Positions 1 through 64,000 of a stretch of DNA of 64,000 nucleotides are shown one piece after another (positions within the stretch are counted from its first letter, which is position 1; every line of letters begins with the position of its first letter). A program made the position numbers and the translations under genes. The DNA lies in the NCBI RefSeq assembly GCF_900090225.1, contig NZ_FMHY01000002.1:6262001-6326000 (forward strand). The letters are read 5' to 3'. Below the pieces are notes generated by a model that did not search any database, had not been told where the DNA came from, and saw only the letters and a list, made by a program, of their open reading frames with translations. Origin of the DNA: Micromonospora eburnea (lineage in GTDB: Bacteria; Actinomycetota; Actinomycetes; Mycobacteriales; Micromonosporaceae).

Positions 1-1304
1 AGCTGGGTGCCGAGCCGCTGGTTCAGGTCGTCGTCCCGCACGGCGAGCACCAGCGGAGTCTCCTTGCCGCCGAGCAGCTCCTTGGCCTTCTCGGGGTTGC
101 CGTTCGGGCCGGCCGGGTAGGCGTCGTACTTCTCGAAGCCGAGGGTGGCCGGCGGGAGCAGCGTGGTCAGCGGCGACGCGACGGCCTCACCGCCGAGCGC
201 CTTGATCAGGCCTTCCCGGTCGATCGCGTAGTTGAGCGCCTGGCGCACCTTGAGGTCAGTGACCCGCTGGGTGTTGATGGTGAGCCGGTTCGCGCTCGGC
301 GTCGGCGCGAGCAGCGAACGGCTCTTGAGCGCCGCGTCACCGAGCACGCGCGAGATCAGCGAGGCGGGAACCGTGTTGAAGGCGACCGCGCTCTGGTCCG
401 GGCCGTTGTCGGCGACCATGCGGTTGGCCTGCGCGTCCGGCGTGGTGCCGAACGACCAGACGAACTTGTCCGGGTACTGGTGGCGCACCGGGTCGGTCTT
501 CGGGTCCCACTGGTCGTTGCGCTCCAGCACCACCTCGACACCCGGCGTCAGCTTCGTGATCTTGTAGGGGCCAGAGGAGAACGGCTGGTTGTCCACGTTG
601 ACGCCGGTGTCCTTGTCCGGCGGCAGGGGTGCGGTGGCCGGCAGCGACGCCGCGAAGGGCAGGTCACAGTGGGCGGTCTTGAACTCGAACCGCAGGGTCT
701 TGTCGTCCGGCGTGGTCAGCCCGGGGGGCAGGGAGCCCTTGTTGGCCTTGAAGTCCCAGACGGTGTCGTACTGCGCGCTGTCGGCCAGCCACTCCTGGAT
801 GTAGGTCGGGCCACCGGTGAGGTCGGGGTTGAACGAGCGGGCGATGCCGTACGCGATCTCCTTGCTGGTGATCGGCCGGCCGTCCTCGAACTTCAGCCCG
901 TCCTTGATCTTGAATTCCCAGACCTTGCAGTCGTTGTTGACGTTCTTGCCCGGGGTCTCGGCAAGGTCGCCGACCAGGGTCAGGCTGCCCTTGCCGTCGT
1001 CCTTCCACGTGGTCAGATAGCGAGCGTAGAGCGGGGCCCCCATCAGCCCGGCGAAGGAGTAGACCCGCTGCGGGTCCAGGTGCGAGATCTGCGTCTCACG
1101 GAGGATGGTGAGGGTGCCACCCTTCGTCGCCCCCGACACCTCGGGGGCGGGGCCGAGCGAGTCCTTGGGGTCGGTCGCGATGACCCCGGTGGTCTTCCGC
1201 TCGGTGTCCACATCCGTCTTGGTGCCGGTGTTCTTGCTGCACGCGCCCAGTGCCAACGCCACGGCGAAGGCGCTGCCTGCGGCAGCGACCACTCTGGCTC
1301 TCAT
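1..1304 (-). CDS. Peptide ABC transporter substrate-binding lipoprotein (partial)
   Basis: Extracytoplasmic solute-binding protein of the SBP_bac_5 (DppA/OppA) family, which would deliver peptides to the permeases encoded upstream. About 434 residues are visible; the 3' end lies beyond the left edge of the window. The N-terminus is a lipoprotein signal with a lipobox ending LALGAC, so the mature protein should be lipid-anchored. Typical family segments follow, such as SHLDPQRVYSF near residue 70 and a RQALNYAIDRE stretch about 350 residues in. The ATG at 1304 is preceded by GGAAGGAA. It is the last visible gene of a five-gene leftward operon, about 100 bp after the permease gene. The family is clear; the substrate is inferred. 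Confidence 0.9.
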   Translation of the reverse strand, partial: MRARVVAAAGSAFAVALALGACSKNTGTKTDVDTERKTTGVIATDPKDSLGPAPEVSGATKGGTLTILRETQISHLDPQRVYSFAGLMGAPLYARYLTTWKDDGKGSLTLVGDLAETPGKNVNNDCKVWEFKIKDGLKFEDGRPITSKEIAYGIARSFNPDLTGGPTYIQEWLADSAQYDTVWDFKANKGSLPPGLTTPDDKTLRFEFKTAHCDLPFAASLPATAPLPPDKDTGVNVDNQPFSSGPYKITKLTPGVEVVLERNDQWDPKTDPVRHQYPDKFVWSFGTTPDAQANRMVADNGPDQSAVAFNTVPASLISRVLGDAALKSRSLLAPTPSANRLTINTQRVTDLKVRQALNYAIDREGLIKALGGEAVASPLTTLLPPATLGFEKYDAYPAGPNGNPEKAKELLGGKETPLVLAVRDDDLNQRLGTQ

Positions 1305-1404
1305 GATTCCGTTCCTTCCGGCCTTCCGATTTGAAGGAAAGCTTCGCTCAATAGCCCATGAAGGTAAATTTCAATCGAATAACGGGCCGGCAACAATCCC
1401 CCGA

Positions 1405-2391
1405 TCACCCGAGCCGGATGCGGGGATCGATCGCCGCGTAGAGCAGGTCCACCACGATGTTCGCCAGCACGATGAAGAACGCGGAGATCAACACGGTGGC
1501 CATGATGGTCGGCAGGTCGCCGAGCCGGACGGCATCCACCGCCGTCCGCCCCAGACCCCGGATGCCGAACGTGGTCTCGGTGATGATCGTGCCGCCCAAC
1601 GCCGATCCGAGGTCCAGCCCGGCGATCGTCACCATCGGCGTGATCGCCGCGCGCAGCGCATGCCGGCCGTACACCTTTCCCTTGCTCAGGCCCTTCGCCC
1701 GGGCGGTGCGGACGAAGTCCTCCGACAGCGTCTCCAGCATCTGGGCCCGGGACAGCCGGGTGTAGACGGCGGAGAAGAGGAAGGCCAACGACCACCAGGC
1801 CAGGACGAGACCGCCGGCCCATTCGAGCGGATCCTCGAGTATCGAGGTGTAACCCGGCGTCGGCAGGATGTGCAGGGTGTAGACGAAGACGAGTTGCAGC
1901 ACCGCGCCCACGAAGTAGAGCTGTAGCGAGGCCCCGGTGAGGGAGAAGCCGACCGCCAGCCGGTCCAGCACGGTGCCCTTGCGTAACGCGGAGACCATGC
2001 CGAGGCCGACGCCGAGGACGAGCCAGATGATCGCTGCCGGGATGACGATGCTCAGGGTCACCGGCAGCACGCGGGCGAACGTGTCGCTGACCGCCTCGCT
2101 GTTGACGTACGAGTAGCCCAGGCACGGCGCGTCGCACTGCCCGCCCTGCGCGCTGCCCAGGTCCCGGCCGACGAAGATGCCCTTCATGTAGTTGAGGTAC
2201 TGCTCGGGCTTGGGGTCGTTCAGACCCAGCTCGTCGCGGACCCGCTCCAGCCGCTCGGTGTTGCAGTTCTTCGGGCACATCCCGGTGACCGGGTCGGCGG
2301 GGAGTGCGAAGAACATCAGGAACGCGACGATGCTGACCGCGGTGAGGGTCAGCACCGCGGTGAGGATGCGCTTGATCAGAAATCGCACCAT
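1405..2391 (-). CDS. Peptide ABC transporter permease (DppB/OppB type)
   Basis: Inner-membrane permease of a dipeptide/oligopeptide importer, 328 residues. The N-terminus MVRFLIKRILTAV begins the first membrane helix, as usual for DppB. A long extracytoplasmic segment with two cysteine pairs (MCPKNC and CDAPC) precedes the remaining helices. The BPD_transp_1 coupling loop appears near residue 230 as an RTARAKGL motif. The gene follows the DppC-type permease by 9 bp and precedes the binding-protein gene in the same leftward operon. Membrane topology and family are clear; substrate choice cannot be read from the sequence. Confidence 0.92.
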   Translation of the reverse strand: MVRFLIKRILTAVLTLTAVSIVAFLMFFALPADPVTGMCPKNCNTERLERVRDELGLNDPKPEQYLNYMKGIFVGRDLGSAQGGQCDAPCLGYSYVNSEAVSDTFARVLPVTLSIVIPAAIIWLVLGVGLGMVSALRKGTVLDRLAVGFSLTGASLQLYFVGAVLQLVFVYTLHILPTPGYTSILEDPLEWAGGLVLAWWSLAFLFSAVYTRLSRAQMLETLSEDFVRTARAKGLSKGKVYGRHALRAAITPMVTIAGLDLGSALGGTIITETTFGIRGLGRTAVDAVRLGDLPTIMATVLISAFFIVLANIVVDLLYAAIDPRIRLG

Positions 2392-2400
2392 GTCACACCT

Positions 2401-3417
2401 CTAGCGAGACGACTTCGGGTCGAGCGCGTCACGCAGCGCGTCACCGAACAGGTTGAAGGCGAAGACGAGGACGAAGATCGCAACGCCGGGGAAGAAGAGG
2501 TACGCGGGATCGGTCTGCATGAAGTCGATGCTCTTGAAGATCATGGCACCGAAGTCGGGGGTCGGGTCGACCATGCCCACGCCGAGGAAGGAGAGCGCGG
2601 CCTCGCTGGTGATGTACGCCGGCAGCGCCAGCGAGAAGGAGACCAGGATCGGAGCCCAGATGTTCGGCAGCAGCTGCCGGAACGCCATGTGCAGCAGCCC
2701 CGCACCGCTGGCCCGGGCCGCCTCGACGAACTCCCGCTCGCGCAGCGAGATCACCTGGCCGCGTACCAACCGGGCGGTCGCCGTCCAGCCGAAGGCCGCG
2801 AAGATACCGATGATCACCACCATCTTGAACCAGTCCGGCGGATTGTCCCGCGGGCCGTAGAAGCGCAGCGCCACGGTCGGCACCACCGCCAGCGCGAAGA
2901 TCAGGTACGGCAGGGCCAGCGTGAAGTCGATGACCCACCCGATCACCGCGTCCACCCAGCCGCCCAGGAAACCGGCGACGACGCCGAGCACGATGCCGGT
3001 GCCCGCGGTGATGATCGCGGCGGCGAAGGCGATGAGCAGCGAGGTACGGATCCCGTAGATCAGCCGGATGAAGATGTCCCGGCCCAGTTGCGGCTCCAGG
3101 CCGAACCAGTGCTCGCCGGAGACCCCGCCCGCGTAACCGAGCGGCATGCCCGTCCCGTCGAGCTGGTCCTGGAACTGCTGGTACGGCCCGACCCCGTACA
3201 GCCGCTCGATGAGGGGTGCGGCGAGCGCGATGACGAGGAAGAGCGCCACCGTCACGCCACTGATGATCGCGGTACGGTCGCGCCGCAGCCGGGCCCAGGC
3301 GAGCTGCCCTGGCGAGCGACCGACGAACTCCTTCGCCGTCGCCTCGGGCGCCGCGTCGCCGGGCGTCCGGGGCCCCGCCTCGCCCAGCGCCGTGTCGTCA
3401 ACCGGTGACAGGCTCAT
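2401..3417 (-). CDS. Peptide ABC transporter permease (DppC/OppC type)
   Basis: Second membrane subunit of the leftward peptide importer, 338 residues. A cytoplasmic tail of about 50 residues (the OppC_N region) precedes the first helix, and the coupling loop carries an EAARASGA motif near residue 235. The C-terminal half is a standard BPD_transp_1 domain. The start ATG overlaps the stop of the upstream ATPase gene by 4 bp (ATGA), so the two are probably translationally coupled. It pairs with the DppB-type protein 9 bp downstream. Confidence 0.92.
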
Positions 3418-4412
3418 AGCGTCTCCCCATCACTGTCATGACCGCCGGCCTCCGGGAAGTGGCAGGCGACCGTCTGCGCCCCGCCGTCCCGCCGCACCAG
3501 TGCCGGCTCCTCGTTGGCGCAGCGTTCCTGCGCCTTCCAGCACCGGGTACGGAACCGGCAGCCCGACGGCGGGTTGAGCGGGGTCGGGACGTCACCGACC
3601 AGCCGGATCCGCCCGGAGGTGTCGGTCTGCGCCACGTCGGGCACCGCGGACAGCAGTGCCCGGGTGTACGGGTGCTGGGGCCGTTCGTAGATGTCGTCGC
3701 GGTCGCCGACCTCGACGATCTTGCCGAGGTACATGACGGCGACCCGGTGGCAGAAGTGCCGGACCACGGCCAGGTCGTGGGCGATGAACACGAACGCCAG
3801 GTCGAGGTCGCGTTGCAGATCGCGCAGCAGGTTGATGACCTGGGCCTGGATGGACACGTCCAGGGCGGAGACGGGCTCGTCGGCGACGATGAGTTTCGGG
3901 CGCAGCGCGAGGGCGCGGGCGATGCCGATACGTTGGCGTTGCCCGCCGGAGAACTCATGCGGGTAACGGTTGTAGTGCTCCGGGTTCAACCCGACCAGTT
4001 CAAGGAGCTCCTGCACGCGTTTCTTGATCCCGCCGGGCGGGTTGACGCCGTTGACCTGCAACGGCATGGCCACGATCCGGCCGACGGTGTGGCGGGGGTT
4101 CAGCGACGCGTACGGGTCCTGGAAGATGATCTGCAGGTCCTGCCGCAGCGACCGTAGCTCGCCACGGCGGGCGTGGGTGATGTCCCGGCCGGCGAACTCG
4201 ATCGACCCGGCGGTCGGTTCCAGCAGCCGCACCAGCATCCGCCCGGTCGTGGTCTTGCCACACCCGGACTCCCCGACCAGGCCCAACGTCTCACCCGGAC
4301 GCACCTCGAAATCCAGGCCGTCGACCGCCCGTACGGCGCCCCTGGCCCGGAAGCCCTCCCGCACCGGGAAGTGCTTGGTCAACCCGCGCACCTTCAGCAG
4401 TGGTTCGGTCAT
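3414..4412 (-). CDS. Peptide ABC transporter ATP-binding protein (DppF type)
   Basis: Cytoplasmic ATPase of the leftward peptide importer, 332 residues from the ATG at 4412. Walker A is GESGCGKTT, the signature is SGGQRQRIG, and Walker B is [12 protein letters not shown]. The C-terminal oligo_HPY region carries the cysteine-rich element ([14 protein letters not shown]) typical of DppD/DppF. AAGGTGGG lies a short distance upstream of the chosen start. A GTG at 4472, overlapping the stop of the previous gene as GTGA, is in the same open frame and would add 20 residues ([20 protein letters not shown]). I prefer the ATG because it matches the family N-terminus. Confidence 0.9.
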
Positions 4413-4468
4413 CGGGGGCCCACCTTCGCTCGCGACCGCGGTGCTCCGCCGCGCTACGTTCCTCGCGC

Positions 4469-5572
4469 TCACCGAGCGACTCCCACCTGGGCGATGTCCT
4501 GCTGGTAGAGCCGGGTGCGTTCCTCGGCGGGCAGGTGGCAGGCGACCAGGTGGCCCGCCTCCCCGGCCGGGCGCAGCTCCGGCACCACGGTGCGGGAGCG
4601 GTCGCCGTTGCGGCCGGCGTAGCGGCAGCGCGGGTGGAACGCACACCCCGACGGCAGATTGATCAACGACGGCGGATTGCCCCTGATCGGCACCAGATCC
4701 GCGTCCGCATCACCATGCAACGACGGCACACTCGACAACAAACCCCACGTGTACGGATGCTGCGGCCGACGCAACACCTGCTCCACACTGCCGTACTCGA
4801 CCGCCCGACCCCCATACATCACCAACACGTCATCAGCCACCTGACTGACAACACCCAGGTCATGCGTGATCAAAATGATCGCCGACCGGAACTCCGCCTG
4901 CAGATCCGCCAACAGATCCAGAATCTGCGCCTGCACAGTGACATCAAGAGCGGTGGTCGGCTCATCCGCGATCACCAGATCCGGATCATTCACCAGAGCC
5001 ATCGCGATCATCGCCCGCTGCCGCATCCCACCCGAGAACTCATGCGGATACTGATCGAACCGCTTCCCCGGCTGCGGAATCCCCACCCGACCCAACATGT
5101 CCACCGCCCGCTGCCGGGCCTCCCGCCGACCCGCCCTCGGATGATGCACCCGATACGCCTCAGCGATCTGCCGACCAACCGTGTAGTACGGATGCAACGC
5201 CGACAGCGGATCCTGGAAGATCATCGCCATGTCCCGGCCCCGCAGCCGCCGCACCTCCTCCTCCGGCAACCCGACCAACTGACGCCCACCCACCGAGATC
5301 TCCCCGGTGATCCTGGCCCGCTTCGCGTTGTGCAGACCCAGCACCGCCAACGACGTGACGCTCTTCCCCGAGCCCGACTCACCCACGATCCCCAGCGTGC
5401 GGCCCCGCTCCACCGAGAACGACACCCCGTCCACCGCCCGGACCACACCGTCCTCGGTGTCGAACCGCACCCGCAGATCCTTGACCCGCAGATAGGGACC
5501 CTCACCGGAGCGCTGCTCCGGGACCACGGGGCGGTCCGGTTCCCCGGACGGCGCCGACTCCGACCTGCCCAC
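4469..5572 (-). CDS. Peptide ABC transporter ATP-binding protein (DppD type)
   Basis: First gene of the leftward peptide-transport operon, 367 residues. It has Walker [10 protein letters not shown], a [10 protein letters not shown] signature, Walker [13 protein letters not shown] and the C-terminal Cys-containing oligo_HPY segment. The GTG start at 5572 is preceded by a strong GGGGGAGG. Between about 4655 and 5480 the coding strand uses mostly G- and T-ending codons (GGT, GAT, GTG, TTG), whereas flanking genes strongly prefer C-ending codons. That suggests gene conversion or acquisition of this segment from a relative with different codon habits. The reading frame is intact and all motifs are present, so it should be functional. 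Confidence 0.9.
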
Positions 5573-5597
5573 GACCGCCTCCCCCTCAGTGACGAAG

Positions 5598-5617
5598 AGA
5601 ACTTACAGCAAAGTTCT
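5598..5617. promoter_or_regulatory. Inverted repeat upstream of the peptide transporter operon
   Basis: A perfect 7-6-7 inverted repeat (AGAACTT, ACAGCA, AAGTTCT) lies 26 bp upstream of the GTG start of the DppD-type gene, in an unusually AT-rich patch of the intergenic region shared with tldD. Position and symmetry suit a regulator-binding site or part of the promoter. No specific regulator is recognised. Confidence 0.4.
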
Positions 5618-5798
5618 GGAGGCGAAAATAATCTACAAAACGTGGGATGTCAGTGGGCTGAGCGTAACGAGTGGGTTTCGGGCTTGACCAGCCCCAGCAG
5701 GAGACTCAGGTCCACCAAGGCGTGCCGTGATCGCCGGCGGGCCGTTCCAGCGCGTCGAACTCTTCGACTGGGGCCTCCACCTCGCCTAGGGTCGGCGC

Positions 5799-7229
5799 AT
5801 GAGCGAGTTCGACGCGGCGGCCGATGCCGTCCAGGCCGCCCTCGACACGGGAGCCCGGTACGCGGACGTCCGGGTGATGCACCGCCGCTACGAGTCGATG
5901 TCGGCCCGCAACGGCGACATCGAGGAGCTGACCCAGGACGAGAGCATCGGGCTGGGCGTCCGGGCGCTGGTCGGGTCGAGCTGGGGCTTTCACGCCGTAC
6001 CCGAGCTGTCGGACGCCCGCGACGCCGGCCGGCGCGCCGCGGAGATCGCCGCCGCGAGCGCGCGGGTCCCCGGCCCGCCGATCGACCTGGTCCCGGTCGC
6101 GGCGACCGTCGCGAGCTGGGCCTCCGGGTGCGAGGTGGACCCGCTCGGCGTCCCCCTCTCCGACAAGGGCGACCTGCTGGTCCGTGCCACCGAGACGATG
6201 CGCGCGCACGGCGCCGACCTGGCCGAGGGGCTCTACCAGATCTGGGACACCGCCAAGTGGTTCGTCTCCAGCGAGGGGCATCGCATCGACCAGCACATCC
6301 GTGAGTGCGGTGGCGGCATTTCGGCCACTTCGATCGGCGAGGGCGAGACCCAGCGCCGGTCCTACCCGAGCTATCGCGGGCAGTACGGGACGACCGGCTG
6401 GGAGCTGGTCACCTCGCTCGACCTGGCCGCACACGCCGCCCGGATCGCCGAGGAGTCCCGGGAGTTGCTCACCGCGCCGGAGTGCCCGTCCGGCGAGACC
6501 GACCTGATCCTCGGCGGCGAGCAGCTCGCCCTGCAGATCCACGAGTCGGTCGGGCACGCCATCGAGCTGGACCGGATCCTCGGCTGGGAGGCCGCCTTCG
6601 CCGGGACGTCCTGGCTGGACCTGAAACAGCTCGGCACGTTGCACTACGGCTCCGAGCTGATGAACGTCACCATCGACCCGACCATCCCGGGCGCGCTCGG
6701 CAGCTTCGGCTTCGACGACGAGGGCTCCCCGGCGGTCAAGCGGGACGCGGTCCGCGCGGGACGCTGGGTGGGGGTGCTCGCCGGCCGGGACTCGGCCGCC
6801 GTCGCCGGCCTCGGCTACGGCGGCAGCGTACGCGCGGACGGCTGGGCCCGGCTGCCGATGGTGCGGATGACCAACGTGGGCCTGGAACCGGGCCCGCACA
6901 CCCTCGACGAGATCATCGCGGCCACCGACGACGGGGTGCTGATGGACATCAACCGCTCCTGGTCGATCGACGACAAGCGACTCAACTTCCAGTTCGGCTG
7001 CGAGGTCGGCTGGGAGGTGAAGAAGGGCCGGCGGGGGCGGATGCTGCGCAACCCCACCTACACCGGCATCGGGCCGGTCTTCTGGCGCTCGATGGACATG
7101 CTCTCCTCGGAAATCGTGCCGTGGGGCACGCCGAACTGCGGCAAGGGCCAACCGGGCCAGGTCGGGCACACCGGCCACCCGGCCGCCCCGGCCCGCTTCC
7201 GCAACGTCCGGGTGGGGGTGCGGGCATGA
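5799..7229 (+). CDS. tldD: TldD family metalloprotease
   Basis: Catalytic subunit of the TldD/TldE zinc metalloprotease, which degrades unfolded peptides and in some bacteria trims ribosomally made peptides. It has 476 residues. The HExxxH zinc motif is present as HESVGH at residues 248-253. The ATG at 5799 has no Shine-Dalgarno sequence; TAGGGT at 5787-5792 lies 6 bp upstream, fitting a -10 box for a leaderless mRNA. The stop codon overlaps the start of tldE (ATGA), as expected for subunits of one heterodimer. No RiPP precursor or modification gene is adjacent, so a housekeeping role is likely. Confidence 0.93.
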   Translation: MSEFDAAADAVQAALDTGARYADVRVMHRRYESMSARNGDIEELTQDESIGLGVRALVGSSWGFHAVPELSDARDAGRRAAEIAAASARVPGPPIDLVPVAATVASWASGCEVDPLGVPLSDKGDLLVRATETMRAHGADLAEGLYQIWDTAKWFVSSEGHRIDQHIRECGGGISATSIGEGETQRRSYPSYRGQYGTTGWELVTSLDLAAHAARIAEESRELLTAPECPSGETDLILGGEQLALQIHESVGHAIELDRILGWEAAFAGTSWLDLKQLGTLHYGSELMNVTIDPTIPGALGSFGFDDEGSPAVKRDAVRAGRWVGVLAGRDSAAVAGLGYGGSVRADGWARLPMVRMTNVGLEPGPHTLDEIIAATDDGVLMDINRSWSIDDKRLNFQFGCEVGWEVKKGRRGRMLRNPTYTGIGPVFWRSMDMLSSEIVPWGTPNCGKGQPGQVGHTGHPAAPARFRNVRVGVRA

Positions 7230-8653
7230 GCGAGCTGGATGTCGCCGGTCAGGTCGTCGAGCTGGTCCGCCGGCTCGCCGGGCCGGACGCACAGGCCGAG
7301 GTCACGGTGGCCCGCGCCGACCTGGCGCTGACCCGGTTCGCCAACTCGTTCATCCACCAGAACGTCGCCGAGTCGGGCACAGCCGTGCGGCTACGGCTGC
7401 ACACCGGCGGGCGGACGGCCGCTGGCAGCGGCAGCCTGCTCGATCCCGACGGGCTGACCGCCCTGGTCGAGCGGGCCCTGGCGGCGGCCCAGCTCGCCCC
7501 GCCCGATCCGGCCTGGCCGGGGCTGACCGCGCCGGCACCCGTCCCACCGGGCGCGGTCTTCGACGAGGACACCGCGTACGCGACCCCGGACGAGCGGGCC
7601 GCCCGGGTACGCGCCTTCGTGGACGCCGCCGGTGGGCTGGAGACGGCCGGCTACTGCCGGACGGCGTACCGGTCGGGTGCGTTCGCCAACTCGGCCGGCC
7701 ATTCGGCGGTGGGGCGTACGGCGGAGGTGGCGATGGACGGCATCGCGCGTACCGGCCGGTCCGACGGGGTGGCCCGGCGCTGCGCCGACCGCCTCGGTGA
7801 GCTGGACGGCACGGTGCTCGGCGCGCGGGCGGCGGCGAAGGCGCGGGCCGCGGCCGATCCGGTCGAGCTGCCCCCGGGGCGGTACGACGTGGTGCTCGAA
7901 CCGTCCGCCGTCGCCGACCTGCTCCAGAATCTCTCCTGGTTCGGCTTCAACGGCAAGCGGTACGCCGAACGGCAGTCCTTCGTCGAACTCGGCGCCGTCC
8001 AGTTCGACCCGTCGGTGACCATGGTCGACGATCCGCTGCACGCCTCGGCCCTGCCGTACGACATGGAGGGCACGCCTCGACGCGCCCTGACCCTGGTTGA
8101 CGGCGGCACCACGACGGCGGTGGTGCACGACCGGCGCAGCGGCGCCGAGGCGGCGGCCGCGTCCACCGGTCACGGGATGCCCGGCGCGGCCACCTTCGGC
8201 CCGATCCCGCACAACCTCCGCCTGCTCCCGGCCGCCGCCCGCGCCCTGGGCGGCGACAGCCCGGCACCGGTCGACGGGCCGGCCGGCGACGAGGCGGCGG
8301 GCGGCCCGGGGGCCGGGGCGGTGGCCGACCCGGACACCGCCGCGCTGGTCGCCGGAGTGCGGCGCGGGCTGCTGGTCAGCGACTTCTGGTACACCCGGGT
8401 GCTCGATCCGATGCGCCTGGTCGTCACCGGGCTGACCCGGAACGGGGTGTGGCTGGTCGAGGACGGGGTGCTCACCCGGGCGGTCCGCGACTTCCGCTTC
8501 ACCGAGTCGTACCCCCGCGCGCTGGGGCCGGGCCGGGTGCTCGGCGTGGGCCGGCTGACGGGCCGCCAGCCGGACCGGACCGACGGCGTCTGGTGGGAGG
8601 CGCCGCCGCTGCGGCTGGCGTCGTGGAACTTCACCGGCGGCGCGTCCGGCTGA
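7226..8653 (+). CDS. tldE: TldE/PmbA family metalloprotease partner
   Basis: Non-zinc partner subunit of the TldD/TldE protease, 475 residues, translationally coupled to tldD by a 4-bp ATGA overlap that fixes the start at 7226. The N-terminal domain, with TRFANSFIHQNVAESGTAV near residue 35, is typical of PmbA_TldD proteins. It lacks an HExxxH motif, consistent with TldE. A proline- and glycine-rich insertion (around GPAGDEAAGGPGAG) lies at about residues 350-370. An upstream open extension in this frame merely shadows tldD. Confidence 0.9.
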   Translation: MSELDVAGQVVELVRRLAGPDAQAEVTVARADLALTRFANSFIHQNVAESGTAVRLRLHTGGRTAAGSGSLLDPDGLTALVERALAAAQLAPPDPAWPGLTAPAPVPPGAVFDEDTAYATPDERAARVRAFVDAAGGLETAGYCRTAYRSGAFANSAGHSAVGRTAEVAMDGIARTGRSDGVARRCADRLGELDGTVLGARAAAKARAAADPVELPPGRYDVVLEPSAVADLLQNLSWFGFNGKRYAERQSFVELGAVQFDPSVTMVDDPLHASALPYDMEGTPRRALTLVDGGTTTAVVHDRRSGAEAAAASTGHGMPGAATFGPIPHNLRLLPAAARALGGDSPAPVDGPAGDEAAGGPGAGAVADPDTAALVAGVRRGLLVSDFWYTRVLDPMRLVVTGLTRNGVWLVEDGVLTRAVRDFRFTESYPRALGPGRVLGVGRLTGRQPDRTDGVWWEAPPLRLASWNFTGGASG

Positions 8654-8913
8654 CCGAACCTGCCGCCACCCGGCACCCTTCAAAATATTGATCTTGCTCC
8701 GGGTCTTTCCAACCTGCTGGACACACGGGACACTGCGTTGCGCGGCCACGCCGCGAAGATCGGCGTAACGTGTGTCATTTAGCTGCGCCGTTTCGTCGGC
8801 GTGGTCGTTGGTGTGCGCAAGACGTGGCAGTGGACGCGGTCTCGCCGGTCCACTGGCCGGTACGGAAGGTGATCCGCCGCCCCCGCGAGGGCGCCGTCAG
8901 GGAGACGACTGGA

Positions 8914-9720
8914 ATGACATCAACGGCAACGAGGCCGCGTGGGGCGCGCGCACGCGCCGCGATCGCGGCGAAGACGTTGCGGACCGACCGCTGGTGGTTC
9001 GCGCCACTGATCACCGTCGTCGGCCTCAGCGCCTGGGTCATCTACGCGACGGTCCGGGTCTTCATGCACAGGTATTACTGGGTCGAGGATTTCCACTACC
9101 TCACGCCGTTCTACTCCCCGTGCGTGACCGACCGGTGCGTCGAGGGCTCCGCGCACGTGGGCACCTATCTGCCGAGCTGGTGGATCATCCCGGACGCGGC
9201 GTTCACCCTGCCGTTCCTGCTGCTGTTCCGGCTGACCTGCTACTACTACCGCAAGGCCTACTACCGGTCGTTCTGGCTCTCGCCGCCGGCCTGCGCGGTC
9301 CCGGACGGGCACAAGTCGTACGGCGGGGAGACCCGGTTCCCGCTGCTCGGGCAGAACCTGCACCGCTACTTCTTCTACGCCGCCGCGATCATCTCGATCA
9401 TCAACACGTACGACGCGGTCTACGCCTTCCACTCCCCCAAGGGCTTCGGTTTCGGGCTCGGCAACCTGATCCTGATCGGGAACGTGGTGATGCTCTGGGC
9501 GTACACCATCTCCTGCCACTCCTGCCGGCACATCATGGGCGGCCGGCTCAAGCACTTCTCGAAGCACCCGGTGCGCTACAAGGCCTGGACCTTCATCTCC
9601 TGGCTCAACGTCCGGCACATGCAGCTCGCCTGGATCACCCTCGGCACCCTGGCCCTCACTGACTTCTATGTCATGGCGGTCGCGGCCGGCTGGTTCAACG
9701 ACCTGCGGTTCATCAACTGA
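8914..9720 (+). CDS. sdhC: Succinate dehydrogenase membrane anchor/cytochrome b subunit
   Basis: Membrane anchor of the three-gene actinobacterial succinate dehydrogenase, 268 residues. About five hydrophobic helices are visible (for example LITVVGLSAWVIYATV near residue 30 and a helix around residue 180), with several histidines that could ligate heme (HRYFF, CHSCRH, HMQLAW). No separate SdhD gene is present; this single large subunit does the job in the family. The start ATG at 8914 has GGAG 9 bp upstream; the open frame continues 48 codons further but those look non-coding. It precedes sdhA by 10 bp. A -10-like TAACGT occurs at 8766-8771. Confidence 0.85.
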   Translation: MTSTATRPRGARARAAIAAKTLRTDRWWFAPLITVVGLSAWVIYATVRVFMHRYYWVEDFHYLTPFYSPCVTDRCVEGSAHVGTYLPSWWIIPDAAFTLPFLLLFRLTCYYYRKAYYRSFWLSPPACAVPDGHKSYGGETRFPLLGQNLHRYFFYAAAIISIINTYDAVYAFHSPKGFGFGLGNLILIGNVVMLWAYTISCHSCRHIMGGRLKHFSKHPVRYKAWTFISWLNVRHMQLAWITLGTLALTDFYVMAVAAGWFNDLRFIN

Positions 9721-9730
9721 AGGCCCTCAC

Positions 9731-11644
9731 ATGACTGAGACGCGAATCGAACGACACCACTACGACGTCGTCGTGATCGGAGCCGGCGGCGCCGGCCTGC
9801 GCGCGGCGATCGAGGCTCGGCTGGCCGGCAAGAAGACCGCGATCATCTCGAAGTCGCTCTTCGGCAAGGCGCACACCGTGATGGCCGAGGGCGGCGCCGC
9901 CGCCGCGATGGGGAACGTGAACTCCCGGGACAACTGGCAGGTGCACTTCCGCGACACCATGCGCGGCGGCAAGTTCCTCAACAACTTCCGGATGGCCGAG
10001 CTGCACGCGAAGGAGTCGCCGCAGCGGATCTGGGAGCTGGAGACGTACGGGGCGCTGTTCGACCGTACGAAGGACGGGAAGATCTCCCAGCGCAACTTCG
10101 GCGGCCACGAGTACCCGCGGCTGGCGCACGTCGGCGACCGGACCGGGCTGGAGCTGATCCGCACCCTTCAGCAGAAGATCGTCTCCCTCCAGCAGGAGGA
10201 CAAGCAGGAGTTCGGCAACTACGAGGCGCGGATCAAGGTCTTCGCCGAGACCACCATCACCGAGCTGCTGCTCGACGGCGACCGCATCGCCGGCGCGTTC
10301 GGTTACTACCGGGAGTCCGGGGAGTTCATCCTCTTCGAGGCGCCGGCCGTGGTGCTGGCCACCGGCGGCGTGGGTCGCTCCTACAAGGTCACCTCGAACT
10401 CGTGGGAGTACACCGGAGACGGTCACGCGCTGGCGCTGCGCGCCGGGGCGACGCTGATCAACATGGAGTTCCTCCAGTTCCACCCGACCGGCATGGTCTG
10501 GCCGCCCTCGGTGAAGGGCATCCTGGTCACCGAGTCGGTCCGCGGCGACGGCGGGGTGCTGAAGAACTCCGAGGGCAAGCGGTTCATGTTCGACTACGTA
10601 CCGGACGTGTTCCGCAAGCAGTACGCGGACAACGAGGCCGAGGCGGACCGCTGGTACACCGACCCGGACAACAACCGGCGTCCGCCCGAGCTGCTCCCCC
10701 GCGACGAGGTCGCCCGCGCGATCAACAGCGAGGTCAAGGCCGGTCGGGGTACGCCGGCCGGCGGCGTCTACCTGGACATCGCCTCGCGGCTGCCGGCCGA
10801 GGAGATCCGCCGCCGCCTGCCGTCGATGTACCACCAGTTCAAGGAGCTGGCCGACGTCGACATCACCAAGGAGCCGATGGAGGTCGGCCCGACCTGCCAC
10901 TACGTGATGGGCGGCGTCGAGGTGGACCCGGACTCCGGCGCGGCGGCGGGCAGCGTACGTGGGCTCTTCGCCGCCGGGGAGGTCTCCGGCGGGATGCACG
11001 GCTCCAACCGGCTCGGCGGCAACTCGCTCTCCGACCTGCTGGTCTTCGGCAAGCGGGCGGGTGGACACGCCGCCACGTACGCCGAGCAGCTCACCTCGCG
11101 CCCGACGGTGGCGGTGGCGGCGGTGGAGGCCGCGGTGGAGACGGCCCTCGCGCCGTTGCAGCGGGACACCGGCGAGAGCCCGTACGTCCTCCAGCAGGAC
11201 CTCCAGGCGGTGATGGGAGATTTAGTAGGAATCATCCGCCGGGAGGGTGAGCTGGCCGACGCGCTCGGCAGGCTGGCCGAGCTGCGGGAGCGGGTGGCCA
11301 AGGTGAGCGCGGCCGGCGGCCGGCGCTACAACCCGGGCTGGCACCTGGCGCTGGACCTGCGCAACATGCTGGTGGTCTCGGAGTGCACGGCGAAGGCCGC
11401 GCTGGAGCGGCAGGAGTCGCGCGGCGGGCACACCCGGGAGGACTTCCCGAAGATGGACCCGACGTGGCGGCGGGTGAACCTGGTCTGCTCGCTCGACGGT
11501 GAAACGGTCCGGCTGGAGCACAAGCCGCTGCCGAAGATGCGTCCGGAGCTGATCTCCCTCTTCGACCGGGCGGAGCTGGCCAAGTACCTGACCGACGAGG
11601 AACTCGCCGAGTTCGACGCCCTCGCTGAGGAGGCGAGCAAGTAA
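9731..11644 (+). CDS. sdhA: Succinate dehydrogenase flavoprotein subunit
   Basis: FAD-containing subunit oxidising succinate to fumarate in the TCA cycle and feeding electrons to menaquinone, 637 residues. The Rossmann FAD motif is VVIGAGGAGLRAA near residue 14; the covalent-FAD histidine region KAHTVMAEGG and active-site segments (LQFHPTG, RGDGG, GSNRLGGNSL) are intact. It is the large form that goes with a single-protein membrane anchor. The ATG lies 10 bp after sdhC, and the stop codon overlaps the sdhB start by one base (TAATG). Confidence 0.96.
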   Translation: MTETRIERHHYDVVVIGAGGAGLRAAIEARLAGKKTAIISKSLFGKAHTVMAEGGAAAAMGNVNSRDNWQVHFRDTMRGGKFLNNFRMAELHAKESPQRIWELETYGALFDRTKDGKISQRNFGGHEYPRLAHVGDRTGLELIRTLQQKIVSLQQEDKQEFGNYEARIKVFAETTITELLLDGDRIAGAFGYYRESGEFILFEAPAVVLATGGVGRSYKVTSNSWEYTGDGHALALRAGATLINMEFLQFHPTGMVWPPSVKGILVTESVRGDGGVLKNSEGKRFMFDYVPDVFRKQYADNEAEADRWYTDPDNNRRPPELLPRDEVARAINSEVKAGRGTPAGGVYLDIASRLPAEEIRRRLPSMYHQFKELADVDITKEPMEVGPTCHYVMGGVEVDPDSGAAAGSVRGLFAAGEVSGGMHGSNRLGGNSLSDLLVFGKRAGGHAATYAEQLTSRPTVAVAAVEAAVETALAPLQRDTGESPYVLQQDLQAVMGDLVGIIRREGELADALGRLAELRERVAKVSAAGGRRYNPGWHLALDLRNMLVVSECTAKAALERQESRGGHTREDFPKMDPTWRRVNLVCSLDGETVRLEHKPLPKMRPELISLFDRAELAKYLTDEELAEFDALAEEASK

Positions 11645-12711
11645 TGGGGACCAAGAGGCAGTTCCGCATCTGGCGGGGCGACGAGACCGGCGGCGACCTG
11701 CAGGACTACACGGTCGAGGTCAACGAGGGCGAGGTCGTCCTCGACGTCATCCACCGGTTGCAGAACACGGAGGCGCCGGACCTGGCCTGCCGGTGGAACT
11801 GCAAGGCGGGCAAGTGCGGCTCCTGCTCGATGGAGATCAACGGCAAGCCGCGACTGAGCTGCATGACCCGGATGTCGACGTTCGAGGAGGGCGAGACCGT
11901 CACGGTCACCCCGCTGCGGACGTTCCCGGTCATCCGGGACCTGGTCACCGACGTCTCGTTCAACTACGAGAAGGCCCGGGAGACCCCAGCGTTCGCGCCG
12001 CCGCCCGGCGTGGCCCCCGGCGACTACCGGATGCAGCAGGTGGACGTCGAGCGCTCGCAGGAGTTCCGCAAGTGCATCGAGTGCTTCCTGTGCCAGAACG
12101 TCTGCCACGTGATCCGCGACCACGAGGAGAACAAGCCGGCGTTCTCCGGTCCCCGGTACTTCATCCGGGCGGCCGAGCTGGACATGCACCCGCTCGACGC
12201 GAAGGCCGACCGCAAGGAGTACGCGCAGGCCGAGATGGGCCTCGGCTTCTGCAACATCACCAAGTGCTGCACCGAGGTCTGCCCGGAGCACATCAAGATC
12301 ACCGACAACGGGATCATCCCCATGAAGGAGCGGGTCGTCGACCGCAGGTACGATCCCCTTGTGTGGCTTGGTAGCAAGATCTTCCGGAGGGGTCAGGTGC
12401 CTCAGACCAGCGTGACCAGCGGGCATCACAGCGGCACCGCGACCGCCAGCGGCGAGCGGCCGGTGCACTCGCACGCCGGCGGCTCGCACGACGCGCGGTC
12501 CGAGTCGCAGGCGCAGCAGGGCGTCAACTGGCACCGCGAGGTGCCGCACCCGACGGCACCCGCCGTCGACGCCAACGGCAAGCTGCCGCTGACCGAGCTG
12601 ACCTTCGACCGGGCAGCGGCGCCGTCGCCGTTCGGGGACGACGTCACGTTCCCGCTGCCGCCGGAGCACCTCAACTTCGCTCACCCGCAGCAGGACGAGC
12701 CGAAGCACTGA
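11644..12711 (+). CDS. sdhB: Succinate dehydrogenase iron-sulfur subunit
   Basis: Iron-sulfur subunit passing electrons from SdhA to the membrane anchor, 355 residues. The [2Fe-2S] cluster ligands appear in RWNCKAGKCGSC near residue 55 with a later Cys at SCMTRM. The [4Fe-4S] and [3Fe-4S] motifs follow (CIECFLCQNVC, then CNITKCCTEVCPE). The family usually ends near residue 245. Here about 110 residues follow IFRRGQVPQ; they are rich in His, Ser, Gly and Pro and have no recognised fold. The start overlaps sdhA by one base. Confidence 0.95.
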   Translation: MGTKRQFRIWRGDETGGDLQDYTVEVNEGEVVLDVIHRLQNTEAPDLACRWNCKAGKCGSCSMEINGKPRLSCMTRMSTFEEGETVTVTPLRTFPVIRDLVTDVSFNYEKARETPAFAPPPGVAPGDYRMQQVDVERSQEFRKCIECFLCQNVCHVIRDHEENKPAFSGPRYFIRAAELDMHPLDAKADRKEYAQAEMGLGFCNITKCCTEVCPEHIKITDNGIIPMKERVVDRRYDPLVWLGSKIFRRGQVPQTSVTSGHHSGTATASGERPVHSHAGGSHDARSESQAQQGVNWHREVPHPTAPAVDANGKLPLTELTFDRAAAPSPFGDDVTFPLPPEHLNFAHPQQDEPKH

Positions 12712-12727
12712 GCACGGAACGGACGAC

Positions 12728-12762
12728 GACGGGGGCCGCGGCACATGCCGGCGGCCCCCGTC
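12728..12762. terminator. Hairpin terminator after sdhB
   Basis: A perfect 12-bp stem (GACGGGGGCCGC and its complement) with an 11-nt loop lies 16 bp after the sdhB stop. There is no long T run, as is common in high-GC actinobacteria. It could also serve the convergent Nudix gene that ends at 12819. Confidence 0.65.
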
Positions 12763-12818
12763 CCGTTTCCGCTCCCGCGTCCGTTATCCCTGGTCAGGGG
12801 GCCGGCGCGGGGCCGCAG

Positions 12819-13259
12819 TCAGGACCCGGCGAGCAGCGGACGCAGGGCGGCGACGATCGGCGCGTCGGCGGGCAGCCAGGGCACGCTGTCCAGCTCGGCG
12901 GCGGAGAGCCAGCGCAACTCGGAGTGCTCCAGGGCCTTCGGCTGGTCACCGTGGAGGAGCCGGGCCGCGTACACCCGGAGGACGGAACGGCCATGAGCCA
13001 TTCGTACGTCGCGGCCGACCCGCGCGCCGATCTCCACGCGTACGCCGAGCTCCTCGGCGCACTCACGGACCAGCGCGACGGTGTCGGTCTCCCCCGGCTC
13101 CACCTTGCCGCCCGGGAACTCCCAGCGGCCCGCCACCTCGGGCGGCGCGGAACGGGCGCAGGCCAGCACCCTGCCGTCCACGATGATGGCCGCGCCGACG
13201 ACCACCTTCGGCTCACGCCGGTCGTCCTGTCCGCTGCCGCTTACCCGTTCGGTCCGCAC
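12819..13259 (-). CDS. Nudix hydrolase (MutT-like)
   Basis: Small Nudix enzyme of 146 residues. The Nudix box is complete: [20 protein letters not shown] followed by ELGV, near residues 50-72. Length and the [18 protein letters not shown] start resemble MutT-type (8-oxo-dGTP) or CTP pyrophosphohydrolases. It is convergent with the sdh operon and has no obvious operon partner. Substrate cannot be deduced from the box alone. Confidence 0.88.
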
Positions 13260-13440
13260 GGGCGTCCAGGGTGCCAGATCAATCGGCGGTTTGGGTACCT
13301 GAGCGCGCCGTCAGGACAGCAGAACCCGGAAATGTGGGCGTGGACACACCATCTGTGCGGCGACAGACTAGAGACCGTCGACTAGGACACGGGACGGCGA
13401 CGATTTGGCCACAAGCCGACAACGACGCCTGGGAGGTGTG

Positions 13441-13752
13441 GTGAAGCGCGTGCTGTTCAGCGGCCGGGCCAAGCACGACTACCTCAGCGACGCCCTCACC
13501 CTGCTGTCCGGGTGGACCCGCGACGGTGAGGAGATCCGCCGCACACTCGTCCTGGACGACACCCAGCACGCCGCGTTGACCGAGCGGGTGAAGGTGGTCG
13601 CCGACGCGCTGCGCCTGCGTCCCGAGATCAGCCGTCGCGCCGACCGTACGCAGATCCGGGTGGGCCACGGCGACAGCGAGCCGCTCACCGAGGGTGAGGT
13701 CCTGCTGGCCGCCCGCATCGAGGACGCGGTCCGCGCCGTCACCCAGCCCTGA
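13441..13752 (+). CDS. 4a-hydroxytetrahydrobiopterin dehydratase-like protein
   Basis: A 103-residue protein of the type usually annotated in actinobacteria as pterin-4a-carbinolamine dehydratase. I recognise the overall pattern (RVLFSGRAKHDYLSDAL at the N-terminus, a central helix of the ERVKVVADALRLRPE type). The canonical His-His-Pro catalytic signature is not seen; the corresponding stretch reads RRADRTQIRVGHGD, so catalytic activity is doubtful. GTG at 13441 is chosen because GGGAGG sits 4 bp upstream; an ATG at 13405 would add 12 residues. Confidence 0.55.
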   Translation: MKRVLFSGRAKHDYLSDALTLLSGWTRDGEEIRRTLVLDDTQHAALTERVKVVADALRLRPEISRRADRTQIRVGHGDSEPLTEGEVLLAARIEDAVRAVTQP

Positions 13753-13784
13753 ACGGCTGGCGCGTCCCGCCTACCGTCGTCGTC

Positions 13785-14147
13785 ATGACCACCCCAACGT
13801 ACGACCGCAAGGAACAGTTCCAGCAGATCCAGAGCGGGCTCCTGGCCGGTGAGCAGATCATCGCCGTCTACGACGCCGTCGGGACGGGCACCGGATTCAT
13901 CGGTCTGACCGACCGTCGCGTGATCATCCAGGACCGCTCCTTCGTCGGCAAGCGGTACGCCATCACCAGCATCCCGTACTCGAAGATCACCAGCGTCAGC
14001 GTGGTCAGCAACAAGTCGTGGGGCGGTTCGTTCTTCTCCACCGGGGCGATCGCGATCAACGTCGGCTCGCAGACCTACGAGGTCGAGTTCCGGGGCGCGG
14101 AGAAGAGCCACCACGTGCACAACGTGATCCTCCACCACATCTCCTGA
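13785..14147 (+). CDS. PH domain-containing protein
   Basis: A 120-residue soluble protein resembling the bacterial pleckstrin-homology domain families (bPH). The beta-rich pattern includes FIGLTDRRVIIQDRSF and SIPYSKITSVSV, where the tandem strand-strand-Lys arrangement is typical. No catalytic residues or membrane segment are visible. A TACCGT box lies 7 bp before the ATG, suggesting a leaderless transcript. The next gene starts a few bases downstream, so the two may be co-transcribed. The function is unknown. Confidence 0.75.
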   Translation: MTTPTYDRKEQFQQIQSGLLAGEQIIAVYDAVGTGTGFIGLTDRRVIIQDRSFVGKRYAITSIPYSKITSVSVVSNKSWGGSFFSTGAIAINVGSQTYEVEFRGAEKSHHVHNVILHHIS

Positions 14148-14178
14148 CCCGATGTACCTGCCTGGGATACTCGTCCGC

Positions 14179-14877
14179 ATGCGGAGCTGGCTCGGGGTCG
14201 TCAAACGGTGGTGGGGCGTTCGCCCGGTCCGCTGGGCGCTGCTCGCGGTCGCCGCCAGCGCGGTGCTGGCCACCGGTGGCAGCGTGGCCAGCGTGGCGTG
14301 GCTCCGCGGCGGCGCCGAGGGCCACATCTTCACCGAGACCGACGTGCCGGAGGCGCCCGTCGCCCTGGTCCTGGGCACCAAGGTGGAGGCGGACGGCACC
14401 CCGTCGCGGTTCCTCACCGCCCGGCTGGAACTCGCCCAGCGGCTGTTCACCGCCGGCAAGGTCCGCGCGATCCTGGTGTCCGGCGACAACATGCACGCCG
14501 ACTACAACGAGCCCGAGGCGATGCGGCGCTGGCTGCTCGACCGGGGGGTGCCGAGCAACAAGGTGGTGCCCGACTACGCCGGCTTCGACACGTACGACTC
14601 GTGCGCGCGGGCCAAACGGATCTTCGGCGTGGACCGCCTGACGGTCGTGACCCAGTCATTTCACGTCCCCCGCGCCGTGGCGCTGTGTCGACACCTCGGC
14701 ATCGAGGCCAACGGCGTGGGTGACGACAGCGTCCGGCAGTACTCCAAGTGGCGGATCGGCTCCATTCGCGAGTACGGCGCCTCGGTGAAGGCCGCGGTGG
14801 ACGTACTCTCCGGCCGTGACCCCGTCCACCTGGGCCGGCGCGAGACCGGCATCGACGACGCCCTCCGCGCCGGCTGA
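14179..14877 (+). CDS. SanA/YdcF family membrane protein (DUF218)
   Basis: A 232-residue protein with one N-terminal membrane helix (WALLAVAASAVLATGG) followed by a DUF218 (ElyC/SanA/YdcF) domain outside or at the membrane. Visible family elements are ALVLGTKVEADGTPS, ILVSGDN, EAMRRWLLDRGV and VTQSFHVPRAVALC. SanA relatives affect cell-envelope permeability, but the biochemical activity is unsettled. I chose ATG 14179, which has a GATACT box 7 bp upstream (leaderless); ATG 14152 would add nine residues. It converges with the acetyltransferase gene. Confidence 0.85.
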   Translation: MRSWLGVVKRWWGVRPVRWALLAVAASAVLATGGSVASVAWLRGGAEGHIFTETDVPEAPVALVLGTKVEADGTPSRFLTARLELAQRLFTAGKVRAILVSGDNMHADYNEPEAMRRWLLDRGVPSNKVVPDYAGFDTYDSCARAKRIFGVDRLTVVTQSFHVPRAVALCRHLGIEANGVGDDSVRQYSKWRIGSIREYGASVKAAVDVLSGRDPVHLGRRETGIDDALRAG

Positions 14878-14891
14878 CGTCGCTCAGCGGG

Positions 14892-15440
14892 TCAGCCGCC
14901 CACAGGGTCGAACCGGCCCGCCGACCAGGAGCTGTTCACCACCTGGAACAGGGCCATGTCCTGCCACTCGCCGGCGATGTTGAGGTACGCCGGCGCGACA
15001 CCGATGGGCAGGAACCCGTTGCGCTTCAACACACGCTGCGACCCGACGTTGTGCAGCAACGTCTCCGCCTGCACCCGGTGCAGCCCCAACTCCTCGAAGG
15101 CCACCCGCACGATCTCCCGGACCGCCCGGGTCGCCACGCCACGATCGTTGTGGCTGGCGCTCACCCAGTAGCCCACACTGCACGACTGGAACGGGCCCCG
15201 CACGATGCCGTTCAACGTGATGCGGCCTACCACGCTGCCGGAATCCAGAATGACGTGCGGCAACTTCGATCCCTGCGCGTGTTGGGCGAGGTCGGCCTGG
15301 AGGACCGCACGTTGGCCGTCCGCCGTGAAGTAGTCCTCGCCCCGGAGCGGCTCCCACGGCGCGAGGAAGTCACGGTTGAGGCGGAGCAACTCCGCCAGGA
15401 CCGGCGCATCATCGAGCGCGACCAGCCGGGTGGGACTCAC
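14892..15440 (-). CDS. GNAT family N-acetyltransferase (RimJ/RimL-like)
   Basis: A 182-residue acetyltransferase of the RimJ/RimL (Acetyltransf_3) type. The N-terminal part has NRDFLAPWEP, characteristic of ribosomal-protein or amino-acid acetyltransferases. The acetyl-CoA-binding motif region reads SVGYWVSASHNDRGVATRAV, followed by ETLLHNVGSQRVLKRNGF, the usual C-terminal signature. GTG at 15440 is the start. The substrate is not evident from the sequence or neighbours. Confidence 0.85.
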   Translation of the reverse strand: MSPTRLVALDDAPVLAELLRLNRDFLAPWEPLRGEDYFTADGQRAVLQADLAQHAQGSKLPHVILDSGSVVGRITLNGIVRGPFQSCSVGYWVSASHNDRGVATRAVREIVRVAFEELGLHRVQAETLLHNVGSQRVLKRNGFLPIGVAPAYLNIAGEWQDMALFQVVNSSWSAGRFDPVGG

Positions 15441-15472
15441 CCGCCCATGGTCACACGGAGACCCGCCGCCGC

Positions 15473-16231
15473 TTACCTCGGGACGCCAGGCAGCCGCGCG
15501 TCACCTACCGTCGCCGTGGCGGCGTTCAGCACAGCCCGGAGCGGTACGTGTGGAAACCCCTCGCCCGTGCCGGTATCCGGCCCCAGCCGGGTGCTGTAGA
15601 AGGGTTCGTCGTCACGGTCATCCTGCTGAGCCCACAGGTTGCCGGCCTCGTCACGCCGCCAGATGACGTGCTGACCGCGGAAGTCGGCGCGATCGAGCCA
15701 GTCGGTGCCGCGCGGCCAGTAGCCCTCCCACCGCGCAGGGCGCAGTGCGGCGTACGCCGCATCGACGGTGGCGACCGCCTGGTCCACGTCGTCATCGTCA
15801 AAAACGGCGGCGAACCGGCACAACAGGGCCAACGGAACCCCGGAATGCGGCAGCTGCGGATCACGCGCGGCGATCGCCCGGCAGATCAGGTCGAGTTCGG
15901 ACCAACGCAACGCGTACGGGTGCCAGTGCGCGAGGTCGTCCCATCCGAGCTCGGCCGGCTCGGACAGGTCCGGGGTGGTGATCATCAGGCTGTACGAGTC
16001 GAGCGAGACGTCAATGCTCAGTACGACGTGATGGCCAGCGCCGACCTCGAAGGCCACGTCGAGCGACGAGTCGGCGCAATCCTCGTCCTCGTCGTCATCG
16101 TCGTCCTCGTCCAACAGGTCTTCGAGGTCACCAAGCCGATCCGCCCCGGGTCCCTCCTCGTGGGCGAAGGTGTACCGCGCCCAGAACACCGGATCGTGCA
16201 ATGACTCCCGCAACACCGATGGAATCGCCAC
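15473..16231 (-). CDS. Hypothetical acidic protein
   Basis: A 252-residue protein I do not recognise. Near residues 35-52 it has a run of almost pure Asp/Glu (LLDEDDDDDEDEDC). The remainder is Trp- and Asp-rich and looks soluble, with no signal peptide or membrane helix. Codon use is normal for the genome and the frame is long and unbroken, supporting a real gene. It lies 32 bp upstream of the acetyltransferase on the same strand, so the two may form an operon. Confidence 0.65.
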   Translation of the reverse strand: MAIPSVLRESLHDPVFWARYTFAHEEGPGADRLGDLEDLLDEDDDDDEDEDCADSSLDVAFEVGAGHHVVLSIDVSLDSYSLMITTPDLSEPAELGWDDLAHWHPYALRWSELDLICRAIAARDPQLPHSGVPLALLCRFAAVFDDDDVDQAVATVDAAYAALRPARWEGYWPRGTDWLDRADFRGQHVIWRRDEAGNLWAQQDDRDDEPFYSTRLGPDTGTGEGFPHVPLRAVLNAATATVGDARLPGVPR

Positions 16232-16298
16232 CAGGCGAACTATAGGGACTCCGCAGGCGGCTCCAGTACCGGGTCAGCGGCAGACGTACGCCAGCAGG

Positions 16299-16494
16299 CC
16301 CTCCGACCGACGGCCCATCGTCCACCTCGGCTGGCAGCCGACCGAGCGCAGCCGCGATGATGAGGTGAACCGGACCATCGCCCTCGATGCGAAGCTCCAC
16401 GAGGACCACCGCACCGCGGGACGGCCCCGGCTGGGCCACACTGCTCGATCCAGAGGGCAACGAGTTCTGCATCGAGCGGCGTAAGGGCCTATGA
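16299..16494 (+). pseudogene. VOC (glyoxalase-like) family gene remnant with frameshift
   Basis: The 3' end of a vicinal-oxygen-chelate family gene. In one frame the sequence reads RPIVHLGWQPTERSRDDEV and continues to LHEDHRTA. After a +1 shift it reads DGPGWATLLDPEGNEFCIER and then RKGL before the stop at 16494. Together these match the typical C-terminal half of actinobacterial VOC proteins. One extra G in the GGG at 16418-16420 explains the shift. No N-terminal half is found upstream, so the gene is both truncated and frameshifted. Confidence 0.7.
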
Positions 16495-16505
16495 ACCGGC
16501 CGGAG

Positions 16506-17591
<1,086 letters not shown>

Positions 17592-17695
17592 GACGAGCCA
17601 GCTTACGCGGTTCACCGCGCGCCTCGGACAGGCAGGCCCGCCGCCGGCACCGAAAAGGGACGGCGGTCACCACGAACGCACAGTCAGTGCCCCGC

Positions 17696-18442
17696 TCAGC
17701 GGGACTGGCCGGTCAGCAGCCGCGGTTCGATCCGGGTCTCCCGCACGCCGCCGTCCGTTTCCCGGGTCACCCGGTACGCGGCGGCGCCCTCCCGGTCGGC
17801 CACCGCCTCGGCCAGCCGGGTGCCCCGGTAGACCAGCCCCACTCCGTCGTCGGTGCAGTAGCTGGTCGGCAGCGTGCCGTCGCCGACCAGCCTGTGCATC
17901 AGCGGCCGGCGCTGCGACTCGCCGTCGTAGTGCACGCCGTTGCCGTACGGGAGCCAGCCCAGCCCTTCGGTGAACGGCCGCAGGGTCGGGCCGTAGCTGT
18001 CGGTGGCGCCGCCCAGGTGCCAGCAGATCGACCCGGCCGAGATCCCACCCAGCACCACGCCGGCCTGCCAGCACTCGTGCAGGATGTCCGGCAGGCCGTG
18101 CACCCGCCAGACCGCGCAGAGGTTGGCGACGCTGCCGCCGCCGACCCAGATGATGTCCTGGGCGAGCAGGTGGGTCCGGATGTCCTCGACGTTGGGCATC
18201 GGGAACAGGGCCAGGTGGGAGGGGCGGAACCGGGTGCCGGCGAACGCGCCGTAGAACACGGTGTAGGCGGTGGGCTGGTCACCGACGGCCTGGTTCAGGT
18301 AGCAGATCCTCGGCGCGTCGCCGGCCTCCGCCAGCTCGCCCATCAGGTCGAAGACCGGCCCGGGCTGCGCGTCGTACGGGCCGCGGCGCCGGCTGGCGAA
18401 GCCGGTGCTGGCGGCGACGATGGTCGGTTCGCTGGCGGGCAT
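17696..18442 (-). CDS. Peptidase E-like (S51 family) protein
   Basis: A 248-residue member of the peptidase S51 family (dipeptidase E/cyanophycinase fold), which cleaves Asp-X dipeptides or related substrates. The nucleophile elbow is visible as GGISAGSICW near residue 145, preceded by WVGGGSVANLCAVW near residue 100. A downstream GVHYDGESQRRPL segment contains a possible catalytic histidine. It lies 34 bp after a MarR-type regulator gene on the same strand, so the two may be co-transcribed. Confidence 0.85.
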   Translation of the reverse strand: MPASEPTIVAASTGFASRRRGPYDAQPGPVFDLMGELAEAGDAPRICYLNQAVGDQPTAYTVFYGAFAGTRFRPSHLALFPMPNVEDIRTHLLAQDIIWVGGGSVANLCAVWRVHGLPDILHECWQAGVVLGGISAGSICWHLGGATDSYGPTLRPFTEGLGWLPYGNGVHYDGESQRRPLMHRLVGDGTLPTSYCTDDGVGLVYRGTRLAEAVADREGAAAYRVTRETDGGVRETRIEPRLLTGQSR

Positions 18443-18476
18443 GCTCGTCCTTCCGATGGGTGCTGGGCGGGCGGGG

Positions 18477-18989
18477 TCATCCGTCGGCGCCGGGCTCGTC
18501 CGCCTCGGCGGCGGCGAGCAGCGTACGCAGTAGGTCGGCCAGGCGTTCCTGGTCTCCGGGCGGCAGCGCGTCGAGGACCTGCCGTTGCACGGCCAGCCCG
18601 GCGTCGACCGACTCCTCGACCACCCGCCGGCCCTCGTCGGTGAGGCTCACCCGCAGCGCGCGCCGGTCGGCGGGGTCGGGTGCGCGCCGGAGCAGCCCGG
18701 CGCGTTCCAGCCGGTCGAGCCGGCCGGTCATCCCGCCGGAGGTGAGCATGAGCGTCGCGGTGAGCGCCTTCGGCGGCAGCGTGTACGGCTCGCCGGAACG
18801 GCGCAGCGCGGCGAGCACGTCGAACTCGCCCCGGCTGATCCCCCAGCCGGCGTACACCCGCTCCTGGCGGTCGCCGACCAGGCGGGCCAGCCGGTAGATG
18901 CGCCCGAAGACAGCCATCGGCTCAAGCCGCATCCCGGCCCGCTCCCGGCGCCACTGCTCGACGATCACGTCCACGTCGTCCGCTGCCAC
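18477..18989 (-). CDS. MarR family transcriptional regulator
   Basis: A 170-residue winged-helix regulator of the MarR family. The HTH/wing region contains SRGEFDVLAALRRSG, LMLTSGGMTGRLDRLERAGL and the wing DPADRRALRVSLTDEG. It is transcribed divergently from an EamA-type exporter, with a perfect 18-bp palindrome between them. The simplest inference is repression of itself and the exporter, relieved by a small-molecule ligand. It probably forms an operon with the peptidase E-like gene. Confidence 0.9.
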   Translation of the reverse strand: MAADDVDVIVEQWRRERAGMRLEPMAVFGRIYRLARLVGDRQERVYAGWGISRGEFDVLAALRRSGEPYTLPPKALTATLMLTSGGMTGRLDRLERAGLLRRAPDPADRRALRVSLTDEGRRVVEESVDAGLAVQRQVLDALPPGDQERLADLLRTLLAAAEADEPGADG

Positions 18990-19039
18990 GCAGGAGATTG
19001 TGCCGCACCCCAGCTCTTCCCATTTCGCTCGACACCAGT

Positions 19040-19057
19040 TAGCTTAGCGCTAAGCTA
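19040..19057. promoter_or_regulatory. Palindromic operator between marR-type and exporter genes
   Basis: TAGCTTAGCGCTAAGCTA is a perfect 18-bp palindrome in the 94-bp divergent intergenic region, with a further TTAGC half-site immediately after it (19059-19063). MarR proteins bind palindromes of this size as dimers. It is 26 bp upstream of the exporter start, and this AT-richer motif stands out from its surroundings. Confidence 0.75.
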
Positions 19058-19083
19058 CTTAGCAACGAGAAAAGAGGGTTGTC

Positions 19084-20079
19084 ATGAATCGCCGCTGGAC
19101 CGATGTCGCGCTCACCGCCGCCGCCCCGGCCACCTGGGGCACCACCTACCTGGTCACCGCCGAGCTGCTCCCGGCCGACCGGCCGCTCTGGTCCGGCGCG
19201 ATCCGGGCCCTGCCGGCCGGCCTGCTGCTGCTCGCCCTCACCCGGAACCGACCACGGGGGCACTGGTGGTGGCGCTCCGCCGTGCTCGGCGCGCTCAACA
19301 TCGGGGCGTTCTTCCCGCTGCTCTTCGTGGCCGCGTACCGGCTCCCCGGCGGCACCGCGGCCGTGCTGGGCGCCGCCCAGCCGCTGCTGGTCGCCGCGCT
19401 CACCGTGGCCGTCCTCGGCGAACGGCCCGGCCGGCCGGCGCTGCTCGCCGCGCTCACCGCCCCGCTGGGCGTCGCCCTGGTGGTGTTGCGGCCCGGCGCC
19501 GGCCTCGACCCGCTGGGCGTCACCGCCGGGCTGGCCGGCGCCGCCGCGATGGCGGCCGGGCTGGTGCTCACCCGCCGCTGGGGGCGGCCGGCCGGCATCG
19601 GCACGCTCGCCGCGACGAGCTGGCAGCTGGTCGCCGGCGGGCTGATGATCGTGCCGGTGGCCGCCTTCGTCGAAGGCGCGCCGCCCGTGCCCGACGGGCC
19701 CGCTCTGCTCGGGTACGCCTGGCTCGGCCTCGTCGGCACCGCGCTGGCGTACGCGCTGTGGTTCCGTGGTGCGGCACGGCTGCCCGTCACCCGGGTGTCG
19801 GTGCTCGGCGCGCTCAGCCCGTTGACCGCCGCCACGCTCGGCTGGCTGGTGCTGGGGCAGGCCCTCAGCCCGATCCAGCTCGTCGGCTTCGCGGTGGCGG
19901 TCACCGCGATGGTGGCCGGCCAACTGCCGAGCCGGTCGGGGGGCGGCTCGCGTACGCCGCTCGGACCGGGCCGCTCGCCGGTCAGCCGGCCAGCAGTCGC
20001 GGCCACTCCGGCACCCCGTCGCGCCACTCGGGCAGCGCTCCGGGGGGCAGCTGCGCGGCCGCGGCGAGCGGCAGGGTGA
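19084..20079 (+). CDS. EamA/DMT family transporter
   Basis: An inner-membrane drug/metabolite transporter of 331 residues with about ten helices in two EamA repeats (first repeat from TWGTTYLVTAELLP, second from about residue 150). It would export a small metabolite or drug; the substrate is unknown. The divergent MarR gene and the palindrome upstream suggest ligand-induced expression. The last 45 or so residues, after GQLPSRSGGG, are arginine- and alanine-rich. About 98 bp of this end overlap the convergent gene 19982-20437, so this tail is probably a loose extension. Confidence 0.85.
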   Translation: MNRRWTDVALTAAAPATWGTTYLVTAELLPADRPLWSGAIRALPAGLLLLALTRNRPRGHWWWRSAVLGALNIGAFFPLLFVAAYRLPGGTAAVLGAAQPLLVAALTVAVLGERPGRPALLAALTAPLGVALVVLRPGAGLDPLGVTAGLAGAAAMAAGLVLTRRWGRPAGIGTLAATSWQLVAGGLMIVPVAAFVEGAPPVPDGPALLGYAWLGLVGTALAYALWFRGAARLPVTRVSVLGALSPLTAATLGWLVLGQALSPIQLVGFAVAVTAMVAGQLPSRSGGGSRTPLGPGRSPVSRPAVAATPAPRRATRAALRGAAARPRRAAG

Positions 20080-20437
20080 ACCGGTGCGCGGCAGCGGGGC
20101 CGGCCGCGTACGACTGGTCGAGCAGCCAACGCACCTCGTCGGCCGTCCAGCCCAGCCCGCCCCGGCCGGCGATCTCCCGGACCAGCCGCAGGCCGACCCG
20201 GGTGTCGTCGTCGTAGAAGCGCATGCACCAGTGGTGCGCCCACATGCCGAGCGCCCGTAGCCCGCCCCCGTCGAGCGAGCCGGCGAGCCGGCCACAGGCG
20301 GTCTCGGCGAAGGACCGCCCCGGGTCGTCGGCCCGGTCCCGCTCGATCGCCCCGTACGCGGCCGGCGCCACCACCCGCATCCGGTCGTAGAAGCCCTGCA
20401 CCACCGCCCGGTCCAGCCGCACCCGCCCCGACCGCAT
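19982..20437 (-). CDS. Hypothetical protein
   Basis: A 151-residue soluble protein I do not assign to a family. It is rich in Arg, Ala and Trp and predicted helical (YDRMRVVAPAAYGAIERDR at the N-terminus, MWAHHWCMRFYDDDTRVG in the middle). The codon pattern fits the genome. The 3' end overlaps the convergent exporter gene by 98 bp, and the overlapping residues of this protein (ending LPEWRDGVPEWPRLLAG) look more protein-like than those of the exporter tail. Confidence 0.55.
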   Translation of the reverse strand: MRSGRVRLDRAVVQGFYDRMRVVAPAAYGAIERDRADDPGRSFAETACGRLAGSLDGGGLRALGMWAHHWCMRFYDDDTRVGLRLVREIAGRGGLGWTADEVRWLLDQSYAAGPAAAHRFTLPLAAAAQLPPGALPEWRDGVPEWPRLLAG

Positions 20438-20773
20438 CAGCGGGCACCTCGCCCGGCCACGCTCGCCACCCCCGCACCTTCTCCCGTGTTGGTGGCCGGA
20501 CGGTACCGGCCACTACCGACACTTTCCGCGCCGGAATCCGTTGCGGCCCAACGGATAGCGGCTGCGACCTGGGGCGACGGAACTGCTGCGGGTCGCGCGT
20601 GAAGGGCCCTCCGTCCCGGGGAGGAGGGCCCTTCGGGCGCGCGGTGGGCGCTCTCCGCGGATCAGTGGTGATCTCGACGCGGGCGGGGTGAGCCGCGGGG
20701 AACGAGGGCGGGCGTACGGTCGGGTCCGAATCCCGCCAGCCGAGGGCTGGACCAGCGAGGCAGGATCGGTGGC
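20438..20773. other. Intergenic region with hairpin upstream of the Ada/AlkA gene
   Basis: No gene is seen. It contains a perfect 12-bp stem hairpin, GAAGGGCCCTCC at 20601-20612 and its complement at 20623-20634, and a smaller GTGGCCGG/CCGGCCAC repeat near 20500. The larger hairpin sits 139 bp upstream of the DNA-repair gene and might be a terminator or part of a leader. No riboswitch is recognised. Confidence 0.5.
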
Positions 20774-22285
20774 ATGGAGTTGGACTTCGAGCGGTGCTAC
20801 CGGGCCGTCGACAGCCGTGACCAGCGCTTCGACGGCTGGTTCTACACCGGTGTGACGTCGACCGGGATCTACTGCCGGCCATCCTGCCCGGCGATGACGC
20901 CGAAACGGCAGAATGTCCGCTTCTTCCCGTCCGCCGCCGCCGCACAGGGTGCCGGCCTGCGGGCCTGCCGCCGCTGCCGCCCCGACGCCGCGCCGGGCTC
21001 GCCCCAGTGGGACGTCCGGGCGGACGTGGTCGGGCGGGCGATGCGGCTGATCGCGGACGGGGTCGTGGACCGGGACGGCGTACCGGGCCTGGCGTCCCGG
21101 CTCGGCTACACCGAGCGGCACCTGCACCGGATGCTCCGCGCCGAGTTGGGCGCCGGGCCGCTCGCGCTGGCCCGGGCCCAGCGCGCCCAGACCGCCCGGA
21201 CCCTCATCGAGACCACCGGGCTCGGTCTGGCCGAGGTCGCGTTCGCCGCCGGCTTCGGCAGTGTCCGGCAGTTCAACGACACGGTCCGCGAGGTGTACGG
21301 GGCGACGCCGTCCGACCTGCGGGTCAGCCGGGGCCGGCAGCGCGCGGCCGGCGGGGCGGGCACCATCACGTTGCGGCTGGCGTACCGGCCGCCGTTGCAC
21401 GCGGGGGCGCTGCTGGACTTCCTCGCCCTGCGGGCCCTGCCCGGCGTCGAAGAGGTACGCGACGGGACGTACCGCCGAGGGTTGCGCCTGCCGCACGGCG
21501 CCGGCACGGCCGCCCTGACCCCGGCCGACGGGTACGTGGTCGCCACGCTGCGCCTGGCCGACATGCGCGACCTGGCCCCCGCGGTGGCCCGCTGCCGGCG
21601 CCTGCTGGACCTGGACGCCGACCCGGTCGCCGTCGACACCACCCTGGCCCAGGACCCCGCCCTGGCCCCGGCGGTCCGGGCCGAACCGGGCATCCGCCTC
21701 CCGCACGCCGTGGACGGCTTCGAGATGGCCGTCCGCGCCATCACCACCCAGCAGATCTCCCTCCGTTCCGCCCGCACCACCCTCACCCACCTCCTCACGG
21801 CCGCCCACCCCGTCCCCGTTGATCAAGAAGTTCGCGTCGAGGAAACGGCCCCCGCCGGACGCAAACTCCTTGATCAACCCGAGACGGAGCGGGGGGCGGA
21901 GGGCTCGCTGCGGGGGTTCCCGACGGCGGAGGAGGTGTTGGGGGTGCCGGATGAGGGGTTCCGGATGCCGACTGCGCGGCGGGAGACGATCCGCGGGGTG
22001 GCGCGGGCCGTGGCGGACGGCTCGCTCGACCTCGACACGGGTGGGGACCGGGAGGAGACGGTGCGGCGGCTGACCGCGCTGCCCGGGATCGGGCCGTGGA
22101 CCGCCGGCTACGTGGCCATGCGGGCCCTCGGCGACCCCGACGTCTTCCTCCCCACCGACCTGGGCGTACGCCGGGGTGCCGCCGCCCTCGGCCGGCCCGA
22201 CGACCCGAAGACCCTTGACGCGTACGCGGACCGCTGGCGCCCCTGGCGGTCGTACGCGGTGATTCGACTCTGGAGAACGGCATGA
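20774..22285 (+). CDS. Ada metal-binding/AraC/AlkA fusion: 3-methyladenine DNA glycosylase 2
   Basis: A 503-residue DNA-repair protein for alkylation damage. Residues 1-75 are an Ada-type zinc domain with Cys pairs (IYCRPSC and RACRRC). Residues 80-185 are an AraC-type HTH (SRLGYTERHLHRML, VRQFNDTVREVYGATPSDLR). The rest is an AlkA glycosylase with the helix-hairpin-helix LPGIGPWTAGYV and catalytic Asp462 in PTDLG. A 61-bp inverted-repeat element lies inside the coding sequence at residues 349-369 without breaking the frame. The gene overlaps ogt by 4 bp, forming a repair operon that the AraC part may autoregulate. Confidence 0.92.
   Translation: MELDFERCYRAVDSRDQRFDGWFYTGVTSTGIYCRPSCPAMTPKRQNVRFFPSAAAAQGAGLRACRRCRPDAAPGSPQWDVRADVVGRAMRLIADGVVDRDGVPGLASRLGYTERHLHRMLRAELGAGPLALARAQRAQTARTLIETTGLGLAEVAFAAGFGSVRQFNDTVREVYGATPSDLRVSRGRQRAAGGAGTITLRLAYRPPLHAGALLDFLALRALPGVEEVRDGTYRRGLRLPHGAGTAALTPADGYVVATLRLADMRDLAPAVARCRRLLDLDADPVAVDTTLAQDPALAPAVRAEPGIRLPHAVDGFEMAVRAITTQQISLRSARTTLTHLLTAAHPVPVDQEVRVEETAPAGRKLLDQPETERGAEGSLRGFPTAEEVLGVPDEGFRMPTARRETIRGVARAVADGSLDLDTGGDREETVRRLTALPGIGPWTAGYVAMRALGDPDVFLPTDLGVRRGAAALGRPDDPKTLDAYADRWRPWRSYAVIRLWRTA
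21818..21878. repeat. 61-bp inverted-repeat element inside the AlkA coding sequence
   Basis: The two 21-bp arms begin and end with GTTGATCAAG and differ at two positions; they are separated by 19 bp. The element adds a stretch including VDQEVRVEETAPAGRKLL to a variable loop of the glycosylase domain. A base composition with AT-rich arms in a very GC-rich gene indicates an inserted palindromic repeat that stays in frame. Confidence 0.7.
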
Positions 22286-22782
22286 CCATCCTGGACAGCA
22301 GCGTCATCGACACCCCCGCCGGCCCGCTGAGCGTGCTCGCCGGACCCGACGGGGCGGTACGCGCCGCCGGCTTCACCGCCGAGCCGGCCGGCCTGGTTCC
22401 GCTGATGCATCCCAGCCTGCGCGGTGAACTGAGGGACCGGGCCGACCTCGGCCCGGTTACCGCCGCCGTCCGCGCCTACCTCGACGGCGACCTGGCCGCT
22501 ATCGACCCGGTCCCGGTCGAGCAGCACACCGGGGGCGTCTTCATGGCGCACGCCTGGCAGGTACTGCGCGACGTGAAGCCGGGCGAGCCGGTGACGTACA
22601 CCGGTTTCGCCGAGTTGGCCGGGCGACCGGCCGCGGTACGCGCCGCCGCGGCGGCCTGCGCCCGCAACGCCGCCGCCCTGTTCGTCCCGTGTCACCGGGT
22701 GCTGCGCACCGACGGCACGCTCGGCGGCTACCGCTGGGGCCTGGGCGTGAAGAAGTGGCTTCTCGGTCATGAGGGGCGCTGA
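22282..22782 (+). CDS. ogt: Methylated-DNA--protein-cysteine methyltransferase
   Basis: Suicide enzyme that removes methyl groups from O6-methylguanine, 166 residues. The acceptor cysteine is Cys137 in FVPCHRVLR; a GEPVTYTGFAELAGRP segment provides the HTH region, with a later GGYRWGL. The start overlaps the stop of the Ada/AlkA gene (ATGA), so excision and direct-reversal activities are translated together. There is no fused Ada N-terminal domain; that domain is on the upstream protein instead. Confidence 0.95.
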   Translation: MTILDSSVIDTPAGPLSVLAGPDGAVRAAGFTAEPAGLVPLMHPSLRGELRDRADLGPVTAAVRAYLDGDLAAIDPVPVEQHTGGVFMAHAWQVLRDVKPGEPVTYTGFAELAGRPAAVRAAAAACARNAAALFVPCHRVLRTDGTLGGYRWGLGVKKWLLGHEGR

Positions 22783-22850
22783 CCACCATGACGGGCGGCT
22801 GACAACAAGTTGACAGAAACGCTGTTCGTATTTGCCGCTACCGTCGGATA

Positions 22851-24698
22851 GTGCCCGCGCGGAGCGACGGCAATCCCCCGGCGTGTCATGACGCCCGTCC
22901 CCACTCGCTGCGCAACCTCTGGCGGCTGCGCACCTACCTGCGCCCGTACGCGGCCGAGTTCGCCTGGCTGCTGCTCGCCGCCCTGGCCGCCACGGCGGCG
23001 AGCCTGGCCGTACCCCTGGTGGTGCAGCGGGTGGTGGACGGGCCGGTGGCCCGGCACGACGTGGCCGGGCTGGTCCGGCTCGGCGTCCTGGCCCTGCTGC
23101 TCGGGCTGGCCGAGGCGGTGCTGATCTTCATCCGCCGGTGGACCCAGTCCTCCTCCTCGGTCGGCATGGAGGCGGCGATCCGCGCCGACCTCTACGCCCA
23201 CCTGCAACGCCTTCCGGCCGGCTGCCACGACCGCTGGCAGTCCGGCCAGCTCCTCTCCCGGATCACCAGCGACCTGTCGGTGATCCGCCGGTTCCTCTCC
23301 TTCGGCCTGCTCTTCCTGGTGCTCAACCTGGTCACCTACGCCGCCGTGGTGGTGCTGCTGATCCGGCTGCACCCGTGGCTCGGGCTGCTGGTGGCAGCCA
23401 GCGCGGTGCCGCTGTTCCTGATCAGCCGCCGGTTCGCCCGCCACTACCACGCGGCGTCCCGGCGGATGCAGGACCAGCAGGGGGACGTGGCCACGCTGGT
23501 CGAGGAGACCGCGCAGGGGCTGCGCACCATGCGGGCGTACGGACGGGGTCCGGAACTGGCCACCCGGTTCGCCGACGGCGCCCGCCGGCTGCACGACACC
23601 GGGGTCGGCAAGGCGCGGCTGCTGGCGCGCACCTCGGCGTCGTTCGACCTGGTCCCCAACCTGACCCTCGGGGTGGTGCTGGTGGCGGGGGCGGCCTCCG
23701 CCGCCCGGGGCGGACTCAGCATCGGTGGGCTGGTCGCCTTCGTCAGTCTCCAGCTCATGCTGATCTGGCCGGTGCAGTCGCTCGGCTGGATCATCGCCAA
23801 CGCGCAGGAGGCGGCGACCGCCGCCGACCGGATCCAGGAGCTGCTGGACACGCCGCCGACCATCGTGGACGCACCGCACGCCCGGTCGCTGGACCGCGCC
23901 GACGTCCGCGGCCGGCTGCGCTTCGAACGGGTCACCTTCCGCTACCCCGCGACGGCCGCGCCGGTGCTGCGCGAGGTCGAGCTGACCGTCGAGCCGGGCG
24001 AGACGCTGGCCCTGGTCGGTGCCACCGGCTGCGGCAAGAGCACGCTGCTCTCGCTGGTGCCCCGGCTGCACGAGGTGACCGGTGGCCGGATCACCCTGGA
24101 CGGGCACGACCTGCGGGACCTGCGGCTCAGTTCGTTGCGCCGGCTGGTCGGGATGGCCTTCGAGGAGCCGGCCCTGTTCTCCATGTCGGTCTGGGAGAAC
24201 CTCACCCTGGGCCGGCCGGACGCCGGCGAGGAGGAGGTACGGGCGGCGCTCGCGCTGGCCCAGGCCGAGTTCGCGTACGACCTGCCGTGGGGGCTGGCCA
24301 CCCGGGTCGGCGAGCAGGGACTCTCCCTCTCCGGCGGGCAGCGGCAACGGCTGGCGCTGGCCCGGGCGGTGCTCGGCCGGCCCGCCCTGCTCGTGCTCGA
24401 CGACCCGCTCTCCGCGCTGGACGTGCACACCGAGGCGCTGGTCGAGGCGGCGCTGCGCCGGGTGCTACGGGACACCACGGCGCTGCTGGTGGTGCACCGC
24501 CCGTCGACCGTGGCGCTGGCCGACCGGGTGGCCCTGCTCGACGACGGTCGGATCGTCGCCGTCGGCACCCACCGCGAGCTGATGGCCGGGGTGCCGGCGT
24601 ACCGGGCGGTGCTCTCCGCGGCGCCGGAGCGGTGCGGCGAGCCCGGTTCCACCCCGGCCGGGCGGTGGCCGGACGGCGTCGGCCTGGTGCGTTCGTGA
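22851..24698 (+). CDS. ABC exporter half-transporter, degenerate ATPase site
   Basis: A 615-residue half-transporter: an exporter-type membrane domain with about six helices (residues 25-320), then an ATPase domain. Walker A is GATGCGKST at 390 and the signature is LSLSGGQRQR. Walker B reads VLDDPLSALD, with Asp518 where the catalytic Glu normally sits, while the H-loop His (VVHRPST) is kept. The partner encoded downstream has a normal Glu, so the pair resembles heterodimeric exporters with one weak site. A TACCGT box just before the GTG suggests a leaderless start. Its stop overlaps the partner's start (GTGA). The substrate is unknown. Confidence 0.9.
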   Translation: MPARSDGNPPACHDARPHSLRNLWRLRTYLRPYAAEFAWLLLAALAATAASLAVPLVVQRVVDGPVARHDVAGLVRLGVLALLLGLAEAVLIFIRRWTQSSSSVGMEAAIRADLYAHLQRLPAGCHDRWQSGQLLSRITSDLSVIRRFLSFGLLFLVLNLVTYAAVVVLLIRLHPWLGLLVAASAVPLFLISRRFARHYHAASRRMQDQQGDVATLVEETAQGLRTMRAYGRGPELATRFADGARRLHDTGVGKARLLARTSASFDLVPNLTLGVVLVAGAASAARGGLSIGGLVAFVSLQLMLIWPVQSLGWIIANAQEAATAADRIQELLDTPPTIVDAPHARSLDRADVRGRLRFERVTFRYPATAAPVLREVELTVEPGETLALVGATGCGKSTLLSLVPRLHEVTGGRITLDGHDLRDLRLSSLRRLVGMAFEEPALFSMSVWENLTLGRPDAGEEEVRAALALAQAEFAYDLPWGLATRVGEQGLSLSGGQRQRLALARAVLGRPALLVLDDPLSALDVHTEALVEAALRRVLRDTTALLVVHRPSTVALADRVALLDDGRIVAVGTHRELMAGVPAYRAVLSAAPERCGEPGSTPAGRWPDGVGLVRS

Positions 24699-26725
24699 GC
24701 CGGGCGGACGACCCGCCCCGCGTGCCCCGGCCGCGCCGCGGCGACCGCCCCGACCCGCGCCGACCCCGGGACGGCGGCCCCGACCCGCGCCGCCCCCGCC
24801 ATGGCGGCCTCGACCCGTGCCAGCCCGCGGACGATCGCGAGGGTGGGCCCGACCGGCCGGGCGGCGCGCACGGCCCGGGCGAGGAGGTCGACCTCGCCCG
24901 GTGGCGCGGCCGGGCCAGCGACCCGGACGCCGACCGCAGCCGGGCCGAGGACGCCACGCCGGAGGCAATCGCCCGGCTCCGGGCCCGCAGCCGGGTGCTG
25001 CTCGGCGAGCTGCTGCGCCCGCACCGGCGCCGGCTCGCGCTCGCGGTGGCGCTGCTGCTGGCCCAGAACGCCGCCGCGATGGCCGGGCCGTACCTGGTGA
25101 TGCTCGGCATCGACCGGGGTATCGCGCCACTGCGGGCCGGCGACCCCGGTCCGCTGATCGCCGTCGCCGCCGCCTTCGTCGTCGCCACCGGCATCGGGTA
25201 CGCGGCCCGGCGTGCCTTCCTCACCCTCGCCGCCCGGATCGGCCAGGCCGTCCTGCTCGACCTCCGCCAGCGGGTGTACGGCCACTTCCTCCGCCTCGAC
25301 GTCGGCTTCCACCAGCGCTACACCTCGGGCCGGATGGTGTCCCGGCTGACCAGCGACCTGGACTCGATCGCCGAACTGGTCGACGGCGGGATCGACAAGC
25401 TGGTACTCGCCGCGCTGTCGGTGCTGTCGGTGGCCGGCATCCTGCTCTGGCTGGACCTGCCGCTGGCAGCGGCCACCCTGCTCGCCTTCCCGTTCCTGTT
25501 CTGGCTGTCCCGGTGGTTCGCCCGCGCCTCCGCCGCGGCCTACCGGCGCACCCGGGAGGCGGTGGCACTGGTCATCGTCCACTTCGTCGAGTCGCTACGC
25601 GGCATCCGGGCGGTGCAGGCGTACCGGCGGGAGCCGCGCAACCAGCGCATCTTCGCCGCGGTGAACGACGACTACCGGCAGGCCAGCCTCGACGCGTTCC
25701 GGCTGATCGCGGTCTACTCGCCGGGCATCCGGCTGATCGGCAACCTGACCGCCGCCCTGGTGCTCGGCTACGGAGGCTGGCGGGTGCTGGGCGGCCGGAC
25801 CGAGGTCGGGGTGCTCGCCGCCTTCCTGCTCTACCTGCGCCGGTTCTTCGAGCCGATGGAGGAGCTGAGCCAGTTCTACAACGCGTTGCAGTCGGCCACC
25901 GCCGCGCTGGAGAAGCTGGCCGGGGTGCTCGACGAACGGCCGGCGGTGGCCGAGCCGGAGCGTCCGGTGCCGCTGCCCGCCGGCCGGGGGCGGGGCCGGG
26001 TCGCCTTCCGGTCGGTACGCTTCGGCTACCGGCCGGAGGCGCCGATCCTGGTGGACCTGGAGCTGACCGTCCCGGCCGGGCAGACCGTGGCGCTGATCGG
26101 GCCGACCGGCGCGGGCAAGTCCACCATCGCCAAGCTGCTCGCCCGGTTCCACGACCCGTCCAGCGGCACGGTCAGCCTGGACGGGGTCGACCTGCGGGAC
26201 CTCGCCGACGCCGAACTGCGCCGGGCGGTCGTCCTGGTGACCCAGGAGAACCACCTGTTCAGCGGCTCGGTGGCGGAGAACATCCGGTTCGGCCGCCCGG
26301 ACGCCGACGACGCGGCCGTGCAGGCCGCCGCCCGGGCCATCGGCGCGCACGAGTTCATCGCCGCGCTCCCCGACGGGTACGCCACCGACGTGCACCGGCG
26401 CGGCGGCCGGCTCTCCGCCGGGCAGCGGCAGCTCGTCGCGTTCGCCCGGGCGTTCCTGGCCGACCCGCGGGTGCTGATCCTGGACGAGGCGACCTCGTCG
26501 CTGGACGTGCCCACCGAGCGCCTGGTGCAGCGGGCGCTCGGCAGCATCCTGCGGGACCGCACCGCGCTGGTGATCGCGCACCGGCTCTCCACCGTGGAGA
26601 TCGCCGACCGGGTGCTGGTGCTCGACGGCGGGCGGATCGTCGAGGACGGCCCACCGGCCGAGCTGGCCGCCGCCGGGGGCCGGTACGCCGCCCTGCACCG
26701 CCAGTGGCGCGACTCGCTGATCTGA
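24695..26725 (+). CDS. ABC exporter half-transporter, canonical ATPase site
   Basis: Partner half-transporter of 676 residues. The first 75 or so residues are a charged, proline-rich cytoplasmic tail with an imperfect repeat (RPDPRRPRDGG, then PDPRRPRHGG). Six helices follow, then an ATPase with Walker A GPTGAGKST at 469, signature LSAGQRQL and Walker B LILDEATSSLD with catalytic Glu598. The GTG at 24695 overlaps the upstream stop codon; the open frame extends far upstream but only as a shadow of the partner gene. The two proteins probably form one heterodimeric exporter. Confidence 0.9.
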   Translation: MSRADDPPRVPRPRRGDRPDPRRPRDGGPDPRRPRHGGLDPCQPADDREGGPDRPGGAHGPGEEVDLARWRGRASDPDADRSRAEDATPEAIARLRARSRVLLGELLRPHRRRLALAVALLLAQNAAAMAGPYLVMLGIDRGIAPLRAGDPGPLIAVAAAFVVATGIGYAARRAFLTLAARIGQAVLLDLRQRVYGHFLRLDVGFHQRYTSGRMVSRLTSDLDSIAELVDGGIDKLVLAALSVLSVAGILLWLDLPLAAATLLAFPFLFWLSRWFARASAAAYRRTREAVALVIVHFVESLRGIRAVQAYRREPRNQRIFAAVNDDYRQASLDAFRLIAVYSPGIRLIGNLTAALVLGYGGWRVLGGRTEVGVLAAFLLYLRRFFEPMEELSQFYNALQSATAALEKLAGVLDERPAVAEPERPVPLPAGRGRGRVAFRSVRFGYRPEAPILVDLELTVPAGQTVALIGPTGAGKSTIAKLLARFHDPSSGTVSLDGVDLRDLADAELRRAVVLVTQENHLFSGSVAENIRFGRPDADDAAVQAAARAIGAHEFIAALPDGYATDVHRRGGRLSAGQRQLVAFARAFLADPRVLILDEATSSLDVPTERLVQRALGSILRDRTALVIAHRLSTVEIADRVLVLDGGRIVEDGPPAELAAAGGRYAALHRQWRDSLI

Positions 26726-26775
26726 CCACCGCATAACCCGTGGTCGGTGGGGCACCCGGTGCCTACGATCGCGTG

Positions 26776-29445
26776 ATGACCGATACGGCGAGGACGGCCC
26801 GCGCCGGCGTCCCCGAGCGTCCGACCCTGGACGGCATCGAGGAGACCTGGGCGCGCCGCTGGCAGGAGGAGGGCACGTACACGTTCGACCGGGCGCAGCC
26901 GGCGGTACGGGGCCGCGGCGCGGCGTCAGACGCGCCGAGCCCGGATGGCCGCAGGACGGACGTGTACTCGATCGACACCCCGCCGCCGACCGTATCGGGC
27001 GAGCTGCACATGGGGCACGTCTTCTCGTACACCCACACCGACACGGTGGCCCGGTTCCAGCGGATGCGCGGCCGGACGGTGTTCTATCCGATGGGCTGGG
27101 ACGACAACGGCCTGCCCACCGAACGGCGGGTGCAGAACGTGTACGGGGTGCGCCCGGACCCGGCCCTGCCGTACGACCCGGACTGGCAGCCACCGGCCAC
27201 GCCGGTGAGCGAGGCGGCCCGGAAGGATCCGGTGCGGATCTCCCGGCTCAACTTCATCGAGCTGTGCGAGCGCCTGACGGCGGAGGACGAGCAGGTCTTC
27301 GAGGCGCTGTGGCGGCGGCTCGGGCTGTCGGTGGACTGGTCGCTGACGTACACCACGATCGGGCGGGTGGCCCGGGCGACCAGCCAGCGGGCGTTCCTGC
27401 GCAACCTGGCCCGGGGCGAGGCGTACCAGGCGGAGGCGCCGACGCTCTGGGACGTCGGGTTCGCCACCGCGGTGGCGCAGGCCGAGTTGGAGGACCGGGA
27501 GCGGCCCGGCGCGTACCACCGGCTGCGGTTCTCCGGGCCGGGCGGGCGCGAGGTGCTGATCGACACCACCCGACCGGAGCTGCTGCCGGCCTGCGTGGCG
27601 CTGGTCTGCCACCCCGACGACGAGCGGTACGCGGACCTGGTCGGCGCTTCGGCGCGTACCCCGGTCTTCGGGGTCGAGGTGCCGGTGCGCGCGCACCCGC
27701 TGGCGGACCCGGCCAAGGGCACGGGCATCGCGATGGTCTGCACGTTCGGTGACCTGACCGATGTGACCTGGTGGCGGGAGCTGCGACTCGACACCCGCGT
27801 GGTGATCGGCCGGGACGGTCGGCTGCTGCCCGAGCCGCCCGCCGGCGTGCCGGCGGAGCCCTACGCCGCGCTGGCCGGGCAGACCGTGAACGGTGCCCGG
27901 CGGACGATGGTCGAGCTGCTGGCCGACGCGGGTGACCTGGTCGGCGAGCCGCGGCCGATCACCCACCCGGTGAAGTTCTACGAGCGCGGCGACCGCCCGC
28001 TGGAGATCGTCTCGACCCGGCAGTGGTATCTGCGCAACGGCGGCCGGGACGCCGGGCTGCGCGAGGAGCTGCTGGCCCGGGGCCGCGAGCTGCGCTGGGT
28101 GCCGGAGCACATGCGGCACCGCTACGAGCACTGGGTGGGCGGCCTGACCGGGGACTGGCTGGTCAGCCGGCAGCGCTTCTTCGGCGTGCCGGTGCCGGTG
28201 TGGTACCGGCTCGACGACGCTGGCGAGCCGGACTGGGCCCACCCTCTCACACCGGACGAGTCGATGCTCCCGATCGACCCGTCCGCCGAGCCGCCACCCG
28301 GCTACCAGGAGGCGCAGCGCGGGTTGCCGGGCGGCTTCGTCGGCGACCCGGACGTGCTGGACACCTGGGCCACCTCGTCGCTGACCCCGCAGATCGTCGG
28401 CGGGTGGGAGACGGACCCGGAGCTGTTCCGCATGGTCTTCCCGATGGACCTGCGCCCGCAGGGGCAGGAGATCATCCGTACCTGGCTGTTCGCCACGGTG
28501 GTCCGCTCCCATCTGGAGCACGGGGTGCTGCCCTGGCGGGACACGGTGCTCTCCGGCTGGATCCTCGACCCGGACCGGAAGAAGATGTCCAAGTCCAAGG
28601 GGAACGTGGTCACCCCGATGGACCTGCTGGTGCAGCACGGCTCGGACGCGGTCCGCTACTGGGCGGCGAGCGGCAAGCCCGGCATGGACCTGGCATTCGA
28701 CCCGGCGCAGATCAAGGTGGGGCGGCGGCTCGCCACCAAGCTGCTCAACGCCTCAAGGTTCGCGCTCGGGCTGGGCGCCGCCGACGCGTTGCGCGCCCCG
28801 TACGACAACTCCAGCTCGGCGCGTCTGACGCCGCGCCGCGACCTGGAGCTGTCGGCCACCGAGCCACTGGACACCGCGATGCTCGCCGAACTCTCCGGCG
28901 TGGTCGGGGTGGCGACGTCCGCGTTCGACGGGTACGACCACACCGCCGCCCTGATGGCGACGGAGGCGTTCTTCTGGCGGTTCTGCGACGACTACATCGA
29001 GCTGGTGAAGGAGCGGGCCTACGGCTCCGGGCCGGGCGCCGACTCGGCCCGGGCGGCACTGGCCACCGCGCTCTCGGTGCAGTTGCGGCTGTTCGCCCCG
29101 GTGCTGCCCTTCGTCACCGAGGAGGTCTGGTCCTGGTGGCGGTACGGCTCGGTGCACCGCGCGCCGTGGCCCACCACGTACGAGGTGGGCCGGGCGGTGC
29201 AGGCCCCCGGGGATCCGGAGCTGCTGCGGCTGGCCGCCGACGCGCTGGGCCAGGTGCGCCGGGCCAAGTCGGAGCGGAAACTGTCGATGAAGGCCGAGGT
29301 GCCGCTGGCCGAGGCGCTCGGCCCGGCGGCCGTGCTCGACCGGCTCACCCTGGTCGCCGACGACGTCCGGGCGGCCGGCCGGATCGCCAAGCTCGACCTG
29401 CTGCCGGATCGCACGCCGGAACTGGTCGTCGCCTGCGCCTTTTGA
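26776..29445 (+). CDS. valS: Valyl-tRNA synthetase, archaeal-like type
   Basis: Class I enzyme charging tRNA-Val, 889 residues. The HIGH motif is HMGH at 78-81 in [15 protein letters not shown] and KMSKS is at 603-607. Segments such as [20 protein letters not shown] and the absence of the C-terminal coiled-coil arm place it with the archaeal/alpha-proteobacterial ValS type rather than the common bacterial form. TACGAT lies 6 bp before the ATG, a leaderless signal. Two copies of a 52-bp palindromic repeat lie in frame, at residues 42-59 and 676-693. An ATG at 26740 would add 12 residues. Confidence 0.93.
26900..26951 (+). repeat. 52-bp palindromic element, copy A (in valS)
   Basis: Core CGCGGCGCGGCGTCAGACG at 26914-26932, continuing CGCCGAGC, is shared with copies B, C and D. 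The flanking arms have diverged (CGGCGGTACGGG and CCCGGATGGCCG). The element encodes the [14 protein letters not shown] stretch, which precedes the catalytic domain of ValS. Confidence 0.6.
28803..28854 (-). repeat. 52-bp palindromic element, copy B (in valS)
   Basis: Arms CGACAACTCCAG and CTGGAGCTGTCG surround the shared core in the opposite orientation to copies A, C and D. It encodes [18 protein letters not shown], inserted between the catalytic and anticodon-binding parts of ValS, in frame. Confidence 0.75.
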
Positions 29446-29450
29446 GATGT

Positions 29451-29579
29451 AAGGAGGGGCCCCCTGTTAACGCCTGGCGTATAGCAGGGTTCCCCTCTCA
29501 CACCCGTACGTTCCGGGCCCGGTGCGTGTTAAGAGGGGGCCCCTGCTCTACCGCAGGCGTTAAGAAGGGGCCCCTCCTT
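29451..29579. repeat. Two inverted copies of a ~50-bp GC-rich repeat after valS
   Basis: A copy starting AAGGAGGGGCCCC (29451) and running to about 29498 is followed, after about 30 bp, by an inverted copy (about 29530-29579). Both contain a TTAACGCCT core and a CAGGG block, and together they make a large imperfect hairpin between the valS stop and the convergent ABC-2 permease. It probably acts as a bidirectional terminator. A third copy follows galT at 37037. Confidence 0.75.
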
Positions 29580-29584
29580 TCAAC

Positions 29585-30295
29585 TCAGCTCGTTTCGCCG
29601 GCCACGCTGAAGGAGCGGAGGCGGTCGATCGCGAGGACCGTGAAGCCCACGGCGACGAGCCCGGTGAGAACCGCGGCCACCGGGACCGAGACAGTGGTGC
29701 CGAGCAGTTCGGTGGGGGCCATCCGATCGGCGAGGGCGATCACCCACTGCTGGATGGAGAGCACCCGGCTGCCTTCCACGAACCGGCCGAGCAGCCCCTC
29801 CCAGATCAGCACGTAGACCAGGCCGAGCAGCACGGGCCGCCGGGTCACCAGGCTGAGCGCCAGAAACAGCGCCGAGTACGCCAGCGCGCCCAGCGCCGAC
29901 GCGGCGGCGAGCGCCAGCCCGAGGCGTACCGAGTCGGCGAGCACGCCCGCGACATAGAGCGGGACGGCGACGGTGGCCGCGCTCACCCCGGTCGCCACGG
30001 CAAGCTTCGGCAGCACGATCTGCCAGCGCGGCAACGGCTTGGTGAGGATGTGCACCACGGTGCCGTCGTCGATCTCGGCGCCGAGCACGCCGGTGCCGAC
30101 GATCAGCGCGACCACCGGCAGCACCACGGCCAGCCCGAGCCCGACCAGCACCGGCGTCCCCCACTGGCTCGGGTGGACGCCCACGCTCCGGGAGATGATC
30201 GCCAGCGCCAGCAGCAGCGCGGGCAGCGGGAGCAGCAGCAGGAACCGGCGTCGGCCGAAGAGCCCACGGGCGGTGATCCAGGTAACGGTCGACAT
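29585..30295 (-). CDS. ABC-2 type transporter permease
   Basis: A 236-residue membrane protein with about six hydrophobic helices (LLLLPLPALLLALAIIS at the N-terminus, VLVGLGLAVVLPVVALIVGT next) and the ABC2_membrane pattern DDGTVVHILTKPLPRW. It starts 1 bp beyond the stop of the ATPase gene transcribed before it. It is the last gene of a four-gene leftward operon holding two ATPase/permease pairs. The substrate is unknown. Confidence 0.85.
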   Translation of the reverse strand: MSTVTWITARGLFGRRRFLLLLPLPALLLALAIISRSVGVHPSQWGTPVLVGLGLAVVLPVVALIVGTGVLGAEIDDGTVVHILTKPLPRWQIVLPKLAVATGVSAATVAVPLYVAGVLADSVRLGLALAAASALGALAYSALFLALSLVTRRPVLLGLVYVLIWEGLLGRFVEGSRVLSIQQWVIALADRMAPTELLGTTVSVPVAAVLTGLVAVGFTVLAIDRLRSFSVAGETS

Positions 30296-30296
30296 G

Positions 30297-31256
30297 TCAG
30301 CTCCCCACCAGGTAGGAGAAGACGCTCTCCAGCGATTCGTCCTCGGGCGTCAGCGACCGGACCCGGACGCCCCGGGCCAGTGCGATCTTGGGCAGCGCCC
30401 GGGTGAAGGCGCCGTAGTCGCCGGCCCGGACGGTGAGCCCGCCCCGGCCCAGCTCCACCCCGGTCACCGACGGCTCGGCGATCAGCGCGACCGCCAGCGC
30501 CCGGTCGTCGGTGGAACGCACCGCGAAGACGTGCGGCCGGTTCGTCATCAGCCGGCGGATGGTCCGGTAGTCGCCGGAGGCGGCCAGCCGGCCGGCGACC
30601 ATCACCTGCACGGTGCCGGAGACCTGCTCGACCTCCTCCAGGATGTGCGAGCTGAACAGGATGGTCCGGCCGGCGTCGCCGAGGCGGTGCAGCAGGGCCA
30701 TCATGTGCAGCCGCTGCCGCGGGTCCATGCCGTTGAACGGCTCGTCGAGCAGCAGCACCTGCGGGTCGTGGACCAGCGCGGCGGCCACCCGGGTGCGCTG
30801 CCGCATGCCCTTGGAGTACGTGCCGATCCGCCGGTCCTGCGCGTCCGCCATCTCGACCAGGTCGATCGCCCGGCGGGCCGCCGCCTCCGGTTCGGGCAGC
30901 CGGTGCAGCTTCGCGCTGGCCAGCACGAACTCGTACGCGGAGAGGAAGGTGTGCACCGCCTCCCGCTCGCTGACCAGGCCTAGCCGCCGGTAGACGCCGG
31001 GATTGCGCCAGGTCGGCTCCCCGTCGAGGGTGACCGCGCCCCGGGAGGGGGCCAGGAACCCGGCCATCATGTGCAGCAGGGTGGTCTTCCCCGCGCCGTT
31101 CGGCCCGAGCAGGCCGGTCACCCCGGGCCCGAGCCGCATGGTGACATCGTTGACCGCCACCACGTTGCCGTACCAGCGGGAGACCCCGGCGAGGTCGAGG
31201 GTGGACGCGGGCGTGGTCGGCGCCGCCGCCTGTGGGCCGGCGCTGATCGTGGTCAT
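30297..31256 (-). CDS. ABC transporter ATP-binding protein
   Basis: ATPase of the second ABC-2 pair, 319 residues. Walker A is GPNGAGKTT, the signature is YSKGMRQRTR and Walker B is VLLLDEPFNGMD. A C-terminal domain of about 100 residues follows, as in multidrug or NatA-like ATPases. ATG 31256 overlaps the stop of the permease gene transcribed before it (ATGA). The open frame extends upstream only as a shadow of that gene. Confidence 0.9.
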   Translation of the reverse strand: MTTISAGPQAAAPTTPASTLDLAGVSRWYGNVVAVNDVTMRLGPGVTGLLGPNGAGKTTLLHMMAGFLAPSRGAVTLDGEPTWRNPGVYRRLGLVSEREAVHTFLSAYEFVLASAKLHRLPEPEAAARRAIDLVEMADAQDRRIGTYSKGMRQRTRVAAALVHDPQVLLLDEPFNGMDPRQRLHMMALLHRLGDAGRTILFSSHILEEVEQVSGTVQVMVAGRLAASGDYRTIRRLMTNRPHVFAVRSTDDRALAVALIAEPSVTGVELGRGGLTVRAGDYGAFTRALPKIALARGVRVRSLTPEDESLESVFSYLVGS

Positions 31257-32134
31257 CGGGCGGCCACCTTCCGGTATCGCAGCAGCAGCAGGGCGACGCA
31301 GCCGGCCACCAGCACCCCGGCGGCGACCAGGTAGACCGGGCCGAAGTCGCCGATCATCTGTTCCGCCGACGCGCCGGGCGCGAGCAGGTCGCCGAGGGTG
31401 TACAGGCCGACCCCCTGCACCAGGGTGGACGGCGAGGCGAGCATGGCCAGCTCGTTGACCGCCCGGGACGGCATGATCGACAGGGTGCCGACGATCGGGG
31501 TGGTCATCAGGAAGGCCGCCACGATGCCGCCGGCCGCGAAGGCGCGCTTGCCGGTGAGCGAGGCGATGAGCAGCGCGACCGAGGAGAAGACCACCGCCCA
31601 CAGGGCCGCGTAGAGCAGGCCGGGCAGCAGGTCGAGCAGCTCGTCCCAGACCCCGTGCATGCCGGTCTTGGTGGTGAACGCGGCGCCGAGGAACATCACC
31701 AGCTGCGGCGCGCCGAGCAGCAGCCAGAGCGCGGAGGCCAGCGCGCCGAGCTTGGCCAGCGCGTAGTCGCCGCGGGGCAGCGGCCGGGAGAAGTAGAGCG
31801 GCAGCACCCCGCTACGCAGGTCGCGGGAGACCAGCTCCGGCCCGACCACCGCGACGAAGAAGATGACCAGCCAGCTCATCGCGTCGGCGAACTGGGCGTA
31901 CGTCATGACGACCTGGCCGGTCTGGGTGCGTACCGCGGTCAGCCCGGCGGCGACCACCACCACGATGCCGACCACCAGCCATGGGAAGATCTTCGCCTTG
32001 GCGGACCGGCCGAGGCCGAACGCGGTCCGCAGCCCGTGCAGGTAGAGCGCGCCGAAGACGTGCCGACGGCCCAGCCGGAGGCCGGTGTAACGCTGGTACC
32101 CGATGTCGTGGATGACGCCGGTCGGCTCAGGCAT
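31253..32134 (-). CDS. ABC-2 type transporter permease
   Basis: A 293-residue membrane protein with about six helices and the ABC-2 pattern VVGPELVSRDLRSGVLPLYF. The N-terminal segment (IHDIGYQRYTGLRLGRRH) is typical of permeases paired with NatA-type ATPases. It overlaps the upstream ATPase gene by 8 bp and the downstream one by 4 bp, so the whole operon is translationally coupled. Confidence 0.87.
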   Translation of the reverse strand: MPEPTGVIHDIGYQRYTGLRLGRRHVFGALYLHGLRTAFGLGRSAKAKIFPWLVVGIVVVVAAGLTAVRTQTGQVVMTYAQFADAMSWLVIFFVAVVGPELVSRDLRSGVLPLYFSRPLPRGDYALAKLGALASALWLLLGAPQLVMFLGAAFTTKTGMHGVWDELLDLLPGLLYAALWAVVFSSVALLIASLTGKRAFAAGGIVAAFLMTTPIVGTLSIMPSRAVNELAMLASPSTLVQGVGLYTLGDLLAPGASAEQMIGDFGPVYLVAAGVLVAGCVALLLLRYRKVAAR

Positions 32135-33041
32135 GGCTGGGCTCCCTCGTGGCGAAGAGTTCGGCCACCCGGTGCCGCCGCTGGTCCAGCCGGTGCAGCG
32201 GCAGGTCCAGCTCGGCGACCGCGCCGAGGATCAGGTCGTAGGTGGCGTCGTCGGCGAGCGGGACGAGCAGTAGCCGCCCCTCCCGGGACACCGGCAGGTC
32301 GAGCGCGGCGAGCCGGGCGGCCAGGTCGTCCGTACCCTCGCTGACCTCGACGGCGAGCACGTCGGTGGCGGAGGTCATCGCGGCGACCCGGTCGGCGCGC
32401 AGCAGCCGGCCGCCATCGATGGCGACCAGGGTGTCGCAGATCCGCTCCACCTCGCCGAGCAGGTGTGAGCAGACCACCACGGAGATACCGAACTCGTTGC
32501 CGATCCGGTGGATCAGCGCGAGCATGGCGTCCCGGCCGGCCGGGTCGAGGCCGTTGGTGGGCTCGTCGAGCAGCAGCAGGTCGGGGTCGTGCACCAGGGC
32601 CTGGGCCAGCTTCACCCGCTGCTTCATGCCGGTGGAGTAGCCGCCGACGGCCCGGTGTCGCTCCTCGTGCAGGCCGACGTGGCGTAGCGCCTCCGAGGCC
32701 CGCTCCCGGGCGACCGCCCGCGGCAGGCCGCTGATCCGGCCGAGGTGGGTGACCAGCTCGGCGGCGGACAGGTCGGGCGGGAGGGCGTCGTGTTCGGGCA
32801 TGTAGCCGACCCGGGCGCGGACCGCCGCCGGGTCGGTGGTGGGGTCGAGGCCGAGCACGGAGACCCGGCCGCTGGTCGGGGCGAGCAGGCCCAGCAGGAT
32901 CTTGATCAGGGTCGACTTGCCGGCGCCGTTGGCGCCGACCAGTCCGATGATCCCCGGCTCGACCGACACCGTGAGGTCGGCCAACGCGGTGACCCGACCT
33001 CCGTACGTCTTGGTCAGCGACTCGGTCGCGAGCAGTGTCAC
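32127..33041 (-). CDS. ABC transporter ATP-binding protein
   Basis: First gene of the four-gene ABC-2 operon, 304 residues. Walker A is GANGAGKST near residue 37, the signature is YSTGMKQRVK and Walker B is LLLLDEPTNGLD, followed by an intact H-loop (VVVCSHLL). It is similar in architecture to the second ATPase of the operon, suggesting duplication of an ATPase/permease pair. It is divergent from the APS kinase gene. Confidence 0.9.
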   Translation of the reverse strand: MTLLATESLTKTYGGRVTALADLTVSVEPGIIGLVGANGAGKSTLIKILLGLLAPTSGRVSVLGLDPTTDPAAVRARVGYMPEHDALPPDLSAAELVTHLGRISGLPRAVARERASEALRHVGLHEERHRAVGGYSTGMKQRVKLAQALVHDPDLLLLDEPTNGLDPAGRDAMLALIHRIGNEFGISVVVCSHLLGEVERICDTLVAIDGGRLLRADRVAAMTSATDVLAVEVSEGTDDLAARLAALDLPVSREGRLLLVPLADDATYDLILGAVAELDLPLHRLDQRRHRVAELFATREPSHA

Positions 33042-33504
33042 GACGCCCAGCGTAGAAAGTGCGTGCCGCCCTGGGTATCAGGAAACGCTCGGGGATGCCC
33101 CTGATTCCGCCCCCCGACCGGTCGGCCCGCGCAGGTCGGCCGGGGGCGGACCGTGAATGGTCCAGATCTTCAGGTCCGGCTGACCGACCGGCCGTTTCGA
33201 GTCGGCCGTCCGGCTGGCCCGGCGACGACGCGCTCGCGTTCGGCGCGCTCGACGCGCGTCGCAGCGACCGGGGCGAGCCGGCGTACCAGGTCCCGTCCGG
33301 GTGTCGACCGAACGGGCTGACCAGCGCCTCCACCGATTGCTTACGCTGGACGGGGTCGTTCGGCACCGCTTCACCGGTCGCCGCCGGCCGGTCGCGATCG
33401 GCGACGGCCGCGTCAACGGGCGGTGGCCCTGAGGTGGAGTGGTGCTCTCGACCGGAGCCCGACCGGCTGCGAAACTGTGTGCTGGCCGGCGAGTTGGGGG
33501 ATAG
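33042..33504. other. Intergenic region, divergent promoters expected
   Basis: This 463-bp gap lies between the ABC-2 operon and the APS kinase gene. I see no credible gene, repeat or known RNA motif. The only clear signal is a GGGGGA ribosome-binding site just before 33505. Confidence 0.5.
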
Positions 33505-35034
33505 ATGAGCAACGGGTGGGTGCTGCCCGAGGACGTGCTGCGGGACGCGCCGGCGTACGCGCCTCGCACCGGTGAGCTGGCCGATCTGGAGTTGCTGCTG
33601 ACCGGGGCGTACGCCCCGCTGACCGGCTTCATGACGCGGGCCGACCTGGCCGCGCTGAGCCGGCGCGGCCGGCTGGCCGACGGCACGTCGTGGCCGGTGC
33701 CGGTGACCCTGCAGGTGCCGGCGACGCTCGCCGGCGGGCTGGAGCTGGACGAGCCGCTGCGCCGGGCGCTGGTGCTCACCGACGGCGAGGGCGCCCCGGT
33801 GGCGGCGATGGACGTGACCGACGTCTGGCCGGTCCGCGAGGGGATGGTGGGTGTCGGCGGCACGGTACGCCGGCTCGGCGACGGCGGCCGCGGGCCGTTC
33901 CAGCGGCTGCGGCGCAGCCCGGAGGAGGTCAAGGCGCTGCTGCCGCCGGGCCGGGTGCTCGGTGTCTTCGCCGACCGGCCGCTGCACCGGCCGCAGCTCG
34001 CGCAGATCGCGCACGCCGCTCGCACGTTGGGCGCGCACCTGCTCGTGATGATCCCGGTCGGTGACGAGGGGGTCGGCGGGCTGCCGTCCGAGGCGCTGGT
34101 CCGCACCGTGTTCGCCGCCCGTGACCGGATGCCCCCGGCGACCCTGGTGGCGGTGCCGCTGGCCAGGCGGCCTGACGAGATCAGCGACGCCCTGCTCCGG
34201 GCCCGGGTCGCCGCCGCGTACGGGGTGACCCACCTGCTCTCCACCGAGGGAATGCTCTCCGGGGCGGGCCTGCGGGTGCTGGTCCCCCGGGAGCTGGCAT
34301 ACGACAACCGGGACGGGCAGTGGCGCTGGCGGGAGGACATTCCGCCGCGCAACCGACGGCTGGCGCTGAGCCAGGAGGAGATCGGCGACCTGCTCGACCG
34401 GGGCTTCCCGCTGCCCGAGTGGCACACCCCGCCGGCGGTGGCCAAGGAGCTGGCCCGGGCCCGCCCGCCGCGCCGGCACCGGGGCCTGGTGATCTTCCTG
34501 ACCGGGCTGTCCGGGTCCGGCAAATCGACGATCGCCCGGGGCCTGGCCGACCTGCTGCGCGAGGGCGGCGAACGCAGCATCACCCTGCTCGACGGCGACG
34601 TGGTGCGCCGGGAGCTCTCCGCCGGGCTGGGCTTCAGCAAGGCCGACCGGGACGCCAACGTGCGCCGGATCGGTTGGGTGGCCGCCGAGATCGCCCGGCA
34701 CCGGGGGGTCGGCATCTGCTGCCCGATCGCCCCGTACGCGGCGGCCCGGGCCACCGCCCGGGAGATGGCGCAGGCCGCCGGGGCGGGCTTCCTGCTGATC
34801 CATGTCGCGACCCCGCTGGAGGTGTGCGAGCAGCGCGACCGCAAGGGCCTGTACGCGCGGGCCCGCGCGGGTCTGCTCACCGGGATGACCGGCATCGACG
34901 ACCCGTACGAGGAGCCGACCGACGCCGACCTGGTGGTGGACACCACGGCGCTGACCGTCGACGAGGCGGTCCAGCAGGTGATGGAGCATCTGACCGAGAG
35001 CGGCTGGGTGGAGCCCCGCCTCCAGTCCGCCTGA
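33505..35034 (+). CDS. Adenylyl-sulfate kinase with sulfurylase-like N-terminal domain
   Basis: A 509-residue two-domain protein. The C-terminal 170 residues are an APS kinase (Walker A GLSGSGKST from residue 334; LLDGDVVRRELSAGLGFS; DRDANVRRIGWVA), which makes PAPS from APS and ATP. The N-terminal 320 residues resemble ATP sulfurylase in layout, but the catalytic QxRNP motif is replaced by ADRPLHRPQ and the GRDHAG motif is missing. Sulfurylase activity is therefore unlikely and the domain may be regulatory or structural. No cysND genes are near. Confidence 0.85.
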   Translation: MSNGWVLPEDVLRDAPAYAPRTGELADLELLLTGAYAPLTGFMTRADLAALSRRGRLADGTSWPVPVTLQVPATLAGGLELDEPLRRALVLTDGEGAPVAAMDVTDVWPVREGMVGVGGTVRRLGDGGRGPFQRLRRSPEEVKALLPPGRVLGVFADRPLHRPQLAQIAHAARTLGAHLLVMIPVGDEGVGGLPSEALVRTVFAARDRMPPATLVAVPLARRPDEISDALLRARVAAAYGVTHLLSTEGMLSGAGLRVLVPRELAYDNRDGQWRWREDIPPRNRRLALSQEEIGDLLDRGFPLPEWHTPPAVAKELARARPPRRHRGLVIFLTGLSGSGKSTIARGLADLLREGGERSITLLDGDVVRRELSAGLGFSKADRDANVRRIGWVAAEIARHRGVGICCPIAPYAAARATAREMAQAAGAGFLLIHVATPLEVCEQRDRKGLYARARAGLLTGMTGIDDPYEEPTDADLVVDTTALTVDEAVQQVMEHLTESGWVEPRLQSA

Positions 35035-35177
35035 TCGTCCCCGCCGCCCGCCGGCCGTTCGTGGTCGGTGCGCCACCTGTCCTTTTGCCGTACCCCGCCT
35101 GGGCGCTAGTGTTCGCCTTTGTTGGATCGCGTTCGACCACGTTGGGACGTGGTCGCGAGAGCCGGAGGTGACGGCGG

Positions 35178-35966
35178 GTGCTCGCGCGACAGCGGCAGGC
35201 GGCCATTCTGGAGCGGGTACGCGCCTTCGGGGGCGTACGGGTCACCGAGTTGGCCGCCGAGTTCGGCGTCTCCGACATGACCATCCGGCGCGACCTGGAG
35301 ACGCTGCACGAGCGGGGCGTACTGGCCAAGGTGCACGGTGGGGCGACCGTCACCGGCCCCGGCTCGACCGACGAGCCCGGGTTCCGCGCCAAGTCGGTCC
35401 GGCAGTCCGCCGAGAAGGCGGCGATCGCCGACCACGCCGCGCGGCTCGTCCACCCCGGCGCCGCGATCGCCCTCTCCGCCGGCACGACCACCGCCGAGCT
35501 GGCCCGCCGGCTGGTCGACGTGCCGGGGCTGACCGTGGTGACGAACTCGCTGCCGGTGGCCGAGATCCTGCACGTCGGCGGCCGGCCGGACCAGACCGTG
35601 GTGCTCACCGGCGGGGTGCGTACCCCGTCGGACGCGCTGGTCGGCCCGCTGGCCGTGGCGGCGCTCGGGACGCTCCATCTCGACCTGCTCTTCCTCGGCG
35701 TGCACGGGATCAGCGAACGCGCCGGGTTCACCACCCCGAACCTCATGGAGGCCGACACGAACCGGGCCCTGGTGGCCGCCGCCGACCGGCTGGTGGTGCT
35801 CGCCGACCACACCAAGTGGGGCACGGTCGGCATCTCCTCGATCGTCGGGCTGGACGCCGCGGACGTGCTGGTGACCGACGACCGGCTGGCACCGGACGCG
35901 CGCCGGACGCTGGCGGACCGGGTGGGCGAGCTGGTGGTCGTGCCGGGCACCGAGGGGACGCCGTGA
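35178..35966 (+). CDS. DeoR family transcriptional regulator
   Basis: A 262-residue sugar-responsive regulator. The N-terminal HTH (RVTELAAEFGVSDMTIRRDL) is a textbook DeoR motif. The C-terminal sugar-phosphate-sensing domain contains SAGTTTAELARRL, VVTNSLPVAEIL and ADHTKWGTVG. GTG at 35178 has GGAGGTGA upstream. Its stop overlaps the galT start (GTGA), so it probably regulates galactose use or a phosphorylated sugar intermediate. Confidence 0.92.
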   Translation: MLARQRQAAILERVRAFGGVRVTELAAEFGVSDMTIRRDLETLHERGVLAKVHGGATVTGPGSTDEPGFRAKSVRQSAEKAAIADHAARLVHPGAAIALSAGTTTAELARRLVDVPGLTVVTNSLPVAEILHVGGRPDQTVVLTGGVRTPSDALVGPLAVAALGTLHLDLLFLGVHGISERAGFTTPNLMEADTNRALVAAADRLVVLADHTKWGTVGISSIVGLDAADVLVTDDRLAPDARRTLADRVGELVVVPGTEGTP

Positions 35967-37036
35967 GACGTACCCGGATAGAGCTGGCCGACGGCCGCGA
36001 GTTGATCTACTTCGACGAGCGGGACGACGCGGTCCGTGACCAGCCGGACCGCCGCGAGCTGCCCCCGCCGCCGGCGGCGTCCCAGCTCCGGTACGACCCG
36101 CTGACCGACGAGTGGGTGGCGGTGGCGGTGCACCGGCAGACCCGCACCTTCCTGCCCCCGGCCGACCAGTGCCCGCTCTGCCCCTCCCGGGGCGACCGGC
36201 TCAGCGAGATCCCCGCCCCCGACTACGACGTGGCCGTCTTCGAGAACCGGTTCCCCTCGCTGAGCCAGCACGTCGCCGAGGAGCCGGCCGAGATCACCCC
36301 GTTCACCCCGGTCCGCCCCGGGCGCGGCAAGTGCGAGGTGGTCTGCTTCACCGACGACCACAACGCCTCGTTCGCCAGCCTCTCCCCCGGCCGGGTGCGC
36401 ACCGTGCTCGACGCCCTGGCCGACCGCACCACCGCGCTGGGCGAGCTGCCCGGGGTGGAGCAGATCTTCCCGTTCGAGAACCGGGGCGTGGAGATCGGGG
36501 TGACCCTGCACCATCCGCACGGCCAGATCTACGCGTACCCGTTCGTCACGCCGCGGACCCGGACCATGCTGGCCGCCGCCCGCCGGCACTTCGAGCGCAC
36601 CGGGGGCAACCTCTACGCCGACGTGCTCACCACCGAACGCGCCGCCGGCGACCGCGTGGTGGCGAGCAACGAGCACTGGACGGCGTACGTGCCGGCGGCG
36701 GCCCGCTGGCCGTTCGAGGTGCACGTGGCACCGCACCGCCCGGTGCCGGACATCCCGGCGCTGGACGACGCCGAGCGGGACGCCTTCGGGCCGCTCTACC
36801 TCGACGTGCTGCGCCGTTTCGACGGGCTGTTCGACCTGCCGATGCCCTACATCGCCGCCTGGCACCAGGCCCCGGTGCACGTCGACCGGGAGCTGGGGCA
36901 CCTGCACCTGCAGCTGTTCAGCATCCGGCGCGCCAAGGACAAGCTGAAGTACCTGGCCGGCTCCGAGTCGGGGATGGGCGTGTTCATCAGCGACGTCGCC
37001 CCGGAACGCGCCGCCGAACTGCTCCGCACCGCGTGA
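35963..37036 (+). CDS. galT: Galactose-1-phosphate uridylyltransferase
   Basis: Leloir-pathway enzyme exchanging UMP between UDP-glucose and galactose-1-phosphate, 357 residues. The active-site His motif HHPHGQ is near residue 190, a zinc-type CPLC pair is near residue 70, and the second domain ends with HVDRELGHLHLQLFS. The GTG start overlaps the DeoR gene by 4 bp. galE and galK are not in the window downstream; a copy of the GC-rich interspersed repeat follows immediately after the stop codon. Confidence 0.94.
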   Translation: MRRTRIELADGRELIYFDERDDAVRDQPDRRELPPPPAASQLRYDPLTDEWVAVAVHRQTRTFLPPADQCPLCPSRGDRLSEIPAPDYDVAVFENRFPSLSQHVAEEPAEITPFTPVRPGRGKCEVVCFTDDHNASFASLSPGRVRTVLDALADRTTALGELPGVEQIFPFENRGVEIGVTLHHPHGQIYAYPFVTPRTRTMLAAARRHFERTGGNLYADVLTTERAAGDRVVASNEHWTAYVPAAARWPFEVHVAPHRPVPDIPALDDAERDAFGPLYLDVLRRFDGLFDLPMPYIAAWHQAPVHVDRELGHLHLQLFSIRRAKDKLKYLAGSESGMGVFISDVAPERAAELLRTA

Positions 37037-37090
37037 AAGGAGGGGCCCCTTCTTAACGCCTCCGGTAGAGCAGGGGCCCCCTGTTAACAC
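37037..37090 (+). repeat. GC-rich ~50-bp interspersed repeat after galT
   Basis: Starts AAGGAGGGGCCCC directly after the galT stop and continues through a TTAACGCCT core to CAGGGGCCCCC and TTAACAC. It closely matches the two copies after valS. The GGGGCCCC blocks can form a hairpin, so it may terminate galT transcription. Confidence 0.75.
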
Positions 37091-37287
37091 CCGAGGGCCG
37101 ATGGGCCGGACAACAGGGCGCGGGGGGCCCGGGACAGGGCCCCCCGCAAGGGAAGGGACGGCTGGCTGTGCGCGACAGCCGGGAAGGCTGGCTGATCGGC
37201 ACTCATGCCGCGAGGCGACGCGGTCAACCTTCCTGGGCGGGACTCACGCCCCGTCCACCATGCTCAACGAGGCGTGCCACCTGCGGT

Positions 37288-37449
37288 GACGCGACCGGCG
37301 GAGACGAGGGCCCGCCCACCGAAGCGACCGGCCCGCCGGCGAAGACGACGGAGCCCGCCCACCGAAGCGACCGGCCCGCCGGCAGAGACGACGGAGCCCG
37401 CCCACCGAGACGACCGGCCCGCCGGCGAAGACGACGGAGCCCGCCGGCG
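37288..37449. repeat. Three 43-bp tandem repeats between galT and icd
   Basis: Units begin at 37321, 37364 and 37407, with a partial copy from 37288. Each contains GACCGGCCCGCCGGC and ACGACGGAGCCCGCC. The second motif is identical to one arm of the icd terminator hairpin, so the arm has been multiplied. No open frame there looks coding; with the interspersed repeat this accounts for much of the 449-bp gap. Confidence 0.8.
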
Positions 37450-37470
37450 CAGGCTGGCGGGCTCCGTCGT
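37431..37470. terminator. Hairpin terminator after icd
   Basis: A perfect 15-bp stem (ACGACGGAGCCCGCC and its complement) with a 10-nt loop lies 16 bp after the icd stop codon. The left arm is also part of the third tandem repeat unit, so alternative pairings with the other copies are possible. Confidence 0.75.
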
Positions 37471-37485
37471 GACGTATGGGCGGAA

Positions 37486-38703
37486 TCAGGCGGCGAGCTT
37501 ACGGGCCAGGTTCTCGTCGAGCGCGTTCATGAACTCGTCGGTGGTCAGCCACGGAGCGTCGCGCGAGATGAGCAGCGCGAGGTCCTTGGTCATCTGGCCA
37601 CCCTCGACCGTGGCGACGATGACCTGCTCCAGGGTGTTGGCGAACTCGGTGACCGCCGGGGTGCCGTCCAGCTTGCCCCGGTGGGCCAGGCCCCGGGTCC
37701 AGGCGTAGATCGACGCGATCGGGTTGGTCGAGGTCTTCTCGCCCTTCTGGTACTGCCGGTAGTGCCGGGTCACCGTGCCGTGCGCGGCCTCGGCCTCGAC
37801 GGTGCGGCCGTCCGGGGTCATCAGCACCGAGGTCATCAGGCCGAGCGAGCCGAAGCCCTGGGCGACGGTGTCGGACTGCACGTCACCGTCGTAGTTCTTG
37901 CAGGCCCAGACGAAGCCACCCTCCCACTTGAGCGCGGCGGCGACCATGTCGTCGATCAGCCGGTGCTCGTAGGTGATGCCGGCGGCCTCGAACTCCGACT
38001 TGAACTCGTTCTCGAACACCTCGGCGAAGATGTCCTTGAATCGGCCGTCGTACGCCTTGAGGATGGTGTTCTTGGTCGACAGGTAGACCGGGTAGCCACG
38101 GTCCAGGCCGTAACGCATCGAGGCGCGGGCGAAGTCCCGGATCGACTCGTCGAAGTTGTACATGCCCATGGTGACGCCGCCGCCCGGGAAGTTGGCGACC
38201 TCCATCTCCATCGGGGCGCCGCCGTCGGCCGGGGTGTAGGTGATGGTCACCGTGCCCGGGCCGGGGACGACGAAGTCGGTGGCCTTGTACTGGTCGCCGT
38301 GCGCGTGCCGGCCGATGATGATCGGCTTGGTCCAGCCCGGGACGAGCCGCGGCACGTTCGACATGATGATCGGCTCACGGAACACGACGCCGCCGAGGAT
38401 GTTGCGGATGGTGCCGTTCGGCGACCGCCACATCTTCTTCAGGCCGAACTCCTCCACCCGGGCCTCGTCCGGGGTGATGGTGGCGCACTTGACGCCGACG
38501 CCGTGCTCCTTGATGGCGTTGGCGGCGTCGATGGTGACCTGGTCGTCGGTGGCGTCGCGGTGCTGGATCGACAGGTCGTAGTAGTGCAGGTCGACGTCGA
38601 GGTAGGGCAGGATCAGCTGCTCCCGGATCTGCTTCCAGATGATCCGGGTCATCTCGTCGCCGTCGAGTTCCACGACCGGGTTGTTTACCTTGATCTTCGC
38701 CAT
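37486..38703 (-). CDS. icd: Isocitrate dehydrogenase (NADP+)
   Basis: TCA-cycle enzyme making 2-oxoglutarate and NADPH, 405 residues, of the homodimeric eukaryote-like type. Recognisable segments are [44 protein letters not shown], the Asp cluster in [10 protein letters not shown] and the NADP region [13 protein letters not shown]. It is transcribed alone, leftward, ending in a strong hairpin. Together with mdh close by and sdh and suc genes elsewhere it forms part of a loose TCA gene neighbourhood. Confidence 0.96.
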
Positions 38704-38838
38704 CGGCCGGCGCTCCTCTCGGGGGACACGTGCTCAAGCAGTACGAGCGTACTGGAAACTGACCGGGGCATCCCAGCCGGCCTCACCCCGTGAGAAACGG
38801 GATGGCCCGGAACGGGCCGCGGTTGGCATCCTTCCCGA

Positions 38839-39639
38839 ATGCCAGTCACTCACACGGTCGGGTCTATCACGGTCACCGCCCTCGTCGACGCGGCAGGCCC
38901 GTTCTTCCAGCCACGCGAGGAGGCATTCCCCGACGCCACCCCGGCGCAGTGGCGGGAGGCCGACCGGCGGGACCCGGACACGGTCACCCCGGACGGCCGC
39001 TGGTGGCTGCCGTTCCGCTGCTTCGCGCTGCGTACCGGGGACGGGCCGGTCACCCTGATCGATGCCGGCGTCGGCCCGGCCGGCTCCCTGGCCGCGAGCT
39101 GGGCGCCGGCCCCGGGGCGGCTGCCGGCCGAACTGGCCGCCGCCGGTGTCGACCCGGCGGACGTCCGGACCGTGGTACTCACCCATCTGCACACCGACCA
39201 CGTCGGCTGGGCGGTGGTCGGCACGCCGTACTTCCGCAACGCGGACTACCTGCTGCAACGCGCCGAGCTGGCGGCACTGGACCGGTTCCACCCCGAGCTG
39301 CCGGCCCGGCTCCTCGGGCCGTTGCGCGCCGCCGGCCAGCTCCGGGTGGTCGACGGCGACACCGACCTGACCCCAGGGGTACGCGTGCTGAGCACGCCCG
39401 GGCACACCCCGGGCCACCAGTCGGTGCTGGTCGACTCCGCCGACGAGCGACTGCTGGTCACCGGCGACCTGCTGGTGCACCCCCTGCAGCTGGTCGACCC
39501 CACCCTGGCGTACGCCCACGAGGAGGACCCCGCGACCGCCCGCGCCTCCCGCCTGCGCCTCCTGTCGACCGCCGACACGCGAGGCCGCACCATCCTCGCC
39601 ACCCCCCACCTGGGCCGCCCCTTCAGCCCTCTCCCCTGA
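38839..39639 (+). CDS. MBL-fold metallo-hydrolase
   Basis: A 266-residue metallo-beta-lactamase-fold hydrolase. The metal motif HxHxDH is THLHTDHVGW near residue 117; a second His is in STPGHTPGHQSVLV and an Asp in VTGDLLVHP, with a C-terminal ATPHL. It resembles quorum-quenching lactonase and related hydrolases, but the substrate cannot be assigned. The gene is divergent from icd; the short leader has no clear Shine-Dalgarno sequence. Confidence 0.87.
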   Translation: MPVTHTVGSITVTALVDAAGPFFQPREEAFPDATPAQWREADRRDPDTVTPDGRWWLPFRCFALRTGDGPVTLIDAGVGPAGSLAASWAPAPGRLPAELAAAGVDPADVRTVVLTHLHTDHVGWAVVGTPYFRNADYLLQRAELAALDRFHPELPARLLGPLRAAGQLRVVDGDTDLTPGVRVLSTPGHTPGHQSVLVDSADERLLVTGDLLVHPLQLVDPTLAYAHEEDPATARASRLRLLSTADTRGRTILATPHLGRPFSPLP

Positions 39640-39684
39640 TCCAGCCCGCCTCCCCGCCCGCCGGGTGAGTGGGGGTGAGACGGC

Positions 39685-39720
39685 GAAGGGACGCGCCGGC
39701 GGGAGCCGACGCGCCCCTTC
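39685..39720. terminator. Hairpin between the MBL hydrolase and mdh genes
   Basis: A 16-bp stem with two G-T type mismatches (GAAGGGACGCGCCGGC pairing with GCCGACGCGCCCCTTC) lies between two convergent genes, 18 bp from the mdh stop. It probably works in both directions. Confidence 0.65.
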
Positions 39721-39738
39721 GGCGCGAATGGTGCGGGG

Positions 39739-40689
39739 TCACATGTTGGAGATGTCGGACTGCTTGGCGCGGACCGCCTCGGCGGCCTCCTTGAGGCTGG
39801 CCAGCTCGTCGGCGTCCAGGTCGGTCTCGACCACCCGCTTGACGCCCTCGGCACCGATCGCGGCCTCGACGCCCAGGTAGACGCCGGAGATGCCGTATTC
39901 TCCGTCGACCCAGGCGCAGACCGGCATGACCTCGCCGGAGTCCTCGGCCACGGCCTTGGCCATCCGGGCGGCGGCGGCCGACGGGGCGTAGTACGCGGAG
40001 CCGGTCTTCAGCAGCGCGACGACCTCGGCGCCGCCGTTGCGGGTCTTGACGACCAGTTCCTCGATCTGCTCGGCCGGCATGACCTCACGCAGCGGCTTGC
40101 CGTCGACGGTGCTCTTCGACGGGACGGGGACCATGGTGTCGCCGTGCGAGCCCAGGGTCAGCGTCTTCACCGACTTCACCGGCACGTTCAGCGCCTCGGC
40201 GACGAAGTTGGTGAACCGGGCGGTGTCCAGCATGCCGGCCTGGCCGAGCACCCGGTTCTTGGGGAACTGGGTGGCGATCTGGGCCAGCGCGGTCATCTCG
40301 TCCAGCGGGTTGGAGACCACGATGACGACGGCGTTCGGGGCGTACTTGGCGACGTTCTCGGCGACCTGGCGGACGATCTTGGCGTTGGTCTCCAGCAGGT
40401 CCATCCGGCTCATGCCCGGCTTGCGGGGCAGGCCGGCGGTGATGACGACGACGTCCGAGCCCTCGATGGCCTCGTAGCCCTCGCCGTTCGGGCCGGTGGT
40501 GACGCCGACGACCTTGGTCTCGAAGCCCTCGACCGGGCGCGACTGGTTGAGGTCCAGCGCCAGGCCCGCCGGCTTACCCTCGACGATGTCAGTGATCACG
40601 ACGGTGTCGAAGACGTCGTACTCGGCCAGGCGCTGCGCGGTGGTGGAGCCGTAGAAGCCGGCCCCGACGACAGTGACCTTCTTACCCAT
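39739..40689 (-). CDS. mdh: Malate dehydrogenase (LDH-like type)
   Basis: TCA-cycle NAD-dependent malate dehydrogenase of the lactate-dehydrogenase-like class, 316 residues. The Rossmann motif is VTVVGAGFYGSTTA, the acidic residue for NAD is in ITDIVEGKPAG, the substrate loop is LPRKPGMSRMDL and the catalytic His is in LGSHGDTMVPV. Arg in the PRKPGM loop supports malate rather than lactate. It stands as a single gene between folD and the convergent hydrolase. Confidence 0.95.
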   Translation of the reverse strand: MGKKVTVVGAGFYGSTTAQRLAEYDVFDTVVITDIVEGKPAGLALDLNQSRPVEGFETKVVGVTTGPNGEGYEAIEGSDVVVITAGLPRKPGMSRMDLLETNAKIVRQVAENVAKYAPNAVVIVVSNPLDEMTALAQIATQFPKNRVLGQAGMLDTARFTNFVAEALNVPVKSVKTLTLGSHGDTMVPVPSKSTVDGKPLREVMPAEQIEELVVKTRNGGAEVVALLKTGSAYYAPSAAAARMAKAVAEDSGEVMPVCAWVDGEYGISGVYLGVEAAIGAEGVKRVVETDLDADELASLKEAAEAVRAKQSDISNM

Positions 40690-40789
40690 GGTCGTCCCAC
40701 TCCCTGCTACCAGTCGGTTTTCCGGACCGTATCAGCCATCCTGGCACCCATCGGGCCAGGGGCGGACGGTTATGACGCGGTTGGGTGGA

Positions 40790-41653
40790 TCACATCTGCC
40801 GTTCGGCGCGTTCCACCACGTTGGTCAGGAGCATGGCCCGGGTCATCGGCCCGACACCGCCGGGCATCGGCACCAGCTTGCCGGCCACCTCGGCCACCTC
40901 GGGGTCGACGTCGCCGGTGTAGCGGCCCTTGCCGTCCGGGCCGATCACCCGGGTGATGCCGACATCGACGACCGTCGCGCCGGGCTTGATCATGTCGGCG
41001 GTGAGCAGGCCCGGCACGCCGGCCGCGACGATGACGATGTCGGCCGCGCGGGTCTGCTCGGCCAGGTCCAGCGTGCCGGTGTGGCACAGGGTCACGGTGG
41101 CGTTCTCGCTGCGCCGGGTGAGCAGCAGGCCGAGCGGGCGACCGACCGTGTTACCCCGCCCGACCAGCGCCACCTTGGCGCCGCGTAGCGCGACGTCGTG
41201 CCGGCGGAGCAGCTCGACGATGCCGCGCGGGGTGCAGGGCAGCGGGGCGTCGTAGCCGAGCACCAGCCGGCCCAGGTTGACCGGGTGCAGCCCGTCGGCA
41301 TCCTTCCCGGGGTCGATCATCTCCAGCGCCCGCTGGGTGTCCAGGTGGGCCGGCAGCGGCAGCTGGACGATGTAGCCGTGGCAGGCCGGGTCGGCGTTCA
41401 GCTCGGCGAGAACGTCGTCCACCTGCTGCTGGGTGGCGTCGGCGGGCAGCTCGCGGCGGATCGAGGCGATGCCCACCTCGGCGCAGTCGCGGTGCTTGCC
41501 GTTGACGTACGCCTGGGAGCCCGGGTCGGCGCCGACCAGGACCGTGCCGAGCCCGGGGACGGTCCCGCGCTCCGCCAGCGCCTTGACCCGCGTCCGCAGC
41601 TCGTCCTTGATCTCCGCCGCCGTCGCCTTGCCGTCCAGGATCATCGCCGTCAC
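40790..41653 (-). CDS. folD: Bifunctional methylenetetrahydrofolate dehydrogenase/cyclohydrolase
   Basis: One-carbon enzyme interconverting methylene-, methenyl- and formyl-tetrahydrofolate, 287 residues. The catalytic Lys lies in [13 protein letters not shown], followed by [27 protein letters not shown], the dinucleotide motif [14 protein letters not shown] and [14 protein letters not shown]. Product 10-formyl-THF is used by PurN and PurH encoded about 9 kb away. A start three codons later (MILDG) is possible. Confidence 0.96.
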
Positions 41654-42069
41654 GCCTGGATCGTCTCACGTCGCACGGCCGGCCGAACGATGACGGCGAA
41701 CGGTGACCGTCAGTGACGTGTTATTCGTCACTCACTGTTACGAAAATGTGTATCGCGCCACATGGTGAGACGGATGCCAGTGGACGAACCAGGCACAGCG
41801 GACGGGCAGTCGGCAAGCACGCGGGGACATCGGGAGCGGACCCCGGGTCCGATCTGTCGGCTGCAAAATGCGGCACTGGCCAGCTCTTTCACCTTCACCC
41901 CCATAGCAGAGCACCGACTCCCGGCCAAGGCCGGGTGGCGCACTCCGTTACCACATCGCAACGCTCCCGTTGCCGAAACAGCCCGCGACGACCTACCGTT
42001 GCCGATCGTTGCGCAGCGTTACCCAGCGCCGGGCCTGACTGCGCAGCGTGAGGAGATGAGGAGACTCCA
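41654..42069. other. Upstream region of the second peptide transporter operon
   Basis: No gene is seen in these 416 bp. An inverted repeat AGTGACG (41712-41718) and CGTCACT (41726-41732) in an AT-richer patch could be an operator or part of a promoter for folD or the transporter. AGGAG at 42059-42063 is the ribosome-binding site for the gene at 42070. Confidence 0.5.
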
Positions 42070-43671
42070 ATGCGTGTTCGTAGGCTCGCCGCCTGGACCG
42101 CTCTCCCGCTCGCGGTGACCCTGGGCCTGGTGGCCTGTGGCTCGGGCGGGGGCAGCGGCGGCAAGAGCGACCCCAACGCGGCCGTGCGGATCGAAATCGC
42201 CGAGCCGCAGCACCTGGTGCCGACCAACACCAACGAGACGAGCGGCTCACAGGTGCTGTCCGCACTGTTCAGCCCGCTGATCGACTACGACGAGGCGAAC
42301 AAGCCGTACGAGGTGGCGGCCGAATCGGTGACGTCGTCGGACAACAAGGTCTGGACGATCAAGCTGAAGCCCGGTTACACGTTCCACAACGGCGAGCAGG
42401 TGACGGCCGAGAACTACATCGACGCCTGGAACTACGGCGCGTACGCCCCCAACGGCCAGAACGCCAGCTACTTCTTCGAGAAGATCGCTGGGTACGAGGA
42501 CCTCCAGGGCGAGACGCCGAAGGCCAAGACGCTGAGCGGGCTGAAGAAGGTCGACGACCTGACCTTCACCGTGACGCTCTCCCAGCCGTACGTCGACTTC
42601 AAGACCATGCTCGGCTACACGGCCTTCTACCCGCTGCCCAAGGCGGCCTTCTCCGCTCCCGGCGTGCTCGCCGAGGGCTACGAGCAGGCGCCGGTCGGTC
42701 AGGGCCCGTTCAAGATGAAGGGCAACTGGCAGCACGACGCCAAGGTCGAGGTCGAGCGGTACGACGCCTTCCCCGGCGAGAAGCCGAAGGTGGGCGGCGT
42801 CGAGTTCCGGATCTACCAGCAGCTGACCGCCGCGTACGCGGACGTGCTGTCGGACAACCTCGACGTGATCAAGACGATCCCGACCGAGAACCTGTCGACC
42901 GCCGCCGCCGACCTCGGCGACCGGTTCCAGCAGAGCCCGGCCTCCTCGCTCCAGGTGCTGGCCGTCCCGACCTTCCAGAAGGAATTCAGCAACCCCGACG
43001 TGCGCAAGGCCATCTCGATGGCGATCGACCGGGACGAGATCACCAAGTCGATCTTCAAGGGCTCGCAGCAGCCGGCCCGCTCGTTCGTCTCGCCGGTGGT
43101 CGCCGGCTACCGGGAGAACACCATCGGCGCGTCCGGTGAGTTCGACCCGGCCAAGGCCAAGGCCCTGTACGAGGCCGCGGGCGGCCCGAAGAAGATCGAG
43201 CTGTCCTACAACGGCGACGGTGGCCACAAGGACTGGATCGACGCCACCTGCAACCAGCTCAAGGCCAACCTGGGCGTGGAGTGCGTCGGCACCGCCGAGC
43301 CGAAGTTCGCGGACCTGCTGACCAAGCTCAAGCAGAAGCAGCCGGTCGGCCTGTTCCGGATGGGCTGGGTCATGGACTACCCGTCCATGGAGAACTACCT
43401 CGGCCCGCTGTACAGCACCAACGGCTCGTCGAACTACTACGGCTACAGCAACCCGGAGTTCGACAAGCTGCTCGCCGAGGGCGCCAGCGCCCCGACCGAG
43501 GACGAGGCGATCAAGAAGTACCAGGCGGCGGAGGACCTCCTGGCCGAGGACATGCCGGTGATCCCGCTCCGGTACGGCCAGAACAACTTCGGCCACTCGA
43601 CCAAGGTCAAGAACGTCGAGGTGGACCTCTTCGACCGGGTCGACCTGCTGAAGATCGAGGCCGTCAAGTAA
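42070..43671 (+). CDS. Peptide ABC transporter substrate-binding lipoprotein
   Basis: Complete SBP_bac_5 protein of 533 residues. The signal peptide ends in a lipobox, LGLVACGS, so it is lipid-anchored. The N-terminal part VRIEIAEPQHLVPTNTNE and the later NPDVRKAISMAIDRDEI match OppA/DppA-type proteins, with LFRMGWVMDYPSMENYLGPL in lobe 2. It heads a five-gene rightward operon (binding protein, two permeases, two ATPases), complete in this window, the mirror image of the leftward one at the left edge. Confidence 0.95.
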   Translation: MRVRRLAAWTALPLAVTLGLVACGSGGGSGGKSDPNAAVRIEIAEPQHLVPTNTNETSGSQVLSALFSPLIDYDEANKPYEVAAESVTSSDNKVWTIKLKPGYTFHNGEQVTAENYIDAWNYGAYAPNGQNASYFFEKIAGYEDLQGETPKAKTLSGLKKVDDLTFTVTLSQPYVDFKTMLGYTAFYPLPKAAFSAPGVLAEGYEQAPVGQGPFKMKGNWQHDAKVEVERYDAFPGEKPKVGGVEFRIYQQLTAAYADVLSDNLDVIKTIPTENLSTAAADLGDRFQQSPASSLQVLAVPTFQKEFSNPDVRKAISMAIDRDEITKSIFKGSQQPARSFVSPVVAGYRENTIGASGEFDPAKAKALYEAAGGPKKIELSYNGDGGHKDWIDATCNQLKANLGVECVGTAEPKFADLLTKLKQKQPVGLFRMGWVMDYPSMENYLGPLYSTNGSSNYYGYSNPEFDKLLAEGASAPTEDEAIKKYQAAEDLLAEDMPVIPLRYGQNNFGHSTKVKNVEVDLFDRVDLLKIEAVK

Positions 43672-43759
43672 CACCCGTACGCCGGGTCGGGCCACCCACA
43701 ACGGGTGGCCCGACCCGCGCGAGCGGCGTACCTTCCGCCCCTTCCAGAGAGACTTCAGG

Positions 43760-44698
43760 ATGTTCCGCTTCATTCTGCGGCGACTGCTCCAGATGGTTCT
43801 CGCGTTCTTCGGGACCACGCTGATCGTCTACGCGCTGATGTTCGCCGGCCAGGGCGACCCCATTCAGGCGCTCGCGGGGGAACGACCCGTCACCGCGGCC
43901 CAGCGGGCATATCTGACCGAGAAGTACCACCTCGACGCGACCGGCGTGGGTGGCTTCTTCTACCGCTACTTCGACTACCTCAAGAACCTGCTCCAGGGCG
44001 ACCTCGGGCAGTCGCTGACCGGACGGCAGATCGGCGACATCCTCGCCACCGCCTGGCCGGTCACCATCAAACTGGCGCTGATCGCCATGGCCGTCACGAT
44101 TGTCATCGGCGTCACCGCGGGCGTCATCGCCGGCATCCGGCGGGCCAGCATCTTCGACAACTCGACGCTGGTGCTCACCCTGCTGGTGCTCGGCATCCCG
44201 ACCATCGTGCTCGCCCCGCTGGCCCAGTTCCTGCTCGGCGTGAAGTGGCAGCTCTTCCCGCCGACCGCCGGCGCCGAACCGAGCCTGTACGCCCTGCTGC
44301 TGCCCGGCATCGTGCTCGGCTCGCTCTCGCTGGCCACCGCGCTGCGGCTGACCCGGACGTCGGTGGCGGAGAACCTGCGCGCCGACTACGTGCGTACCGC
44401 CCGGTCGAAGGGCCTGGTCAAGCGCCGGATCGTCAGCGTGCACGTGCTGCGCAACTCGCTCATCCCGGTGGTCACCTTCCTCGGCGTCGAGCTGGGCAAC
44501 CTGATGAGCGGCGCGATCATCACCGAGGGCGTGTTCAACATCCCCGGTGTCGGCTTCAACCTCTTCCGCGGCATCCGCACCGAGGACGGCCCCCTGGTGG
44601 TGGGCATCGTCAGCGTGCTGGTCGTGGTCTACCTCGTCTCCAACCTGGTGGTGGACGTCCTGTACGCCGTACTCGACCCGAGGATCCGCTATGAGTGA
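43760..44698 (+). CDS. Peptide ABC transporter permease (DppB/OppB type)
   Basis: A 312-residue permease starting MFRFILRRLLQMVLAF, with about six helices. The coupling loop reads DYVRTARSKGLVKRR near residue 210, the hallmark of BPD_transp_1 in DppB. Its last codons overlap a 25-codon micro-ORF that links it to the next permease gene. It follows the binding-protein gene by 88 bp. Confidence 0.93.
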   Translation: MFRFILRRLLQMVLAFFGTTLIVYALMFAGQGDPIQALAGERPVTAAQRAYLTEKYHLDATGVGGFFYRYFDYLKNLLQGDLGQSLTGRQIGDILATAWPVTIKLALIAMAVTIVIGVTAGVIAGIRRASIFDNSTLVLTLLVLGIPTIVLAPLAQFLLGVKWQLFPPTAGAEPSLYALLLPGIVLGSLSLATALRLTRTSVAENLRADYVRTARSKGLVKRRIVSVHVLRNSLIPVVTFLGVELGNLMSGAIITEGVFNIPGVGFNLFRGIRTEDGPLVVGIVSVLVVVYLVSNLVVDVLYAVLDPRIRYE

Positions 44699-44768
44699 GC
44701 GAAGCGAACGAATCATCAACGCAGTGGCTCCTCAGGCCGGCGCCGAGCGCAGCGAGGTGGCGGCATGA
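44691..44768 (+). CDS. 25-residue linking micro-ORF between permease genes
   Basis: MSERSERIINAVAPQAGAER, then SEVAA and a stop. The ATG lies within the last codons of the DppB-type gene and the stop overlaps the DppC-type start as ATGA, so a ribosome could move through all three frames by coupling. The GAGCGAAGCGAACGA and GAGCGCAGCGAGG blocks resemble filler between the two ATPase genes of the left operon. It is more likely a translational bridge than a functional peptide. Confidence 0.5.
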   Translation: MSERSERIINAVAPQAGAERSEVAA

Positions 44769-45664
44769 GTGACACGGGCACCCTGCAGCAGGTCGAAGCG
44801 CCGCAGAAGGCGCGCAGCCTGGCCGGCGACGCCTGGCGCGACCTGCGCCGCAACCCGATCTTCTGGATCAGCCTGACCCTGGTCGTGCTGGTCGCCGCGA
44901 TGGCCGCCTTCCCGTCGCTGTTCACCGCCAACGACCCGCGCGACTGCGTGCTCTCCCGGCAGCACGCCGGGCCGTCCGGCGGGGCCATCCTCGGGTACGA
45001 CTTCCAGGGCTGCGACACGTACTCCCGGTCGGTCTACGGCGCCCGCGCCTCGCTGCTGGTCGGCGCGCTCTCCGCGCTGTTCACCGGCCTGATCGCGCTG
45101 ACCGTCGGGATGTTCGCCGGCTACTTCGGCGGCTGGGTCGACGCGGTGCTCTCCCGCGTGATCGACATCGTGCTCGGCATCCCGCTGCTGCTCGCCGCGA
45201 TCGTGCTGCTCAAGCGGGTGCACAGCGACAGCTCCACGGTCCGGATCGCCGCGGTGATCTTCGTGCTGGCGGCGCTGGGCTGGACCACCGCGGCCCGGGT
45301 GATCCGCTCCTCGGTGATCACGGCCAAGGAGCAGGACTACGTCGCCGCGGCCCGGATGCTCGGGGCCGGCAACGCCCGGATCATGTTCCGGCACATCCTG
45401 CCGAACGCGCTCGCGCCGGCGATCGTGGTGCTCACCATCGCGCTCGGCTCGTTCATCGCCGCCGAGGCGACGCTGAGCTTCCTCGGCATCGGCCTCAAGG
45501 CCCCGACCATCTCCTGGGGCATCGACATCGACGCCGGCCGGGTGCACATGCGCGAGTCGGCGACCCCGCTGGTCGTACCCTCCGCCTTCCTCGCGCTGAC
45601 CGTCCTCGCCTTCATCATGCTCGGCGACGCGATCCGCGACGCCTTCGACCCGAAGCTGCGGTGA
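44765..45664 (+). CDS. Peptide ABC transporter permease (DppC/OppC type)
   Basis: A 299-residue permease with a cytoplasmic tail, a first helix beginning near residue 35 (FWISLTLVVLVAAMAAF), and a BPD_transp_1 domain whose coupling loop is YVAAARMLGAGNARI. GAGGTGG upstream provides a ribosome-binding site within the preceding micro-ORF. The stop overlaps the GTG of the next gene (GTGA). Confidence 0.93.
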   Translation: MSDTGTLQQVEAPQKARSLAGDAWRDLRRNPIFWISLTLVVLVAAMAAFPSLFTANDPRDCVLSRQHAGPSGGAILGYDFQGCDTYSRSVYGARASLLVGALSALFTGLIALTVGMFAGYFGGWVDAVLSRVIDIVLGIPLLLAAIVLLKRVHSDSSTVRIAAVIFVLAALGWTTAARVIRSSVITAKEQDYVAAARMLGAGNARIMFRHILPNALAPAIVVLTIALGSFIAAEATLSFLGIGLKAPTISWGIDIDAGRVHMRESATPLVVPSAFLALTVLAFIMLGDAIRDAFDPKLR

Positions 45665-46707
45665 CCCTCATGACCCAGTCCGCTGTCCGGCCGGTGCCGG
45701 CCACCCCCACCCCGCCCGGTGGCCACCTGCTCGAGGTACGGGACCTGCACATCGAGTTCCGCACCCACGAGGGCGTGGCCAAGGTGATCAACGGGGTGTC
45801 CTACCACCTCGACCCGGGCGAGACCCTGGCCGTGCTCGGCGAGTCCGGCTCCGGGAAGTCCGTGACCGCCCAGGCGATCATGGGCATCCTCGACATCCCG
45901 CCGGCGCACATCCGCTCCGGCCAGATCCTCTACCAGGGTCGCGACCTGCTGACCCAGTCGGAGGAGCAGCGCCGGCAGGTGCGTGGCAAGGAGATCGCGA
46001 TGATCTTCCAGGACGCCCTCTCCGCGCTGAACCCGGTCTTCCCGGTCGGCTGGCAGATCGGCGAGACGCTGCGCCAGCGCGAGGGGATGTCCCGCGCCGA
46101 CGCCCGTCGGCGAGCCGTCGAGCTGATGGACCTGGTCAAGATCCCGGCCGCGGCGAAGCGGCTCGGCGACTACCCGCACCAGTTCTCCGGCGGCATGCGG
46201 CAGCGCGTCATGATCGCCATGGCGCTCGCCCTGAACCCGAAGGTGCTCATCGCCGACGAGCCGACCACCGCGCTGGACGTCACCGTGCAGGCCCAGATCA
46301 TGGACCTGCTGGCGGACCTGCGCCGTGACCTGAACATGGCGATGATCCTGATCACCCATGACCTCGGCGTGGTCGCCGGGGTCGCGGACCGGATCGCCGT
46401 CATGTACGCCGGCCGGATCGTCGAGCACGCCGACGTGCGCTCGCTGTACCGGTCGCCGGCCCACCCGTACACCAAGGGGCTGCTGGCGTCGATCCCGCGG
46501 CTGGACGTACGCGGCCAGGCGCTGTCGACGATCAAAGGGCTGCCGCCGAACCTGATGCGCATCCCCTCCGGCTGCCCGTTCCACCCCCGGTGCCCGTACG
46601 CGCAGCAGGTCTGCGTGGACGAGGTGCCGCACGACCTGGCCCTCGGCGAGGGCCGGACCAGCGCGTGCCACTTCGCCCAGGAGGTCCGTGATGACACCGA
46701 CCGCTAG
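45661..46707 (+). CDS. Peptide ABC transporter ATP-binding protein (DppD type)
   Basis: A 348-residue ATPase: Walker [10 protein letters not shown], signature [10 protein letters not shown], Walker [12 protein letters not shown], and the C-terminal Cys motif [17 protein letters not shown] of the oligo_HPY region. The GTG overlaps the upstream permease gene; an internal ATG three codons later is an alternative start. It overlaps the DppF-type gene by 17 bp. Confidence 0.94.
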
Positions 46708-47719
46708 CCCGACCAAGGTCCGCGGCGAGACAATCCTCTCCGTCGACAACCTGGTCAAGCACTTCCCGATCACCCAGGGCGTGCTGTTCAAGAAGCAGGT
46801 CGGCGCGGTCAAGGCGGTCGACGGGGTCAGCTTCGAGCTGCGCCGCGGCGAGACGCTCGGCGTGGTCGGCGAGTCCGGCTGCGGCAAATCCACGCTGGCC
46901 CGGCTGCTGATGCGGCTGGAGAAGCCGACCGCCGGCCGGGCCACCCTGGAGGGGAAGGACCTGTTCCGGTCCTCCGGGGCGGAGCTGCGCCGGCTGCGCC
47001 GCAACATGCAGATGGTGATGCAGGACCCGTACACCTCGCTGAACCCGCGGATGACGGTCGGCGACATCATCGGCGAGCCGTTCGACATCCACCCGGAGGC
47101 GGCGCCGAAGGGCAGCAAGCGGCGGCGGGTGCAGGAGCTGCTGGACGTGGTCGGCCTCAACCCGGAGCACGTCAACCGCTATCCGCACCAGTTCTCCGGC
47201 GGCCAGCGGCAGCGCATCGGCATCGCCCGGGCGCTGGCCCTGCGGCCCGAGATCATCGTCTGCGACGAGCCGGTGTCGGCCCTGGACGTGTCCATCCAGG
47301 CGCAGGTGATCAACCTGCTGGAACAGCTCCAGGACGAGTTCGGCCTGTCGTACATCTTCATCGCGCACGACCTGTCGGTGGTCCGGCACATCTCCGACCG
47401 GGTCGCGGTGATGTACCTCGGCAAGATCGCGGAGATCGGCACCGAGCAGGAGATCTACGAACGGGCCACCCACCCGTACACGCAGGCGCTGCTCTCGGCG
47501 GTGCCGGTGCCGGACCCCGACGCCCGCGACGACCGGAAAATCATCCGGCTGACCGGCGACGTGCCGAGCCCGGCCGACCCGCCGTCGGGCTGCCGGTTCC
47601 GCACCCGCTGCTGGAAGGCGCAGGACATCTGCGCCACCAAGGAGCCGCACGCGGTGCTGCGCGCGGCCGACCCGCACCCCTCGGCCTGCCACTTCGCCGA
47701 GGTACGCCCCGCCGCCTGA
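46691..47719 (+). CDS. Peptide ABC transporter ATP-binding protein (DppF type)
   Basis: Last gene of the rightward operon, 342 residues. Walker A is GESGCGKST, the signature [10 protein letters not shown], Walker [13 protein letters not shown], and the C-terminal motif [23 protein letters not shown] lies 6 bp before the ATG at 46691; the preceding GTG at 46688 is possible but less well spaced. Its C-terminus is very similar to that of the partial ATPase at the right window edge, suggesting recent paralogues. Confidence 0.94.
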
Positions 47720-47730
47720 GCCGGCAACCC

Positions 47731-47762
47731 GCGGCGGTCGTCCCATCCGGGACGGCCGCCGC
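47731..47762. terminator. Terminator of the second peptide transporter operon
   Basis: A 14-bp stem with one G-T pair (GCGGCGGTCGTCCC and GGGACGGCCGCCGC) and a 4-nt loop lies 11 bp after the last stop codon. No T run follows. Confidence 0.7.
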
Positions 47763-48102
47763 GCCAGGCCCCGTCCGGGACCGACCGCCCCGCCCCGGCA
47801 CACGGTTCGTGACCCGCGCTGCTCCCGTTGCCGAAAGGGGACGGATTCCTCGCCGCCTTCCGACCTGATGTCGCAGACGAATCACGAGCGAGCGATCCGT
47901 TCGTGATGCCACGTCGACAGCGGACGCTGAGGTACCCCGCTCCCGGCTGACGCAGATCCGACCACCGCCTCCCGGCCGAGGCCCCGGCCACCGCCGCCTC
48001 CCGGCCACCGCGTCCGGGCGGCGGCGGTGGACACGAGGCGGGCCCCGCCCCGGAGGAAGAGGGGCGGGGCCCGCGGCCAAGGGCCGGCCGGCCTTCGGCG
48101 GG
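47763..48102. other. Intergenic region with a terminator-like hairpin
   Basis: No convincing gene. A perfect 14-bp stem, GCGGGCCCCGCCCC at 48038-48051 with its complement at 48061-48074, lies just beyond a leftward stop codon at 48103-48105 and probably terminates that transcript. ATCACGA and TCGTGAT at about 47880-47907 form a looser inverted repeat. Confidence 0.5.
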
Positions 48103-48189
48103 TCAGAGCTGGGACAGGTCGGACGCCCGGACGCCGCAGCCATCGGTCGCGACGTAGGCCCGGTCGACCACGGGGTACGCGGCGGCCAT
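48103..48189 (-). CDS. Possible small protein or displaced C-terminus of the secreted hypothetical
   Basis: Encodes MAAAYPVVDRAYVATDGCGV followed by eight residues and a stop, 29 bp before a strong hairpin. The frame stays open upstream to about 48360 (through a Cys-rich SASCCCHLLSCARCH stretch) but is offset from the gene starting at 48794. Either this is a small gene or the two parts are one frameshifted gene. No family is recognised. Confidence 0.3.
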   Translation of the reverse strand: MAAAYPVVDRAYVATDGCGVRASDLSQL

Positions 48190-48263
48190 GCCGACGGTCG
48201 GCGCTGTGTGGAGATGGCACCGGGCGCACGACAGCAGGTGGCAGCAGCAGGACGCGGACCGGG

Positions 48264-48794
48264 TCAGGTGGCGAGCGGCGGGCCCCGGGTGGGCAGGGTG
48301 CCGCGCGGCGGCAGCGGCACGGCCGGCGACCGGTAGCGGATCGAAGAAACGACCTGGTCGGCCGGGCCACCGAGGCGCACGGGCATGGCCGGCAGCAGAT
48401 CGTCCGGTCCGTCGGTGAGTACGACGCCAGCGCGGTGGTCACCGCAGTTGCCGCCGGAGACTGCCGTCCGCGCGTCCGGCGGAGCGTCGAGGTGCGCGGG
48501 GCGCGCCACGACGACTCGGGGGTCGCCGGGGGGAGGGGCGGGACGGTCCGGCGTCACGGCCGGTACGTCGACGACGACTCCAGGTCGCGGCGCGGCGTCA
48601 GACGCGCCGGGCCGGAGCCGTCGCAGGGCCCATCCGTCCGGTGCATGAACGGACGGCCCGCCGTGGACGATCGACCGCTGCGCGGCGGTGACCACCGCGC
48701 CGGGCTCAGGGCTCTCCGCGCGGGTGGGCCCGCCGAGACCGACCAGGACGAGCGCCAGCGCGACGACGGCGGTCAACCGGTCGAGCACGCGCAT
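48264..48794 (-). CDS. Secreted hypothetical protein, possibly frameshifted
   Basis: A 176-residue protein with an N-terminal signal sequence (MRVLDRLTAVVALALVLVGL, then a likely AxA-type cleavage site after TRAE). The remainder is Pro-, Ala- and Val-rich without recognisable domain. Copy C of the 52-bp palindromic element lies inside it and encodes [13 protein letters not shown]. The stop at 48264 is not followed by a terminator, whereas a strong hairpin follows the stop at 48103 in another frame, so the 3' end may have shifted. Confidence 0.45.
   Translation of the reverse strand: MRVLDRLTAVVALALVLVGLGGPTRAESPEPGAVVTAAQRSIVHGGPSVHAPDGWALRRLRPGASDAAPRPGVVVDVPAVTPDRPAPPPGDPRVVVARPAHLDAPPDARTAVSGGNCGDHRAGVVLTDGPDDLLPAMPVRLGGPADQVVSSIRYRSPAVPLPPRGTLPTRGPPLAT
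48572..48623 (+). repeat. 52-bp palindromic element, copy C
   Basis: Arms CGACGACTCCAG and CCGGAGCCGTCG flank the shared core (CGCGGCGCGGCGTCAGACG at 48586-48604). It lies within the secreted hypothetical gene, read in a different frame from copies B and D. Confidence 0.75.
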
Positions 48795-49007
48795 GGGGCG
48801 GACCTGTCGGTAGGAGGGGAGCCGCTCCGGCGGGCGACGCGAGGGCCGCGGGCGGGAGCCGGCCGCGAGGAGAACGGGAAGTATCGATCGCTTGCTGTCA
48901 GGGCCACGCTAGCAACAACATTCACGGACGGGCAATGGCGAGCTGCCCGCCCCACGGCAGGTCAGCGCCCCCGACGTGACAGTGCCCGGGTCAGGGTGGA
49001 CAGCGCA

Positions 49008-49042
49008 CGACGGGGGCGCCGCCATCGGCCGCGCCCCCGTCG
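49008..49042. terminator. Terminator after purH
   Basis: Perfect 12-bp stem (CGACGGGGGCGC and its complement) with an 11-nt loop, starting 8 bp beyond the purH stop codon on the leftward strand. Confidence 0.7.
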
Positions 49043-49050
49043 CCGCCGCG

Positions 49051-50622
49051 TCAGTGGAAGAAGTGCCGGGTACCGGTGAGGTACATCGTCACGCCGGCCT
49101 CCTTGCAGGCGGCGATGGTCTCGTCGTCGCGGATCGACCCGCCCGGCTGGACGATCGCCCGGACCCCGGCCTCGATGAGGATCCTCGGGCCGTCGGCGAA
49201 CGGGAAGAAGGCGTCCGAGGCGCAGACCGACCCCCGGGCCCGGTCGGCACCGGCCCGGCTGACCGCCAGTCGCGCCGAGTCGACCCGGTTCACCTGGCCC
49301 ATCCCGACGCCGACGGTGGCGCCCTCCTTCGCCAGCAGGATCGCGTTGCTCTTCACCGCACGGACCGCGCGCCAGGCGAAACCGAGGTCACGCAGGGTCG
49401 CCTCGTCGACGGCCTCGCCGGCGGCCAGCCGCCAGTTGGCCGGGTCGTCGCCCTCGGCGTCGACCCGGTCCCGCAGCTGCACCAGCACGCCGCCGGTGAC
49501 CTGCCGCCACTCCGCCGGCAACGGGTCGAACTCCGGGGCGTGCAGCAGCCGGATGTTCTTCTTGGCCTGAAGGATCTCGACGGCGCCGGGCTCGAAGCCC
49601 GGGGCCACCAGCACCTCGGTGAAAATTTCCGCGACCTGCCGGGCCAGCTCGACCGAGACCGGCCGATTGACCGCGATCACCCCACCGTACGCGGAGACCG
49701 GGTCGCAGGCGTGGGCCCGGCGGTGCGCCTCGGCCACATCCGTGCCGACCGCGATGCCGCACGGGTTGGCGTGCTTGATGATCGCCACCGCCGGCTGCCC
49801 GGGGAAGTCGTTCGCGGCCCGCCACGCGGCATCCGCGTCGACGTAGTTGTTGTACGACATCTCCTTGCCGTGCAGCTGCCGCGCCTGGGCCAGGCCGGCC
49901 GGGCTGGCCGGGTCGGCGTAGAGCGCGGCCGCCTGGTGCGGGTTCTCGCCGTAGCGCAGCACCGCCTGCCGGCGCAGCGCCAGGCCGGCGAACTCCGGCC
50001 ACCCGTCCGCCGCCGGCGCCAGACCGGCCGCGAACCAGTCGGCGACGGCCACGTCGTACTCGGCGATGTCGGCGAACGCCCGGGCGGCGAGCGCCCGACG
50101 CTGGGCCAGGGTGAAGCCGCCCTCGGCGAGCGCGGCCAGCAGCGCCGGGTACGCCGCCGCCTCGGTCACCACGGCGACCGAGGCGTGGTTCTTGGCCGCG
50201 GCCCGGACCATCGCCGGACCGCCGATGTCGATCTGCTCGACGCACTCGTCCTGGCTGGCGCCCGAGGCGACCGTGGCCTGGAACGGGTAGAGGTTGGAGA
50301 CCAGCAGGTCGATGCCGGCGATGCCGTGCTCGGCGAGCTGGGCCGCGTGCGCGTCCTTGCGCAGGTCGGCGAGGAGGCCGCCGTGGATCTTCGGGTGCAG
50401 GGTCTTCACCCGCCCGTCGAGGATCTCCGGAAAACCGGTCACCTGCTCGACCGGCGTCACCGGCACGCCCGCGCCGGCGATCGTCGACGCCGTGCTGCCG
50501 GTCGAGACGATCTCCACCCCGGCCTCGTGCAGGGCCCGGGCCAGCTCGACCAGGCCGGTCTTGTCGTAGACGCTGACCAGCGCCCGCCGGATCGGGCGAC
50601 GCACGTCCTGAGTGGAACTCAC
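49051..50622 (-). CDS. purH: Bifunctional AICAR transformylase/IMP cyclohydrolase
   Basis: Catalyses the last two steps of IMP synthesis using 10-formyl-THF, 523 residues. The N-terminal cyclohydrolase domain has [15 protein letters not shown] and [16 protein letters not shown]-like segments; the C-terminal transformylase has [26 protein letters not shown] and the final [10 protein letters not shown]. The GTG at 50622 overlaps the purN stop (GTGA), which settles the start. It forms a purN-purH operon. Confidence 0.96.
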
Positions 50623-51239
50623 GGGATCCTGACCTTTCTGCCGGTGATCGTCCAACCTTCACGGACCAGCCGACCGACCTGCTCCACGAGCTGGCGTCGC
50701 TCGGCCTCCTTGATGCGCTCGGTGAGCGTCTCCTCGTCGTCGTCGTCCCGCACCGGAACGGCGACCTGGGCGACGATCGGGCCGGTGTCCATCCCGGCGT
50801 CGACGAAGAACAGGGTGGCGCCGGTGACCTTCACGCCGTAGGCGAGGGCGTCCCGGGGGCCGTGGATGCCGGGAAACGCCGGCAGCAGGGTGTTGTGGGT
50901 GTTCAGGTAGCGGTCACCGAACGCGGCCAGGAAGCGCGGGCCGACCAGCTTCAGGAAACCCGCGCTGATCACCAGGTCGGGCTGGTGCTCCGCGACGCGG
51001 GCGGTGAGCGCGGCGTCCCAGTCCTCGCGGGACACATGGTCCTTCAGGCGCTCGACGAAGGTCGGCACCCCGGCCGCGGCGGCCCGGTCCAGGCCGGCGA
51101 TCCCGTCACGGTCGGCGCCCACCGCCACCACCCGCGCGCCGTATCCCGGGTCGGCGGTGGCGTCCAGCAGCGCCTGGAGGTTGCTGCCGGAGCCGGAGAC
51201 GAGGACGACGAGGCGGGCGACGGACGCGGGCTCGGTCAC
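50619..51239 (-). CDS. purN: Phosphoribosylglycinamide formyltransferase
   Basis: Transfers a formyl group from 10-formyl-THF to GAR, 206 residues. [15 protein letters not shown] is the N-terminal phosphate-binding motif, and the catalytic Asn-His-Asp set is found in [22 protein letters not shown] and [12 protein letters not shown]. The stop overlaps the start of purH. FolD, encoded on the same strand 9 kb away, supplies the cofactor. Confidence 0.96.
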
Positions 51240-51471
51240 CCGGCCACCCTATCGGGCAGGTCGGAGCGCCCAATTGCCGGGCGGCGGCATGCGCGGGTGA
51301 TCTCCGGGTGGCGCCGGCACGATACGCTGCCGTCTCCCGGTGCCTGGCGTACGCCCGGCCCGGCGTCGGCATCGTGACTTGGTTCCGGGCCCGTGACGTC
51401 CCGGTGCTGGGCCGCATGATGATCGGCAACAACCGACCAGGCAGTCGAACCCAGTTTGGAGCACCCCGCAA

Positions 51472-52029
51472 ATGCAGCCCGGTTACCCCGGTCAGGACCC
51501 GTACGGCCAGCAGCCGCCGCAGGACCCGACCGCCCCGCAGCAGCCCCACGACCCGTACGCCCAGCCGCCCGCGGCGCCGCAGTACGGGCAGCAGCCCACC
51601 TCCGGCCAGCCGTACGGGCAGCAGCCCACCTCGGGGCAGCCGTACGGCCAGCAGCCCACCTCCGGCCAGCCGTACGGCCAGCAGCCCTACCAGGACCCGT
51701 ACGCGCAGCAGCAGCCGTACGGCGCCGCGCCGGCCTACCAGAACCCCGGCTACCCGCAGCCGCAGGGCCAGCAGAACACGCTGGGCCTGGTGTCGATGAT
51801 CCTCGGTATCGCGTCAATCCCGCTGATCTGCTGCTTCTACCTCGGCATCCCGGTCGGCATCGCCGCCGCGATCACCGGTCACCTGGGTCGGCAGAAGGCC
51901 GCGCAGGGGCTGGCCAACAACGAGGGCCAGGCCAAGGCCGGCTTCATCTGCGGCATCGTCGGCGCCGGCCTGGGCATCCTGCTGCTCATCCTGGTCGTGG
52001 TGGCCAACGTCAGCCTGCCCGGACAGTAA
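51472..52029 (+). CDS. DUF4190 membrane protein with proline/glutamine-rich repeats
   Basis: A 185-residue protein. Residues 1-100 are a Pro-, Gln-, Gly- and Tyr-rich tail with tandem copies of a 10-residue unit (QPTSGQPYGQ). Two hydrophobic helices follow (LGLVSMILGIASIPLICCF and AGLGILLLILVVVANV), separated by a loop with GRQKAAQGLANNEGQAKAG, as in DUF4190 proteins. Function is unknown. The frame is well supported by the repeats and codon use. Confidence 0.8.
   Translation: MQPGYPGQDPYGQQPPQDPTAPQQPHDPYAQPPAAPQYGQQPTSGQPYGQQPTSGQPYGQQPTSGQPYGQQPYQDPYAQQQPYGAAPAYQNPGYPQPQGQQNTLGLVSMILGIASIPLICCFYLGIPVGIAAAITGHLGRQKAAQGLANNEGQAKAGFICGIVGAGLGILLLILVVVANVSLPGQ
51583..51687. repeat. 30-bp tandem repeat in the DUF4190 gene
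   Basis: Three and a half copies of a 30-bp unit beginning TACGGGCAGCAGCCCACCTC encode the QPTSGQPYGQ repeats. Units start at 51583, 51613 and 51643. Copy number could vary by slippage between strains. Confidence 0.8.
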
Positions 52030-52041
52030 TTCACCCGGTCT

Positions 52042-53385
52042 TCAGGGGCGCCCCGGGGCATCCGGGGTGCCCCTCGCCGTTTCCGCCCCCGTCCGTCCCC
52101 GTCGAGGAGCGGCCTCGCGGGTCAGGATCCTGGTGGCGGCGGCGCCGAGCAGCGCACCGGCGGCGACGACCGCAGTGGTCACCCCGGCCACCTGCCACCA
52201 CACCGGGCCGATCTCGGCCAGCCGGCCGCCGCCGAGCGGCCCACCGGAGATCGCGGCGGCCACGCCGAGCAGCACCCCGGCGACCGGGCCGGCGAGCGCC
52301 GCCGGCACCAGCAGCGCCGGCCATCCGATCGTCACCCGTTCCTCGGCCGCGACCCGCGCCAGCCGCCGGGCCAGCAGCCAGCCGGCGGCCATCCCGGCCA
52401 GCACCGGCACCGCGAGCAGTCCCGCGCCGAGCCCGTCCATCGGCCCCCGCGGCAATCCGGCCAACAGCGGTACGGCCGGCAGCGCGCCGACGGACACCTC
52501 GCTGGTGCGTACGGCCGTGCCGGTGCCGACAGCGAACCCGGGCCCGAGCAGGTAACTGGCCGACCAGACGGTGGCGTTCGGGGCGTAGGCGAGGCTGACC
52601 AGGGTGATCCCCGCCTGACCGGCCACCCCGGTCCGGTACGCCCCGATCATGTCGGCCGCGTCGCCACCCCCGGTTGCCACGGCGAGTCCGGCCGCTCCGG
52701 CGCCCGCGCCGAGCAGCAGCAGCCCGGCGACCAGGCCGGCACGCACCCCGTCCCGCAGTGCCGGTGCCGACCGCCGGGCCAGCAGCACCGAAACGCCCGT
52801 GGTGCGCACCGAGCCGACCAGGGCGGCGAGCGTGCCCAGGAGCACGAAGGTGAGCCCGGCCCGGACCGGGGACACCCGCGGGCCGCCAGCGCTGACCGCG
52901 ATCGCGGCGAGGGCGCCGAGCAGCGCGTACCCGATGCCGACGGCGACCGCGACGGTGAGCGCCTGCCGGGGTGAGCGACCGCCGCGGGCGCCGATGGCCC
53001 GGCTGGCGTGCACGCCGGCCCGGGTGAGCCGCCAGACGGCAAGCGCGGTCAGGGCGAGCGGCGCCAGGCCGAGCGGCCCGGCGGAGGTCTCCAGCGGCAC
53101 CCCGTGGCCGAGCAGCCAGCCGGCGAGGCCGGCGCGGAGCGCGCCGGGCAGCGAGCCGGCGTCCTCGCTGAGCTGGGCCAGGCCGAGCACCAGGGCCACC
53201 GGCAGCCACGACGTCACGGCGGCCCAGCCGGCCGCCACCCCGGCGGCGACGGCCAGGGGAGCCCGACCGCGTGGCGCCTCCCCGGACCGGGGGGCGGGCA
53301 CCCGGGGCCGGGCACGGCCGGTCGGCCGGACGCCGTCGGCGACACCGGCGGTACGGCGAGGCTGATCAGGGGTGACGGATGACAT
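52042..53385 (-). CDS. DUF6350 multi-pass membrane protein
   Basis: A 447-residue membrane protein with about ten or more helices, found in actinobacteria between sucCD and purN and now called DUF6350 (sometimes annotated PerM). Segments such as WAAVTSWLPVALVLGLAQLS and PALLVPAALAGPVAGVLLG are typical. ATG 53385 is chosen; upstream sequence in the frame is not protein-like. The biochemical role is unknown to me. Gene order around it is conserved, from memory. Confidence 0.75.
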   Translation of the reverse strand: MSSVTPDQPRRTAGVADGVRPTGRARPRVPAPRSGEAPRGRAPLAVAAGVAAGWAAVTSWLPVALVLGLAQLSEDAGSLPGALRAGLAGWLLGHGVPLETSAGPLGLAPLALTALAVWRLTRAGVHASRAIGARGGRSPRQALTVAVAVGIGYALLGALAAIAVSAGGPRVSPVRAGLTFVLLGTLAALVGSVRTTGVSVLLARRSAPALRDGVRAGLVAGLLLLGAGAGAAGLAVATGGGDAADMIGAYRTGVAGQAGITLVSLAYAPNATVWSASYLLGPGFAVGTGTAVRTSEVSVGALPAVPLLAGLPRGPMDGLGAGLLAVPVLAGMAAGWLLARRLARVAAEERVTIGWPALLVPAALAGPVAGVLLGVAAAISGGPLGGGRLAEIGPVWWQVAGVTTAVVAAGALLGAAATRILTREAAPRRGRTGAETARGTPDAPGRP

Positions 53386-53543
53386 TGGCTCTACTCTGGC
53401 ATGCCGCGCGAGCGGTGGCAGTCCGATACCGCCCCGGTGCCGCGGCGAGTTCCGTGATCCACCCGGTTGGCGGCACCGATCCGGTTTAGCCTCGGGCCAG
53501 GACGCGAACTCTTCGAAGGAGCGCCGAGCACTCGGAGGAAGCC

Positions 53544-53810
53544 GTGAACGCTCCGTATCCGCCGCCCCGGCCCTCGGCCGCTGGCCGGGACCGGACCACC
53601 CTCTGGGGTGTGGTCGGGATCGTCCTCGGCCTGCTGTGCTGCGGCATCCTCGGCGTCCTCTTCGGCTACCTGTCGCTCCGGGACGCACGGCGCTTCGGGC
53701 GGTCCCAGCTGCTCGGCTGGCTGGCGATCGCGTTCGGCGTCATCAACATCATCGCCAGCGCGATCTTCCGGACCCGGGGCGGCTACTACCACCCGTACTG
53801 GTACCGCTGA
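53544..53810 (+). CDS. Small DUF4190-like membrane protein
   Basis: An 88-residue protein with a short Pro-rich tail and two helices (GVVGIVLGLLCCGILGVLFG and LLGWLAIAFGVINIIASAIF) joined by YLSLRDARRFGRSQ, the DUF4190 pattern. The GTG start at 53544 has GGAGGA upstream. It is convergent with sucD, a hairpin between them. Function is unknown. Confidence 0.78.
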   Translation: MNAPYPPPRPSAAGRDRTTLWGVVGIVLGLLCCGILGVLFGYLSLRDARRFGRSQLLGWLAIAFGVINIIASAIFRTRGGYYHPYWYR

Positions 53811-53815
53811 CGCGG

Positions 53816-53850
53816 CGAGGGGGCCGACCGGATCCCGGCCGACCCCCTCG
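53816..53850. terminator. Bidirectional hairpin between a small membrane protein gene and sucD
   Basis: 16-bp stem with two G-T type mismatches (CGAGGGGGCCGACCGG and CCGGCCGACCCCCTCG) and a 3-nt loop, in the 57-bp gap between convergent genes. Confidence 0.65.
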
Positions 53851-53867
53851 ACACGTCACACGACCGC

Positions 53868-54755
53868 TCAGCGGCCGGACATGATCTCCCGCATCAGCTT
53901 GGCGGTCTCGGTCGGGGTCTTGCCGACCTTGACGCCGACCGCCTCCAGCGCCGTCTTCTTCGCCTCGGCGGTGCCCGCCGAGCCGGAGATGATCGCGCCG
54001 GCGTGGCCCATGGTCTTGCCGGGCGGGGCGGTGAAGCCGGCGATGTAGCCGACCACCGGCTTGGTGACGTTGGCCTTGATGAACTCGGCCGCCCGCTCCT
54101 CGGCGTCGCCGCCGATCTCGCCGATCATCACGATGGCGTCGGTGTCCGGGTCCGCCTCGAACGCGGCCAGGGCGTCGATGTGGGTGGTGCCGATGATCGG
54201 GTCACCGCCGATGCCGACGCAGGTCGAGAAGCCGATGTCGCGCAGCTCGTACATCATCTGGTAGGTCAGCGTGCCGCTCTTGCTGACCAGGCCGATCCGA
54301 CCGCTGCCGGTGATGTCGGCCGGGATGATGCCGGCGTTGGAGGCACCCGGGGAGGCGATGCCCGGGCAGTTCGGGCCGATGATCCGGGTCCGCTCGCCCT
54401 TGGCCACGTTGTACGCCCAGAACGCGGCGGTGTCGTGCACCGGCACGCCCTCGGTGATCACCACGGCCAGCTCGATGCCGGCGTCGATCGCCTCGATCAC
54501 CGCGGCCTTGGTGAACTGCGGCGGCACGAAGATGACCGTGACGTCGGCCCCGGTCTCCTTCATGGCGTCCGCGACGGTCGCGAAGACCGGCAGCGCGGTG
54601 CCGTCGAAGTCGACGGTCTGGCCCGCCTTGCGCGGGTTGGTGCCGCCGACGACGTTGGTGCCGGCGGCCAGCATCCGCCGGGTGTGCTTGGAACCCTCGG
54701 AACCGGTCATCCCCTGCACGATGACCTTGGAGTCCTTGGTCAGCCAGATAGCCAT
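53868..54755 (-). CDS. sucD: Succinyl-CoA synthetase alpha subunit
   Basis: Forms with SucC the enzyme making succinate plus ATP/GTP from succinyl-CoA; 295 residues. CoA-binding segment [32 protein letters not shown], the [10 protein letters not shown] motif and the phosphorylated His in MGHAGAI are all visible. It starts 2 bp after the sucC stop. An upstream continuation of the frame is only a shadow of sucC. Confidence 0.97.
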
Positions 54756-54757
54756 GA

Positions 54758-55936
54758 TCAGACCCCCGCAGCCGCCAGCTCGGCGGCCCGCTCGGCCGCG
54801 CCGTCCATGGTGTCGACCCGCTGGACCAGCGGGTTGTTCGCGCCGTCGAGGATCGCCCGACCGGCCTCGGCGTTGTTGCCGTCGAGGCGGACGACGAGCG
54901 GCTTGGTGACCTGCTCGCCCCGCTGCTCCAGCAACGCCAGCGCCTGCACGATACCGTTGGCGACCTCGTCGCAGGCGGTGATGCCGCCGAAGACGTTGAC
55001 GAAGACGCTCTTGACCGACGGGTCGGAGAGCACGATCTCCAGGCCGTTCGCCATCACCGCGGCGCTCGCGCCACCACCGATGTCGAGGAAGTTGGCCGGC
55101 TTGACGCCACCGTGCCGCTCGCCCGCGTACGCCACCACGTCGAGGGTGGACATGACCAGGCCCGCGCCGTTGCCGATGATGCCGACCTCGCCGTCGAGCT
55201 TGACGTAGTTGAGGTCCTTCTCCTTGGCGGCCTGCTCCAGCGGGTCGACCGACGCCTGGTCGACCAGCGCCTCGTGGTCCGGGTGCCGGAACCCGGCGTT
55301 CTCGTCGAGGCTGACCTTCGCGTCCAGCAGCAGCAGCTTGCCGTCCTTGGTCTTGGCCAGCGGGTTCACCTCGACCAGCGTGGCGTCCTCGGCCACGAAC
55401 GCCTGCCACAGCTTCACCGCGACGTCGACGACCTGGTCGGCCACCTCGGCCGGGAAGCCGGCGGCGGTCACGATCTCGCGCGCCTTCGCCTCGTCCACAC
55501 CGACGTTGGCGTCGATCGGGGCCTTGACCACCTTCTCCGGGGTCTCGGCGGCGACCTGCTCGATGTCCATGCCGCCCGCCACGCTGGCGATGCAGAGGAA
55601 GGTGCGGTTCGCCCGGTCGAGCAGGTACGAGAAGTAGTACTCCTCGGCCACGTCCGCGGTCACGGTGATCATGACCTTGTGGACCGTGTGACCCTTGATG
55701 TCCATCCCGAGGATGTCGGTGGCGCGGGCCACCGTCTCCTCCGCGCCCTCGGCCAGCTTCACGCCGCCGGCCTTACCACGGCCGCCGACCTTCACCTGCG
55801 CCTTGACGACCACCCGGCCGCCGAGGCGTTCGGCGATCGCGCGGGCCTCCTCCGGGGTAGTGGCGACGCCGCCGGCGAGCACGGGCAACCCGTGCCGCTC
55901 GAACAGGTCCCGCCCCTGGTACTCGTACAGGTCCAC
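54758..55936 (-). CDS. sucC: Succinyl-CoA synthetase beta subunit
   Basis: Nucleotide-binding subunit of succinyl-CoA synthetase, 392 residues. The ATP-grasp domain starts [19 protein letters not shown], with [29 protein letters not shown] and later [17 protein letters not shown]. It is the first gene of the sucC-sucD operon, transcribed leftward. In this window the operon complements sdh, mdh and icd in the TCA cycle. Confidence 0.97.
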
Positions 55937-56116
55937 GATTGCGCGTCCCGTCCCGTCTCCGCGGCGCGCCGTCGCGCCGCCACCAGCTGTGGAAAATCAG
56001 TTTGACGCCTGTCATCAGATGAGACAGGCCATTTGCCGCAGCCTAACGAGGTGGGAACCGGCGGCAATCGAGCGGGTGCGCGGTGTGTGGTAATGCACAG
56101 CCACCCGTACGCCCGG

Positions 56117-57019
56117 TCAGCCCACCCGGCACCGGCCGGCCGCGTACCCGACGACGGCCCGCATGATCTCTTCCTCAGATCGATCGGCGAAGTTGGCCGT
56201 GGCGGTGAAGCCGGTGCCGAAGAACGCCTGCTGCAACCCGGAGTCCAGCGCGGTGAAGGCGCCCAGCCCGGTGCCGGCGCGTGGATCGCGCGGCTTGACG
56301 CAGACCATCTTCTCCAGGGACCAGCGCCGCAGGTAGATCCGGTCGATCGCCGCCCAGGGCAGCCAGATCGCCTGCCCCCGGGTCGGCCGGGTCTTGATCC
56401 ACAGCCCGTCCGGGCCGACCGCCAGCACCGGACCGCCGGAGGAGACCAGCCAGAGCTGCAGGCCCATCAGCAGCGCGAAGAACAGCATGATCACCGGGAT
56501 GACGAGCAGCACCGCGGCGTCGCCGTCGGCCGACACGGCCAGGCCCAACGGGCAGGCGATGACCAGGCCGACGAGCAGGGTGACGGCGCCGAGGAGCAGC
56601 GCCCGCTTGCCCAGGTTCGGCCGGGCCACGAACGGCAGGTCCTCCGGTATCCGCTTCGCCGTCCGCGTCACCGGCGGCGGCTGCGCCGGCCAGCCCGCCC
56701 CCGGTCCGGTCGGGTACGCCTGCTGCCCCGGCGCGGGCCAGCCCGGACCCGGCTGCTGTGGCCCCGGCGCGGGCTGCGGGTGCGCCGGCCAGCCCGGACC
56801 CGGCTGCGGCTGCCCCGGCACCGGCCAACCCGCCCCCGGCTGCGGTTGCGGTTGCGGTTGCCCAGACCATCCCGGGGCCGGCTGCGGCGGCCCCGGCGCG
56901 GGCTGCGGATGCCCCGACCAGCCCGGACCCGGCTGCGGCGGTACGGGCCAGGCGGGCTGGCCCGTAGGCGGCGTCCATCCGCCGGCGGGGTTCGGCTGCG
57001 GGTGGGGCGGCTGGGTCAC
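56117..57019 (-). CDS. Proline-rich membrane protein with PH-like C-terminal part
   Basis: A 300-residue protein. Residues 1-125 are a low-complexity Pro/Gln/Gly/Trp tail with many GPGW- and AP-containing repeats. Two helices follow (ALLLGAVTLLVGLVIACPLG; AVLLVIPVIMLFFALLMG), then a beta-rich domain (GPDGLWIKTRPTRGQ, IWLPWAAIDRIYLRRW) resembling a PH-like module. The GTG at 57019 has GGAGG upstream; upstream frame extensions are not protein-like. Function is unknown. Confidence 0.7.
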   Translation of the reverse strand: MTQPPHPQPNPAGGWTPPTGQPAWPVPPQPGPGWSGHPQPAPGPPQPAPGWSGQPQPQPQPGAGWPVPGQPQPGPGWPAHPQPAPGPQQPGPGWPAPGQQAYPTGPGAGWPAQPPPVTRTAKRIPEDLPFVARPNLGKRALLLGAVTLLVGLVIACPLGLAVSADGDAAVLLVIPVIMLFFALLMGLQLWLVSSGGPVLAVGPDGLWIKTRPTRGQAIWLPWAAIDRIYLRRWSLEKMVCVKPRDPRAGTGLGAFTALDSGLQQAFFGTGFTATANFADRSEEEIMRAVVGYAAGRCRVG

Positions 57020-57552
57020 GGCGGCCTCCGGCGGGTCGTCGACTGGCGGGACGCGGTACTGGGCAGGCACACGATACGACCTGGCTTCCGGCCGCACGGC
57101 CCGCGAACCGCCCGCCCGGCGCCCCGTGGAACCCACCCGGCCCACGCCGGACCAGGGAAGGAACGGCGGCGGGCGACAGGCCCACGAGACACACGCACCC
57201 GCTCCGGCCGAGGCGTCCGGACGCCGCACGCAGGCCGCCCGGGGGATACGGGTCAGCCGTCCGGGGGATGTTGGAAGACGGGCGTAACTCCCTCGTGGGG
57301 GCGTCGTTGAGTCTGATGTCGGAGCGCTGGTCAGGCGCGATGACGGGAGACGGCCGATGCCCTGTCGGTCGAGGGGTGGCGGCGGGGCATCGTGCATAGA
57401 GGGGCCGGGCGTGTGAGGGGTGCGTCCGGCCCCTCCCCCTGTCCACATTCCGCTCCGCATACGACAAATGGCGGTGTCCCCACTGCGGGACACCGCCATT
57501 TGCGCTGACTGGCCTGGATCATGGCGCGCCGGTCACGGCGCGGGGGCGCCGG
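57020..57552. other. Intergenic region, mostly featureless, ending in a terminator
   Basis: No credible gene in about 530 bp. The only clear feature is the hairpin at 57465-57502 belonging to the B12-binding gene. Short frames here have unusual composition and no recognisable motif. Confidence 0.5.
57465..57502. terminator. Terminator after the B12-binding gene
   Basis: Perfect 16-bp stem (CAAATGGCGGTGTCCC and its complement) with loop CACTGC. It follows the leftward gene ending at 57553 and is among the clearest terminators in the window. Confidence 0.8.
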
Positions 57553-57957
57553 TCAGCCAACCGGCTGGGCGACGTTTCCCCGGACCCACTCGACGATGGA
57601 CTGGGTGGTGGCACCCGGAGTGAAGATCTTCGCGACGCCGAGCTGCTCCAGCTCGGGGATGTCGGCGTCCGGGATGATGCCGCCGCCGAAGACCACGATG
57701 TCGGCCGCGTCGCGCTCGGCGAGCAGTTCGAGCACCCGCTTGAAAAGGGTCATGTGCGCGCCGGACAGCACGGAGAGGCCGACCGCGTCGGCGTCCTCCT
57801 GGATGGCGGTCTCCACGATCTGCTCCGGCGTCTGGTGCAGGCCCGTGTAGATGACCTCCATGCCAGCGTCGCGCAGCGCACGCGCGACGACCTTCGCGCC
57901 GCGGTCGTGGCCGTCCAGGCCAGGCTTCGCGACGACGACCCGGATACGAGAGCTCAT
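57553..57957 (-). CDS. Cobalamin B12-binding domain protein (methylmalonyl-CoA mutase C-terminal type)
   Basis: A 134-residue stand-alone B12-binding domain. The base-off motif DxHxxG is DGHDRG at residues 15-20, with GLSVLSG and FGGGIIPD supplying the rest of the signature. It matches the C-terminal domain of methylmalonyl-CoA mutase and its free-standing forms. The catalytic large subunit gene is not in this window, so it must act with a partner encoded elsewhere. It is a single-gene unit with a strong terminator. Confidence 0.9.
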
Positions 57958-58451
57958 CAGCGCACACCTTTCGCCGGCTCCGGCACTGTCACCTGAACGA
58001 ACGGTAACCCGGCCGGCCGGGGGCCGGAAACCCGGGCAGCACCCCTAGGCCGGATACCGCCCCGACATCCGGACGAACCGCCGCCGGGGGCTCCGCACGA
58101 AACCGCCGCCAGAGGGCTCGTCTCGGCCCGACGAGATCCAGGAGACACGCCCTAGCGCGCACCCTCACGCGCCGGAAGTCGGACACCTCCGCCGAACGGT
58201 CACTGTGCGCTACGAACGGCCAGTCATCGGGCCATCCGACCGGCGGCACGAGCTATGACAAGAGCGGATGTAAATGGACATAACAAAACGCCAATTCGGC
58301 GCTTTGGCTTGTGACAGGTGTGGCGGTTGGCTACCGTGTCCACGGTTGTCATCAGGTCCACGGACGGGTGACGACGCGATCGCCGGACGTTCGACGGAGT
58401 TTCACCGAACGGTCGGCGCTCGCATCGGATTCCCGACAACGGAGGGTGTGC
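57958..58451. other. Upstream region of the first M23 peptidase gene
   Basis: About 490 bp without a gene. A likely promoter lies at 58309-58337, giving a 5' leader of about 110 nt before GGAGGG and the GTG at 58452. The leader has a small CGTTCG/CGAACG stem but I could not match it to the c-di-AMP (ydaO) riboswitch often seen before actinobacterial cell-wall hydrolase genes. Confidence 0.45.
58309..58337 (+). promoter_or_regulatory. Candidate promoter for the first M23 peptidase gene
   Basis: TTGTGA (58309-58314) and TACCGT (58332-58337) separated by 17 bp resemble -35 and -10 boxes of the housekeeping sigma factor. Transcription would begin near 58344, about 108 nt before the start codon. 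Confidence 0.45.
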
Positions 58452-59165
58452 GTGCGCCAGCGCCTGTCGTCTGAGCCCGATAGATATCGCGGCCGTCGCC
58501 GCGTACCCACCCCTCCACGTAGCCGCTACGCCGCGGTCGTCACCACCGCCTTCGTGGGAGCCGGCATCGTCGCCCTCGGCGCGAACGCCCTCCCCGACGC
58601 CAAGAGCGTCAGCCCGTCGGTCCTGGACGAGCTCAAGCAGGCGTCGATCACCAGCCAGGACGCGGCGGCCCGGAGCGACAGCGCCGACCGCGCCTCCCGG
58701 TCCGACCGGACGGACGGCAAGGCCACCGCGGAGCAGGACGTCTGGCTGCTCCCCCTGCACAACTACGACTTCAAGACGTCGTATGGCATGCACTGGGGCA
58801 AGCTGCACACCGGCATCGACCTCGTTGCCCCGGAAGGCACCCCGTACGTCGCGATCCACGCTGGCACGGTCACCAAGGCCGGCTGGTTCGGCGGCTACGG
58901 CTACGCGGTGATCGTCCAGCACGCGGATGGCAGCGAGGCGATCTACGGCCACTCCTCGGCGCTCAACGTCAAGGAGGGCCAGCAGGTCCAGGCCGGCGAC
59001 CAGCTCGGCCTGGTCGGGAACACCGGCCACTCCTACGGCTCGCACCTGCACCTGGAGGTCCATGTCAACGGGAAGCCGTTGGACCCGGTGCCGTGGCTCA
59101 AGAAGCGCGACGTGGACATTCAGCTCCAGATCGAGGCAATCTACGGCGAGGTAGCCGCGTCCTGA
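58452..59165 (+). CDS. M23 family metallopeptidase (LytM domain)
   Basis: A 237-residue exported peptidoglycan hydrolase. After a basic N-terminus there is one hydrophobic segment (AVVTTAFVGAGIVALGANAL) acting as signal anchor, then a charged linker, then a LytM/M23 domain with zinc motifs HTGIDLVAPEGTP and GSHLHLEVHV. GGAGGG precedes GTG 58452 by 5 bp; the long upstream frame is not protein-like. A second M23 gene follows. A perfect terminator ends the gene. Confidence 0.9.
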   Translation: MRQRLSSEPDRYRGRRRVPTPPRSRYAAVVTTAFVGAGIVALGANALPDAKSVSPSVLDELKQASITSQDAAARSDSADRASRSDRTDGKATAEQDVWLLPLHNYDFKTSYGMHWGKLHTGIDLVAPEGTPYVAIHAGTVTKAGWFGGYGYAVIVQHADGSEAIYGHSSALNVKEGQQVQAGDQLGLVGNTGHSYGSHLHLEVHVNGKPLDPVPWLKKRDVDIQLQIEAIYGEVAAS

Positions 59166-59184
59166 CGCTGTGCACCGCCCACCG

Positions 59185-59212
59185 ACCGCCCGGATCAGTC
59201 GATCCGGGCGGT
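59185..59212 (+). terminator. Rho-independent terminator after the first M23 gene
   Basis: 12-bp perfect stem (ACCGCCCGGATC and its complement), AGTC loop, followed by TTTCGTT. It lies 20 bp after the stop codon. Confidence 0.88.
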
Positions 59213-59427
59213 TTTCGTTGCGGCAAAGTCTGCTGGATCACACCGGCAACTGTGAGCAGCACCACGGCCGAGCATGATCCTTTTTGCCGCCAAAGGGATC
59301 AGAACGAGGCGAACTCGGACAGCCCGTCACACCGCCGCAGCCGGTCACCCCGGAGCCGGTACCGGTCACGGCCCCGGCCGACACCAGTATTTCGAGGTCA
59401 CGTGCCCCTCGACTGATGAAGGTCCCC

Positions 59428-60237
59428 GTGCAGGAAGACAGCTCCATCCAGAACGAGAACACCCCGGACACCCCCGGCCGGCACCGGCTGCGCACGCGCA
59501 CGGGCCGGCGTGGCACCTACCTCGTCATCGGCGCGGTCGCGCTGGTCGGTCTCGGTCTCGGTGGCGTCGTTGTCACCACCGAAGCCGACCGCCGTACGCA
59601 GGAGCCGACCCCGGCCGCCGTCGACTTCGATGCCCGGGCCCGGGCCGAGGCCGCCGCCCGGGCTGACCGCTCCGCCCGGGAGTCGACCGCCCCGGTCACC
59701 CCGTCCGCCACCCCGGCCACTCCGTCGCCGAGCCCGACCAGCCCGTCGCCGAGCCCGACCACGGCGAGCCCGAAGCCGAAGCCGACGAAGACCGCCACCA
59801 CCAAGCCGACGCCCAAGAAGACCGCCGCGCCGAAGCCCGCGTGGGTCATCCCGATGGCCGGTGCGGAGATCACCTCCTGCTACGGGCCGCGGTGGGGCAC
59901 CCTGCACGCCGGCATCGACTTCGCGATGCCCAGCGGCACGCCGATCCACGCCGCCGCGGCGGGCACCGTGGTCAAGGCTGGTGATGCAGGCGACGGGTAC
60001 GGCAACTCGGTCTTCATCGACCACCACAACGGCTACCTGACCCACTACGCGCACCAGAGCCGCCTGATCGTCGGCGTCGGCGACAAGGTGACCGCCGGTC
60101 AGGTCATCGGCTACGAGGGCTCCACCGGCGACTCCACCGGCCCGCACCTGCACTTCGAGGTGCACCAGGGCGCGATGTGGAACCAGATCGACCCCGCGCC
60201 GTTCCTGCGCGCCCGGGGCATCGGCGTGGCCTGCTGA
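59428..60237 (+). CDS. M23 family metallopeptidase with Pro/Thr/Ser-rich linker
   Basis: A 269-residue exported peptidase: one N-terminal helix (YLVIGAVALVGLGLGGVVV), a long Thr-, Pro-, Ser- and Lys-rich linker (residues 95-150) that could span the wall, and an M23 domain with HAGIDFAMPSGTP and GPHLHFEVHQ. GTG 59428 has GAAGG upstream; ATG 59416 and TTG 59284 are alternatives. The same architecture as the gene before it suggests a tandem duplication followed by divergence. Confidence 0.88.
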   Translation: MQEDSSIQNENTPDTPGRHRLRTRTGRRGTYLVIGAVALVGLGLGGVVVTTEADRRTQEPTPAAVDFDARARAEAAARADRSARESTAPVTPSATPATPSPSPTSPSPSPTTASPKPKPTKTATTKPTPKKTAAPKPAWVIPMAGAEITSCYGPRWGTLHAGIDFAMPSGTPIHAAAAGTVVKAGDAGDGYGNSVFIDHHNGYLTHYAHQSRLIVGVGDKVTAGQVIGYEGSTGDSTGPHLHFEVHQGAMWNQIDPAPFLRARGIGVAC

Positions 60238-60326
60238 CCACCTTCTGGCCATCCGCCCGACGCACCCCTTACCTGCGTGGCTCCGGTCGATCGCACCGGG
60301 CCTGGGCGCAACCCCCGCAAGCACCC

Positions 60327-60437
60327 GCGACGGTCAAGACCCACGTCACCCGGGCGATCGCGAAGCTCGGTGTGCGCGACCGGGTCCAGTTGGTGATCAC
60401 CGCCTACGAGACCGGGCTCATCCGGCCCGGCGGATGA
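60327..60437 (+). pseudogene. LuxR/NarL HTH remnant
   Basis: The last 36 residues of a LuxR-type HTH domain, ATVKTHVTRAIAKLGVRDRV and QLVITAYETGLIRPG, followed by a stop. The receiver domain and the first half of the HTH are missing; sequence upstream in the frame is unrelated. It is a 5'-truncated remnant between the M23 gene and pcrA. Confidence 0.75.
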
Positions 60438-60497
60438 GAGCGGGTAGCGAGCCCCGGCCCGGCGCACCGCCGGCCGAGGCTCGCCGCACGAGGCCGT

Positions 60498-62996
60498 TCA
60501 GAGCTTGTCGATCGGGGCGTGCCGGAGCACCAGCCACAGGGTCTGGTCACCGAAGTCGATCTGCGCCCGGGCGCCGGGGCCGTGCCCCTCCACCGCCAGC
60601 ACCCGGCCGAGGCCGTAGCGCTGGTGGTTCACCCGGTCCCCCACCGACACCTTCGGCGCCTGCTTCAGCTCGCTGGCGGTGGACAGCCGGCTGGCGTCCA
60701 CCCCGAGCCGCCTCGCCAGCTGGGTCGCCTTGGGCGTACCCCCGGTGAAGCCGCCGGGCGCGCGGTCCGCGCGGCCGCCGACGCCCCCGCCGCCGCCGGC
60801 CCACGAGGTGTACGAGCCCTCGGTGCGCTCCCAGCGGACCAGCGCCGGTGGCAGCTCCTCCAGGAATCGCGAGGGTGGGTTGTACGCCGGCTGCCCCCAG
60901 GCCGACCGGGTGACCGCCCGGGACAGGTAGAGGCGCTGCCGGGCCCGGGTGATCCCCACGTACGCCAGCCGCCGCTCCTCCTCCAGCTCGCGGTTGTCGC
61001 CCAGCGAGCGCAGGTGCGGGAAGACGCCGTCCTCCAGGCCGCTCAGGAAGACCACCGGGAACTCCAGGCCCTTGGCCGTGTGCAGCGTCATCAGGGTGAC
61101 CACGCCCTGGTGGTCGGGGTCGTCGCTGGGGACCTGGTCGGCGTCGGCGACCAGCGCGACCTGCTCCAGGAAGCCGGCCACGGTGGCCCGCTCCCCCTCC
61201 TCGCCCAGCGCCTCGATCCGCTCGGTGTACTCGCGGGCGACGCTGACCAGCTCCTGGAGGTTGTCCACCCGGCCGGCGTCCTGCGGGTCCAGGCTCTCCT
61301 CCAGCTCGGTGAGGTAGCCCGAGCGGGTCAGCAGCGCCTCCAACACCTCCTCGGGAGTGCCGGTCACGGCCAGCTCGCGCGCGGAGTCGAGGAGGGCGAC
61401 GAACTCGGCGATCCCGTTGGCCGCCCGGGTCGAGATCCCGGGCGCGTCCTTGGCCCGCCGCAGCGCCGCGCCGAAGGAGATCCGGTCGCGGCTGGCCAGC
61501 GCCTCCACGCACGCCTCGGCCCGCTCACCGATGCCCCGGCGGGGGGTGTTGAGGATCCGACGCAGGCTGACCGTGTCGTCGTCGTTGACCACCGCGCGCA
61601 GGTAGGCCAGCGCGTCGCGGACCTCCTTGCGCTCGTAGAAGCGCACCCCGCCGACCACCTTGTACGGCAGGCCGACCCGGATGAACACCTCCTCGAAGAC
61701 CCGGGACATGGCGTTGGTGCGGTAGAAGACGGCCACGTCACCCGGGCGGGTGTCACCGGCGTCGACCAGCCGGTCGATCTCCCGGGCCACCCAGTCCGCC
61801 TCGGCGTGTTCGGTGTCGGCCACGTAGCCGACGATCTGCTCGCCGGCCCCGGCGTCGCTCCAGAGCCGCTTGGGCTTGCGGGAGGTGTTCCGGTCGATCA
61901 CCGCGTTGGCGGCGTTGAGGATGGTCTGGGTGGAGCGGTAGTTCTGCTCCAGCAGGATCGTCCGGGCGTCGGTGAAGTCGCGCTCGAACTCCAGGATGTT
62001 GCGGATGGTCGCGCCCCGGAACGCGTAGATCGACTGGTCGGCGTCGCCGACCACGCACAGCTCCGCCGGCTCGACCCCCTCGGTGCCGGAGACCAGCTCC
62101 TTGATCAGCACGTACTGGGCGTGGTTGGTGTCCTGGTACTCGTCGACGAGGACGTGCCGGAACCGGCGTCGGTAGCTCTCCGCGACGTGCGGGTGCGACT
62201 GGAGCAGGTGCACCGTCGCCATGATCAGGTCGTCGAAGTCCAGGGCGTGCGCCTCGCGCAGCCGCCGTTGGTAGAGCGTGTAGGCCTCCGACAGGGCCCG
62301 CTCGTTGGGGCCCTTGGCCCGGGTCGCGAACTCCTCCGGATCGACCAGTTCGTTCTTCAGGTTGGAGACCTGGGCCGCCAGCCCGCGCGCCGGGTAGCGC
62401 TTTGGATCGAGGTCCAGCTCCCGGGCGACCAGTTGCATCAGCCGCCGGGAGTCGTCCGCGTCGTAGATCGAGAAGGTGGACTTCAGGCCGGCGTGCTCGT
62501 GCTCGGCGCGCAGGATCCGGACGCAGGCCGAGTGGAAGGTCGACACCCACATCAGCCGGGCACGCGGGCCGACCAGCGCGGCCACCCGGTCCTTCATCTC
62601 ACCGGCGGCCTTGTTGGTGAACGTGATCGCGATGATCTCGCCCGGGTGCACCCCCCGCGCGCCGAGCAGGTACGCGATCCGGTTGGTCAGCACCCGGGTC
62701 TTGCCGGAGCCGGCGCCGGCCACGATCAGCAGGGGGGAACCGGCGTGGGTGACCGCGTCCCGCTGCGGGCCGTTCAGCCCGGCGAGGAGGTCCTGCGGGA
62801 CCGACCGGGCCGACGGCTCCAGGTTGCCGCGCGACGACAGACGCGCCGAGCTGGAGCCGTCGCCGGCCGAGGGTGCGGTGGCCGGATCATGGCCGCCCGC
62901 CGGGCCGGAGTTGTCGCCTCCGGGCCGGTGCGGCGAGGTCGGCCGGGAGGAATCCGGCGCGGGCGGGGACGCGGGAATGTCGAAGAGAGGATGCAT
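60498..62996 (-). CDS. pcrA: ATP-dependent DNA helicase PcrA/UvrD
   Basis: 3'-5' helicase of superfamily 1A acting in repair and replication, 832 residues. Motif I is VAGAGSGKT, motif II DEYQDT, motif III GDADQSIYAFRGA, motif IV LEQNYRST, motif V TLHTAKGLEFPVVF and motif VI VGITRARQRLYL. A Tudor-like C-terminal segment (KVSVGDRVNHQRYGLGRVL) is typical of PcrA. The unconserved N-terminal 70 residues contain copy D of the 52-bp element (DGSSSARLSSRGNLEPSA, residues 45-62). Confidence 0.95.
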   Translation of the reverse strand: MHPLFDIPASPPAPDSSRPTSPHRPGGDNSGPAGGHDPATAPSAGDGSSSARLSSRGNLEPSARSVPQDLLAGLNGPQRDAVTHAGSPLLIVAGAGSGKTRVLTNRIAYLLGARGVHPGEIIAITFTNKAAGEMKDRVAALVGPRARLMWVSTFHSACVRILRAEHEHAGLKSTFSIYDADDSRRLMQLVARELDLDPKRYPARGLAAQVSNLKNELVDPEEFATRAKGPNERALSEAYTLYQRRLREAHALDFDDLIMATVHLLQSHPHVAESYRRRFRHVLVDEYQDTNHAQYVLIKELVSGTEGVEPAELCVVGDADQSIYAFRGATIRNILEFERDFTDARTILLEQNYRSTQTILNAANAVIDRNTSRKPKRLWSDAGAGEQIVGYVADTEHAEADWVAREIDRLVDAGDTRPGDVAVFYRTNAMSRVFEEVFIRVGLPYKVVGGVRFYERKEVRDALAYLRAVVNDDDTVSLRRILNTPRRGIGERAEACVEALASRDRISFGAALRRAKDAPGISTRAANGIAEFVALLDSARELAVTGTPEEVLEALLTRSGYLTELEESLDPQDAGRVDNLQELVSVAREYTERIEALGEEGERATVAGFLEQVALVADADQVPSDDPDHQGVVTLMTLHTAKGLEFPVVFLSGLEDGVFPHLRSLGDNRELEEERRLAYVGITRARQRLYLSRAVTRSAWGQPAYNPPSRFLEELPPALVRWERTEGSYTSWAGGGGGVGGRADRAPGGFTGGTPKATQLARRLGVDASRLSTASELKQAPKVSVGDRVNHQRYGLGRVLAVEGHGPGARAQIDFGDQTLWLVLRHAPIDKL
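62811..62862 (+). repeat. 52-bp palindromic element, copy D (in pcrA)
   Basis: Perfect 12-bp arms CGACGGCTCCAG and CTGGAGCCGTCG flank a core that differs from the others at a few positions. It lies in the disordered N-terminal extension of PcrA, read in the same frame as copy B. Confidence 0.75.
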
Positions 62997-63101
62997 CGCA
63001 CGGCGAGTCTATGCCGCCGGCCGGACACTTCCGGTCCGCGCCGGGCGGGACGAGACGAAGCCGTCATCGAGGTGTCACCGCCCACCCGTTGGCGGGATTC
63101 C

Positions 63102-63131
63102 TTGCGCGCCCCGCCCGCCGGTCGGCATACT
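63102..63131 (+). promoter_or_regulatory. Candidate promoter of the chorismate mutase leader
   Basis: TTGCGC (63102-63107) and CATACT (63126-63131) are separated by 18 bp. Transcription would start at or very near the GTG of the leader peptide (63139), so the leader ORF appears to be leaderless. Confidence 0.5.
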
Positions 63132-63138
63132 CGACGGC

Positions 63139-63204
63139 GTGTTCGGTCAGCGCTTCTACTTTTACTACGGCACCGGGAGTCCGGCAGCCGTAGGTCGCGC
63201 CTGA
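63139..63204 (+). CDS. Phe/Tyr-rich leader peptide of chorismate mutase
   Basis: A 21-residue peptide, MFGQRFYFYYGTGSPAAVGR plus Ala, starting at GTG 63139. Residues 6-10 are FYFYY, the mark of an attenuation leader sensing phenylalanine and tyrosine supply. It ends 15 nt before a perfect terminator hairpin and 95 bp before the chorismate mutase gene. No other role is apparent. The codons and the structures around it fit classical ribosome-mediated attenuation. Confidence 0.75.
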   Translation: MFGQRFYFYYGTGSPAAVGRA

Positions 63205-63251
63205 TCAACAGACCTGCGAAAGCCCCGGGCTCCTGGAGCCCGGGGCTTTTT
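63173..63251 (+). promoter_or_regulatory. Transcription attenuator (antiterminator and terminator) before chorismate mutase
   Basis: The terminator has a perfect 14-bp stem (63219-63232 with 63236-63249), loop CTG, then TTTTT. A segment in the leader ORF, CCGGGAGTCCGG at 63173-63184, can pair over 12 bp (two G-U) with CCGGGCTCCTGG at 63225-63236, which would disrupt the terminator. A ribosome stalled at the Phe/Tyr codons (63154-63168) would sit just before the antiterminator strand. Which state a ribosome at the stop codon imposes is less clear. Confidence 0.7.
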
Positions 63252-63298
63252 CGTCCCGGGATCCGGGCAGCGGGGCCCGAGACCCGAAGGGTACGACG

Positions 63299-63652
63299 AT
63301 GATGACTGACGTGGTGGAGTCCAGCGGTAGCCTGGCGCGGCACGACCAGCCGAACGAGACAGACCCGACCGGGGCCGCGACGGCCCGGACCGGCACCGAC
63401 GACTCGGCCGCGGCCGAGCGGATCGTGGCCATCCGGGAGCGGATCGACGAGATCGACCGCACCATCGTCGCGCTCTGGCAGGAACGCGCCGCCCTGTCCC
63501 AGGAGGTCGGAGCCACCCGGATGGCCGCCGGCGGGACCCGGCTCGTGCTCTCCCGGGAGCGGGAGATCCTGGAGCGGTTCCGTCAGGCGCTCGGCGCGGA
63601 CGGCACCCAGCTCGCGCTGCTGCTACTGCGTGCCGGCCGCGGACCCCTGTGA
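63299..63652 (+). CDS. Chorismate mutase (AroQ type)
   Basis: Converts chorismate to prephenate, committing carbon to Phe and Tyr. 117 residues: about 40 disordered N-terminal residues, then the AroQ helices with IRERIDEIDRTIVALWQERA and LSREREILERFRQAL. A GAAGGGT sequence precedes the start (ATG 63299, or 63302). Its leader peptide and attenuator indicate control by Phe/Tyr-tRNA charging. No prephenate dehydratase domain is attached. Confidence 0.9.
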   Translation: MMTDVVESSGSLARHDQPNETDPTGAATARTGTDDSAAAERIVAIRERIDEIDRTIVALWQERAALSQEVGATRMAAGGTRLVLSREREILERFRQALGADGTQLALLLLRAGRGPL

Positions 63653-63711
63653 GGCGAGCCGCCGGGGCGACCGGGCTGCGGCCGGGCGGGCCGGCCGGGC
63701 CCGGATACGAC

Positions 63712-63752
63712 GAACCGCCTGCCGGCGTCGGGCTGACTTCGGCAGGCGGTTC
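63712..63752. terminator. Bidirectional terminator between chorismate mutase and the edge ATPase
   Basis: Perfect 13-bp stem (GAACCGCCTGCCG and its complement) with a 15-nt loop between convergent genes. Confidence 0.7.
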
Positions 63753-63759
63753 GGGGGGA

Positions 63760-64000
63760 TCACGCCTCGTGGGTGGCCACGATCTCCCGCTGCTCGGCGA
63801 AGTGGCAGGCGCTCGGGTGGTCCGAGCCCCGGCGGATCTGGAGCAGCGGCACCTCCTGGGCGCACACGTCCTGCGCCTTCCAGCACCGGGTGCGGAACCG
63901 GCAGCCCGAGGGCGGGCTCACCGGGGAGGGGACGTCACCGGTAAGCCGGATGATCGCCTTGCTCTCCCGCACCGTCGGGTCCGGCACCGGCACCGCCGAG
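63760..64000 (-). CDS. Peptide ABC transporter ATP-binding protein, C-terminus (partial)
   Basis: The last 80 or so residues of a DppF-type ATPase whose start lies beyond the right edge. The oligo_HPY tail contains [20 protein letters not shown] and [16 protein letters not shown], nearly identical in pattern to the DppF protein at 46691-47719. It indicates a third peptide transporter operon next to this window. Confidence 0.88.
   Translation of the reverse strand, partial: SAVPVPDPTVRESKAIIRLTGDVPSPVSPPSGCRFRTRCWKAQDVCAQEVPLLQIRRGSDHPSACHFAEQREIVATHEA

Follow-up and report, generated by a model that had tools for sequence, protein, structure and literature searches.

As far as the sources drawn on here describe them, protein-inserted palindromes come mainly from Rickettsia and Wolbachia, and also from Methanocaldococcus jannaschii and several bacteria that carry REPs. 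The Rickettsia palindromic elements (RPEs) and the palindromic repeats of Wolbachia are reported in-frame in housekeeping genes and also between genes (PMC2229807, PMC10969869, PMC2996958), with lengths of 105–146 or about 150 bp given for the RPEs. RPE-4 and RPE-6 are classed among the short CGTC REPs (PMC3733652), so that they would lie outside the ~100–150 bp range too. CGTC REPs are described as short hairpins that are mostly found between genes and sometimes inside them (Di Nocera et al. 2013, PMC3733652). The same paper gives them stems of 8–9 bp, a terminal CGTC left unpaired and, in most cases, CCA tails, reports them as lacking a dedicated transposase, and names UvrD/Rep helicase and tRNA synthetase genes as hosts of REPs in general; in its main text no word starts with Micromonospora, Salinispora or actinobacter.

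Here we describe a family of short palindromes from Micromonosporaceae, four copies of which lie in the window, i.e. the whole stretch of 64,000 nucleotides of Micromonospora eburnea that was analysed (Table 1). The family is nonautonomous and REP/RPE-like, and a little under half of its copies lie inside genes, to which they add ~18 amino acids in-frame. The original prediction, made from the window alone, had compared the copies with the Rickettsia elements, pointed to their high-GC actinobacterial setting, taken them to lie always within coding sequence, and extrapolated from their density to hundreds of copies genome-wide. The setting (72% GC) was right, and so was the comparison in that we observed dispersed palindromes, an in-frame gain of 17–18 codons, empty sites in congeners, several reading frames and housekeeping hosts. 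The exclusivity to coding sequence and the copy number in the window's own genome, however, did not hold. A literature search of open-access papers, which included the core letters and the encoded peptide, returned no description of the element family.

Like the RPEs and the Wolbachia repeats, as these are described, the element is a palindrome that lies in-frame in housekeeping genes and also in intergenic DNA. As with RPEs, it was found in-frame in unrelated protein genes and was absent from their orthologues, but at 52–54 nt it is shorter than ~100–150 bp, and it has two stems and one better-folding strand. With the CGTC REPs as published it shares the short hairpin and the location inside and between genes, and no dedicated transposase was found for it either; unlike them, it has stems of 12 and 7 bp, and CGTC abuts only 5 of 142 aligned copies. 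GTAG REPs and REPINs are likewise nonautonomous hairpins, both being thought to be moved by Y1 transposases. Unlike those associated with a RAYT, the element was abutted by GTAG in 0 of the 142 copies, and no copy was found beside 30 Y1 loci. MITEs, too, are small, nonautonomous, inverted-repeat elements for which in-frame fusions have been reported, whereas the present element has no constant target duplication, and in the loci scanned no longer element sharing its ends was recognised. The tests made place the element outside both the GTAG and the CGTC REPs, and outside the RPEs of usual length. By analogy, we would regard it as the same kind of phenomenon as the RPEs and intragenic REPs, set apart from most RPEs by its length.

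Table 1. Copies of the 52-bp element in the window and the reading frames that hold them (window positions)
Feature	Position	Strand	Remarks
Copy A	26900..26951	-	older, diverged copy in the N-terminal region of valS; 65.7 bits
Copy B	28803..28854	+	reference orientation; 81.8 bits, the best in the genome
Copy B, inserted unit	28801-28854		TA + 52 bp = 54 nt
Copy C	48572..48623	-	in-frame in a 176-aa minus-strand ORF (from translation); 75.4 bits
Copy D	62811..62862	-	in the N-terminal extension of pcrA/uvrD (from translation); 72.1 bits
valS, valyl-tRNA synthetase, host of copies A and B	26740..29445	+	Pfam PF00133, PF08264; PDB 1gax match
176-aa ORF, host of copy C	48264..48794	-	signal-peptide-like N-terminus by eye; coding status uncertain
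pcrA/uvrD1 helicase, host of copy D	60498..62996	-	Pfam PF00580/PF13361; PDB 9dci UvrD1 match

All four copies were located in the window sequence exactly where the original prediction had placed them. The 20-base core occurred four times at ≤3 mismatches, compared with 0.23 expected occurrences and a maximum of two in 100 shuffles. The near-perfect 12-bp arms ascribed to copies B, C and D were complete only in D (12/12 pairs kept, as read off its sequence; B, 11/12; C, 10/12), and the diverged copy A kept 9/12 pairs. The reading frame is kept by copies A and B in valS and by copy D in pcrA, and the use of both orientations and of several reading frames was borne out. Copy C had been assigned to a secreted hypothetical protein; its ORF is in-frame and has a signal-peptide-like start, but it has no Pfam match and was left uncalled by our codon-usage gene model. 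Insert B forms residues 688–705 of ValS, between the matches to the catalytic domain (to 653) and the anticodon-binding domain (from 711). Insert A lies upstream of the first core match of ValS, and insert D upstream of the UvrD helicase domain match, which starts at residue 74.

We searched the window's own genome (7,185,375 bases) with a covariance model built from 21 of its copies. Among the best 150 candidates, which were scored, 30 places were found at E≤4×10−6 and 38 at E<5×10−4. This is a clear excess of copies, the lack of which would have spoken against a dispersed element, but in 7.19 Mb it is far from the predicted hundreds. The core alone was a noisy genome probe (46 matches at ≤3 mismatches vs 21 for the reversed pattern). 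With about 0.3 copies expected per 64 kb, the four copies of the window form a local cluster [Poisson P(≥4)=3×10−4, with the window fixed in advance and 34 copies per genome assumed]. Four weak matches to the model all scored 35.1 bits (G000:C2:1028, 5132643, 7162147 and 7167826). All four may be copies of another repeat, and three of them are located close to the large contig's ends.

In the genus, where the best 48 candidates per genome were scored, 99 of 121 genomes matched at E≤1×10−4. Copy number was bimodal, with 0–10 copies in 109 genomes and from 15 to at least 48 in the other 12. The order and family scans were based on the best 29 candidates per genome. All 20 matching genomes among 200 of the order belonged to Micromonospora, and within the Micromonosporaceae 46 of 200 genomes and 9 of 44 genera matched (E≤1×10−4). 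The named carriers include Rugosimonospora, Planosporangium, Plantactinospora and one Dactylosporangium MAG. Rugosimonospora africana holds at least 150 copies, 150 being the number of candidates scored. Natronobiforma was rejected as a carrier: it has one exact core match, which we attribute to chance because the model found no match in the whole genome at E≤1×10−4.

For the structural analysis, loci L031–L150 were fetched by an exact 20-base core match among the matches listed, each with at least one core, and were searched with a 52-bp profile. This gave 142 copies at ≥30 bits, compared with none in the reversed sequence; 55 of these are from R. africana and five are orthologous to copy B, and the copies are not all independent. 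Their consensus is TN-CGACNNCTCCRGCTC-GGCGCG-TCTGACGC-CGCGCC-GCGACCYGGAGNNGTCG, and the conservation of the core is partly built in since the loci were drawn by it. The unit of ~54 nt consists of 5′-TN and a 52-nt hairpin with 12-bp outer arms, an asymmetric bulge, an inner GGCGCG/CGCGCC stem and an 8-nt loop. A T stands at position −2 in 96 of the 142 copies. The inner stem is nearly invariant and without double changes in this set drawn by exact core. Among 118 distinct copies, the outer arm was paired in 82.3% of cells, and pairings slid by 1–2 positions were paired in only 18–41%. Double-changed cells numbered 197 vs 73.7 in shuffles (maximum 97), and 21 vs 8.5 for the own-genome copies; these shuffle controls take no account of relatedness among copies.

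The two strands of the hairpin are not equivalent, a feature that goes beyond the original prediction. On the reference strand we counted 208 A·C cells (G·T on the complement) vs 41 G·T cells, and the complement strand was the more stable one in 113 of the 118 distinct copies with RNA parameters and in 117 with DNA parameters. The own-genome copies, which were drawn without an exact core, gave a mismatch asymmetry of 55 to 16 and a better-folding complement in 27 of 29 cases. Much of the asymmetry stems from column pairs 5/48 and 6/47: with these removed it was 67 to 39, and for the non-Rugosimonospora type it was 24 to 20. Because the complement strand folds better, selection seems to act on a folded single strand, either RNA or ssDNA, beyond a double-stranded palindrome.

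Insertion boundaries were derived from orthologous DNA of congeners at 13 sites, where the element is present in some related species and absent at the same place in others. Eleven of these sites had a net gain of either 54 or 51 nt, and at 12 the gain was a multiple of three. Site B of valS was empty by exactly 54 nt (TA+52) in 26 of 29 relatives, the remaining three carrying the insert. At site A the net gain was 51 nt; 23 of the 29 relatives were empty, three had a full-length insert and three a shortened one (31, 40 and 49 nt). A gain of 54 nt was also found at L156 (4/4 relatives shown), L170 (3/3) and L134 (one relative), and a gain of 51 nt at L157 (4/4, called noncoding), L162 (4/4), L153 (4/4), L160 (3/4, one relative being too weak), L146 (one relative) and L121 (two). 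At L152, which is called noncoding, the gain was 45–52 nt and mostly 52 nt over six relatives, and at L165 it was 48 nt in one relative with a further 6-nt gap nearby. The values for L134, L146 and L121 come from part of the pairwise rows. From the pairwise set we excluded rows from L095, L111, L213, L217 and L218, rows with a gap >20 or trims >25, pairs of valS loci, and own-genome copies paired with valS or pcrA loci. Two empty-site rows were dropped, L154 (the relative holds a partial copy) and L319 (low score). Among the sites with gene calls in the window's own genome, only the two mentioned are in noncoding DNA, so the multiple-of-three gain elsewhere may reflect selection rather than mechanism.

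The comparison of orthologues that the original prediction had called for thus gave a clean boundary for insert B, but not for insert D, because the pcrA relatives were too variable at this site. As for the objection that orthologues from distant genera might carry the same peptide at the same place, insert B is lacking from 26 of the 29 congeners and from the one more distant sequence compared, the solved ValRS 1gax. A constant target duplication was not detected at any of the 13 sites. The 2 nt on either side agreed in 26 of the 142 copies, some of which are tandem; among 39 high-scoring copies they agreed in 7. A 2-bp duplication, which tandem arrays (TC-52-TC-52-TC) suggest, was rejected, as single copies do not suggest it. 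Close pairs of copies (<400 bp) were head-to-tail in 17 of 17 cases, nine of them spaced by 54, and a tandem triple lies within one called CDS at L095. The empty alleles shown lack the TA in the case of valS B, L157 and L162; in that of L152 they may contain the TG. For several of the 51-nt sites, the simplest reading of the alignments would be that TN+52 was inserted and three target bases were lost.

We consider it probable that the element is a nonautonomous hairpin of the Micromonosporaceae, akin to REPs and Rickettsia palindromic elements, that is still mobile or was so until recently, and that a trans-acting enzyme moves it in single-stranded form. The substrate would be the folded complement strand, i.e. 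an ssDNA hairpin ending in NA-3′, and the trans-acting enzyme would insert it into the target. Insertions in genes would survive as 17–18 extra residues and may be tolerated because the element is stop-poor and most gains are multiples of three. The movement of copies is deduced from the comparison of genomes, and the element is most likely selfish DNA without a host function. The net gain is not constant (54 vs 51 nt, in addition to L152 and L165), which is a point against this explanation. No mobilising enzyme was found in the searches described below. Away from full copies, the collected loci gave 20 left-half and 16 right-half matches, none of which was recognised as the end of a longer, autonomous element.

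A Y1 transposase is a natural candidate for the mobiliser. The element could be of the REP/RAYT or IS200/IS605 type, in which a Y1 HUH transposase would excise and paste the ssDNA hairpin and would since have been lost from many hosts. A single-strand hairpin, the preference for one strand and the lack of a target duplication agree with this. We searched 121 genomes of the genus and five further genomes with PF01797 and found Y1 genes in 6 of the 12 high-copy and 23 of the 109 low-copy genomes, a weak correlation with copy number (Spearman 0.30, p=0.001, uncorrected for relatedness); R. africana has one Y1 gene. Six high-copy genomes, however, gave no match (the window's own genome, G022, G053, G085, G087 and G116), the flanks of the 30 Y1 loci scanned were free of copies, and the GTAG tag was absent as stated above. 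Despite the weak correlation, RAYT/IS200 was thus not supported as a required mobiliser, and we regard the Y1 explanation as unlikely. A bolder proposal, which we put forward tentatively and think equally doubtful, is that the element may represent a new class of mobile hairpin that travels as a single folded strand, with no target duplication and no Y1 transposase. It would constitute a portable cassette of 17–18 codons that is used in four frames, can multiply in tandem and feeds new loops into the proteins of a whole family.

The main other rival is insertion by error, in which the hairpin would be captured, or copied from a template, when breaks are repaired or replication switches templates, no dedicated enzyme being involved. 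The variation of the gain among sites (54, 51, 45–52 and 48 nt) and the apparent loss of about three target bases at several of them would be explained in this way. The 52-bp unit, the preferred T at −2 and the bimodal copy number, in contrast, point to a specific process, which makes error a rather poor candidate.

Several observations bear on the age of the insertions. Identical 52-mers with different flanks were found in Micromonospora yasonensis (four copies) and in R. africana (six copies), which shows recent spread. Orthologous copies, on the other hand, were on average slightly more alike than their flanks (93.6% vs 89.6% identity; element higher in 24 of 30 pairs, many of which are valS B), so several insertions are old. 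Copy B appears on four separate branches of the valS tree, its orthologues being identical at 51–52 of 52 bases. This scatter would call for an exchange of alleles between species, or else for more than one insertion at the same site; it suggests that valS alleles were exchanged between Micromonospora species, or that the site is a hot spot. A purely vertical history, with old insertions shuffled by recombination and no mobility in living species, would accommodate the patchy valS B and those shared sites at which the copies diverge (valS A, L157/L036/L109 and L162/L119). We judge it improbable, since single genomes hold identical copies whose flanks differ, 12 genomes are high-copy and sites are empty in relatives. 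As a separate observation, the 33 best own-genome places leaned in orientation, with + prevailing 10 to 7 in the first half and − prevailing 13 to 3 in the second (Fisher 0.03). Were the origin close to the contig ends, such a lean would agree with a mechanism tied to replication; neither origin nor terminus was located from the GC skew of four genomes, each sampled in 20 stretches.

The placement of 146 copies was judged by our own codon-usage gene caller with random placement as a control; this set includes orthologues of one insertion, valS B being counted six times. Contrary to the claim that the element always lies inside protein-coding sequence, only 64 copies were wholly in a called CDS, while seven were partly inside and 75 outside, compared with 82.6%, 7.6% and 9.7%, respectively, for random placement. 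The element is thus under-represented in genes, yet far from excluded from them, and about five-fold above random outside genes; REPs are mostly extragenic. Of the 30 own-genome copies, 13 were in a CDS, three partly so and 14, including copy C, outside. A functional RNA or DNA hairpin under host selection (a terminator, an mRNA stability element or a protein-binding site) could account for this five-fold excess, for the covariation of the arms and for the small excess in convergent gaps, which hold 11 of 73 intergenic copies (15%) vs 8% of random gap positions, but we rejected it as very improbable: the other gene layout was near that of random gaps (38 unidirectional and 24 divergent of the 73; 54% and 38% at random), intergenic copies had no strand preference (17 to 21), Rfam gave no match in the window, and 22 of the 121 congeners lack the element at E≤1×10−4.

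Five of the six frames of the element are usually stop-free, and copies in CDSs used four of them (same/2, 24; same/0, 18; opposite/1, 12; opposite/2, 10). The TGA-containing frame was unused, as expected. A fifth, mostly open and arginine-rich frame occurred in 0 of 22 opposite-strand cases (P about 1×10−4), which would fit selection on the peptide. Among the hosts are the housekeeping genes valS and pcrA and, in R. africana, a pheT-like one. Of the inserts in ten further host proteins picked from the list, three were inside a domain match (alpha-amylase, FAD-binding and acyltransferase). The other seven were outside the best domain matches, although those in a histidine kinase and a PhoD protein may still cut a domain. 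The element may explain inserts of 17–18 residues in alignments of Micromonospora proteins. As its host family is free-living and comprises low- and high-copy congeners, movement and effects on proteins can be tested in ordinary strains.

The window also contains other repeats. A 57-bp repeat with GTTAAGAAGGGGCCCC-type arms, another short palindromic repeat, is present at 29526–29582 and 37034–37090 as a 96% inverted match, and a third stretch related to it lies at 29443–29498. Runs of short, G+C-rich direct repeats were found at 51499–51721, many spaced by 30 bp, and at 56644–56948, many spaced by 36–51 bp. At 37310–37445 there are three tandem repeats with a 43-bp spacing, which are 96% identical.
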